Source of the DNA: a virus
Virus record (IMG/VR): IMGVR_UViG_3300030012_000605
Location: 1-29,580 of that record
DNA: 29,580 bases
Reading direction: 5' to 3' (one strand)
Shown here: positions 1 through 29,580 of the stretch, piece by piece
Position numbering within the stretch: position 1 is the first letter of the stretch
How the letters are laid out: the number at the start of each line of letters is the position of its first letter
Translations under genes and position numbers: made by a program
Notes under the pieces: generated by a model
The model's database searches: none
What the model was told of the DNA's origin: nothing
What the model saw: the letters and a program-made list of their open reading frames with translations, nothing else

Positions 1-1796
1 TAGATAATTCAGGAAACGAAGCAGAAACACTTTTATTTGGATCAAATTATTATCTAAATGGCGATGTAAAAATATTTTCTAATTTACAATCAGGAACCAT
101 AGCCAACTTTAATAACATACCGCAAATATATTTTGGAAGATTAGAATCTTTAGATCATGATGATGCTTCGGTAACGCTTACCATAGTTGCTAAAAGACCA
201 TGGGACAACATAGTGATTCCGAATACATACTCAAATGAAAAAGTGCTAGCACCTTTAGTGTATGGAAACTATACTGGAAATGATTCTGCTTTTCCGAAAA
301 CAGGAACTGATAATTGGTATCCAGCCCCATTTACTAATAGCGATTCCAATGGTGCAAATTATGTAACTGGCACAACAGCAGCTACTTCTTTGAACCCTTC
401 TAAATATTTAAAAAATTATGATGGGTTTGTGCCTTACTTTGGGAACCCTTCGAATACAAGAACAGTGTCTGGTGTTGAGGTGGTCGAAATAGATCAAAGA
501 GGTTTGTACACTACTCAGCTTTCGCCAAATGCAAACTCACAAACTTCATCTGGATCTGACATTACTGAAACAAACATGTCTAATATTTACGACCAAGATG
601 AATCGACTTTTGGAACTGTTTCGATTAATGCAATTTTAGGAGGCTCTGGTTCAGTAAATCAAACTCATGTTGAGGCTTTTACTATTCCTCAAACTGGTGA
701 AGATTCTTTAATAAATCTAAAATATCAAGTTACTCAACTTAACCAAACTGGAACTATGTCTAATGGTGCGGTGCAAATACAAATACAAACTTCTGGCGGT
801 AACTCATCAACTGTAACTAAAACTGCAGTAATGGGTTCAGCAGCCACTTTACAATTTTCAGTAAGTTCTGCTGTAACAACTATTAGCGTTAGTTTACAAT
901 TTACAGGTAGTGCTAGTGGCTCTGGGGCTTTATCAATGGATGTAAAATTATTTGAATTATTCGCACCAGAAAATAAATCTGATGATGAAGTAGATGTTGT
1001 ATATGTTGAAGCAGATGGATTTCCAGCTAATTCTTCTTGGAACTCAAGTAGCTCTGCGTTAACAGATCTTCACGATTTTCATAGAGATATATGTCACAGA
1101 TTTTTAGGCTTAACAGATACGCCAGTTGGATATTCAGATTTAAATAGTGCTAGAAACTGGCAAGGCAGAATATGGGTTTTAGAACAAATGCCAATCAAAA
1201 CATTATTAGATAAAATTGCTTTTGAAGGTGCGTTCGTTTATACATACTCAGCAGCTGGTGTATTAAAGTATATACATGTAAAAAATACATATAGTTCAGC
1301 TGATCATTCTTTGGATAAAAATGATATTGGAAGCATAGGAATAGGTCATACACCCACTTCAAGTTTAATAACAGATATGACAGTTAATTATAATAAACAC
1401 CCTGCCAAAAATGTTTACAGATCTCAAGCAACAGCTACCGATAGCACAACAAGATCAAATTATAATTTATCAAGCGGTGAAGGAAAATATACTTTTAATC
1501 TAGATTATTTAACAACTGGACAAGGGGCTGATATTGATGTAAGTGATGACGATCCAAACGATGGCTTTATAAATTATTATGGAAATTTAAGATTACAACC
1601 AAGGGTTTTAATAAAAGCAGATATAGTTAACCCTGCACACTTTGATATGGAATTAGGAGATATTGTTTCTTTCAGCAATATGATTCCAACGAAAGCATTT
1701 AACAAAGCGTTTACTTCAAGATTTTTTATGGTAACATCTTTGAGTAGAAGTTCAGGAAAATTAAATGCAGAATTTTTAGATGTTACACCACTTTAG
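1..1796 (+). CDS. Tail tip / baseplate hub-like protein, 3' part of a gene split by the window ends
   Basis: The reading frame is open from the first bases and continues in frame from the gene that starts at 29258, so the full protein is 672 residues once the circle is closed. The GTG at 213 is internal, because the codons before it continue the same protein. The N-terminal 150 residues and the C-terminal stretch (motif MELGDIVSFSN near the end) are mostly beta and resemble hub or tail-tip proteins that follow the tape measure gene in siphoviruses. The middle, about residues 180-400, is rich in Ser, Thr, Asn and Gly. The tape measure lies immediately upstream and a short tail protein follows after 8 bases. 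The tail assignment is firm from context; the exact hub role is inferred. Confidence 0.7.
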   Translation, partial: DNSGNEAETLLFGSNYYLNGDVKIFSNLQSGTIANFNNIPQIYFGRLESLDHDDASVTLTIVAKRPWDNIVIPNTYSNEKVLAPLVYGNYTGNDSAFPKTGTDNWYPAPFTNSDSNGANYVTGTTAATSLNPSKYLKNYDGFVPYFGNPSNTRTVSGVEVVEIDQRGLYTTQLSPNANSQTSSGSDITETNMSNIYDQDESTFGTVSINAILGGSGSVNQTHVEAFTIPQTGEDSLINLKYQVTQLNQTGTMSNGAVQIQIQTSGGNSSTVTKTAVMGSAATLQFSVSSAVTTISVSLQFTGSASGSGALSMDVKLFELFAPENKSDDEVDVVYVEADGFPANSSWNSSSSALTDLHDFHRDICHRFLGLTDTPVGYSDLNSARNWQGRIWVLEQMPIKTLLDKIAFEGAFVYTYSAAGVLKYIHVKNTYSSADHSLDKNDIGSIGIGHTPTSSLITDMTVNYNKHPAKNVYRSQATATDSTTRSNYNLSSGEGKYTFNLDYLTTGQGADIDVSDDDPNDGFINYYGNLRLQPRVLIKADIVNPAHFDMELGDIVSFSNMIPTKAFNKAFTSRFFMVTSLSRSSGKLNAEFLDVTPL

Positions 1797-1804
1797 GAGA
1801 TATT

Positions 1805-2209
1805 ATGTCGATTAGTACTGCAGCGTTTGACGATAGTGCGGATGGCTCTAGCAAAGCAACTTTTACACCAGATCGAAATCCAAATATTGGCGTTCAATAC
1901 GGAACGAATTATCAGGGGATTATTAAAAATCAAGCGATAGGTGGAGAATGTTACACTGTAGAAAGATATGGAAAGCGTAGATCTTGGACAATGACATTTA
2001 GTTTTTTAAATAGTACCGATCAAGCAAAGTTACAAGCGTTGATTGATTTCGCAGATGGAAGAAAGAATGAATTTTATTTTGCTGAAGATAATTTTGCAAG
2101 CTCAGGTGCTAATTCAGTAAAAGTAAGATTTGATCAAGATTCATTTTCTTTCGAAGAAGTAGCACAAGGTGCAACAAGTATTACGTTCAATATTATAGAA
2201 CAGCTGTAA
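1805..2209 (+). CDS. Minor tail / virion protein
   Basis: This 134-residue protein starts at an ATG behind a clear AGGAGA ribosome-binding site, 8 bases after the tail hub gene. It is a compact, aromatic, beta-rich sequence with the motif YGKRRSWTMTFSFL around residue 56 and FADGRKNEFYFAED around residue 83, a pattern seen in small phage tail proteins encoded after the hub. It is the last gene of the structural block: a stem-loop and the AT-rich junction follow. No catalytic motif is visible. The tail role is inferred from position and general resemblance. Confidence 0.55.
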   Translation: MSISTAAFDDSADGSSKATFTPDRNPNIGVQYGTNYQGIIKNQAIGGECYTVERYGKRRSWTMTFSFLNSTDQAKLQALIDFADGRKNEFYFAEDNFASSGANSVKVRFDQDSFSFEEVAQGATSITFNIIEQL

Positions 2210-2231
2210 ATTTCTCTCCTCCTCCCTCCTC

Positions 2232-2262
2232 AAGCCCCCTGCGATAATATCAAAGGGGGTTT
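2232..2262 (+). terminator. Stem-loop after the tail genes, terminator-like but without a U-tract
   Basis: AAGCCCCCT (2232-2240) pairs with AGGGGGTTT (2254-2262), giving 9 pairs including one G-U and five consecutive C-G pairs, around a 13-base loop. It lies 22 bases after the last tail gene, where late transcription should end. The bases that follow are A-rich rather than T-rich, so it is not a textbook intrinsic terminator. It may instead stabilise the 3' end of the late mRNA. Confidence 0.45.
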
Positions 2263-2481
2263 AGGTAAAAAAAGCCTCATAAAGCCCTTTAAAAACTACT
2301 TTCTAATATTTTTTAATATAATAATCGTTAAAAAAAAATTTAATTGTAAATGCTTTATTAGATAGCTTAAAAACGATTTAACCTTTTTTTTAAAAAAAAT
2401 AAAAAAAAACTATTTGATAATGGTAATTTATTATTAAATTTGGTTATGTTAGTTAATAAAAAAAATATCTTAGGAGGATAT
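2263..2481 (+). promoter_or_regulatory. AT-rich junction before the early genes, candidate promoter region and 5' leader
   Basis: No gene is visible here. The stretch holds long A- and T-tracts (2328-2337 TTAAAAAAAA and its complement near 2385-2395) and a perfect TATAAT at 2317-2322, but no convincing -35 box at the right distance. Its end is the leader of the first early gene: ATGTTAGTTAA at 2446-2456 and the Shine-Dalgarno AGGAGGATAT at 2472-2481. Both segments are perfectly complementary to one contiguous strand of the intergenic RNA at 3344-3364. The position between late and early modules favours a promoter, and an origin is also possible. Confidence 0.35.
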
Positions 2482-2703
2482 ATGAAACTTACAGAGAAAA
2501 TAAATAGACTGGTTACTTTAAAAGCAGACGTTGTACCAACTTCTTTATCTGTTACTAAAAACAAAGCTGAGATTGTTACAGATAATCCGTCTGATCACTT
2601 TAAGATCTTAAAAGTGTTTGGTGAAGCTACCACCTCTTTGGCTGGATATACCCTATCAAGCAAATTAAGACTTGACCAACAAGTAGTTATCGTAGAAAAA
2701 TAA
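2482..2703 (+). CDS. Small early protein of unknown function
   Basis: The 73-residue protein begins at the ATG placed 4 bases after a perfect AGGAGG; an in-frame ATG 42 bases earlier lacks such a site. It is the first gene after the late/early junction and so probably among the first transcribed. It has a basic N-terminus (MKLTEKINRLVTLKADV), no cysteines, no membrane segment and mixed alpha/beta character. I do not recognise the family. Its leader is complementary in two blocks to the intergenic RNA strand 3344-3364, so its translation may be regulated by that RNA. Confidence 0.7.
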   Translation: MKLTEKINRLVTLKADVVPTSLSVTKNKAEIVTDNPSDHFKILKVFGEATTSLAGYTLSSKLRLDQQVVIVEK

Positions 2704-2724
2704 AATTAGTTAAAGGAGAATAAA

Positions 2725-3090
2725 ATGAAAGATACAAAATATAATGGTTGGACAAACTACCAAACTTGGAACTTTAAAACTTGGATGGAAAATGATCAAA
2801 ATGATTATAGAAATATTTTATCCAAAGTTGAAAAAGCGTTAAAAGAGCTTAGTGAAGAAAAAGATACGAAAACAGTTTACGCTAATATTCCAGATCACTT
2901 ACAAAATTTAAAATACAGAAAAGCATCTATAGTAATCGAAAATTATGCTTGGGAATGGGTTGATAATGTAGTTAGCTCAAAAGCATCTTTTGTAAATGAT
3001 GTTTTGCGTTATGCTATAAATGGTATTAACTTTTACGAAATAGCTGAAGATATTGTAGACAGAGTTGAAGAAGAAATGGAGGTAGTATGA
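2725..3090 (+). CDS. NGWTN-family phage protein (DUF7249-like)
   Basis: The 121-residue protein opens with NGWTNYQTWNFKTWMEND at residues 7-24. This NGWTNxxTW signature belongs to a small-protein family widespread in phages and, from memory, filed as DUF7249. Near the C-terminus INFYEIAEDIVDRVEEE matches the family's usual ending. No biochemical role is established for it that I know of; members generally sit in early modules as here. The ribosome-binding site AAAGGAG lies in a 13-base segment (2706-2718) perfectly complementary to 3349-3361 of the intergenic RNA. The stop overlaps the next start (ATGA), implying translational coupling. Confidence 0.75.
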   Translation: MKDTKYNGWTNYQTWNFKTWMENDQNDYRNILSKVEKALKELSEEKDTKTVYANIPDHLQNLKYRKASIVIENYAWEWVDNVVSSKASFVNDVLRYAINGINFYEIAEDIVDRVEEEMEVV

Positions 3091-3272
3091 ACCCATATTT
3101 ATTTTGGTTTATTGTAGCAATATTTGTTTTAATTTTACAGATGATAAACAAGATCGTGCAATACAAAACATCTGCAAACTTTTGGAAACAAACCGCTTTT
3201 CTAGCAACTGAAAAATATAATGAGTTGCTTGTAAAAAAGTCTATAAATAAAGCCATAGAAAGATTAAATTAA
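3087..3272 (+). CDS. Small single-span membrane protein
   Basis: The 61-residue protein starts inside the previous stop (ATGA), so it is translationally coupled. Residues 3-24 (PYLFWFIVAIFVLILQMINKIV) form one hydrophobic membrane segment, followed by a basic cytoplasmic-type tail with several Lys and Asn residues. No enzyme motif is present. It ends two bases before the structured RNA element. Function is unknown; early small membrane proteins of phages often interfere with host processes, but nothing here shows that specifically. Confidence 0.65.
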   Translation: MNPYLFWFIVAIFVLILQMINKIVQYKTSANFWKQTAFLATEKYNELLVKKSINKAIERLN

Positions 3273-3274
3273 CA

Positions 3275-3391
3275 ATGTTAGGGGAGGATATAAAAATAAC
3301 TTTGTGGGGGCAGGCATCCCTGAGCATCTTCCTGTGTATGCTCATATCCTCCTTTAACTAACATAATGCCCCCACTTTTTTTAAAGGAGGT
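3275..3391 (+). ncRNA. Structured intergenic RNA with crossing helices that can also mask the next ribosome-binding site
   Basis: Three helices are directly visible. Helix A pairs 3277-3291 with 3344-3358: 15 continuous pairs including two G-U. Helix B pairs GTGGGGGCA (3304-3312) with TGCCCCCAC (3367-3375): 9 perfect pairs, followed by seven T's. Hairpin C pairs GAGCAT (3322-3327) with ATGCTC (3338-3343) and abuts helix A. A and B cross, so they form a pseudoknot or exclude each other. The 3' strand of A (3348-3357) can alternatively pair over 10 bases with TTAAAGGAGG (3381-3390), the ribosome-binding site of the gene at 3395. This fits a riboswitch-like attenuator or a small regulatory RNA. 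I do not recognise a named family. Confidence 0.6.
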
Positions 3392-3394
3392 AGA

Positions 3395-3538
3395 ATGAAA
3401 ATAATAAAAGAAAAAAATGGATCAGTCACTATTAGATTGGACAGACCCAAAGGCATGAAAGAGCAAAAATTTTTGAATATTGCAGCCAAGTTAGAAAAAT
3501 TATTGGATCAACTTGGGGGTAAAGTTCGTGTCATCTAA
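3395..3538 (+). CDS. Small basic protein of unknown function
   Basis: A 47-residue protein starts at an ATG 4 bases after the strong site AAAGGAGG. It begins MKIIKEKNGSVTIRLDRPKG, beta-like, and ends in a helix with regularly spaced leucines (LEKLLDQLGGKVRVI). No cysteine or membrane segment is seen. It is the first gene after the structured RNA, and its ribosome-binding site is the one that RNA can sequester. Its end overlaps the next gene by 11 bases. The good ribosome-binding site and the fit to the gene chain support that it is real. Confidence 0.65.
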   Translation: MKIIKEKNGSVTIRLDRPKGMKEQKFLNIAAKLEKLLDQLGGKVRVI

Positions 3539-3755
3539 TTTATACGTTGTTGATATAATTATTGGCGATGGAATGGTCACTGTCGAAAACGAAAACTTTT
3601 TGATATTAATTGAAAAGATTTTAGAATTGTATGACAGACATGAAGATGATTTTAATTTGATGCGTGCAACCGCTTATTGGGATGGCGGTGAAGTAGCTGA
3701 TATAAAATTAAAAGTATTAGAAACAATAAAACAAAGGAGGCATGATGCCAGTTGA
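3528..3755 (+). CDS. Hypothetical acidic early protein
   Basis: The GTG at 3528 is preferred over an upstream TTG because it sits 8 bases after a G-rich site (GGGGGT) and overlaps the previous stop, the usual arrangement here. The 75-residue product has a hydrophobic strand (LYVVDIIIGDG), then a helix with many acidic residues (ILIEKILELYDRHEDDF) and a C-terminal basic tail (KQRRHDAS). I do not recognise a family. Its end overlaps the start of the ssDNA-annealing-like gene, so it probably belongs to the recombination and replication operon. Confidence 0.6.
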   Translation: MSSNLYVVDIIIGDGMVTVENENFLILIEKILELYDRHEDDFNLMRATAYWDGGEVADIKLKVLETIKQRRHDAS

Positions 3756-4272
3756 CATTCATGGAAAAGAGTACTACACAGTAGCTGAAAGAATACAGCT
3801 TTTGAGCGAAATGTTACATAAAAGAAAAGATCGTTATTCACTTACAACAGATCTTATAAGTTGGAAAGATGGTGTAATTGTATTTAAAGCAACATTAGTT
3901 ATCTTTTCATACAAAGACGATAAAGAGGTTTATTCGAAATACACTGGTCACGCTTATGAAAAAGAAGGCTCAAGCATGATTAACAAAACATCTGCTTTAG
4001 AAAACTGCGAAACAAGTGCTATTGGAAGAGCTATATCAGCAGCAGGCTTTACAGGTGGAAATGAATATGCTTCTGCAGATGAAGTGGCCAACGCTATCAT
4101 TAATCAAAATGTAAGAGAAGATAAGCCTACAGAAAAGCAACGAATAATGTTGTTCAGCTTAATTAAGAAAATAAATGATGAAGATGTACAAAAAGAAATG
4201 ATAGAAAGTGCGAAAGAGTGTAAAACGAAATGGGATATGAGTATGCTTATAGATAAAGTTGCTAAAATGTAA
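3745..4272 (+). CDS. Putative single-strand DNA annealing protein (ERF/Rad52-like)
   Basis: The start at the second of two adjacent ATGs is chosen because it lies 4 bases after AGGAGG, against 1 base for the first. The 175-residue product carries the block SALENCETSAIGRAISAAGF followed by EYASADEV (about residues 84-118), a signature of phage proteins usually placed near the ERF/Rad52-type annealing proteins. Such proteins pair complementary single strands in phage recombination and repair. A Lys/Glu-rich helical tail follows. The neighbours are an HNH/NinG-like nuclease and replication genes, which fits. The exact superfamily is uncertain without a profile search. Confidence 0.6.
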   Translation: MPVDIHGKEYYTVAERIQLLSEMLHKRKDRYSLTTDLISWKDGVIVFKATLVIFSYKDDKEVYSKYTGHAYEKEGSSMINKTSALENCETSAIGRAISAAGFTGGNEYASADEVANAIINQNVREDKPTEKQRIMLFSLIKKINDEDVQKEMIESAKECKTKWDMSMLIDKVAKM

Positions 4273-4400
4273 TGCCATACCCTATGAAAAAAATGCGATC
4301 TAGAACAAATAGAAAAAATGATTTTGATTGGTTGGCGTCAATTAGAAGAATTTTTATCAATCTAATAGATATTATTAAATTGTTGTTTAGATGGCGATAA
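4272..4400 (+). CDS. Small basic amphipathic peptide
   Basis: The ATG overlaps the previous stop by one base (TAATG) and the stop overlaps the HNH gene start, so the 42-residue frame fills the gap exactly. The N-terminal half is very basic (MKKMRSRTNRKN) and the C-terminal half is a hydrophobic or amphipathic helix (RRIFINLIDIIKLLFRWR), suggesting membrane or nucleic-acid association. No separate strong ribosome-binding site is seen, so it would depend on coupling. No family is recognised. Confidence 0.45.
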   Translation: MPYPMKKMRSRTNRKNDFDWLASIRRIFINLIDIIKLLFRWR

Positions 4401-4780
4401 AACGTACAAAGTGGGATGCAGTGTTTTCAGACTACATCAGATACAGGGATAAATGGACTTGTCAAAGATGTGGTAAAAAATACCCTGAAAAATCATCAGG
4501 CTTACATTGTTCCCACTTTTACGGCAGGCGGTCTTGGGGCACTAGAATAGAGCCTTCAAACGCTATGGCAATATGTTATTCTTGTCACATTTTTCTAGGT
4601 TCGAACCCTTATGAACATATAAATTTATGGGAATCTAAATTTAGCAGAAAAGAACAGGACAAGATTCACAAATTACATGCTACTGTAATTAGAAAAAAAG
4701 AAGTAGCTACTCAAGAAAACTATTTAAAACTAAAGGAGGATTTAAATGCAATCAAAGATAATGGACTTGTTAATAAGTGA
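4391..4780 (+). CDS. HNH-type nuclease, NinG/Rap-like recombination protein
   Basis: This 129-residue protein has a zinc/HNH layout: CxxC at residues 24-27, then HCSH at 39-42, Asn57, and CYSCH at 62-66. The sequence around GRRSWGTRIEPSNAMAICYSC resembles the lambda NinG/Rap group, which cleaves branched recombination intermediates. Its place after a putative annealing protein and before replication genes supports a recombination role. General HNH homing endonuclease activity is the alternative, though there is no sign of an intron or of insertion into another gene. The last 35 bases overlap the next gene. Confidence 0.7.
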   Translation: MAIKRTKWDAVFSDYIRYRDKWTCQRCGKKYPEKSSGLHCSHFYGRRSWGTRIEPSNAMAICYSCHIFLGSNPYEHINLWESKFSRKEQDKIHKLHATVIRKKEVATQENYLKLKEDLNAIKDNGLVNK

Positions 4781-5042
4781 TCCGTTGTATCGAAAATCTG
4801 ATAATGCTTTATTGGCAAGAATATGGTATGATCATTTAAAATTTAGAATTAATTCTATGACTGCCGTAGATCTTTTAAAAGAATTAAAAAAAGGTAGCTT
4901 GCCTAATCATAGAACTATTGTAAGAACCAGAGCGAAATTACAAAGCGAAAATCCATATTTAAAAGATAAAGAAGTTGATTTCATAAGAAAAGAACTTGAG
5001 CTTGAAAACAGGATGAAATATTCCCCACGTGATACTTTGTAA
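4746..5042 (+). CDS. Conserved phage replication-module protein, helical
   Basis: The start is fixed by AAGGAGGA eight bases upstream, inside the end of the HNH gene. The 98-residue protein is mostly helical, with RKSDNALLARIWYDHLKF early and LPNHRTIVRTRAKLQSENPYLKD in the middle, a pattern common in short phage proteins encoded next to replication initiators. The second block looks like a DNA-contacting helix pair followed by the ENPxLK ending. No catalytic residues are apparent. A DNA-binding or loading accessory role is inferred from position only. Confidence 0.6.
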   Translation: MQSKIMDLLISDPLYRKSDNALLARIWYDHLKFRINSMTAVDLLKELKKGSLPNHRTIVRTRAKLQSENPYLKDKEVDFIRKELELENRMKYSPRDTL

Positions 5043-5761
5043 TGGCAAAGCGTTTTACTGATACTGATAAGTGGCAAAAGCTATGGATCTCAGAACTTTC
5101 TCCCCCTTATAAACTCTTTTGGGTTTACCTTTTAGATATGGTTGACAATGCTGGTATTTATGATGTAAATTTAAAACTAGCAGAGTTTCAGTTGGGCATA
5201 GAATTAGATCGTAATATGATAAAAAAAGAATTTGGAAAACATATTGTTGAAATAAAAGAATCGAAATGGTTCATTCCTAAGTTTGTAGAATTTCAGTATG
5301 GCGATCTAAACCCTGCTAATAAAGCTCATCTTTCAGTTATAAATAAATTAAAAAAATATAACTTAGATAACTATTTTAAGAAGGGGCATACAAGCCCCAT
5401 AAAGCCCCCTAAAGATAAAGAAAAAGATAAAAGAAAACCTAAAGACATAAATGAAGTAAAAGATTATTTGAAAGAAAAAAAAATAAATGATGTCGATGCT
5501 TTAAAATTCTTTTCTTTTTACGAAGCAAATGGATGGGTTCAGGGAAAAAATAAACCTATTAAAAACTGGAAAATGTGTGTAAATACTTGGAGAACAGGCG
5601 AAGAAGAAGAAGAAAAAAAAGAAATAACTTTGGTATGCCCTAATCATCCTGAGGTTTTTAAAATAACAAAAGATAAAAATCTTTTTACATTTTGCCCTAA
5701 ATGCAGAGAAAGATTGGTTGACAAAGAAAAGTTAGATCTTGAAAGGGTAACTAATGGTTGA
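5042..5761 (+). CDS. Replication initiator / replisome organizer-like protein with C-terminal zinc ribbon
   Basis: The start overlaps the previous stop (TAATG). Residues 1-100 (KWQKLWISELSPPYKLFWVYLLD, then NAGIYDV and FQLGIELDR) match the winged-helix N-terminus of phage replication organizers. A Lys/Pro/Asp linker at 117-138 follows, then a helical block with FYEANGWVQGKNKPIKNWK (159-177) typical of their C-termini. Cys199, His202, Cys218 and Cys221 make a zinc ribbon. Such proteins bind the origin and load the host helicase, and often carry the origin within their own gene. The linker DNA contains a GGGGC/GCCCC hairpin and an A-rich run shared with the region before the large terminase. 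Confidence 0.7.
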   Translation: MAKRFTDTDKWQKLWISELSPPYKLFWVYLLDMVDNAGIYDVNLKLAEFQLGIELDRNMIKKEFGKHIVEIKESKWFIPKFVEFQYGDLNPANKAHLSVINKLKKYNLDNYFKKGHTSPIKPPKDKEKDKRKPKDINEVKDYLKEKKINDVDALKFFSFYEANGWVQGKNKPIKNWKMCVNTWRTGEEEEEKKEITLVCPNHPEVFKITKDKNLFTFCPKCRERLVDKEKLDLERVTNG

Positions 5762-5888
5762 ATATATTAAGCATTTACTTGGTTTATGTGGAGAGCCTCA
5801 TGGATTAATTTTTACTTTAAAAACTTTATTTTCAATAGGGGGTTTATCTATTGTTTTTTATTATTTTAAATTTAAAAAGCAATCGTGA
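5754..5888 (+). CDS. Small membrane protein
   Basis: A 44-residue frame starts 8 bases before the end of the replication gene and its stop overlaps the next start (GTGA). The N-terminus MVEYIKHLLGLCGEPHG is followed by one hydrophobic segment (LIFTLKTLFSIGGLSIVFYYF, about residues 18-38) and a short Lys-rich end. The GLCGExH-type opening recurs, as I remember it, in small phage membrane proteins. Function is unknown. Confidence 0.6.
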   Translation: MVEYIKHLLGLCGEPHGLIFTLKTLFSIGGLSIVFYYFKFKKQS

Positions 5889-6214
5889 AAGTAAAAGATA
5901 TGACCATTTTTCAAAGAGTTGTTAAGGGCGTTCAGCAAATAGAATACAAACCTCAAGACAAAGCAACTTCAATTAACGCAGATAAAGATATTAAAATATG
6001 TAAATTTTGCGATAGGATTTTTGAGGTGTTCACCGCTTATGCTAGAATATTTGCTTGTGAATTTTATCATGATTTTCCAAGATATGGTAAAGGAAAATGT
6101 GAGTGCCCATATTGTCGAATGAAAAAAGGTGAAAAAACTTTTTATTATTGGGATAGAGGTAATAAAAAAGAAATAGAAATGAAGTATTTTCAAACAATGT
6201 ACAAAACAAAATAA
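5885..6214 (+). CDS. Cysteine-rich, probably zinc-binding early protein
   Basis: The GTG start overlaps the previous stop by four bases. The 109-residue product has CKFC at 39-42, Cys58, and CECPYC at 72-77, most likely binding one or two zinc ions, with several Tyr and Phe residues around the sites. The C-terminus is basic (YYWDRGNKKEIEMKYF). Early phage zinc proteins often bind nucleic acid or host polymerase, but no family is recognised. It is followed by a structured intergenic stretch of about 100 bases. Confidence 0.6.
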   Translation: MKVKDMTIFQRVVKGVQQIEYKPQDKATSINADKDIKICKFCDRIFEVFTAYARIFACEFYHDFPRYGKGKCECPYCRMKKGEKTFYYWDRGNKKEIEMKYFQTMYKTK

Positions 6215-6216
6215 TT

Positions 6217-6295
6217 GGGGCTGAGACAAAACTAAATGTATTGATTAAATGAAGTTTAATTTCACAGTTAACCATATTAAATCAGTTTTAGCCCC
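6217..6295 (+). ncRNA. Intergenic stem structure and possible leader peptide before the SSB-like gene
   Basis: GGGGCT (6217-6222) pairs with AGCCCC (6290-6295), and AAAACT (6228-6233) pairs with AGTTTT (6284-6289), leaving a 5-base bulge (GAGAC) on one side. Inside, ATTAAA (6244-6249) pairs with TTTAAT (6255-6260). There is no U-tract, and a ribosome-binding site (AAGGAAA) follows, so this looks like an mRNA leader rather than a terminator. A 16-codon frame (6249-6299) lies inside it without a clear ribosome-binding site. The outer helix is clear from the sequence; the function is unknown. Confidence 0.4.
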
Positions 6296-6311
6296 ATAAA
6301 GAAAGGAAAAA

Positions 6312-6620
6312 ATGACAGAAAAAAAATATCTAAATAATTTAGTAATAAAAGAACAAAGCGGTGAATATGGCAGTTTTTTTAAATTATGGATTCCAGATTT
6401 ACAAGAATTTATTTCAGAATTATCTAGCATGGAAAAAGAAAATTCAGTAAATTTAATAATGTCAAAAAGAAAAGAAAAAAGCAAAGGAGGGGTTACACAT
6501 TACACTTACTTAGATACATGGGAACCTAATAAGAATAATGAAACTCAAAACAACTCGATTACACCTGAACAAGTTCAAGATATTTTTTCAAAAGATTTAG
6601 ATCCAGATGAGCCATTCTAA
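6312..6620 (+). CDS. Putative single-stranded DNA-binding protein
   Basis: The 102-residue protein starts behind AAAGGAAA. The N-terminal 75 residues are beta-rich (LNNLVIKEQSGEYGSFFKLWI, then VNLIMSKR and YTYLDTWEP), consistent with a small OB fold. The tail is acidic and ends DPDEPF (residues 97-102), closely resembling the DDDIPF tip by which bacterial SSB recruits replication partners. It sits among replication genes and directly before the modification cassette. The assignment rests on the tip, size and context, and a structure-based search would settle it. Confidence 0.5.
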   Translation: MTEKKYLNNLVIKEQSGEYGSFFKLWIPDLQEFISELSSMEKENSVNLIMSKRKEKSKGGVTHYTYLDTWEPNKNNETQNNSITPEQVQDIFSKDLDPDEPF

Positions 6621-6838
6621 TGATTGAACAAGAAACATTATTTGATATGTCACCAGATGAGAACAAAGAAATGATAGAAGATACTGAAATAGAGTGGTTA
6701 ATTTTATACTTTAAAGATAATAAAAAGAAAAAATTAACTTTGAATATTGAAAAGCTATTAAGCGTTTATGATTTAGATAATCACTCAGATCTTGTTTATA
6801 AATTAGTAGAGGAAAAAATTGAAAAAATTAGTAGCTGA
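6620..6838 (+). CDS. Small acidic protein with N-terminal sliding-clamp-type motif
   Basis: The start overlaps the SSB-like gene stop (TAATG). The 72-residue, strongly acidic protein opens MIEQETLFDMS. QETLF at residues 4-8 fits the bacterial clamp-binding pentapeptide (Gln at 1, Leu at 4, Phe at 5), and nearly the same sequence closes both glycosyltransferases downstream. The coding DNA for it (6629-6649) is nearly identical to 9268-9288. The rest is helical with a KKKK patch. It may tether or compete for the host clamp; this is inferred. Confidence 0.55.
   Translation: MIEQETLFDMSPDENKEMIEDTEIEWLILYFKDNKKKKLTLNIEKLLSVYDLDNHSDLVYKLVEEKIEKISS
6629..6649 (+). repeat. Direct repeat copy 1 bounding the modification cassette
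   Basis: This copy reads CAAGAAACATTATTT followed by GATATG. It matches 9268-9288 at 20 of 21 positions, and its first 15 bases match 8483-8497 exactly. It encodes QETLFDM near the start of the 72-residue protein, while the other copies encode the ends of the two glycosyltransferases. It may be selected as a protein motif, may mark duplication or insertion of the cassette, or both. Confidence 0.55.
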
Positions 6839-7724
6839 ATATTATCTTACAGAAAAAGAAACTGAAAGATTGCAAGGCACTTTTATAAACGAAAGTCATT
6901 ACAATCAAATTATTGATTACGATTGCGATTGTTACACTAGCAATGGTCAACCGCTTTTCTTTTTTAGAAAAAATTATATTGATTATAATGTACTTGAAGA
7001 TGCTTATGAGGCTATGCATACAGCAGCTACCCCCACAAATAACAGAGGTGCTGCAAGTGGCGGTGAAAGAAGAAATGCTATTTTATTAAGCGGTAAAAAA
7101 AGCAAACAAGATTATATCTTTGACCCAGAAACAAATAAAAGAAAAAATATTTTAAGCGGTATTGCTGGATATTTTGACAGATCTGCTCATTATGATTTTT
7201 GCAGAACAACTGCTTTTAACAAAAATAATTTAGATAAATTCGAAAAGGCAATGCCACTTATAAGAACTGTTGATAGAGGGTTTAAAGAATTAGTTCCTGA
7301 TAGATACAAAAGGCAACTAGCAATGGCAAAAGGAACGCATCCTAATTATGTAATAAAAGATACAGCATTTACAACAATCACTGTAAACAAAGATTTTAGA
7401 ACCGCTATTCATACTGACGATGGTGATTACAAATATGGTTTCGGTAACCTAGTTGCGTATTGTAAAGATATTGAACCCACTTATTTTGTTATGCCTAGAT
7501 TTAAAGTAGCTATCGATTTAAGAAATTGCGATCTGCTTTTAGCAGACGTTCATCAATATCATGGAAACTCACCTATAATAAAAAAATCTGAAGATGCTGT
7601 AAGGCTTTCTTTTGTAATGTATTATAGGGAAAAAATGATCAGATGTATGAGCCCAAGTAAAGAATTAAAAAGAATACAAATGAATCAAAGGAGGGTATCA
7701 ATGGAGCATGCAGGATTGATATGA
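6819..7724 (+). CDS. TET/JBP-family Fe(II)/2-oxoglutarate DNA base dioxygenase
   Basis: This enzyme is expected to hydroxylate the methyl group of thymine or 5-methylcytosine in DNA, using Fe(II), oxygen and 2-oxoglutarate. In the 301-residue product the iron triad is His198, Asp200 (HTD) and His248 (in QYHGN), with Arg262 in VRLSFVMYYREKM as the 2-oxoglutarate contact. The H-x-D to H spacing and the RxSxVxYYRExM ending are characteristic of TET/JBP enzymes, as is the NRGAASG element at 75-81. The TTG start follows an AGAGG site and overlaps the previous gene. The stop overlaps the glycosyltransferase start (ATGA). No C5-methyltransferase was found in the genome, so thymine or host-methylated cytosine is the likely substrate. 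Confidence 0.8.
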   Translation: MKKLVAEYYLTEKETERLQGTFINESHYNQIIDYDCDCYTSNGQPLFFFRKNYIDYNVLEDAYEAMHTAATPTNNRGAASGGERRNAILLSGKKSKQDYIFDPETNKRKNILSGIAGYFDRSAHYDFCRTTAFNKNNLDKFEKAMPLIRTVDRGFKELVPDRYKRQLAMAKGTHPNYVIKDTAFTTITVNKDFRTAIHTDDGDYKYGFGNLVAYCKDIEPTYFVMPRFKVAIDLRNCDLLLADVHQYHGNSPIIKKSEDAVRLSFVMYYREKMIRCMSPSKELKRIQMNQRRVSMEHAGLI

Positions 7725-8503
7725 ATTATAAAATCGCTATCCCATCATACAAAAGAGAACAAACAATAAAAAATAAAACATTAAAACTTTTAGAATCATT
7801 TAAAATAGATCCTAAAAAAATTACTATTTTTGTTGCAGATTCTGATGAATTATATAAATATAAAAAATCATTAGAAAATACTCCGTATGAGGAAAATATT
7901 GTTCAAGGCGTTCTTACTATCGGTGAGCAAAGAAACTTTATTGAAGGGTATTATAATGAGGGTGAAAAGGTAATGATGTTTGATGACGACATTACTGGAA
8001 TTAAAAAAAAGAAAGATCAAGATTTAATTGACATTTTAGATCTTGAAAAAGAAATTATTTTTCGTGGTTTTAATGAAGCTGAAAAATTAGGTTCAAAATG
8101 TTTCGGAATATATGCAGCTGCTAATGCTTATTTTATGAAAGATCGTGTCTACTCAAAACTTTGTTACATTATAGCATCTATGTTTGGTGTAATTATAGAA
8201 AAAAATAATTTTTTAAAAAGAGTTACGAATCATGGTGAAGATTACGAATACAGCATAAGACAATATATTCATAATGGAGTTTTATGCAGATTAGATAATT
8301 ATACTGTCATAAGCAATTATTATAAAGAAGAAGGTGGATTGCAGGCTTTTAGAACTAAAGATTATGTAAGAGAATCTATTGAAAAAATACAAGATATGTT
8401 CCCAGAATATTGTAAAATGTATATAAGAAAGTCAACTGGATTTGCAGAGTTAAGGTTGAAAGATAATGCAGGCAATAAAAATCAAGAAACATTATTTTCA
8501 TGA
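7721..8503 (+). CDS. TET-associated glycosyltransferase (TAGT-like), copy 1
   Basis: This GT-A-type protein of 260 residues starts YKIAIPSYKR, has the metal/nucleotide-sugar acidic motif FDDD at 87-90, and GEDYEYSIR at 172-180 as a likely catalytic acidic region, followed by EGGLQAF. These features and adjacency to a TET/JBP enzyme match the glycosyltransferases described with such dioxygenases, which put sugar on hydroxymethylated bases in DNA. It is translationally coupled on both sides by ATGA overlaps. The C-terminal residues QETLF (255-259) fit a sliding-clamp binding peptide. The sugar donor cannot be told from sequence. Confidence 0.75.
   Translation: MNYKIAIPSYKREQTIKNKTLKLLESFKIDPKKITIFVADSDELYKYKKSLENTPYEENIVQGVLTIGEQRNFIEGYYNEGEKVMMFDDDITGIKKKKDQDLIDILDLEKEIIFRGFNEAEKLGSKCFGIYAAANAYFMKDRVYSKLCYIIASMFGVIIEKNNFLKRVTNHGEDYEYSIRQYIHNGVLCRLDNYTVISNYYKEEGGLQAFRTKDYVRESIEKIQDMFPEYCKMYIRKSTGFAELRLKDNAGNKNQETLFS
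8483..8497 (+). repeat. Direct repeat copy 2 (15 bases)
   Basis: CAAGAAACATTATTT at the end of the first glycosyltransferase gene is identical to the first 15 bases of the copy at 6629 and differs at one position from the copy at 9268. It encodes the QETLF ending. The following bases diverge. Confidence 0.5.
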
Positions 8504-9294
8504 TTGATTATAAAATAGCTATTCCAACTTACAAAAGAAGTGATCTGATTGAGGAATATTGTTTCAAACATCTAAAAGAATCCAATATTAATTTTTCTAA
8601 AATACATTTATTTATACAAAGCAAAAAAGATATGGATCTTTATCGCAAATATGAAAAAAAATATTCTTTAAAATTAATTTATTGTTCTACAAAAAATATA
8701 AATGAAACAAGAAATTTTATAAGAAATTATTTTAAAGAAAATGATTTTATTGTATCTATTGACGACACTTTTAATGGAATTAATAAATTGAATAATGATA
8801 AATTAGAAAAATTTATTGATATTGATGGCTTATGTAAAGATGCCTATAAACAAATGATCAAAAATAATACTAAATTATTTGGTATAAATATGGTGAGCAA
8901 CCCTTTTTTTATGAAGGATAAAATAAGCACAAGAAATGGTGCAATATCAGCTAAATTTTATGGATACATAAACGATAAAGATAAATTTTTACAACCGATA
9001 GCTCCTACTGGATTGGTTGAGGATATAGAACTTGCAATTAGACATTATATAAAATTTGGAAAAATTGTTAGATATATGGGACATACTTTTAATAATGTTA
9101 AATATTTTGAAATTGAAGGAGGAATACAAGCAAGAATGTCAAAAGAAGAAAGAAGAAAACTTAATGATTTAGGAAATAAAGAATTATGTAAAATGTTTCC
9201 AGATTATGTAGTTTTGAAAAAAAATGGTTTTGGGCTTAGGCTCAAACAAAAATATATTAATAAAAATCAAAAAACATTATTTGATATGATATAA
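8500..9294 (+). CDS. TET-associated glycosyltransferase (TAGT-like), copy 2
   Basis: A 264-residue paralogue of the gene before it, sharing YKIAIPxYKR, RNFI, DDxxxGI, FxMKD, ED.E..IR.YI, EGGxQA and the NKNQxTLF ending, yet clearly diverged in between. The acidic motif is IDDT (87-90) instead of FDDD, so metal or donor use may differ, while VED (173-175) is kept. It could act on a different site, add a second sugar to the first, or be a regulatory partner. The C-terminus carries QKTLF (257-261), again fitting the clamp-binding pentapeptide. The start overlaps the previous stop. Confidence 0.72.
   Translation: MIDYKIAIPTYKRSDLIEEYCFKHLKESNINFSKIHLFIQSKKDMDLYRKYEKKYSLKLIYCSTKNINETRNFIRNYFKENDFIVSIDDTFNGINKLNNDKLEKFIDIDGLCKDAYKQMIKNNTKLFGINMVSNPFFMKDKISTRNGAISAKFYGYINDKDKFLQPIAPTGLVEDIELAIRHYIKFGKIVRYMGHTFNNVKYFEIEGGIQARMSKEERRKLNDLGNKELCKMFPDYVVLKKNGFGLRLKQKYINKNQKTLFDMI
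9268..9288 (+). repeat. Direct repeat copy 3 closing the modification cassette
   Basis: This copy matches 6629-6649 except for one A/G difference and encodes the QKTLFDM ending of the second glycosyltransferase. Together the outer copies frame the dioxygenase and both glycosyltransferases. Confidence 0.55.
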
Positions 9295-9303
9295 AAAAAT
9301 AGC

Positions 9304-9606
9304 ATGCCAGAACCAAGCCAACACCCCTGTCCGATGTGCGGAAAGTCGGATGAAGATGAGCAAGAATATTATATACAAGACAGAGCACAGAGAGCCATAG
9401 ACAACCTTAAATTTTTAAATTTAGGTTTTACCCTTTCGCATATGATGACCGATCTTGAAAGGGCTGTATTTTTTCATAGACAAGTAAGAAAAGAAAAATT
9501 CAAAGACATCGCTTTAATGCTAAATAAATCTGAATCTACTGTTAAAATGGCGTGGAAACGCTGTAAATCACGTGGCGACAGAGTTTTAGCAGAATCATTA
9601 TATTAA
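9304..9606 (+). CDS. Helix-turn-helix regulator, sigma region 4-like, candidate late-gene activator
   Basis: The 100-residue protein has an N-terminal CPMC (residues 9-12) and a C-terminal HTH, with LERAVFFHRQVRKEKFKDIALMLNK followed by the recognition helix SESTVKMAWKRCKSRG (about 76-91). This resembles region 4 of sigma factors and LuxR-type HTHs. It lies between the early/modification genes and the packaging genes, where phages usually place the switch to late transcription. No Shine-Dalgarno is evident before the ATG. The regulatory role is inferred. Confidence 0.6.
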   Translation: MPEPSQHPCPMCGKSDEDEQEYYIQDRAQRAIDNLKFLNLGFTLSHMMTDLERAVFFHRQVRKEKFKDIALMLNKSESTVKMAWKRCKSRGDRVLAESLY

Positions 9607-9695
9607 AAAGTTTACTTTTTCCCTTATATATGAGGGGCATTTATGCCTTACTCGTGAATTAAGTTATAAAATGAAGCACGAAAAAAGAAAAAATA
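9607..9695 (+). promoter_or_regulatory. Intergenic region before the late genes with a small hairpin
   Basis: This 89-base gap is one of the few in the late half. GGCA (9636-9639) pairs with TGCC (9644-9647) around a TTTA loop, with possible G-U extension outward. TATAAA occurs at 9665-9670, without a clear -35. Its position after the HTH regulator makes it a candidate late promoter or operator. Confidence 0.3.
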
Positions 9696-9899
9696 ATGCC
9701 TTTGCATGATGTAAAATGCTTGAATTGTGGCCACGTTCAGGAAATATTTTATTTACCAGGAGATAAACCAGACATAGTGAGATGTGATGCTTGTAATAGC
9801 AAAAGAACAAAATATGTAATGTCTGCTCCTGTTATAAATTTTGGTGGGGATATATGGGAGAGGCAAGTTGAACAAGAAGCAGCTGACAATAATTGGTAA
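9696..9899 (+). CDS. FmdB-type zinc ribbon protein
   Basis: The 67-residue protein opens MPLHDVKCLNCGH and has Cys8, Cys11, Cys30 and Cys33, with the RCDACNSKRTKYVMSAP stretch characteristic of the FmdB family of putative regulatory zinc ribbons. FmdB-like proteins are frequent in phages before packaging genes, but their role is not established. The stop overlaps the next ATG (TAATG). Confidence 0.75.
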   Translation: MPLHDVKCLNCGHVQEIFYLPGDKPDIVRCDACNSKRTKYVMSAPVINFGGDIWERQVEQEAADNNW

Positions 9900-10234
9900 T
9901 GGCTTTCAAACCGCCTCAATCAGTTATTAATGCAGCCAAAAGATCTTTGGAATTAAGAAGATCGGTAGCACCGAGTAGAAGAGGTGGTACGGCAGTTGGG
10001 ATAGCCAGAGCAAGACAACTTTCAGGCGGATCTTCTGTAAGTTTAGATACTATTAGGAGAATGGTATCTTTTTTTGCAAGACATGAAGTTGATAAAAAAG
10101 CAACTGGATTTCGGAGGGGCGAAAAGGGTTATCCAAGCAGGGGAAAAATAGCTTGGGAACTATGGGGAGGCGACTCAGGGAGAAGATGGGCAAACTCAAT
10201 ATGGAGACGTGAACGTGCCAAAAAAGAAAAGTAA
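9899..10234 (+). CDS. Conserved basic phage protein (FFARHEVDK / GEKGYPS motif)
   Basis: The ATG overlapping the previous stop is preferred over a TTG six bases upstream. The 111-residue, Arg-rich product contains ARARQLSGG, DTIRRMVSFFARHEVDKKA, GEKGYPSRGKIAWELWGGDSGRRW and a basic end. This motif set recurs in phage proteins near head or packaging genes; I know of no assigned activity. The high charge suggests DNA contact. Confidence 0.65.
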   Translation: MAFKPPQSVINAAKRSLELRRSVAPSRRGGTAVGIARARQLSGGSSVSLDTIRRMVSFFARHEVDKKATGFRRGEKGYPSRGKIAWELWGGDSGRRWANSIWRRERAKKEK

Positions 10235-10397
10235 AATTCCAAGCGTATATCTTAGAGGTGTAACAGGTTCTAAAAGAACAGAACTGAAAAAAGTTTTAAG
10301 ACGCATTAGCAAATTATATAAATCTGGCAAACGTGTACCGCAATCACTTATAGAAAAAAGGATTAAACTTGGCAGTAAGAGCAAAAAAACTAAATAG
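10215..10397 (+). CDS. Small lysine-rich phage protein
   Basis: Two GTG starts lie six bases apart; the second has GGAG at an 8-base spacing and gives MPKKKSKIPSVYLRG. The 60-residue product has the segment SKRTELKKVLRRISKLYKSGKRVPQSLI, similar to small basic proteins of marine phages. It overlaps the genes on both sides. Probably DNA-associated or virion-related; this is inferred from composition. Confidence 0.6.
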   Translation: MPKKKSKIPSVYLRGVTGSKRTELKKVLRRISKLYKSGKRVPQSLIEKRIKLGSKSKKTK

Positions 10398-10626
10398 TGC
10401 TACTATAAAAATTTTAAGAAACAAAGCTAATAAAGCAAAAAATTTTACCTACTCTGATCTTGTTGCTGTTTATAGGCGTGGACAAGGTGCTTATTTAAGC
10501 TCAGGATCTCGCCCAGGAGTTTCGATGGCAGCTTGGGCAATGGCAAGGGTAAATTCTTTTTTGAGGGGATCAAGAAAGCATGACACTGATATAAGAAGAA
10601 AAGCTATGAAAAGGAAAAAGAGATGA
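10369..10626 (+). CDS. DUF5824-like phage protein
   Basis: The TTG start lies within the end of the previous gene, and no ATG offers a comparable full-length product. The 85 residues include YSDLVAVYRRGQGAYLSSG followed by RPGVSMAAWAMARVNSFLRG, the signature of a short family (DUF5824, from memory) common in marine phages near head genes. The C-terminus is very basic (RRKAMKRKKR). Function unknown. Confidence 0.65.
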   Translation: MAVRAKKLNSATIKILRNKANKAKNFTYSDLVAVYRRGQGAYLSSGSRPGVSMAAWAMARVNSFLRGSRKHDTDIRRKAMKRKKR

Positions 10627-10769
10627 TTTATTTAAAAAGTAAAGATGGAAATGTAATAGGGAAAATCAACCCTAGTAAAAAACAATTGGATGCGTATAAA
10701 AAAGATGGTTATGTTTTATGCGATAAAGATGGAAACGTCAAAAAGAAAATAATGAAGAAAGAAAAGTAA
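10623..10769 (+). CDS. Small lysine-rich protein
   Basis: The ATG overlaps the previous stop (ATGA) and the stop overlaps the next ATG (TAATG). The 48-residue product shows two related pieces, KSKDGNVIGK and CDKDGNVKKK, like a repeated beta-hairpin, and ends in KKKIMKKEK. No family is recognised. Tight coupling on both sides supports that it is translated. Confidence 0.55.
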   Translation: MIYLKSKDGNVIGKINPSKKQLDAYKKDGYVLCDKDGNVKKKIMKKEK

Positions 10770-10945
10770 TGGAAACTGTTAATGGCGTAGACATATCTGA
10801 ATTAAAAGATGAAGACAAAGTTAATATGCGTATACATGCACCGCACCATTCTAAAAGACATCTGGAAGAAATGGTAAAAGATTTAAAGAGGGGCAGGAGT
10901 TTCGAACAATCTCATAACAAAGCACAAAGAAAGGTTGGAAAATAA
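10769..10945 (+). CDS. Small His/Lys-rich protein
   Basis: The 58-residue frame is coupled to both neighbours through TAATG junctions. It contains MRIHAPHHSKRHLEEMVKDL followed by RGRSFEQSHNKAQRKVGK, a helical, positively charged segment with clustered histidines. Function unknown; sequences of this kind occur in small marine phage proteins near packaging genes. Confidence 0.55.
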   Translation: METVNGVDISELKDEDKVNMRIHAPHHSKRHLEEMVKDLKRGRSFEQSHNKAQRKVGK

Positions 10946-11031
10946 TGCCAAGCCATTACGGAAATAAAAAAAGCAAAATGAAGAAAAAGAAAAAGGTTGG
11001 AAAGAAAAAGATGGGAAAGAAAAGAAAATAA
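10945..11031 (+). CDS. Tiny poly-lysine protein
   Basis: A 28-codon frame, MPSHYGNKKSKMKKKKKVGK and then further lysines, begins in the previous stop (TAATG). Similar tiny MPxxYG...KKK proteins are known to me from marine phages. Such a peptide could neutralise DNA charge in the head; this is a guess from composition. The frame is short, but the start position and composition support it. Confidence 0.45.
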   Translation: MPSHYGNKKSKMKKKKKVGKKKMGKKRK

Positions 11032-11187
11032 TTGTTTGATCTTTGCCCTTTAAAAAATAATAAAATGTGTGCCTTTTGTGGATATGATGAAAAAAAAGAA
11101 TTGCGTTGCGGTTTTGCTAGTCATCCAAACAAAATAATAGATTTAAAAAAATGCCCATTAATAAATGTTAGAAAACGAAGAAGATAG
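11032..11187 (+). CDS. Small Cys-rich probable zinc protein
   Basis: The TTG directly follows the previous stop, and an ATG 33 bases later is the alternative start. From the TTG the 51-residue product has Cys5, Cys13, Cys16, Cys26 and Cys41 (CPL, CAFCGY, RCGF, KCPL), suggesting a zinc knuckle, and a basic end VRKRRR. It overlaps the next gene by 23 bases. No family is recognised. Confidence 0.45.
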   Translation: MFDLCPLKNNKMCAFCGYDEKKELRCGFASHPNKIIDLKKCPLINVRKRRR

Positions 11188-11350
11188 AGGAATTGTTTTG
11201 AGTTGTCAATTAGTTGGAATCAAAAATTTAAAATCGACTCATAATTGGCGAATAGAATTGGATGTATTTGAAATGGATTCACATAAAGTAAAACAATTAA
11301 TAGATCTGATAGACAAGCCAGTTGTAACTGCGATAGTAGAAAATGAATAA
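11165..11350 (+). CDS. Hypothetical small protein
   Basis: The 61-residue product starts at an ATG inside the previous gene and overlaps the small terminase candidate by 8 bases. It looks like a beta-strand protein (GIVLSCQLVGIKNL, NWRIELDVFEMD) with a C-terminal helix. No motif is identified; it could be a packaging accessory, but nothing proves this. Confidence 0.5.
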   Translation: MLENEEDRGIVLSCQLVGIKNLKSTHNWRIELDVFEMDSHKVKQLIDLIDKPVVTAIVENE

Positions 11351-11690
11351 ACAATCGGAGAACAGACGTGCTGATGGTAAATTTGCAAAAGGCAATACAT
11401 TGGGAAAGCGTTGGAAAAAAGGCGAAAGTGGCAACCCTAATGGAAGAAGGGGTGCTGCTAGGGATATATTGAATAAGATATTAGACACCGAAGTTGATGA
11501 TGTAACAAAGCGTGAAAAATTAATGAATAGATTAGTGATGATGGCAAGTCATGGAAACTTAAACGCAATAAAAGAAGTGCTAGATCGAACCGAAGGCAAA
11601 TCAACTGAGTATGTAGTTACTGAAGAAATAAAACCAATTAAAGTTTTACATTTTGATGACCCAATATTAGATGAAGAAGAAGGGGCATAG
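11343..11690 (+). CDS. terS: Probable terminase small subunit
   Basis: The 115-residue protein contains GKFAKGNTLGKRWKKGESGNPNGR (split across residues 12-35), the GESGNPNGR element found in DUF5681-type proteins that precede large terminases. A helical middle (DILNKILDTEVDD, LMNRLVMMASHGNLNAIKEVLDRTEG) and an acidic tail follow. The small subunit recognises phage DNA and regulates the motor. Position two genes before the portal and directly before the large subunit supports this. Its stop codon lies in the loop of a perfect hairpin. Confidence 0.65.
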   Translation: MNKQSENRRADGKFAKGNTLGKRWKKGESGNPNGRRGAARDILNKILDTEVDDVTKREKLMNRLVMMASHGNLNAIKEVLDRTEGKSTEYVVTEEIKPIKVLHFDDPILDEEEGA

Positions 11691-11697
11691 ATGCCCC
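11682..11697 (+). promoter_or_regulatory. Hairpin over the small terminase stop codon
   Basis: GGGGCA (11682-11687) pairs with TGCCCC (11692-11697) around a TAGA loop containing the TAG stop. No U-tract follows; instead an A/G-rich run leads to the large terminase start. It may limit read-through or tune the ratio of the two terminase subunits. A similar hairpin plus A-rich run occurs at 5383-5422. Confidence 0.35.
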
Positions 11698-11745
11698 ATA
11701 TAAGTAGCTAAAGATAAAGAATAAGAATAAGAAAAAGAATAATGA

Positions 11746-12954
11746 ATGAATCTAATTTTGACAAAAGAAAGAGAAGAAATTTTAAAGCATCCAGCGAGAT
11801 TCAAAGTGATAACAGCAGGCAGAAGGTTCGGAAAGTCGGTGCTGGGATTGATGTTTCTTTTGAAGGGTTCGATGTCGCAGGGGCAAAATCGTTGGTATAT
11901 CTCACCGACTTATCGACAAGGCAAACTAACAGTATGGCCAATGCTAAAATCAATTATGAGGACACAACCAGATTGGAAGATCAACGAAACAGAGCTGAGT
12001 TGTACTCGGTCAGGTGCATCGATTGCGATTAAGGGTTCAGATGCAGCAGACAATCTTAGAGGTGCCGAACTTCACCGATGCGTACTTGATGAATACGCTT
12101 ATCAAAAACAAGGGGTGTTTGAAGAAGTGATCTATCCTATGCTAACAACTACTCAAGGCAAAGCATTATTAATAGGAACACCAGATGGTTTTAGTTCAAA
12201 TAATTTTTATGACTATTTTATCAAAGGTCAAGGAAAAGATCCTCAATGGAAGTCTTGGCAATATAAAACAATCGATGGCGGTTTTGTAAAAGAATCTGAA
12301 CTTGAATTAGCTAAAAGCAATTTAGATGAAAAGGCATACAGGTCAGAGTTTCTTGCTAGTTTTGAAACAGCTGCTAATCGTGCAGCTTGGGCTTTTGATC
12401 GTAATATCCATATAAAAGTAGCCGAAGAAAAAAGCTCATATTGGGCGATTGGCATAGACTTTAATGTTGATTATATGAGTGCTGTTTTAGCAAATATATA
12501 TGGCGATGGCACTGTACATTATGTTGATGAGATCAGGCAACAGAATAGCTCAACCCAACTTATATGCGAAGAGATGAAAAAGAAATGGCCACAAGCAAAA
12601 GAAGTTTACCCTGATCCTGCAGGTTCTGCTAGATCTACAACAAGCCATAGATCTGATCATCAAATATTAAAAGAAAGCGGATATATTGTTTATTCTAGAA
12701 AAGGGCATCCCAGTCATAGGGATCGTTTAAATGCTTTAAATAGAAAGCTAAAAGATGCCAACGGTAGAATAAGAATGACAGTAGATCCTAATTGTAAATA
12801 CTTAATAAAAGATTTAGAGCAAGTACAAAGAGACAGAAAAGGTGGGATCGACAAAAGCAATATCGAATTGACTCACGCATTGGATGCATGTAGTTATTTG
12901 ATCGAATATAAATGGCCAATAGTTCAACGAATAGCAACCTCAATAAAATGGTAA
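11746..12954 (+). CDS. terL: Terminase large subunit
   Basis: This DNA-packaging motor ATPase/nuclease has 402 residues. The ATPase half shows Walker A AGRRFGKS (24-31), an adenine-contact-like YISPTYRQ (51-58), Walker B RCVLDE (111-116) and coupling motif LLIGTP (141-146). The RNase H-like nuclease half has Asp238 in GIDFN, Asp290 in YPDPAG and Asp380 in HALDA as metal ligands. The size is slightly short for the family but all motifs are present. An ATG four bases upstream opens a different frame that lacks these motifs. The ribosome-binding site is weak and A/G-rich. Confidence 0.95.
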   Translation: MNLILTKEREEILKHPARFKVITAGRRFGKSVLGLMFLLKGSMSQGQNRWYISPTYRQGKLTVWPMLKSIMRTQPDWKINETELSCTRSGASIAIKGSDAADNLRGAELHRCVLDEYAYQKQGVFEEVIYPMLTTTQGKALLIGTPDGFSSNNFYDYFIKGQGKDPQWKSWQYKTIDGGFVKESELELAKSNLDEKAYRSEFLASFETAANRAAWAFDRNIHIKVAEEKSSYWAIGIDFNVDYMSAVLANIYGDGTVHYVDEIRQQNSSTQLICEEMKKKWPQAKEVYPDPAGSARSTTSHRSDHQILKESGYIVYSRKGHPSHRDRLNALNRKLKDANGRIRMTVDPNCKYLIKDLEQVQRDRKGGIDKSNIELTHALDACSYLIEYKWPIVQRIATSIKW

Positions 12955-12960
12955 ATAATT

Positions 12961-14265
12961 ATGATCGTTGAAAATAAAGATTTAATAAGAAGTTCATTAA
13001 AAGAATACTTATCAGATGTATCCAAAGAAAATGTAGAAGAGCGTTACAGATTCCTGTCTTATTACGAAGGAATGCAAAACGAAATGGAAAATGATTTGAG
13101 TAAATACTTTCCATTAAAAAATCTAGAAGTTCCATACATTACGCAATCTATTACATCCAAGTTAATTAACGCAAGGGCAATAGGATATAAAAACCCACCT
13201 GTAAGAACTAATGAAGATTACTTAGAAAGCGTTGTTGATTTGGATCAGACTATGATTACTGCTGAAAGGTTAACATACTTATTAGGTTCACACCTTTTAA
13301 GATCTAGATATAATGAACAAGAACAAAAGATTGAATATGACCAGATAATTGAGTTCGAACCTATATTTGAACCGAGATCTAGAATGCCTGTTGGGTATAT
13401 TTATCCAATTTATAATCATGGTCAAACTAAAGATATGAAAGTAGTTTATGCATACTGGTCGAACGATGAGCACTTTTTAATAGATCAAAATGGTAATATC
13501 GAATCAGTAAACGAAGGCAACGTCAACCCATATGGAATACTGCCTTTTACAATATGCCATAGGCACCCTTATACAACTGATTTTATGCGTAATGGTGCTA
13601 CCGATATTATAAACGCAAATTTAATGATAAACGTTTTAATGACCGAACTTGGATTGGCTATGCGATTACAAGCGTTAGGTCAACCAGTAATTTCAGGAAT
13701 AGATAATGCGAACAAAGTTTCACTTGGTGTTGATAAACCTATGGTATTGCCTGAAGGGGCATCTTTCAGCTTTGTATCTCCTGGTGGTGATATTGATCAA
13801 TATATTAATGCCATACGCTTTTATGTTGACTCAGTTGCTTATAATAACAATCTCAAGGTTAAATGGTCAGTAGGTCGTGAATCTTTTATAAGTGGCGAAG
13901 CATTGAAAATGGCTGAGATAGATTTAACAGAAGCAGTTATGGGCGATTATCAAATGATTTGGCGTGGCGTTGAACAAAGAAGGTTTAATGTCGATCGCAG
14001 AATTTTAGAAGTACATAACAAAAGAATTAGCGATGAATATTCAGTTGATTTTAGTGAACCTAGATTCCCATTAACAGCAGACGAAGAAAGAAAACAATGG
14101 GATTGGGAATGGGCAAATGGATTGAGCCAACCTAAAGATTGGATTAAAAAATATAATCCAGATATGACTGAAGAAGAAGTAGAAGAAATGATGGAAGAAA
14201 TGAAACCAGAACAACCAGAGCAACCGCAACAAAGCGGTTTATTAGCTCAAGCATTAGGTAGTTAA
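12961..14265 (+). CDS. Portal protein
   Basis: The 434-residue protein follows the large terminase by six bases. The N-terminal region (RYRFLSYYEGMQNEMENDL, then YFPLKNLEVPYITQSITSKLINARAIGYKNPP) and the long-helix region (FYVDSVAYNNNLKVKWSVGRESFISGEALKM) match SPP1-type portals, and the C-terminus is acidic and Gln/Pro-rich. Twelve copies form the DNA channel at one head vertex and dock the terminase. It overlaps the head morphogenesis gene by one base (TAATG). Confidence 0.85.
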   Translation: MIVENKDLIRSSLKEYLSDVSKENVEERYRFLSYYEGMQNEMENDLSKYFPLKNLEVPYITQSITSKLINARAIGYKNPPVRTNEDYLESVVDLDQTMITAERLTYLLGSHLLRSRYNEQEQKIEYDQIIEFEPIFEPRSRMPVGYIYPIYNHGQTKDMKVVYAYWSNDEHFLIDQNGNIESVNEGNVNPYGILPFTICHRHPYTTDFMRNGATDIINANLMINVLMTELGLAMRLQALGQPVISGIDNANKVSLGVDKPMVLPEGASFSFVSPGGDIDQYINAIRFYVDSVAYNNNLKVKWSVGRESFISGEALKMAEIDLTEAVMGDYQMIWRGVEQRRFNVDRRILEVHNKRISDEYSVDFSEPRFPLTADEERKQWDWEWANGLSQPKDWIKKYNPDMTEEEVEEMMEEMKPEQPEQPQQSGLLAQALGS

Positions 14266-14984
14266 TGTCCGTAGATAAACTAAAACAAGATTATTTACTA
14301 TTGGCGGAAAAGCTGACCGATGAGGTTTTACAATTATTACAAGCAGGTCAAGATAAAGAATCTATTATACAATTATTAGCAGATACAAATCTAAAACAAG
14401 TAATATTAAGTGATGCTGATTTTAGTAAGTCTTTTAATAATTTAGAAGATCTATATGTAAAAACTTTACAAGATATGGATCAGTTTGCTGATATTTCTCA
14501 GGATACCCTTTTGGCTTTGACAAGAACTAATCAAAGTTTATTTATGGGTAAACTAGCAAACGATGTTTCTGACAGCATAAGATCTAATTTATTGCGTGGG
14601 GTAGTTGTAGGATTAAGCAAGGGTGATATTATAAGGGGCATATCAGCCGATCTACGACCAGATCAAATCGAAACCTTAGTAACTACCGCCCTTAATAATT
14701 ATTCAGCCTCAATCAACGCTATTATGTCAGATCGTTTACCAGATAGAACTTTGTATGTATATCGTGGTCCAATAGATTCTAAAACAAGAGACATATGTTT
14801 GGAGTTTGCGGCACGTGGACCAATGACCAAAAAAGAAATAGAATCAGTAATGACTGGTGGCTTTTTGGATCGTGGCGGTTTTAATTGCAGACATCAATGG
14901 ACACCGCAAGTTCGTGAAACAGCTTTCTTTTTTCCTGAAAGGGCAAGAGAATTAGCAGAAGGAAAGGGCATATCCATTGGGTAA
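14265..14984 (+). CDS. Head morphogenesis protein (SPP1 gp7 / Mu F type)
   Basis: The 239-residue protein has a long helical N-terminus and the C-terminal signature YRGPIDSKTRDICLEFAAR (about 169-187) with GGFNCRHQWTP (about 210-220), the conserved Cys/His-containing motif of minor head proteins of this family. These proteins sit at the portal and help head assembly or DNA delivery. It lies immediately after the portal, the usual order. Confidence 0.85.
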   Translation: MSVDKLKQDYLLLAEKLTDEVLQLLQAGQDKESIIQLLADTNLKQVILSDADFSKSFNNLEDLYVKTLQDMDQFADISQDTLLALTRTNQSLFMGKLANDVSDSIRSNLLRGVVVGLSKGDIIRGISADLRPDQIETLVTTALNNYSASINAIMSDRLPDRTLYVYRGPIDSKTRDICLEFAARGPMTKKEIESVMTGGFLDRGGFNCRHQWTPQVRETAFFFPERARELAEGKGISIG

Positions 14985-15519
14985 AACTTTAGCAGAAATG
15001 TTTGATGAACTTACCACAAAGCAACGCATGATTTCTTTAGGTAATGAAATGATAAATAGAATAATAAAAAGATCTCAAAACGGATTTGATGTATTTAATA
15101 AAAAATTTAAACCTTACTCAACCAAACCGAAAAAACCATATTTTTTTAAAAAGAAATTTGGAGATAAAAAGAAAACAGTGTATGTTAAATCTTATTTCGA
15201 AAGAAAAAGGGATGGTCAAATAAAAAGACAAGCATCACAATTTAAACCAAGCTCACCTAGTAATGTAAACCTAACATTAACAGGTGATATGTTTAATAGT
15301 TTCAAAGTAAAGAAAGCTACGAATAAAAATGTTAGAATTGGGTTCACCCCTTCGGAATCTAAAAAAGCGTTTGGAAATGAAGAAATGGGCAGGGTCATAT
15401 CGTCAGTTAAAAAACCAGTATCAACTGATGATGAAAAATTTATTACTGGGTTTTATGATAAGATAATGGTGAAGGCTATGAAAGAAGCCAGTGGTAAAAC
15501 TGAAATAATAATAGGATAA
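14977..15519 (+). CDS. Probable virion morphogenesis / tail-completion-like protein
   Basis: The TTG start, with AAGGAAAGG upstream, overlaps the previous gene by 8 bases; an ATG 21 bases later is an alternative. The 180-residue basic protein contains GFDVFNKKFKPYS and LTLTGDMFNSFKVKK followed by VRIGFTPSE, motifs shared with phage virion morphogenesis and tail-completion proteins. Its position among head genes agrees. The precise role is uncertain. Confidence 0.6.
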   Translation: MGKTLAEMFDELTTKQRMISLGNEMINRIIKRSQNGFDVFNKKFKPYSTKPKKPYFFKKKFGDKKKTVYVKSYFERKRDGQIKRQASQFKPSSPSNVNLTLTGDMFNSFKVKKATNKNVRIGFTPSESKKAFGNEEMGRVISSVKKPVSTDDEKFITGFYDKIMVKAMKEASGKTEIIIG

Positions 15520-15538
15520 CTCACAAAAGAGGAAACAA

Positions 15539-16075
15539 ATGTCAGAAATGGAAGTCAATACTCAAGACGTAAAAGCAGAGGAAGTCCAAAGTCAGGACGT
15601 AAAAACAGACTCCGTAAACAGCAACGAAAAAGCTGAAGATTATAGTGTGCCAGCAAGTCGATTTAGGGAACTCAATCAAAGCAAAAAGAATCTTGAATCT
15701 GAACTTATGCAACTGAAATCTCAAATTAAAGAAAGAGAAACTCAGGAAGCAGAAGAAAAAGAAGATTGGAGAAACTTGTATGAAGAAACTAAAGCTGAAA
15801 GAGATCGTTTTAAAAATGATGCTGAAAAGTTTCAATCGATTGAATCAGCTAGAAAAGAAAGGCTTTTGGAATCTTTTCCTGAGAATCTTAGAGACAAAAT
15901 GTCTGCTTTAGATTCCGACACGTTGGAACAAATGAAAAGTGAATTTAATAATAAAGTGCCTCAAGTAGATAATAGCGGGGGCGGTGTTTCTGGAGGAAAA
16001 GTTCCAAGTTGGAAAGATATGAATCCGAAAGATCGCAGAAAAAACTTTGCTGATATTATGAGGTTTAAAAAATAA
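15539..16075 (+). CDS. Scaffolding protein
   Basis: The 178-residue protein lies directly before the major capsid gene, with AGAGGAAA as ribosome-binding site. It is highly charged: an acidic N-terminus with a short duplication (TQDVKAEE / SQDVKTDS), a long coiled coil (about residues 42-105), a Gly-rich hinge (NSGGGVSGGK) and a basic C-terminus (DRRKNFADIMRFKK). This is the usual design of phage scaffolds, whose basic end binds the coat protein. It would be lost from the mature head. Confidence 0.8.
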   Translation: MSEMEVNTQDVKAEEVQSQDVKTDSVNSNEKAEDYSVPASRFRELNQSKKNLESELMQLKSQIKERETQEAEEKEDWRNLYEETKAERDRFKNDAEKFQSIESARKERLLESFPENLRDKMSALDSDTLEQMKSEFNNKVPQVDNSGGGVSGGKVPSWKDMNPKDRRKNFADIMRFKK

Positions 16076-16086
16076 AGGAATAAAAA

Positions 16087-16953
16087 ATGGCTGAAGTGAC
16101 AACCACTACTGCTGCAGTATTCATTCCTGAAATTTGGCAAGAAGCAATTCTTGACTATGCAGAAAGACAATTCAGACTTCGAAATCAAGTAACTGAAGTT
16201 TCTGATGTAGGTGCTGGAGATGTTTTACACATCCCTAGAGTTACTGAAGAAACTGCGGCAACTTTGAGTTCTGGTTCTGCTGTAACTTTCGGTGCGAATA
16301 CTGATGGCGAAATACAACTATCAATGGACAAACATATCGTAGAAGGTAAAAGAATCGGCGATCTGGTAAGGGTTCAAAGCTCTTATGACTTGTTCAACTT
16401 ATATACCAGATCAATGGGGTATGCCGTTGCAAAAAAAATAGAATCTGAGATTGCTTCTTTAATGCAAACTGCTTCTGGAAATGATGTTTCACTTTCAACT
16501 GATAATACTTTTACAACCGCTTTGGTAAGAAGTGGATTACAAAAGTTGTTAGATCTAAATGTTGATTATACTATGGGTGATACATTCTTCTACACATCTC
16601 CTGCTGGTTTTATGAGCTTGGCATCATTAGGTGAATTTTCTGACTACGAAAAGCGTGGGCCAGAAACTGGCGGTGAAGGACCAAACATTACTGGTATGAT
16701 CAAAAAGATCTACGGAATGGAAGTATATGCGTCCACCGATTGGGATGATGATGGTGGCTCTGGCGATGAAACTGCTACTATATTCACAAGGGATTCAATC
16801 CTTTATGCAGAGCAGTTCCCATTAAGAGTGCAACAAAGTTACAATTTAGAATATCTAGCTACAGAGCTTGTTGTCGATCAACTTGTTGGAGTTGCTTTAC
16901 ACCAAGCAGCCAATGCAGCTGATTGTCAGATTGTTAACTTTAATAATCCGTAA
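16087..16953 (+). CDS. Major capsid protein
   Basis: The 288-residue protein follows the scaffold by 11 bases with AAAGGAA as ribosome-binding site. The N-terminus FIPEIWQEAILDYAERQFRL and the following beta-rich sequence (GDVLHIPRVTEE, then FFYTSPAGFMSL and GMEVYASTDWDDD) are typical of HK97-fold coat proteins without a cleaved delta domain. It would form the icosahedral shell. A strong hairpin follows the gene, as expected for a highly expressed end. Confidence 0.85.
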   Translation: MAEVTTTTAAVFIPEIWQEAILDYAERQFRLRNQVTEVSDVGAGDVLHIPRVTEETAATLSSGSAVTFGANTDGEIQLSMDKHIVEGKRIGDLVRVQSSYDLFNLYTRSMGYAVAKKIESEIASLMQTASGNDVSLSTDNTFTTALVRSGLQKLLDLNVDYTMGDTFFYTSPAGFMSLASLGEFSDYEKRGPETGGEGPNITGMIKKIYGMEVYASTDWDDDGGSGDETATIFTRDSILYAEQFPLRVQQSYNLEYLATELVVDQLVGVALHQAANAADCQIVNFNNP

Positions 16954-16965
16954 TAGATGAATCAA

Positions 16966-16988
16966 GGGGGAGTCTTTTTGGCTCCCCC
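16966..16988 (+). terminator. Hairpin after the major capsid gene
   Basis: GGGGGAG (16966-16972) pairs perfectly with CTCCCCC (16982-16988) around a 9-base loop. It is followed by ACTTTAAAA, a poor U-tract, so it is probably a partial terminator or mRNA-stabilising hairpin that lets capsid mRNA outnumber the fibre message. Confidence 0.6.
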
Positions 16989-17008
16989 ACTTTAAAAGGG
17001 AAAAAGAA

Positions 17009-20000
17009 ATGGCAACCGATTTAACAAATGTAGCTGTATCAACTGGATATACTCAGCTACTACATATTGATGGGGGGATAGGGAGTTCTGTAAACAGAGT
17101 TCATGATGGTGATGGAACTGGATCGCCATTGGAAATATCATCGACAGTTGTACAAATAAAAGATGGATCTTTTGATTTTGATGTTGCCTCTCATGATGGA
17201 ACAAACGGATTAAAACTTGGAGGAACATTAGTAACAACAAGTGCAGCTGAATTAAATTTATTAGATGGAATTACTGCTGGAACAGTAAGTGCTTCTAAAT
17301 TTTTACTTGTTGATTCAAATAAAGATTTAACAGGGTTACGCAACCTAACTGCTACAGGAACGATTACTGCAGCAAACTTTACTGGAACTGGTAATACTCA
17401 GATTGGTGATGCGGCAACTGATACAGTGGCAATGAATGCTACTATAACTACTGATTTAATTTTCGAAGGCTCGTCAGATGACGCAAATGAATTAACCTTA
17501 ACTCCTGGAAACCCAGCATCTGATATTACCATAACTTTACCAAGTGCTACTGATACTTTAGTTGGCAGAGCAACTTCAGATACTTTAACAAATAAAAGCA
17601 TTAACGCTGATAATAATACTTTATCGAACATAGAAGTGGATAATCTAAAATCAGGCGTTTTAGATACCGATATGAGCTCAGTAAGTAGCTCTGATGATAC
17701 AATCGCAAGTGCTAAAGCGTTAAAAACTTACATAGATGCACAAGATGCTAATATTGCTTCTGATACTTTAACTTTTACAAATAAAACTTTTGACGTTGAA
17801 GCAACTGGAAATAGCATTTCTAATATTGATGTAGCAGATTTAAAGTCTGGTGTTTTAGATACAGATATTTCAAGCGTATCAGGATCAGATGATACATTAG
17901 CCAGTGCGAAAGCAATTAAGACTTATGTGGATGCCCAAGTTACTGCTCAAGATTTAGATGCGACAACTGACTCAGGTACAATAGCAATAGATCTAGATTC
18001 AGAAACTTTAACTATTGCAGGTGGGGAGGGCATAGACACTTCTGCGACTTCTAACACTATAACGATTGCAGGTGAAGATGCTTCTGACTCTAATAAAGGA
18101 ATCGCATCTTTTAGTTCTGATAACTTTGACGTAAGCTCTGGTGCGGTAACGATAAAAGATAATGGTGTAATTTTAGCCACCGAAACAACTGGAGACTTTG
18201 TAAACTCCATTACTGCTGGCACTGGAATAACTTCTTCAGGGGCAACTAGCGGTGAAAATATTTCTCATACATTAAGCATAGACGCAAGTCAAACTCAAAT
18301 AACTGCAGTTGGAGCTTTGGATGCAGGATCTATTACTGGTAATTTTGGAAACATTGATAATGGATCTAGTACTGCAAATTTTGGTGCGACTACTGTTGAT
18401 TCATTAAGTGTATCTGATGGAAACATAACTAATGTTGGTGATATAGCTTTAGATTCTATAAGTTCAGATGGGTCTACTATAAATGTAGCAATCGGTGATA
18501 ATACTTCAGATGTATTTACTATTAAGCAGGGTTCAGATAAATATTTTGCTATTGCTACTTCAGACTCTGCTGAAAATATAGCGATTGGAACTGGCGTAAG
18601 TGGAACTGCTATTTCTATTGGACACTCTACTTCGGTTACCACTATAAACGATAATTTAATAGTTACAGGAGATCTTACTGTAAATGGGGCAACAACCACT
18701 ATCGCCACTACAAATACAGTGGTTTCAGATAGTCTTATGGAACTTGCTAATGGAACTTCAGGAACTCCAAGCAATGATGCTGGAATTGTTATCGAAAGAG
18801 GTAGTGCCAATAACGCTTTTATAGGATTTGATGAATCAGATGATAAATTTATAGTTGGAACAGGAACATTTACTGGAGCATCTACTGGCTCACTTTCGAT
18901 TACCACAGGAACTTTAAAAGCAAATATAGAAGGTAATCTAGATGTATCAAGCTCAACGTTAACTACTTCTGCAGCTCAAAATCTTGCTATAATGCAAGGG
19001 GCTGCTGCTAATGTAGATATTGGTGCTTTTGAAATGAGAGCTCAAACTTTTGAGTCAGATGTAGCTACTGGAACTGCCCCTATGGTAGTTGCTTCTACAA
19101 CTAAAGTGGCAAATTTAAATGCCGATCTTTTAGACGACCAAACAGGTAGTTATTATTTAGACTTTGGAAACTTCGTAATTGATGACGATGAAATACCAAT
19201 AGCAAAACTTGCTCAAGACTCTATAACGATCGCTGGAAGCTCTGTTGGTTTAGGTGGATCAATAACTGCCGATACTATTGCTGGACAAATATCAGCTGAT
19301 ACCATAAGCGGTAATCAGATCAATGGCGGTACGATTGGATCAATTACGATCTCGCAACTTGCTGATAATTTAAGTTTGGGGAATAACAATATTACAGCAG
19401 TTGGTTCGATAGCATTAGATAGTATAGAATCTGCATCAACTGGCAATGGTTTCGATCTTACTTTATTAAATAATAAAGCAGATGCCTTAGAAATAAAAGA
19501 AGGCTCAAATGCCTACATGACTTTCATAACTACAACTGGTTCTGAAGAGATACAGATTGATAAAGCATTAGATATAAATGCAGTTTCTGACTTCGGCTCA
19601 AATGCAATGACCAATGTAAACATAGATTCTGGTGCGATTGACGGAACTAACATTGGTGCAAACTCTGCTGGAACTGGTGCATTTACTACACTTACTACAA
19701 ACGATAATGTAACAGTTACAAAAACTGCTGACAATACTTCAGCTACGTTAAAAGTACAAGGAGATTTTAATAATCAAACTATTCAAGGTGCATCTGGAAA
19801 TGCTGGTGGGCTTATAGTATTGCGTAATACTGATTCGCAAGATGGTAATTTTAGTGCAGTTAATTTCCAAGATGCAAACGAAAATACACTATCTGGAATA
19901 CTTGGTATAAATAAAAGTCATATAAATAATCAAGGCGAATTAGTATTTTTCGTTAGAGGTGGTATTCATACTGATGGCGATGAAGCTATGAGAATAGACC

Positions 20001-21712
20001 ATAATGGAAATGTCGGTATTGGAACCAACGGACCCTCAAATCCTCTTCATATAGCTGGAAGTGATAGTGGCATCAATATTCAATTAGCAAGTGGTACAAG
20101 AGGGCAATTAAATTTTTTAAGTTCTTCTGGTGCTTTAGAGGGTAGAATATCTTCAAATGGTAATGGCGATTTAAGGATTGGTGGTGGTTCATCTGCTAAT
20201 GATGATATAATTATTGATAACGATGGACTTGTATCATTTTTTGGCAATATTGAACTAAATGGTAGTGGCACAAGACAAATAAGATTTGATGATGGAGGGC
20301 AATCAGAGGGTGCTATTGCATTTGATGACCCAACTAATGGTTTTACTTTTAAAGTTGGCGGTTCAAGTGGAACTGCTAAAAAAGATGCTTTAAAAATCCT
20401 TAGCTCTGGAGAAGTTCAAGTTCAAGACCCATCTGGCGCCAATTTAAGACTTGTTAGAAATGATACAACAACCACAAGTGGAGAAACACTTGGAAGATTA
20501 CTTTTTAGCTCAACAGATGGTGGAGTTGATACAGCAGATGCCTCAGCAGTTATTGAAGCAATTGCAACAGAAAATTTTGGAACTGGCAATAAAGGTGCAA
20601 AATTAATATTTTCTACAAAACCAGATTCTGATGATGTTGACCATAATGACCATACCAGAATGACTATTTTCCAAGATGGAGATGTTTTAATAGGTGAGGG
20701 AACAAGCGTACCTGGTTTTACTCCAAGTTTAACTGTTATGGGTAGCCAACCCTCTCTTGGTCTAAGAGGTCAAGATGGTAATAGTGGAATCTTTTATAAT
20801 ACAATTTTGAATACCTCTGGTGCTGGTGAAGTAAAAAGTTTTTATTCAAGCCCTATTTATTGGGCAACAGCATCTAATGATGGTGGTACAAGTGAATCAA
20901 CTAAAATGTCTTTAGATACAAGTGGAAATCTTACTACTACTGGTAATATTGAACATGATGGCAAAATAACAACAGACATAACCACAAATGGTACTGGGCA
21001 TGATTTTAGACTTCATGCAGATAATGGTTTTGTTAATAGTATACATAATGAATTTGATGGCGGTACTCCCCTTACTTTTATGGATTTTAGAATTGCAACT
21101 GGGGCTGGTACACAAAAAGAAGTAATGCGATTAAATGAAACTGGTACTGTTCTTGTTGGAGGAACTTTGCCAGAAGATGTTGGAACTGGAAATGGTATTG
21201 TTATCCAAAAAGCATCTGGTCAAAATCAAATGGCGTTTGAAATTCTTGATGATGATTCTACTGCTGATTCAAATAATGTTTTGATGGCTTTAAGGTTTGA
21301 CATAGATAATAACTGTGATGGTGCTGCTTTTATTGAGTTTCAAGATAGTGGTGGTGTTATTGGTTCAGTTAAATGTAATGGTTCTGGTAGTGTTGCATAT
21401 AACACCACTTCTGATGAAAGATTAAAGGAAAACATTGCTGATGTTGGTGATGATTATTTAGAATTAATAAATGATATAAAAATAAGAAGTTTTGACTGGA
21501 AAGACAGACCAAACTTAAAAAGCAAAGTTGGTGTAATTGCACAAGAACTTGAAAAAGTTATTCCTAACGCAGTTACCAAAGGTGAAGATGATGTAAGTAA
21601 ATTACCCTATCAAGTATCTTATTCAACACTTGTACCTTATTTGATAAAAGCAGTTCAAGAGCTATCATCAAAAGTAGAAGAGCTTGAAAAAACTTGCAAA
21701 GATTGTTGTTAG
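17009..21712 (+). CDS. Giant tail fibre / receptor-binding protein with C-terminal S74 self-cleaving chaperone
   Basis: At 1567 residues this is the largest gene. The first ~820 residues are Ser/Thr/Asp-rich with repeated TLTNK, LNLLDGITAGT and LKSGVLDTD units, typical of phage fibres forming beta-helical trimers. From about residue 915 the sequence changes to NVGIGTxGPSxPLHI-type modules. The C-terminus is a peptidase S74 domain: Ser1468 and Lys1473 (SDERLK) form the expected autocleavage dyad, with GVIAQELEKVIP and a closing coiled coil (AVQELSSKVEELEK). Cleavage before Ser1468 would release about 100 residues after trimer folding. Its position between capsid and lysis genes, away from the tail genes, is unusual. 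Confidence 0.85.
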   Translation: MATDLTNVAVSTGYTQLLHIDGGIGSSVNRVHDGDGTGSPLEISSTVVQIKDGSFDFDVASHDGTNGLKLGGTLVTTSAAELNLLDGITAGTVSASKFLLVDSNKDLTGLRNLTATGTITAANFTGTGNTQIGDAATDTVAMNATITTDLIFEGSSDDANELTLTPGNPASDITITLPSATDTLVGRATSDTLTNKSINADNNTLSNIEVDNLKSGVLDTDMSSVSSSDDTIASAKALKTYIDAQDANIASDTLTFTNKTFDVEATGNSISNIDVADLKSGVLDTDISSVSGSDDTLASAKAIKTYVDAQVTAQDLDATTDSGTIAIDLDSETLTIAGGEGIDTSATSNTITIAGEDASDSNKGIASFSSDNFDVSSGAVTIKDNGVILATETTGDFVNSITAGTGITSSGATSGENISHTLSIDASQTQITAVGALDAGSITGNFGNIDNGSSTANFGATTVDSLSVSDGNITNVGDIALDSISSDGSTINVAIGDNTSDVFTIKQGSDKYFAIATSDSAENIAIGTGVSGTAISIGHSTSVTTINDNLIVTGDLTVNGATTTIATTNTVVSDSLMELANGTSGTPSNDAGIVIERGSANNAFIGFDESDDKFIVGTGTFTGASTGSLSITTGTLKANIEGNLDVSSSTLTTSAAQNLAIMQGAAANVDIGAFEMRAQTFESDVATGTAPMVVASTTKVANLNADLLDDQTGSYYLDFGNFVIDDDEIPIAKLAQDSITIAGSSVGLGGSITADTIAGQISADTISGNQINGGTIGSITISQLADNLSLGNNNITAVGSIALDSIESASTGNGFDLTLLNNKADALEIKEGSNAYMTFITTTGSEEIQIDKALDINAVSDFGSNAMTNVNIDSGAIDGTNIGANSAGTGAFTTLTTNDNVTVTKTADNTSATLKVQGDFNNQTIQGASGNAGGLIVLRNTDSQDGNFSAVNFQDANENTLSGILGINKSHINNQGELVFFVRGGIHTDGDEAMRIDHNGNVGIGTNGPSNPLHIAGSDSGINIQLASGTRGQLNFLSSSGALEGRISSNGNGDLRIGGGSSANDDIIIDNDGLVSFFGNIELNGSGTRQIRFDDGGQSEGAIAFDDPTNGFTFKVGGSSGTAKKDALKILSSGEVQVQDPSGANLRLVRNDTTTTSGETLGRLLFSSTDGGVDTADASAVIEAIATENFGTGNKGAKLIFSTKPDSDDVDHNDHTRMTIFQDGDVLIGEGTSVPGFTPSLTVMGSQPSLGLRGQDGNSGIFYNTILNTSGAGEVKSFYSSPIYWATASNDGGTSESTKMSLDTSGNLTTTGNIEHDGKITTDITTNGTGHDFRLHADNGFVNSIHNEFDGGTPLTFMDFRIATGAGTQKEVMRLNETGTVLVGGTLPEDVGTGNGIVIQKASGQNQMAFEILDDDSTADSNNVLMALRFDIDNNCDGAAFIEFQDSGGVIGSVKCNGSGSVAYNTTSDERLKENIADVGDDYLELINDIKIRSFDWKDRPNLKSKVGVIAQELEKVIPNAVTKGEDDVSKLPYQVSYSTLVPYLIKAVQELSSKVEELEKTCKDCC
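17576..17950 (+). repeat. Tandem protein-level repeat in the fibre
   Basis: Two units of about 61 codons (17576-17758 and 17759-17950) both run from SDTL through TNK, LKSGVLDTD, SSVS.SDDT.ASAKA and KTY.DAQ. At DNA level they have diverged, so the duplication is old and kept by selection on the protein. Confidence 0.7.
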
Positions 21713-21713
21713 T

Positions 21714-21941
21714 ATGAATGAAGAGATTAAAAAATTTACTTACAGATTTGATAGCTTTTTTAATGGTATGCTTATTACTGCTCTGCTTGTTTGTGTATTC
21801 GCTTGGGCTTGTGATGAATATTACTTTGGTAAAAGCGAGGAAGAGATTTCAGAAGAGATAATGCGTTCTGCGTTTCAAGCAGATTCATTATTAGGTGAAA
21901 TAAAAATGCTGCTTGGAGATAGCAGCTTGGTTAATAAATAA
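21714..21941 (+). CDS. Small membrane protein, possible lysis accessory
   Basis: The ATG one base after the fibre stop is preferred over an upstream TTG inside the fibre gene. The 75-residue protein has one hydrophobic segment (MLITALLVCVFAWACDEYYF, about 19-38) and an acidic C-terminal half. It lies a few genes before the endolysin, where holins and spanins are found, but one span without other signature is not diagnostic. Confidence 0.55.
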   Translation: MNEEIKKFTYRFDSFFNGMLITALLVCVFAWACDEYYFGKSEEEISEEIMRSAFQADSLLGEIKMLLGDSSLVNK

Positions 21942-21953
21942 AAGGAGTCAATA

Positions 21954-22178
21954 ATGGCAAAAGAAAAACAAAAAGAACAAAAGCCCATTTTGAATCTTGA
22001 TGGCGAAGAGCATGAAATAGATTCAATGAGTGATGAACAGAAAGTTATGATCAATCATATAGCTGATTTAGATCGTAAAATAAATACAACTCAATTCAAT
22101 CTTCAACAATTGCAGTTTGGAAAATCAGCTTTTGTTAATGCTCTCAAAGAATCTTTAACAAAGGAAGAAGAGAAATAA
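21954..22178 (+). CDS. DUF6447-like small protein
   Basis: The ATG follows AAAGGAG. The 74-residue product has the pattern LNLDGEEHEIDSMSDEQKVM, then NHIADLDRKI, FNLQQLQFGKSAF and VNALKESL. This family is frequent in marine phages and, from memory, is filed as DUF6447. It should form a short hairpin followed by two helices. Function unknown. Confidence 0.7.
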   Translation: MAKEKQKEQKPILNLDGEEHEIDSMSDEQKVMINHIADLDRKINTTQFNLQQLQFGKSAFVNALKESLTKEEEK

Positions 22179-22179
22179 A

Positions 22180-22443
22180 TTGGGAATAGACAATTTTACC
22201 GAGATTGGTTTCGCAGGTCTTGCCGCAGGTATTTTGTGGATGACTTTTCGTTGGATGACAATGGAATTAAATAAGAAGATCGATGATTTGCAAAATATAA
22301 TTATAAAATTAATCGATGCTAAAAATGTAATGGTTGATAAGTTTCAAGAGCTAAATGACGAAGTTACTGATCAATTAAATTACATTGAAGCCAAACTCGG
22401 TAATGGTCGTGGATCAAAACAAAGGCGTAGGTCAGGAAAATAA
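22180..22443 (+). CDS. Membrane-anchored protein with coiled coil, holin candidate
   Basis: The TTG start follows AAAGGAAG; no ATG precedes the membrane segment. The 87-residue product has one hydrophobic segment (FTEIGFAGLAAGILWMTFRWM), then a long amphipathic helix (KKIDDLQNIIIKLIDA) and a very basic end (GSKQRRRSGK). A single span, a helix and a positive tail, two genes before the endolysin, fit a small holin. This is inferred; activity is not evident from motifs. Confidence 0.55.
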   Translation: MGIDNFTEIGFAGLAAGILWMTFRWMTMELNKKIDDLQNIIIKLIDAKNVMVDKFQELNDEVTDQLNYIEAKLGNGRGSKQRRRSGK

Positions 22444-22455
22444 AAGGAGTAAAAA

Positions 22456-22635
22456 ATGGGTAAAGAAATAGCAAACTGGATGGCAGTAAAAGAGAATAGA
22501 AACATGTTGAGAGATGCTCTCAATCGTGAAGTAAACATTCCTATCATAGATGAAAACTTGGAAGAAAAAGTTTTTGGAACTATGTTGGATGTAATAGCTA
22601 AAGTAATGGAAGCAGCTTTCTCAGATGATAAATAA
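22456..22635 (+). CDS. Small acidic helical protein in the lysis cluster
   Basis: A 59-residue product begins at an ATG seven bases after AAAGGAGT. It is helical (MGKEIANWMAVKENRNMLRD, then NLEEKVFGTMLDVIAKVMEAAF). It overlaps the endolysin start by 11 bases. No family is recognised, but the good ribosome-binding site and coupling make it real. Confidence 0.6.
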   Translation: MGKEIANWMAVKENRNMLRDALNREVNIPIIDENLEEKVFGTMLDVIAKVMEAAFSDDK

Positions 22636-23113
22636 AAAGCAAATAAAAGAGATAATCGATGAAACTCTTTTTGCTATGGGTGATAGATTTTTTAGTAGAC
22701 ATGCCTCAGATCTAGTATTTGAAACTGGTTTAGTAGAATCCAGATATGAATATTTGAGGCAATTAGGCGATGGACCAGCACAAAGTTTTTGGCAAATTGA
22801 ACCTGCTACGGCAGTTGATAATGTTAAAAATTATTTAAGCTATCGCAATTTAGATACTATTAAAATTGCAGAAGCAACTCATGTACATATAGATGTATGG
22901 CAAAGCGAAAATGAAAGAACTTGGGAAGAGGTTTTGCGTTATAATATTGCATCTGCTATCGCTCACTGCCGTATCAAATACTGGAGAGTGCCTGAAAAAT
23001 TACCAACTAATCTAGAAGAAAGAGCCAAATATTGGAAAAAATTCTATAATAGTGGAAAAGGCAAAGGCACTGAATCACATTACATAGAAATTGTTGAGGC
23101 TTATGATAAATAA
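22625..23113 (+). CDS. Endolysin, transglycosylase/lysozyme-like
   Basis: The 162-residue protein contains ETGLVESRY at 33-41 and GDGPAQSFWQIEPATAV (48-64), the Glu-then-GPxxxxWQIxP arrangement of lysozyme-like transglycosylases. Glu33 is the likely catalytic acid. The later block AIAHCRIKYWRVPEKLP and NLEERAKYWKKFYNS completes the fold seen in related phage lysins. It would cleave peptidoglycan at the end of infection. There is no signal peptide, so export would need a holin. Confidence 0.75.
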   Translation: MINKKQIKEIIDETLFAMGDRFFSRHASDLVFETGLVESRYEYLRQLGDGPAQSFWQIEPATAVDNVKNYLSYRNLDTIKIAEATHVHIDVWQSENERTWEEVLRYNIASAIAHCRIKYWRVPEKLPTNLEERAKYWKKFYNSGKGKGTESHYIEIVEAYDK

Positions 23114-23861
23114 AACCGCTATAGTAATTCCAGATCAACATTTTCCGATACACGATCAAAGTGCAGTTAATTGTGCATTAAAGATCTTAGAAAGGGCAAA
23201 GCCAGATATTTTTATAAATCTTGGCGATGTCGGAGAATGGGAATCTGTTTCAGCATGGCGGTGGCGTGATAAAAAATGCCCTCCTTTAGAATATCAACTG
23301 CCTATTATAGATGAAGAAATAAAAGCTGTTAATGCAGGCATAGATCAGTTTGATAAAATTTTAGATAAAATAGGAGTAAAGGAAAGACATATTTGTGAGG
23401 GCAATCACGATTACTGGCTTAATAATTTTGTAGAAAAATATCCATATCTTAAAGATTATAAATTTATTCACGCTTGTAAATGGAAAGAAAGGGGATACAA
23501 GTTTCATTCTATGAATAAGCCTTTAAGAATTGGAAAATTAACTTTTATTCATGGTGCTTATGTAACGATGAACCATGCTAAAAAACATGCGGAGGTTTAT
23601 GGAAATCTTGTTTATGGTCATACTCACGATGTCACTTCTGCAGCAATTGGAAGATTAGATGGCACAGTGAAGGCTTGGAGTCTGGGCAATCTCAAAGATA
23701 TGTCCAGAGAAAAAAACGAATGGTTAAAAGGAAAAATGCACAACTGGCAACACGCAGTAGGGCATATTACTTGGTTTAAGGACGGAAACTTCAGAGTTGA
23801 AGTCATAGATATAGTAAAAGGAAAAACAGTGTTCAGGGGGGAGTTAATAGATGGAAGATAA
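23103..23861 (+). CDS. Calcineurin-like metallophosphoesterase
   Basis: The ATG overlapping the endolysin stop is chosen over a TTG upstream. The 252-residue product carries the full metal set: Asp11-x-His13 (PDQH), Gly41-Asp42 (GDVGEWE), GNHD at 100-103, His150 and GHTH at 172-175. It should hydrolyse phosphate esters with two metal ions. The substrate is not evident; phage members are proposed to act on nucleotides or DNA ends. It is odd to find it between lysis and head-tail genes. Confidence 0.85.
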   Translation: MINKTAIVIPDQHFPIHDQSAVNCALKILERAKPDIFINLGDVGEWESVSAWRWRDKKCPPLEYQLPIIDEEIKAVNAGIDQFDKILDKIGVKERHICEGNHDYWLNNFVEKYPYLKDYKFIHACKWKERGYKFHSMNKPLRIGKLTFIHGAYVTMNHAKKHAEVYGNLVYGHTHDVTSAAIGRLDGTVKAWSLGNLKDMSREKNEWLKGKMHNWQHAVGHITWFKDGNFRVEVIDIVKGKTVFRGELIDGR

Positions 23862-24045
23862 TTACATTGATAATTTAAATAAATTAAGGGAACTGGCAGA
23901 AAGCGTTCATTCTTTAGATCTTATGGATCCTTCTAGTCACGCCCTTTTAAAAATAACCGAAATAATTCAAAGGTGTAAAATGATCCCAGAAATAGAAATG
24001 ATTGATCATAACCCCTTTACATACTTAGAGGAAGCTGAAGCATGA
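23851..24045 (+). CDS. Hypothetical small acidic protein
   Basis: The 64-residue protein overlaps the phosphoesterase gene by 11 bases and the connector gene by four (ATGA). It is helical and acidic (NLNKLRELAESVHSLDLMD, then LLKITEIIQRCK). No motif is recognised. Coupling suggests it is made with the connector protein. Confidence 0.55.
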   Translation: MEDNYIDNLNKLRELAESVHSLDLMDPSSHALLKITEIIQRCKMIPEIEMIDHNPFTYLEEAEA

Positions 24046-25013
24046 GCACTTATTTAGAAGCATTATGCACACATGAAGATATGCAAGCAATCTTGCCATC
24101 TTTAGGCGAATATAACAGAAACACTGTATTAACTACTTGGGCAATACACTCTGGAAGTGTTTATAAATCTGCAAGCTCAGGTAGGGTAGACGTTTTATAC
24201 AGAGATGGAAATGAATTAACCAGCGTTGCTGATTTAGCATCAGTAGATTCTGATGGTGAATATTTTTATGATAGCTCAGCTGATGTTGTTTATTTATTTT
24301 CAAACGCATCGCCTCAAACGAATCATACGATTGAGGCTGGAAAAGATTTTACTGACACTGTAAACGAAGCAAGAAACAGAGCATCTGAAATTTGCAGAAG
24401 TATAGTGGCAAAACCTATTTATAAAAAAATTGGTGTAGGCTATCAAGGAGAAACAACCAGAAACTATGATGAGGTTATAATTCTCAGTACAGCAGCGATA
24501 GCAGTTGCATTAATGATAAGACCTTTTGATGTCGAATTGGCAAATGAGATCGAAGAAAGATACAACAACGAAGAAGATCCAAAAGGCATGTTGCAGCTCG
24601 TAAGGGATGGATTTATAAAGCTACACCACGAATTCTCAGCAGATCGTGCTCAGGGTTTGATCACCCCTGTAAATATAAATGGAAGTACAACTGGAAGCGT
24701 AGTTGATATTCAAGGTGAACCAAATAATACAGATATTGTAAGAATAGAAATAACTACAGGCGGAACGCTTTCTTATGGAACTGCCTCATCTATCGTTTAC
24801 AAAGTTTTAGCAGGTAATGATGACGGATTACAAACCCAAGAAGTTGTAACTGGCGAAACACTTACAGGGGGTTATGATACATTAGCATATGGCACTAAAT
24901 TTAAGGCAACACAAGGCGTTTACACCGCAGGTGATTATTGGTTCGTTGATATGGTTTCAGGGATACCAGAGACGCAAAATCCAATTAGAACTTCTAAGGC
25001 AGTGAGATATTAA
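24042..25013 (+). CDS. Head-tail connector protein with extra C-terminal beta domain
   Basis: The 323-residue protein overlaps both neighbours (ATGA and TAATG). About residues 95-205 are helical (NEARNRASEICRSIVAKP, VIILSTAAIAVALMIRP, DPKGMLQLVRDGFIKLHHEF), like connector proteins that bind beneath the portal. The rest, from about residue 210, is a beta-rich Thr/Gly domain (VVDIQGEPNNTDIVRIEITT, YGTKFKATQGVYTAGDYWFV) that may extend outside the particle. The first 90 residues also have beta character. The connector role is inferred from order and fold impression. Confidence 0.55.
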   Translation: MSTYLEALCTHEDMQAILPSLGEYNRNTVLTTWAIHSGSVYKSASSGRVDVLYRDGNELTSVADLASVDSDGEYFYDSSADVVYLFSNASPQTNHTIEAGKDFTDTVNEARNRASEICRSIVAKPIYKKIGVGYQGETTRNYDEVIILSTAAIAVALMIRPFDVELANEIEERYNNEEDPKGMLQLVRDGFIKLHHEFSADRAQGLITPVNINGSTTGSVVDIQGEPNNTDIVRIEITTGGTLSYGTASSIVYKVLAGNDDGLQTQEVVTGETLTGGYDTLAYGTKFKATQGVYTAGDYWFVDMVSGIPETQNPIRTSKAVRY

Positions 25014-25537
25014 TGGCGATAGTATTTAAACCGAATCATAAAAGAGTCATAGATGCTTTAACAGATATTATGCAAACTGAATATGCTGGTACACCAATAC
25101 TTTTTGAAAATCCTGAAAATTTCAGAAGCAGATCGCCACAATTTTTTAGTTTGATTCCAGGAGATGCTACGCTTTTACAAAACTACTCTGGCGGTTCTTT
25201 GAGGGAATATCAAGTTGCTATCCGTTATTATTTGCGAAAGCCAAGATTAATAAATTACAGAACAAGCATTTTTGATTATATGAGCGACAGGGGTGAAAGG
25301 CTTACAAGATTAATAAATAATAATACTAAATATGAAGATGAGAATAACAGCTTTGCTGAATTAGACTTACCTTTTGGAACTTTGGCTGATGTATTCAGTA
25401 GCATTGTAACCTATCGCTGGCATAATGGGAGAATAGAAAGTATTGATTATTCACCTTCAAGAAGTGATTCTGAAAACAAAAGAGATCTTCAAATATTTGA
25501 GGCAAATTTTATATGTAATGTAATGGAGTTAACATGA
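25013..25537 (+). CDS. Probable tail terminator / tail completion protein
   Basis: The 174-residue protein starts in the previous stop (TAATG). Alternating strands and helices with FKPNHKRVIDALTDIMQTEY at the start and QVAIRYYLRKPRLINYRTSI in the middle resemble tail terminators, which cap the tail tube and join it to the head. Order between connector and tail tube genes is the classic place for it. No specific motif proves it. Confidence 0.55.
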   Translation: MAIVFKPNHKRVIDALTDIMQTEYAGTPILFENPENFRSRSPQFFSLIPGDATLLQNYSGGSLREYQVAIRYYLRKPRLINYRTSIFDYMSDRGERLTRLINNNTKYEDENNSFAELDLPFGTLADVFSSIVTYRWHNGRIESIDYSPSRSDSENKRDLQIFEANFICNVMELT

Positions 25538-25722
25538 TAAAAGTAAAGATTGGACCACTTTTCAAAAGGATTTCCAAAGCTATGGATTATCATAGATTGG
25601 GAAAAGAAAACTGGGAAAAATTAAAAAAAGGCGAATCAGTAGAACTTGAACCACTAAAAGAATTGGTTGACAAAGGCTACTTGATTGAAGAAAAAAAACA
25701 AGAAAAGAAAGGGGATAAATAA
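25534..25722 (+). CDS. Small basic protein between tail terminator and tail tube
   Basis: The 62-residue protein is coupled to the previous gene by ATGA and to the next by TAATG. It is Lys/Glu-rich with an SVELEPLKELVDKGYLIEEKK segment. No family is recognised. It might be a short tail or head-tail joining factor, by position alone. Confidence 0.55.
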   Translation: MIKVKIGPLFKRISKAMDYHRLGKENWEKLKKGESVELEPLKELVDKGYLIEEKKQEKKGDK

Positions 25723-26762
25723 TGGCAATATCAGGTCAAGTTTATTCTGGTAAAAAATACCAAGTCTTGTTAGGTAGGCAAACAGATGCAAGTTCAGCAG
25801 TTAATATGGGAACCGCAGGATCAACGGATGCTGAGTTTGTTGAACTTGATATGGCAACTGTAACTGATATTGATTTTGCTGGCGGATTAGTTACTGATAG
25901 AACCCTACGAACTGGACAACAAGTCAAAAAAGGAACTGATCACTATGTAAGTGAAAAAGGTTCGACAAAGTCATTTAATTTTGAATGGGTTTGTTCCCAC
26001 AAAGAAGGCATTGCGATATTATTAGAATTAATATCAGAAGATACCTCAAGCCCATACGCTATAGCTGGAAACCATGAGCCTGCAGTTTATAAGCATGGAG
26101 CATCAACTGGTGCCCTAGCAACTGTAATTCTAAAAAATCTAGATTCTAATGCAGCTGCTACGCAGTTTAGGACTATGCACTCTGCAGCATTAACTAATTT
26201 AAGTTTCAGTATGGATTCAACCGCTAATGGCGGTAGACTAATTGCCACTGGAACATTTGTAAGTGGCTATCTAGTTTCAACTGCATCTTCATCGGTTACT
26301 AATGGCGGAAATCAAACGCCTTTTGTAAAGACTATTTATGATTGTACTACTAAAACTATAAATGGAGCAGATGTAGTCGTAAAAGCATTTAACATGGACA
26401 TAAGTTACCCTATGCAAAGAGTCGGCTATCAGGGAAGCGATGGAGAGCCTGAGATGTATTCTAGGGCTGGTGAGATAACTTGTTCTGGTGGAATCACTGT
26501 TTTATACGATACTAATTCAGATGCCTTTTTGGCAGAAATGTTAAGCAATCCTGCGGCAGGATCTGCTACTGGCGAAACACCAATTATTCTTTCTGATAAT
26601 GCAACAGTTGGAAGTGGCAACTTTGCTTTCGAAGTTTTACAAGCGGTTTTGACTGGTCATAATCTTTCTATTGAAGGTGCTGAAGAAGGCATGATGGTTG
26701 AGCTTAGTTATGAGGGAACTGCGATTGGTGCTGAAAATCTATTTAGAGTAGATATAGATTAA
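25722..26762 (+). CDS. Major tail tube protein
   Basis: The 346-residue protein is beta-rich throughout with little Cys, for example SGQVYSGKKYQVLLGR, DRTLRTGQQVKKGTDHYVSEKGS and MDISYPMQRVGYQGSDGEPEM. It is large and directly precedes the tail assembly chaperone pair and tape measure. It should stack in rings forming the non-contractile tail tube. The C-terminal part (ETPIILSDNATVGSGNFAFE onward) may be a surface domain. Confidence 0.75.
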   Translation: MAISGQVYSGKKYQVLLGRQTDASSAVNMGTAGSTDAEFVELDMATVTDIDFAGGLVTDRTLRTGQQVKKGTDHYVSEKGSTKSFNFEWVCSHKEGIAILLELISEDTSSPYAIAGNHEPAVYKHGASTGALATVILKNLDSNAAATQFRTMHSAALTNLSFSMDSTANGGRLIATGTFVSGYLVSTASSSVTNGGNQTPFVKTIYDCTTKTINGADVVVKAFNMDISYPMQRVGYQGSDGEPEMYSRAGEITCSGGITVLYDTNSDAFLAEMLSNPAAGSATGETPIILSDNATVGSGNFAFEVLQAVLTGHNLSIEGAEEGMMVELSYEGTAIGAENLFRVDID

Positions 26763-26780
26763 TTAAAAAGGAGTTGAGAA

Positions 26781-27047
26781 ATGGAAATAAAAGCTCTTGG
26801 AAAAAAATACGAAATAAAAGAAATAACATACAAAGAGCGTAGAGAATTACACCGAATAAATGCGAAAGCGTTTTGGGATGGAAAAATTAACCCTGATAAC
26901 TATTACGATGTTTTAGAAAAGGTAGCTGAAATATCTGGATTAGGTGAACAAAATTTTAAAGGTTTGTCTATGATAGAAGTGGATCAAGTTTTGCAAGCTG
27001 TCTTTAATGAATACATGGGTTTGGAAAAAAAAGAAAATGGGGATTGA
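26781..27047 (+). CDS. Tail assembly chaperone (lambda G-like)
   Basis: The ATG follows AAAGGAG. The 88-residue acidic, helical protein (YKERRELHRINAKAFWDG, LEKVAEISGLGEQNFKGL) lies between tail tube and tape measure genes, where nearly all siphoviruses encode a chaperone made in two lengths. Near its end is the in-frame slippery run A AAA AAA (27026-27032), and the next gene lies in the -1 frame. A -1 shift would give a fusion of about 221 residues. Confidence 0.75.
   Translation: MEIKALGKKYEIKEITYKERRELHRINAKAFWDGKINPDNYYDVLEKVAEISGLGEQNFKGLSMIEVDQVLQAVFNEYMGLEKKENGD
27026..27032 (+). promoter_or_regulatory. Programmed -1 ribosomal frameshift site (A AAA AAA)
   Basis: In the chaperone frame the codons read GAA AAA AAA GAA, so the heptamer A AAA AAA sits exactly in X XXY YYZ phase. 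Slipping back one base leads into the frame of the downstream 27044-27445 protein without meeting a stop. The zero frame stops 15 bases later. Confidence 0.75.
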
Positions 27048-27445
27048 GTTTTTTTGTTTGGTATAGCTACTATAAAATGGAACCGATTGAACAATTTAAA
27101 CACTTTCCATATAAAGCACAATCCCCCATTACACTCGATTACATTCAATTCAGGAATGAGGCAGACGTTTGGACAGAAGTTGAAAAGATTGCAGAACTTG
27201 CTAAAACTTCAAAAAAGAGAACTATTGGCCACATATTGTTCGATCTTGTGCCATTGTTTGCCTCTCCTGATATATTTTCAAAACACTGGATGGTGGATAT
27301 AATGAACGAATTTCATTGGATAAAAGAATGGAATATTTCTCCTGGAAATTTAGATGACATTTCTGCCTTTCGTTTGGATTGTTGGACTTTGATAGAAAAC
27401 GAATTAAATCAGATAAATAAAAAAGAAAGTAAAAATGGCAAGTAG
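27044..27445 (+). CDS. Tail assembly chaperone extension (lambda T-like), made by frameshift
   Basis: The frame has only a weak TTG overlapping the previous stop and an ATG further in (27077), with no ribosome-binding site, so it is probably expressed mainly as a fusion to the preceding chaperone by -1 slippage at 27026-27032. The 130-residue part is aromatic and acidic (SFFVWYSYYKMEPIEQF, IFSKHWMVDIMNEFHWIKEW). In lambda the longer form recruits tube subunits to the tape measure. It overlaps the tape measure start by 11 bases. Confidence 0.7.
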   Translation: MSFFVWYSYYKMEPIEQFKHFPYKAQSPITLDYIQFRNEADVWTEVEKIAELAKTSKKRTIGHILFDLVPLFASPDIFSKHWMVDIMNEFHWIKEWNISPGNLDDISAFRLDCWTLIENELNQINKKESKNGK

Positions 27446-29258
27446 AGTATTTGACATTATATTTCGTGCAAGAGGTGCAGGAAAAGCTAAAAGGGATGCT
27501 GAGGATCTTGATAAAAGTTTTGATAAATTAGCAGAATCTGCTAAAGCTGCAGCACTAGGTTTTGTTTCATTTCAAACTGCACAAAGGGGCATTGAGATGG
27601 CAAGGCTTGCGGCACAAACTGAAACAGTGCGTAGAACTTTTGGCAACTTAGCTAAAGAGCCAGATAAAATGTTGCAATCTATGAAGAAAGCAACTGCTGG
27701 AACTATTGCTGAAATGGAACTAATGCAAAAATTTAATGAAGCATCTTTATTAGGTTTGCCTTTAGATCGTTTCGATGAAATGTTGGAAATAGCCAGAGGT
27801 GCAGCCCAAGCCACTGGGCAATCTATGGACTTTATGTTAAATAGTATCGTAGTTGCGTTAGGTAGGCAATCTAAATTAATGCTTGACAACTTGGGTATTA
27901 TGATCGATACAAAAGCAGCCAATGAAGAGTTTGCTGTTTCCATAGGCAAAACAGCAGATAAATTAACCGATCAAGAAAAAAAGCAAGCATTTGTAAATAA
28001 AGCATTATCCATTGGTAATGAAAACCTAGCTAGAATGGGCGGAGTTACAGAATCAAGCATTGATAGTTTTGCATCTTTAACCGCTACATTTGAAGATCTT
28101 CAAGTGTCTATCGGTAAAGAACTGCTTCCAGTCGTAATTCCTTTACTAAAAAACTTTAACGATTTTTTAAGGGTGTTAGATCCGCAAAGGGTTTTAACAT
28201 ATGGTGCAGCTATTACAACTGTTGCTGGTGCATTCGGAATATATAAAACTGCAGTAATATTAGCTGCAGGTGCAACCAAATCTTTTCGTGCAGCTTTAAT
28301 TAAATCAGGTTTCGGCATAGCTGTTGTTGGTCTTGGTGAATTAGTAAACGCTTTAATGAATCACAATGAAGCGGTAAAAGAAAACGAAAGAAGTCAAAAG
28401 TCATTAACCGATAAACTGCAAAATAAATTAGCGAAAGAATATGAACAACTGGAAGTTTTACAACAACAACTTATAGAAGAAGAAAAGAAAAATAAAACAT
28501 TTTTTAACCAAGAAGAAAATATTCAAAAGCTAATTAACCAACAACAACAAAAGATTGATTTGACCATAAGAGATCTGCAAGCAGAGGGTTTAAGAATATC
28601 TAAATTAAACGAAGAAAATGAAGCCATAGCAAACCTTACAAGCACTATGGAAGCAATGCCAGATGTAAGTATTTTTAGTGAAGAAGATGTCGAAGCAATT
28701 GATGGAATCGTTGTTGCTACAGATGAAGCAGCAAAATCTATGCAAAAAATGGCAGAAGATCAAACTGCCCTAGCAAATAAACAAATAGAATCACAAAAAC
28801 AACAAAGGCAATCTTTACAAGAAACTGCCAAAGCTGCAGCATTAAATGCTAATAGTGCAGAAGATGCTATGGAAAGGGTGGTGCGTGCAGCATTTATGGA
28901 GGCTTTAGCAAAGCAAATATCCAAGATTATTACAAAAGTTCCATTTCCTTTTAACTTGGCAGTTGCAGCTGGTGCAGGCGGTGCTTTATCTGGGTTGTTT
29001 GATCAAGGTATGGCTCAAGTAAAAAAATTAAAATTTGCTCAATATGGAATGGATGAAATGGTTTCTCAACCAACTTTAATAGTTGCAGGTGAAGCTGGAC
29101 CAGAGCGTGTTAATATTACCCCTGCTACAAGACCATCATCTGAGCAAGGTTCTGGCGGTATGACGATAAATTTTAATGGACCAGTTACCAATCGTGAGTT
29201 TGTACGTGATACGATAATTCCAGAAATAGATCGTGTTCAAAAACTAGGATTAGCATAA
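27435..29258 (+). CDS. Tail tape measure protein
   Basis: The 607-residue protein begins FDIIFRARGAGKAKRDAEDLDKS, a common opening of tape measure proteins. It has long helices, hydrophobic spans near 255-285 (TYGAAITTVAGAFGIYKTAV) and near 505-525 (FNLAVAAGAGGALSGLF), a Gln/Glu coiled coil at about 325-400, and ends with the AGEAGPERVNITPATRP-type segment typical of the family. It sets tail length; at roughly 1.5 angstrom per residue a tail near 90 nm would be expected. No lytic domain is visible. Confidence 0.9.
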   Translation: MASRVFDIIFRARGAGKAKRDAEDLDKSFDKLAESAKAAALGFVSFQTAQRGIEMARLAAQTETVRRTFGNLAKEPDKMLQSMKKATAGTIAEMELMQKFNEASLLGLPLDRFDEMLEIARGAAQATGQSMDFMLNSIVVALGRQSKLMLDNLGIMIDTKAANEEFAVSIGKTADKLTDQEKKQAFVNKALSIGNENLARMGGVTESSIDSFASLTATFEDLQVSIGKELLPVVIPLLKNFNDFLRVLDPQRVLTYGAAITTVAGAFGIYKTAVILAAGATKSFRAALIKSGFGIAVVGLGELVNALMNHNEAVKENERSQKSLTDKLQNKLAKEYEQLEVLQQQLIEEEKKNKTFFNQEENIQKLINQQQQKIDLTIRDLQAEGLRISKLNEENEAIANLTSTMEAMPDVSIFSEEDVEAIDGIVVATDEAAKSMQKMAEDQTALANKQIESQKQQRQSLQETAKAAALNANSAEDAMERVVRAAFMEALAKQISKIITKVPFPFNLAVAAGAGGALSGLFDQGMAQVKKLKFAQYGMDEMVSQPTLIVAGEAGPERVNITPATRPSSEQGSGGMTINFNGPVTNREFVRDTIIPEIDRVQKLGLA

Positions 29259-29580
29259 TGGCATTAAGTCAAGGTACATGGTCACCTACTTCAGGTATGC
29301 GAGAAAACTGGTTGGTGCAAGTTTACAAAACAGATGAATCTGCTTTTCAAGCGTATTCTTTCTTTGATCAAACTATAAATTCAATCGCATATAATGGAAT
29401 AATTTTAAACAATCCGACGATACGTGAAAGCATAGATTTGTTTAATTCAAGATCTAGAATTTCTAATTTATCAATTACTTTGGATAATTCAGGAAACGAA
29501 GCAGAAACACTTTTATTTGGATCAAATTATTATCTAAATGGCGATGTAAAAATATTTTCTAATTTACAATCAGGAACCAT
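29258..29580 (+). CDS. Tail tip / hub-like protein, 5' part (continues at window start)
   Basis: The ATG overlaps the tape measure stop (TAATG). The first 107 codons are in the window and the frame continues at position 101 after the repeated 100 bases, giving a 672-residue protein that ends at 1796. It begins MALSQGTWSPTSGMRENWLV and has the beta-rich character of N-terminal tail-tip domains. The split is an artefact of where the circle was opened. Confidence 0.75.
   Translation, partial: MALSQGTWSPTSGMRENWLVQVYKTDESAFQAYSFFDQTINSIAYNGIILNNPTIRESIDLFNSRSRISNLSITLDNSGNEAETLLFGSNYYLNGDVKIFSNLQSGT
29481..29580 (+). repeat. Terminal overlap identical to positions 1-100 except one base
   Basis: The last 100 bases equal the first 100 except position 29482 (G) against position 2 (A). 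A tail gene reads across the overlap in frame. This is most simply a circular assembly, either from a circularly permuted or a circular genome; it is not evidence of the physical ends. The mismatch changes a Leu codon TTG to TTA. Confidence 0.85.

Follow-up and report, generated by a model that had tools for sequence, protein, structure and literature searches.

The window, i.e., the whole stretch of DNA that was analysed, comprises the 29,580 bases of IMG/VR virus record IMGVR_UViG_3300030012_000605 and belongs to an AT-rich tailed phage of marine origin. The early genes begin at 2482, after the late gene g1805, whose end is at 2209; the product of the first early gene (73 aa) had no match in Pfam or PHROG. 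A folded RNA element lies downstream, directly behind a small membrane-protein gene that served as a synteny marker (Table 1). Right after the stop codon of g1805 and 5' of a GC-rich hairpin, a pyrimidine tract (TTTCTCTCCTCCTCCCTCCTC, 2211-2232) was noticed, which is itself anti-Shine-Dalgarno-rich and is present in many relatives (L048, L052, L055, L056, L069, L071, L043, L086). Further downstream, the stretch 6819-9294 encodes a TET/JBP-type oxygenase (PF12851, E 9e-18) and, after it, a pair of TET-associated glycosyltransferase-like proteins (PF20691; E 2e-12 for one and 4e-6, just under the cut-off, for the other), likely constituting a DNA base hypermodification set as judged from these matches. 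The adjacent small protein (9304-9606; ~55% identity in relatives) weakly resembles sigma-70 region 4 (PF08281, below the cut-off) and is possibly a regulator of later transcription.

Table 1. Features of the early region of the window that bear on the RNA element
Feature	Position	Strand	Basis
Target block 1, leader of gene 2482, ATGTTAGTTAA	2446..2456	+	Exact match, complementary to 3354-3364
Target block 2, Shine-Dalgarno region of gene 2482, AGGAGGATAT	2472..2481	+	Exact match, complementary to 3344-3353
First early gene; main predicted target	2482..2703	+	ORF, 73 aa
Candidate second target, ribosome-binding site of gene 2725, TTAGTTAAAGGAG	2706..2718	+	Complementary to 3349-3361
Small membrane-protein gene; synteny marker	3087..3272	+	Stop codon immediately 5' of the element
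5' arm P0a, mimics the target leader, can pair with 3344-3361 and mask the strand	3275..3291	+	Predicted pairing
Outer stem P1, 5' side, GTGGGGGCA	3304..3312	+	Fold; P1 covariation in relatives
Inner hairpin P2	3321..3344	+	Fold
Antisense (target-binding) strand in the loop closed by P1	3344..3364	+	Unpaired probabilities
Outer stem P1, 3' side, TGCCCCCAC	3367..3375	+	Fold
Run of seven T after P1	3376..3382	+	Sequence
Ribosome-binding site of the next gene (3395)	3381..3390	+	10 nt complementary to the antisense strand

Positions 3304-3375 were predicted to fold into the outer stem P1 and the inner hairpin P2, with the antisense strand in the loop (z = -3.5 vs. shuffles). The mean unpaired probability of 3344-3364 was 0.84 when folded as 3303-3383 and 0.26 as 3268-3383; in the predicted fold of the longer transcript the strand is mostly paired, being captured by the 5' arm (3275-3291). 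This arm is absent in relative L040 and in the second phage group described below. The T-run after P1 possibly marks the 3' end of the RNA, and a transcript ending after 3375, as predicted in an earlier note on this DNA, would fit it; T-runs at this place also occur in L043, L063, and L349, and most relatives are without one. No canonical intrinsic terminator was found in 2200-3500, and P1 is unlike one in enclosing a 54-nt loop, though the window has the T-run. Promoter scanning returned nothing above the chance number at the window leader or 5' of the element. Against Rfam, the loci of the window and 11 relatives were without a match at the gathering score, and a permissive scan gave weak, chance-like matches only.

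The earlier note had described the 21 bases 3344-3364 as fully complementary to two blocks of the leader of gene 2482, and 3349-3361 as complementary over 13 nt to the ribosome-binding site of gene 2725. Sequence reading and an exact-match search confirmed the former without a mismatch, the reverse complements of 3354-3364 (11 nt, at 2446-2456) and 3344-3353 (10 nt, at 2472-2481) each occurring once in the window; the exact-match search likewise confirmed the latter, the 13-mer having its single occurrence at 2706-2718. Blocks 1 and 2 jointly form a duplex of -27.4 kcal/mol with the strand. For a duplex scan, a 48-base segment was slid over both strands of all 29,580 bases against the strand; apart from the strand itself (-35.1 kcal/mol), the leader 2444-2482 was the top partner (-24.9), followed by the element's own 5' arm (3276-3292, -22.0), the ribosome-binding site at 2705-2719 (-17.9), and the background from -16.9 downward. 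Among 49 hand-listed gene leaders, those of 2482 and 2725 ranked first and second as partners of the strand, and the strands of 11 relatives with the same Shine-Dalgarno core reached means of only -16.5 and -9.6 kcal/mol on these two leaders. The claim that the matches exceed what Shine-Dalgarno sequences explain held for gene 2482, where 0 of 5000 shuffles that kept the Shine-Dalgarno reached -27.4 kcal/mol, a result far beyond a Shine-Dalgarno effect. It held less well for gene 2725: as many as 86 of 5000 such shuffles reached -17.9 kcal/mol, so this match alone is modest and as a real target suggestive. Complementarity extends further, to the strand's own upstream arm (3275-3291) and to 10 nt of the ribosome-binding site at 3381-3390, so gene 3395 may be a further target.

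Relatives were collected from IMG/VR by scans with the portal, g1805, the HNH gene, and the small membrane protein; no close relatives were found by exact 20-mer, by DNA similarity in isolated phages, or by the 3742 protein in viral contigs. The first weak DNA matches (L003, L038) looked like chance and were set aside. A pattern scan with the antisense strand gave no new members in viral_contigs and, in genome_contigs, none that looked real on a structure check among the matches listed. A similar element was found 3' of the membrane-protein gene in 24 other IMG/VR records. In a subfamily of seven distinct sequences, 7 of 12 P1 pairs were changed on both sides and 99.3% of cells pair, with a covariation score that 0 of 500 shuffles reached; the RNA structure is thus conserved. 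A covariance model built from this subfamily recovered L349, L063, and L043, none of which had been used to build it. The same model missed the window, L015, L020, L040, and the second phage group, so that membership of the four records rests on position, layout, and pairing, and that of the second group on position and layout. It found nothing in isolated Vibrio and Rhodobacteraceae phages with NinG relatives. An element variant was seen in L346 (~1850-1950), where the antisense stretch TTTACCTCC lies inside the inner hairpin and the 5' arm is changed to GGAGGTAAA, the two forming a compensatory pair.

Complementarity to the early leader, whose loss in relatives the earlier note had named as counting against a regulatory pairing, was kept in two-block form in 13 of 15 records, a count that includes the window. 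Scans of 15 relatives, each with its own strand, put the first early gene's leader at the head of the plus-strand partners in 11 cases, a different early leader in two (L043, L063), and neither in two (L081, and L040, for which the strand used was too short). Own element against own leader gave a mean of -23.5 kcal/mol over 15 records including the window vs. -19.7 kcal/mol for permuted pairs, with 1 of 20,000 permutations as good, a figure that is no clean probability since the records are related and the leaders of L043 and L063 were picked after the scan. Individually, the window leader pairs at -27.4 kcal/mol with its own strand vs. -13.6 to -18.8 with those of other records, and the L040 leader at -27.5 vs. 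-8.1 to -13.7; the L040 pairing was equalled by 0 of 5000 Shine-Dalgarno-preserving shuffles. The L040 strand was taken at greater length than the rest and pairs strongly with leaders of other records too (down to -27.4); the 5' arm of L040 no longer pairs (-4.4) while the leader pairing is kept. Pairing was confined to a single block in L049 and L050, and the leader matches of L346 and L349 were weaker, not above background. Arm pairing was weaker than leader pairing in the records compared, nearly equal in L060 (leader -22.5 vs. arm -22.3).

The changes are matched on both sides of the duplex. In block 1, the window, L040, and the majority each carry a distinct leader and a matching element (leader/element ATGTTAGTTAA/TTAACTAACAT, ATGACGATTAAC/GTTAATCGTCAA, and ATGATGATTAAC/GTTAATCATCAT), i.e., the leader pairing covaries, with both partners changed in the window and L040. 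The equivalent of block 1 in most relatives is ATGATGATTAA(C), and it begins in most of them with an ATG in frame with the downstream start. In L048, the closest relative of the window, the leader of the 2482 homologue retains GTTAGTTAA and AGGAGGATAT with the upstream ATG gone, which argues that block 1 is not maintained merely as a start codon; this leader would pair with the window strand at -22.1 kcal/mol. A 2725-type leader stands before a different gene in L048, and the genes behind the leaders, other than the 2482 homologue of L048, are mostly unrelated small ORFs, so it is the leader that is conserved and not the gene. By eye, promoter-like hexamers stand just 5' of block 1 in several relatives (e.g., TTGACA and TAATAT before both L063 leaders), an arrangement in which the early message would begin with block 1.

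An ab initio search for comparable elements, in which the best 40 of 64 candidates were inspected, brought up a second, AT-rich phage group (group 2) besides the elements already known from the window's group; the other inspected candidates, some with stronger energies, looked GC-rich or unrelated and were judged by eye to be chance. The analogous element, present in 14 group 2 records, has a strand such as TTCCTTTGTTTAATTAACAT enclosed by a stem of 12-13 base pairs and lies right after a stop codon; its P1, with one pair changed on both sides, varies too little to prove the structure independently. A promoter regex applied to six group 2 contigs yielded 16 promoter-linked starts on both strands. 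Of the corresponding leaders, 14 match the RNA of their own contig with energies of -16.5 to -26.3 kcal/mol, and none of the 14 was equalled by more than 5 of 1000 Shine-Dalgarno-preserving shuffles. Two leaders on the diverged contig G033 gave -15.0 and -14.0 kcal/mol (22 and 19 of 1000 shuffles as good). The pairing forms one nearly continuous block. Since 4 of the 14 matching leaders lie on the strand opposite the RNA gene, i.e., on divergent transcripts, pairing in group 2 must be in trans. A diverged group 2 element was also seen in L106 (4226-4304), where the strand matches the ribosome-binding site of the directly following gene over 12 bp; by eye, the first residues of that gene's product are DNA methyltransferase-like. 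The complementarity, its conservation and covariation, the structure, and the multi-promoter, opposite-strand targets of group 2 were all computed directly.

Taken together, the element is probably a phage antisense RNA that represses early translation, c4-like in its action and no member of the c4 family. The earlier note had considered either a small RNA or a long-range mRNA pairing that shuts off early translation; the conserved two-block pairing and the compensatory changes support that interpretation better than one genome could, as a prediction from sequence. For the second of these alternatives, the element would fold back onto the 5' leader inside one polycistronic early mRNA without a free small RNA. 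In the window and most relatives, the element lies ~0.5-2.3 kb from the target leader on the same strand, so that one operon could plausibly hold both, and a T-run after P1 is missing in most relatives; but the group 2 partners include opposite-strand leaders and leaders behind other promoters several kb off, and L063 has two promoter-linked partners, which makes pairing within a single mRNA rather unlikely. A small RNA is favoured by the fact that in group 2 the strand has matches in leaders belonging to several distinct early promoters, including opposite-strand ones. Targets in trans on separate transcripts are thereby predicted for group 2; the window's own leader and element share a strand.

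A switch acting locally, in which the strand pairs with its 5' arm or with the ribosome-binding site of gene 3395 and so controls 3395, the upstream matches being shared Shine-Dalgarno sequence, draws on arm pairing of -14 to -22 kcal/mol in 14 of 16 elements and pairing to the next gene's ribosome-binding site of -10 to -17.6 in 15 of 16. L040, however, has no arm and yet a very strong leader pairing, block 1 lies apart from the Shine-Dalgarno and covaries, the leader pairing withstands Shine-Dalgarno-preserving shuffles, and the partners in group 2 are remote leaders. Control of 3395 was dropped as the main reading after the scan of the relatives' leaders and the comparison of own with permuted pairs, and we regard it as quite unlikely. 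An ORF that starts at an ATG just 3' of the upstream stop and crosses the element towards the next gene, 37-44 codons long in 14 of 16 records, could instead encode a short peptide or a leader-peptide attenuator. This ORF does not fit an antisense RNA. Nevertheless, it stops after 28 codons in the window (3275-3361 region), L063 has none of at least 35 codons, L078 and L086 carry single-base indels in it relative to their neighbours, the group 2 elements have no counterpart ATG, and P1 covaries as RNA, so that a peptide function appears highly unlikely. Pure chance, helped by an AT-rich genome and by common Shine-Dalgarno sequences, is a barely credible source of the complementarity: there is a Shine-Dalgarno in every leader and the 2725 match alone is within its reach, but the rank of the 2482 leader as top partner with 0 of 5000 shuffles as good, the own-vs.-permuted pairing, the shuffles of the group 2 leaders, and the covariation of block 1 in relatives speak against it.

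For the preferred antisense RNA, the following mode of action is proposed. P1 would keep a strand of 17-21 nt single-stranded within its loop, and this strand would pair with a leader sequence common to early transcripts. Within the window's group it would bind two blocks, at the leader start and over the Shine-Dalgarno, with the leader bases between them (15 in the window) looped out. That the RNA exists as a separate species, and its repression, timing, and processing, we infer. As the pairing covers the Shine-Dalgarno and start region, it would, by the precedent of known antisense RNAs, hide the ribosome-binding site and thereby repress early translation. Since the RNA itself belongs to the early operon, its role would probably be negative feedback or timing. 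In the window's group, the leader-mimicking 5' arm could mask the strand and hold the RNA inactive, and activation may need a cut in the AU-rich linker 3292-3303. More tentatively, and with somewhat less than even confidence, one such RNA, made from the early operon, might act as a general early off-switch: early promoters would place a common leader tag at the 5' ends of their messages, and a single loop of the RNA would read this tag in trans and shut down translation of all early genes, whatever genes follow; tag and RNA would coevolve, each phage lineage thus having its own matching pair.

The usual account of early-gene shut-off in phages invokes proteins, promoters, and RNA decay. If the proposal is true, phages that look virulent would possess an RNA-only route for early shut-off, and a new early gene could join the programme by landing behind the tag; the predictions are exact to the base pair. 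No description of such an RNA was found in open-licence PubMed Central full texts.

Among known systems, the c4 RNA of phages P1 and P7 would by analogy be the nearest. In passages of PMC12197685 and PMC8198154, c4 RNA (Rfam RF01695) is described as structured, as blocking translation through complementary sequences, probably located in loops, that attach around the ribosome-binding site, and as sharing an operon with its target. Similarly, loop sequences of the present element are, by computation, complementary to the ribosome-binding region of the target. The c4 model RF01695 (gathering score 45 bits) matched 0 of 15 records at E ≤ 1. Unlike c4, which serves temperate-phage immunity by repressing one antirepressor operon, the partners here are leaders of unrelated small early ORFs; 15 records, possibly fragmentary, yielded no PF00589 integrase, so that timing is a more probable role than c4-like immunity. 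The sar RNA of phage P22, portrayed in a passage of PMC12197685 as a small antisense RNA whose pairing with an mRNA prevents the initiation of translation, is likewise a small phage antisense RNA acting on mRNA, but has one antirepressor target, whereas here a shared leader sequence would provide several. OOP RNA of lambda, a cis antisense to cII that promotes RNase III decay (covered in part of PMC12197685), is also a phage antisense RNA on phage mRNA. It differs in acting in cis, while the RNA proposed here is encoded elsewhere and would pair over ~20 nt. As for hok, the fbi and tac elements of its mRNA pair intramolecularly, the downstream element with the 5' region, silencing translation. 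The present element resembles them in being a downstream element directed at a 5' region and differs from hok in that group 2 requires pairing in trans.

Follow-up and report, generated by a model that had tools for sequence, protein, structure and literature searches.

An RNA element lying between positions 3275 and 3391 of IMG/VR record IMGVR_UViG_3300030012_000605 is most probably a small antisense RNA of the c4 type, acting on the translation-initiation regions of early genes. The window, that is, the whole stretch of 29,580 nucleotides analysed, also holds tail, NinG-like HNH nuclease, terminase, portal and head genes (29.6-kb record), and the element is flanked by ORF 3087-3272 (61 aa) and ORF 3395-3538 (47 aa). 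Its crossing 'pseudoknot' is best read as a structured antisense body, formed by helix B and hairpin C, together with an upstream copy of the target, A5, on the plan of the c4 RNA of phages P1 and P7. Since the element carries the complement of early-gene start signals, it probably turns off the phage's own early genes, as P1 c4 RNA does. Helices A and B and hairpin C are conserved and covary, the antisense segment A3 is exposed in the predicted fold, and A3 co-varies with both A5 and the target ribosome-binding sites (RBSs) across lineages. The features of the window are as follows.

2414..2440, plus strand: weak promoter-like site, predicted, TTGATA and TAAATT with a 15 nt spacer, 5' of the first early gene
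2446..2456, plus strand: target half-site 1, ATGTTAGTTAA, predicted 5' end of the first early gene or its leaderless start, with its complement at 3354-3364
2473..2481, plus strand: target half-site 2, GGAGGATAT, RBS of the ATG at 2482, complementary to 3344-3352
2710..2719, plus strand: RBS of ORF 2725-3090, TTAAAGGAGA, 10 contiguous pairs with A3
3275..3291, plus strand: A5, contracted target copy, ATGTTAG followed by GGGAGGATAT, partner of A3
3304..3312, plus strand: B5, 5' side of the stem that closes the RNA body
3321..3344, plus strand: hairpin C, TGAGCAT/ATGCTCA, P2-like
3344..3364, plus strand: A3, antisense segment, ATATCCTCC-T-TTAACTAACAT
3367..3375, plus strand: B3, 3' side of the stem that closes the RNA body
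3381..3390, plus strand: RBS of the next gene (3395-3538, 47 aa), 10-bp complementarity to 3348-3357, a further possible target
4730..4742, plus strand: RBS of ORF 4746-5042, CTAAAGGAGGATT, 11 contiguous pairs with A3

Read directly from the sequence, 3277-3291 (GTTAGGGGAGGATAT) pairs with 3344-3358 (ATATCCTCCTTTAAC) over 15 positions, two of them G-U, to give helix A, while 3304-3312 (GTGGGGGCA) and 3367-3375 (TGCCCCCAC) form the nine Watson-Crick pairs of helix B; the two helices cross. Hairpin C comprises seven pairs (3321-3327 with 3338-3344) and, because base 3344 is common to both, either hairpin C or helix A loses one pair. Positions 3348-3357 (CCTCCTTTAA) are the full complement of 3381-3390 (TTAAAGGAGG), and seven T residues occupy 3376-3382. 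Compared with dinucleotide shuffles, the nested fold of the element yielded a z score of -2.81, none of 200 shuffles being as good. The arrangement is far beyond chance because it is kept, with compensatory changes, in 29 other viral contigs. The three helices and the crossing of A and B described in the initial annotation are thereby borne out.

Marine viral contigs were gathered by a terminase scan and by scans with NinG-like proteins and the 47-aa protein, and distant kin were added by a descriptor scan. The curated set comprised 30 elements from 30 metagenomic contigs, the window counted in; in the 29 further contigs the element was located between tail genes and early or replication genes. 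Among close kin the surrounding gene order was conserved, and the same architecture occupied the same intergenic spot with a different sequence. Group 1 (n = 15) is window-like; wherever this was read, the element lies 3' of the 61-aa gene or of its counterpart, and no obvious promoter was seen immediately 5' of A5, so that a free RNA would need processing. In group 2 (n = 15) the last tail gene is directly followed, usually by way of a terminator-like hairpin, by a sigma-70-like promoter and the element, with the predicted +1 at or near the first base of A5. Searches with blastn of the elements from the window, L155 and L056 against annotated phages returned short chance matches only and no cultured phage with the element. 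The Pelagibacter phages HTVC106P and HTVC028P and the Vibrio phages 1.082.O and LP.2, scanned as possible kin, contained no convincing element, and bacterial genomes scanned with the NinG-like protein yielded one relative, a Bermanella MAG, with no convincing element there.

Two further observations were made on the surroundings of the element. A pyrimidine-rich word, TTCTCTCCTCCTC, and a GC hairpin lie directly 3' of the tail-gene stop at 2210-2260 of the window and in its relatives, and are conserved across group 1. Near-identical promoter-RNA-RBS cassettes precede unrelated first genes in L155, L118, L121 and L199 (at about 1.8-2.3 kb), as if genes had been swapped in right after the start codon.

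Covariation was assessed by a strand-swap test on 20 lineages, in which each strand was paired with its own partner or with the partners of other lineages, using 100,000 permutations per helix. Own pairing was stronger than swapped pairing for helix B (-20.5 vs -9.6 kcal/mol), helix A (-15.4 vs -8.2 kcal/mol) and hairpin C (-5.0 vs -1.2 kcal/mol); in each case 0 of 100,000 permutations reached the observed sum, a figure that is no exact probability because related lineages are not independent. The sequences of helix B are highly divergent, as illustrated by GTGGGGGCA/TGCCCCCAC, TTGGGCTGTGT/ATGCAGCCCAA, AACAGCCCTTTAGC/GCTAAAGGGTTGTT and CACCGAGGG/CCCTCGGTG. RNAalifold, applied to seven close relatives with no structure supplied, found helix B, with two-sided compensation at 7 of its 11 pairs, and hairpin C, leaving the A3 segment unpaired and nearly invariant. 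The conserved core is therefore B and C with an exposed A3, and helix A is an additional, alternative pairing. A MAFFT alignment of 14 divergent members shifted B by one base, and so the swap test and the closer set were used instead. Variation of the paired positions without compensation, which had been named as the observation that would speak against the proposal, was looked for in this way; the positions compensate in the strand swaps and in the RNAalifold result alike. Folding predictions for the isolated bodies gave a closing stem and an inner hairpin with A3 mostly exposed in all 30. A third hairpin carrying the antisense in its loop was predicted in L155, L121, L199, L206, L077 and L178, and was absent from the predicted folds of the window and most group-1 members.

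The c4 RNA has three stems; its b' sequence occludes RBSs, a' confers specificity and the RNA is processed by RNase P, which in P1 is reported to make the 5' end of a mature RNA of about 77 nt (PMC5320573). The P1 c4 sequence was used as a yardstick, with its promoter, a1, b1, 77-nt c4 RNA, a2, and b2 over the icd RBS. The marine elements match the order of P1/P7 c4 (RF01695): promoter, target copy (a1/b1, corresponding to A5), closing stem, tetraloop hairpin, exposed antisense, 3' strand of the closing stem and Shine-Dalgarno (SD) target (PMC5320573, PMC8198154, PMC12197685). The closing stem P1 and inner hairpin P2 of C4 have their counterparts in helix B and hairpin C in 30 of 30 elements, with an inner-hairpin loop of four bases in many and of 3-17 in others. 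A3 is antisense to the SD region of one of the phage's own genes and, as in c4, is bipartite, an SD half (b') preceding a half directed further upstream (a'); in the window the b'-like anti-SD half comes first, followed by the a'-like anti-5'-end half. A5, in the place of a1/b1, repeats up to 12 bases of the downstream RBS, or in the window the leader. Both systems sit in a phage operon with the target on the same transcript, and the bodies are of similar size, 52-72 nt in the marine elements and about 77 nt in P1 c4.

Differences from P1/P7 c4 were also evident. The third stem that presents b' in a loop is not predicted for most marine members. The target of c4 is icd/ant, whereas that of the marine elements is an early gene whose identity varies; several genomes have, instead of one target, a group of early genes linked by a shared RBS word. 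Unlike c4, the group-1 body lies 0.5-2 kb downstream of its target, and its anti-upstream half matches a predicted leaderless 5' AUG. The RF01695 covariance model, which found P1 at 68.8 bits as positive control, matched 0 of 18 contigs at E<=10, with no match in the window, L006 or L155, and RF03163 (the a1/b1 element) gave no match in gathering scans. With no RF01695 match at E<=10, the element would work like c4 yet is not filed as a C4 member. As far as can be read from their sequences, the marine elements share the working plan of c4 with no detectable kinship to it, and the earlier remark that no known class was recognised agrees with the absence of a match to any Rfam class.

Matches of A3 of at least 8 contiguous bp involve few genes per contig, nearly all in the early region; in the window, 5 of 42 genes are matched in this way. 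The best A3 match in the genome is the start region of the first early gene, 0.9 kb upstream of the element, where the leader ATGTTAGTTAA...GGAGGATAT occupies 2446-2481. Within the window no leader or A3 word, and no complement of one, occurs twice, apart from GGAGGATAT, which is found again in A5. The initial annotation had given the A strand alternative partners in a stem and in the SD of the next gene. Pairing with either A5 or an SD region is upheld, but the SD of the next gene is just one of several RBS matches, and the idea of a stand-alone riboswitch for that gene is countered by stronger A3 targets at other early-gene starts, above all that of the first early gene.

In group 1, the RBSs matched by A3 belong to several early genes and share a word such as GGAGGACAAATAATG; own-RBS ranks are not always first because complementarity partly reflects the common SD core (GGAGGA). 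When A3 is extended on its 3' side, it has two matches in the first-early-gene leader, one at the 5' end, ATGATGATTAA, and one at the RBS, GGAGGACAAA; in eight group-1 contigs the extended A3 is the best site for this leader, the leader's own complementary strand aside. The change from ATGATGATTAA to ATGTTAGTTAA in the leader of the window is accompanied by a change from TTAATCATCAT to TTAACTAACAT in A3. In L015, L043 and L178, whose leaders are without the 5' ATG word, the anti-ATG half is also absent and only the RBS half matches. Relatives have better-formed promoter sites at the place of the weak site in the window, e.g. TTGACA-17-TAATAT in L101. In nine group-1 leaders a 5' ATG follows the -10-like box by approximately 5 nt and is in frame with, and open to, the SD-led ATG at an offset of 36, 39 or 147; in L022 the 5' ATG is the sole start. 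These data suggest that the first early gene has a leaderless and an SD-led start, both covered by A3, the transcription starts being predicted. The first-gene leader of L097 (about 2.68-2.85 kb), 147 nt in length, has a hairpin of its own, TTGGGAATC/GATTCCCAA, between the 5' ATG and the SD-led ATG, which are in frame, with no stop between them.

The A3 of group 2 forms at least 8 contiguous pairs with one or two of the 21-49 genes per contig. A5 is a copy of the RBS belonging to the first downstream gene, the two having up to 12 bases in common, and each is complementary to A3; for example, GGATGATAACAT stands in both A5 and the downstream RBS of L056, and GATGAGACAAT in A5 (ending ATC) and at the gene start (ending ATG) of L077. 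Own A3/RBS pairing averaged -13.7 compared with -8.9 after swapping, with 26 of 40,320 permutations as good. A purely cis-acting translational switch would draw on the same data: pairing of A3 with A5 would leave the RBS free (ON), pairing with the RBS of the next gene would close it (OFF), B would tether the strands, and a protein, the passage of ribosomes or the kinetics of RNA folding might act as the trigger. The position of A5 at the predicted transcript 5' end, the specific fit of A3 to the RBS that shares bases with A5, and the next gene being the sole strong A3 match in eight group-2 contigs all favour such a switch. We nevertheless consider it unlikely, as the best matches in group 1 are genes 0.5-2 kb upstream, A3 pairs with the next RBS over just 4 bp in L178, a second A3-matching gene with the same RBS word lies 3.6-6.9 kb downstream in L060, L065, L077, L201, L203 and L204, and RNAalifold yields B and C with an open A3 instead of helix A.

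Leaders of the erm type are translational attenuators with SD, anti-SD and anti-anti-SD segments. A3 similarly can pair with A5 or with an SD; unlike in these attenuators, A3 stays open in the conserved B and C body, and other genes often provide the best targets.

It is very improbable that a small overlapping coding sequence beginning at the ATG in A5 accounts for most of the conserved signal, with RNA pairing secondary. The frame runs open across the element in the majority of members examined, is in phase with the next gene in ten group-2 elements and in three more ends overlapping its start, but the peptide changes freely with the compensatory substitutions in B and C, and in the window the frame ends within the element and the peptide shows no conservation. 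In group 2 (e.g. L056:2038-2391, L155, L077) a frame from an AUG near the predicted transcript 5' end spans the element and enters the first gene in frame, and in L201, L203 and L204 this frame ends TAATG at the start of the first gene.

The least probable reading is a ligand-binding riboswitch or an attenuator with a terminator; crossing helices with alternative pairing resemble some riboswitch plans and the T run follows B in the window, but this run is not conserved, outside the anti-SD segment there is no invariant loop resembling a ligand core, the downstream gene varies while the element is almost unchanged (L155, L118, L121, L199) and no Rfam class was matched in gathering and E-value scans. 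Of the translational or transcriptional switch first proposed, the translational part is the most likely; the terminator part, based on helix B and the T run, is unsupported. An intrinsic terminator was rejected, the U run not being conserved in relatives and no terminator-like site being found at 2150-3450, as were an HDV-like ribozyme, considered for its same strand order (long first helix, long linkers and no conserved catalytic-core sequence noticed, by inspection and Rfam), and a type III toxin-antitoxin RNA (neither repeats nor a ToxN-like neighbour were noticed).

For the preferred c4-type antisense RNA the following course may be proposed. Helix B would close the body, with hairpin C as inner stem and A3 (3344-3364) exposed between C and B3. 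Once the early transcript is made, A5, located just 5' of the body, would pair with A3 in the unprocessed precursor and, as a target copy, keep A3 silent or compete with its targets. Processing, possibly releasing the body, or competition would then free A3 to pair with early-gene starts, above all that of the first early gene (2446-2456 and 2473-2481), blocking ribosome entry. The body RNA may act in trans or over a long distance in cis; action in trans is no more than suggested by the distant second targets. The outcome would be early-gene repression, either as feedback or as a timed shut-off.

The sar RNA of phage P22 and similar phage antisense RNAs are, so far as known, encoded at or near a single target. 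Like sar, for which PMC12197685 cites P22 papers, and other phage anti-RBS RNAs, the marine element would be a small phage RNA that controls translation by pairing; unlike sar, it shares its strand with its targets, possesses a two-stem body that is conserved, and may act on more than one target. More tentatively, the marine elements might be a class of their own among phage antisense RNAs, highly diverse, found in marine viruses and not descended from c4. Such a class would address a set of early genes via a shared, co-evolving RBS word and block both the leaderless 5' start and the internal SD-led start of the same gene, with an upstream decoy setting the timing; we regard this as possible, though short of probable.

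Other loci of interest were noticed in the window and among the contigs. Positions 6819-9294 of the window probably hold a module for DNA base hypermodification, in which the gene of a TET/JBP-type oxygenase (PF12851) precedes two TET-associated glycosyltransferase-like genes (PF20691, the second match just below the cut-off). Crossing stems, GGGGCAGCTACT/AGTAGCTGTCCC, also mark another conserved element, present at L141:3133-3235 and in relatives among L134-L144; in L141 it lies 5' of a gene reading as a DNA methyltransferase, and no RBS copy was seen. In L170, 5' of the RBS TAGGAGAAACAATGG, a three-stem element was recognised by eye, with a GGCCCCC/GGGGGCC closing stem and loops, CTCTCTCTCC and GTTTCC, that could pair with the following RBS; it had no Rfam match and is possibly another RNA of c4-like type.

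The occurrence of the same plan as c4 in uncultured marine phages, with no detectable similarity in sequence or to the model, suggests that such RNAs are likely to be commoner than model searches show. Because antisense, decoy and target co-vary, the targets are readable from sequence, and target sets are predictable for each genome because the cassette stands almost unchanged before unrelated genes and target genes share an RBS word. The element thus offers a concrete hypothesis of early-gene control for phages without genetics.

Follow-up and report, generated by a model that had tools for sequence, protein, structure and literature searches.

A TET/JBP dioxygenase–TAGT glycosyltransferase module in a complete 29.5-kb phage genome, a candidate route to glycosylated thymine

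Characterised phage TETs are 5-methylcytosine (5mC) oxygenases encoded in clusters with a C5-methyltransferase, as Burke et al. reportedly described in 2021, and to our knowledge all phage TETs that have been biochemically characterised act on 5mC. In clusters of the Melnitz type, a Tet_JBP protein with invariant HxD..H..R residues would act post-replicatively, usually beside a C5-methyltransferase, with glycosyltransferases nearby in 9/28 of the loci sampled here. In trypanosomatids, base J is made by an oxygenase of the same Pfam family (JBP1/2) followed by glycosyl transfer (base J glucosyltransferase), a route that needs no methyltransferase; such a pathway was unreported in phage DNA as of 2019 (PMC6449724). 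The locus described here lies in the IMG/VR record IMGVR_UViG_3300030012_000605, whose full stretch of 29,580 nucleotides was analysed and is referred to as the window. It shares the HxD..H..R residues and the predicted post-replicative action with the Melnitz type, but differs in having no C5-methyltransferase and in carrying Arg instead of Asp at TET position 270. It resembles the base J pathway in joining an oxygenase of that Pfam family to predicted glycosyl transfer with no methyltransferase, and activity on thymine is a prediction. The module and the gene before it comprise the following features:

6620..6838, plus strand: 72-aa gene that shares 20 bases with the start of the TET, kept upstream of the TET in the nearest relatives
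6819..7724, plus strand: TET/JBP-family Fe(II)/2-oxoglutarate (2OG) dioxygenase by family and predicted fold, 301 aa, TTG start (Pfam, PHROG, alignments, AF2, Foldseek)
7721..8503, plus strand: TAGT1, predicted GT-A glycosyltransferase, 260 aa (Pfam, PHROG, alignment, AF2, Foldseek, relatives)
8500..9294, plus strand: TAGT2, putative divergent second TAGT paralogue, 264 aa (PF20691 near cut-off; 35% identical to TAGT1)

The three enzyme ORFs lie exactly where the first-pass annotation had placed them. ORF 6819-7724 matched Pfam Tet_JBP (PF12851) over the full profile (2-164) with 64.4 bits (E 9e-18, cut-off 34.9) and PHROG 24024 with 286.6 bits, and thus falls inside the family to which it had been assigned. 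The iron ligands H198, D200 and H248 and the 2OG-binding R262 were invariant in alignments of relatives with 27 and 35 rows, as anticipated, except that R262 sits in DAVRLSF and the Arg of the YYREKM context formerly equated with it is R270. The AlphaFold (AF2) model, built with 35 sequences as input (mean pLDDT 94.1, pTM 0.89), showed a predicted TET-like double-stranded beta-helix fold, and its top PDB matches in Foldseek were human TET2, Coprinopsis CcTet and Naegleria NgTet1 (E 4e-13 to 3e-11), while a PDB sequence search with one protein as query returned no match. By family and predicted fold, the ORF is a Tet_JBP dioxygenase.

TAGT1, directly downstream of the TET, matched Pfam PF20691 (47.8 bits, E 2e-12, cut-off 27.5) and the PHROG of beta-glucosyl-HMC-alpha-glucosyltransferase (E 1e-15). 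It keeps D88-D89-D90 and the invariant E173-D174 in the alignment, its AF2 model is of the GT-A type (pLDDT 91.7), and the best Foldseek matches of this model were GT-A enzymes, RmlT and TarS among them; TAGT1 is predicted to transfer the first sugar to the hydroxymethyl base. TAGT2 reached 27.4 bits against PF20691, and 27.8 bits in another search, which is around the cut-off of 27.5 and covers part of the profile (1-120). Its residues 88-90 are DDT, the third Asp being gone, with D89 and the ED pair retained, and because DDT stands in place of DDD, TAGT2 may add a second sugar or may be catalytically altered or inactive. No close TAGT2 relatives were confirmed in IMG/VR, and the tandem TAGT pair of one relative (L155) retains DDD. 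The reading frames of the TET, TAGT1 and TAGT2 are joined by 4-base ATGA stop/start overlaps, in line with a coupled operon. Of the two coupled GT-A/TAGT proteins originally described, TAGT1 and the coupling are clear, and TAGT2 is marginal in Pfam. Moreover, 48 TAGT1 relatives at 55-72% identity occurred in phages whose TETs differ greatly, and in Mycobacterium phage Indlovu a TAGT of the same Pfam family adjoins a queuine tRNA-ribosyltransferase with no TET there, so that a TAGT by itself does not name its acceptor. In the Indlovu locus (L366, 1-3611), genes for ParB, queuine tRNA-ribosyltransferase, TAGT and a PIG-L deacetylase stand in a row, possibly for a glycosylated 7-deazaguanine.

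The ends of the window carry a direct repeat:

3..100, plus strand: left copy of the 98-bp terminal direct repeat (sequence identity to the right copy)
29483..29580, plus strand: right copy of the repeat (tail gene frame runs on through the join)

Closing the circle at this repeat gives a genome of ~29,480 bp, in which ORF 213-1796 and the sequence from near 29258 form a single long tail-gene frame. The 29.5-kb phage genome is complete, upholding the earlier description of a genome under 30 kb; the possibility that the contig is a genome fragment was ruled out by the terminal repeat together with the tail gene reading across the join. On the left, two stray bases mask the exact end match, and the IMG/VR record is typed linear despite the repeat. 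Other phage genes recognised in the window were those for terminase, major head, tape-measure, tail-fibre and HNH/Rap-like proteins; no DNA polymerase was recognised, and a search of the window for riboswitches and structured RNAs found none. The closest relative (L002) is collinear with the window over most of its own genes. Terminase matches (~40%) came from phages of many hosts, none of 50,697 phage records matched the portal protein (12961-14265) at E 1e-5, and the phage group to which the structural module belongs is apparently uncultured. A scan of bacterial genomes yielded four MAG contigs only. The CpG dinucleotide is mildly depleted in the window (observed/expected 0.66) and TpG is enriched (1.19).

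In this complete genome, Pfam searches detected no C5-methyltransferase (PF00145), no homologue of thymidylate synthase or dCMP hydroxymethylase (PF00303) and no N4/N6 methyltransferase (PF01555), in agreement with the initial reading, which recognised no genes for C5-methylation or hydroxymethyl-nucleotide synthesis. The genome thus has neither the thymidylate-synthase-family hydroxymethylase of pre-replicative pathways (T4, SPO1 type) nor the co-encoded C5-methyltransferase of 5mC-dependent phage TET clusters. Gene neighbourhoods were compared across 231 distinct TETs collected with several seeds, with a single locus kept wherever the C-terminal sequences of TETs were identical and with counts limited to TETs having 2 kb present on both sides. 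The TETs fall into separate groups on the tree and are named here by residue 270. A C5-methyltransferase lay within 2 kb of the TET in 0/75 loci of the R270 class (including the window) and 0/25 of the L270 class, in contrast to 24/28 of the D270 class (Melnitz type), and the corresponding figures in an earlier sample were 0/94, 0/44 and 74/81, respectively; because these are related, non-independent sequences chosen by seed similarity, with a narrow D270 set, what is contrasted here is clades rather than independent events. A TAGT was present within 2 kb in 40/75 R270-class loci, and a glycosyltransferase (GT) stood beside the TET in 25/25 L270-class loci. Searches of whole records detected PF00145 in 7/85. 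One of these records was Melnitz, and the matches in the rest were mostly partial; six contigs of the methyltransferase-free classes had a match, mostly partial, elsewhere in the contig. PF00303 was absent from 37 records (the window and 36 others). Six of six finished genomes with a TET (P12024L, HTVC112P, DLP6, Cr30, S-CBWM1 and Altadena) had no PF00145, and all of these except Caulobacter phage Cr30, which has one, also had no PF00303.

Relatives of the TET were encoded in at least 586 IMG/VR stretches in a scan with ten window-class TETs, and Tet_JBP exceeded its cut-off in 36/36 records sampled via TET or TAGT1 searches. As far as sequence can tell, the window module is one of a large, mostly marine class without a C5-methyltransferase. 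TET homologues also occur in cultured phages, P12024L (35.7 kb) and HTVC112P (32.5 kb) among them, and the expectation that such a module would be unusual in so small a genome did not hold, since cultured phages of 32-36 kb and hundreds of marine contigs have it too. Nonlabens phage P12024L (gp26-gp27) resembles the window in having a TET 42% identical to that of the window with an adjacent TAGT, a small genome and no PF00145 or PF00303, whereas it carries one TAGT and an N4/N6-type methyltransferase (PF01555) in place of two TAGTs and no methyltransferase. The annotated methyltransferase of P12024L was ruled out as a source of 5mC, being of the PF01555 type. Arthrobacter phage Altadena also has an annotated Tet-like protein beside a TAGT and no C5-methyltransferase, although this TET is only 18% identical to that of the window and was missed by Pfam. 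In this laboratory phage, the locus (L367, 2953-6328) encodes ParB, the Tet-like protein, the TAGT and, in addition, a PIG-L deacetylase, which suggests an amino-sugar decoration. In HTVC112P (L012, 8497-9195), an FkbM methyltransferase gene follows right after the TET with no TAGT, so that the hydroxymethyl base is perhaps decorated in another way. The Tet_JBP proteins of DLP6, Cr30 and S-CBWM1 are labelled 'SNF2 DNA repair protein', an annotation error that is spreading.

As for the gene upstream of the TET, the 72-aa product showed 38-54% identity to ORFs immediately upstream of the TET in seven relatives (L002, L003, L004 and L092-L095), a weak iterative match (45 bits) to the ParB-like protein of HTVC112P and no strong Pfam match. 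It may be what is left of the ParB-like gene found ahead of the TET in many relatives, where a ParB-N-domain protein occupies the same place. In addition, ParB adjoins the TET and GT in 25/25 L270-class loci, which suggests that it may be a working partner of the module.

Profile alignment to TET2 paired D203, three residues past the HxD Asp, with N1387, and position 270, eight residues past the 2OG-binding Arg, with H1904, both of which contact the base in TET2; D203 and R270 are accordingly the predicted base-reading positions. Position 270 was Arg in 84/84 window-type and 23/23 T4-like R-class sequences (107/107), Asp in 64/64 sequences of the methyltransferase-linked D270 class and Leu in 11/11 of the L270 class, and position 129 likewise showed Arg versus Asp. 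Position 203 was Asp in the R270 and D270 classes alike, and NgTet1, which prefers 5mC, also has Asp at the matching position. The differences at positions 270 and 129 are consistent with a different substrate but do not name one.

Judged by sequence, the window carries a genuine phage TET-TAGT DNA-decoration module, and we infer that DNA is what it acts on. The TET/JBP oxygenase would hydroxylate the 5-methyl group of a pyrimidine already within phage DNA. The resulting hydroxymethyl base would be glycosylated by TAGT1 and perhaps then by TAGT2, the identity of the sugar and the order of the transferases being presumptive. The bulky glycosylated base would protect against host restriction and other defences aimed at DNA, presumably its biological role. 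On balance, we regard the locus as a translationally coupled post-replicative module whose substrate is probably thymine, ranked above host-made 5mC because genes for a C5-methyltransferase and for a hydroxymethyl-nucleotide synthase are both missing from the phage and from nearly all of its class. Thymine would then be converted to 5-hydroxymethyluracil and to a base-J-like glycosylated thymine. The methyltransferase absence across the class and the R270 versus D270 difference lean toward thymine, short of proof, and the restriction-resistant DNA listed for phage DLP6 speaks for a decoration of the DNA. Counting against this reading are the 5mC activity of the characterised phage TETs, the Asp that both the R270 and D270 classes have at position 203, the PF00145 matches in six contigs of the methyltransferase-free classes and the Indlovu TAGT, which shows that the acceptors of TAGTs vary. 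More tentatively, at somewhat below an even chance, the TETs of both the R270 and L270 classes may be thymine hydroxylases that make glycosylated 5-hydroxymethyluracil together with TAGTs, with residue 270 as the specificity switch. The literature searched yielded no published chemistry on any member of the methyltransferase-free class.

The next reading, in which host methyltransferases or a phage enzyme that escaped recognition supply 5mC, the TET oxidises it and the TAGTs then glycosylate 5hmC, appears unlikely but carries some weight. It would agree with the 5mC activity of the characterised phage TETs and with the methyltransferase-linked class verified here, and Asp203 matches the Asp of that 5mC-linked class. 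It also draws on phage DLP6, which has a homologous TET and TAGT and no C5-methyltransferase and is tabulated as having restriction-resistant DNA (PMC8228603). The enzymes tested on DLP6 include those with T-free sites (SmaI, HaeIII, HpaII and ApaI; PMC5349666), so its resistance leans toward a cytosine modification, which fits more directly than thymine, although the T-modified DNA of phi W-14 resists some T-free sites too (PMC6449724). On the other hand, host C5-methyltransferases occur patchily, whereas hundreds of contigs have the module without encoding one, PF00145 is absent from the six finished cultured phages, and the predicted base-contacting residue differs between the R270 and D270 classes.

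It is improbable, clearly more so than the use of host 5mC, that the enzymes have separate targets, with the TET removing or oxidising a host methyl mark such as N6-methyladenine and the GTs acting on surface glycans or 7-deazaguanine. CcTet can act on N6-methyladenine, and CcTet bound to 6mA DNA was among the top fold matches; the best GT fold matches were teichoic-acid and other polysaccharide enzymes, the Indlovu TAGT occurs with a queuine tRNA-ribosyltransferase, and about half of the R270-class loci lack a TAGT in the flanking 2 kb. However, the 4-base overlaps that couple the genes, the Tet_JBP matches in every record sampled via TET or TAGT1 and the invariable GT beside the TET in the L270 class all argue for a shared target. 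A decaying or inactive module is very improbable, since the TET and TAGT1 frames are complete, both enzymes keep their catalytic residues and both were modelled with high confidence, even if TAGT2 is one acidic residue short and at the Pfam cut-off.

With thymine as the favoured substrate, the biological argument is that a class without a methyltransferase must draw its methyl groups from elsewhere, and thymine is the sole 5-methylpyrimidine always in DNA. The substrate question is directly testable in those finished cultured phages that have the module. If the proposed activity is true, base J would have phage counterparts, which would bear on the origin of the eukaryotic TET/JBP enzymes, and the sequence classes would offer candidate specificity residues as well as new enzymes to read or write modified thymine.
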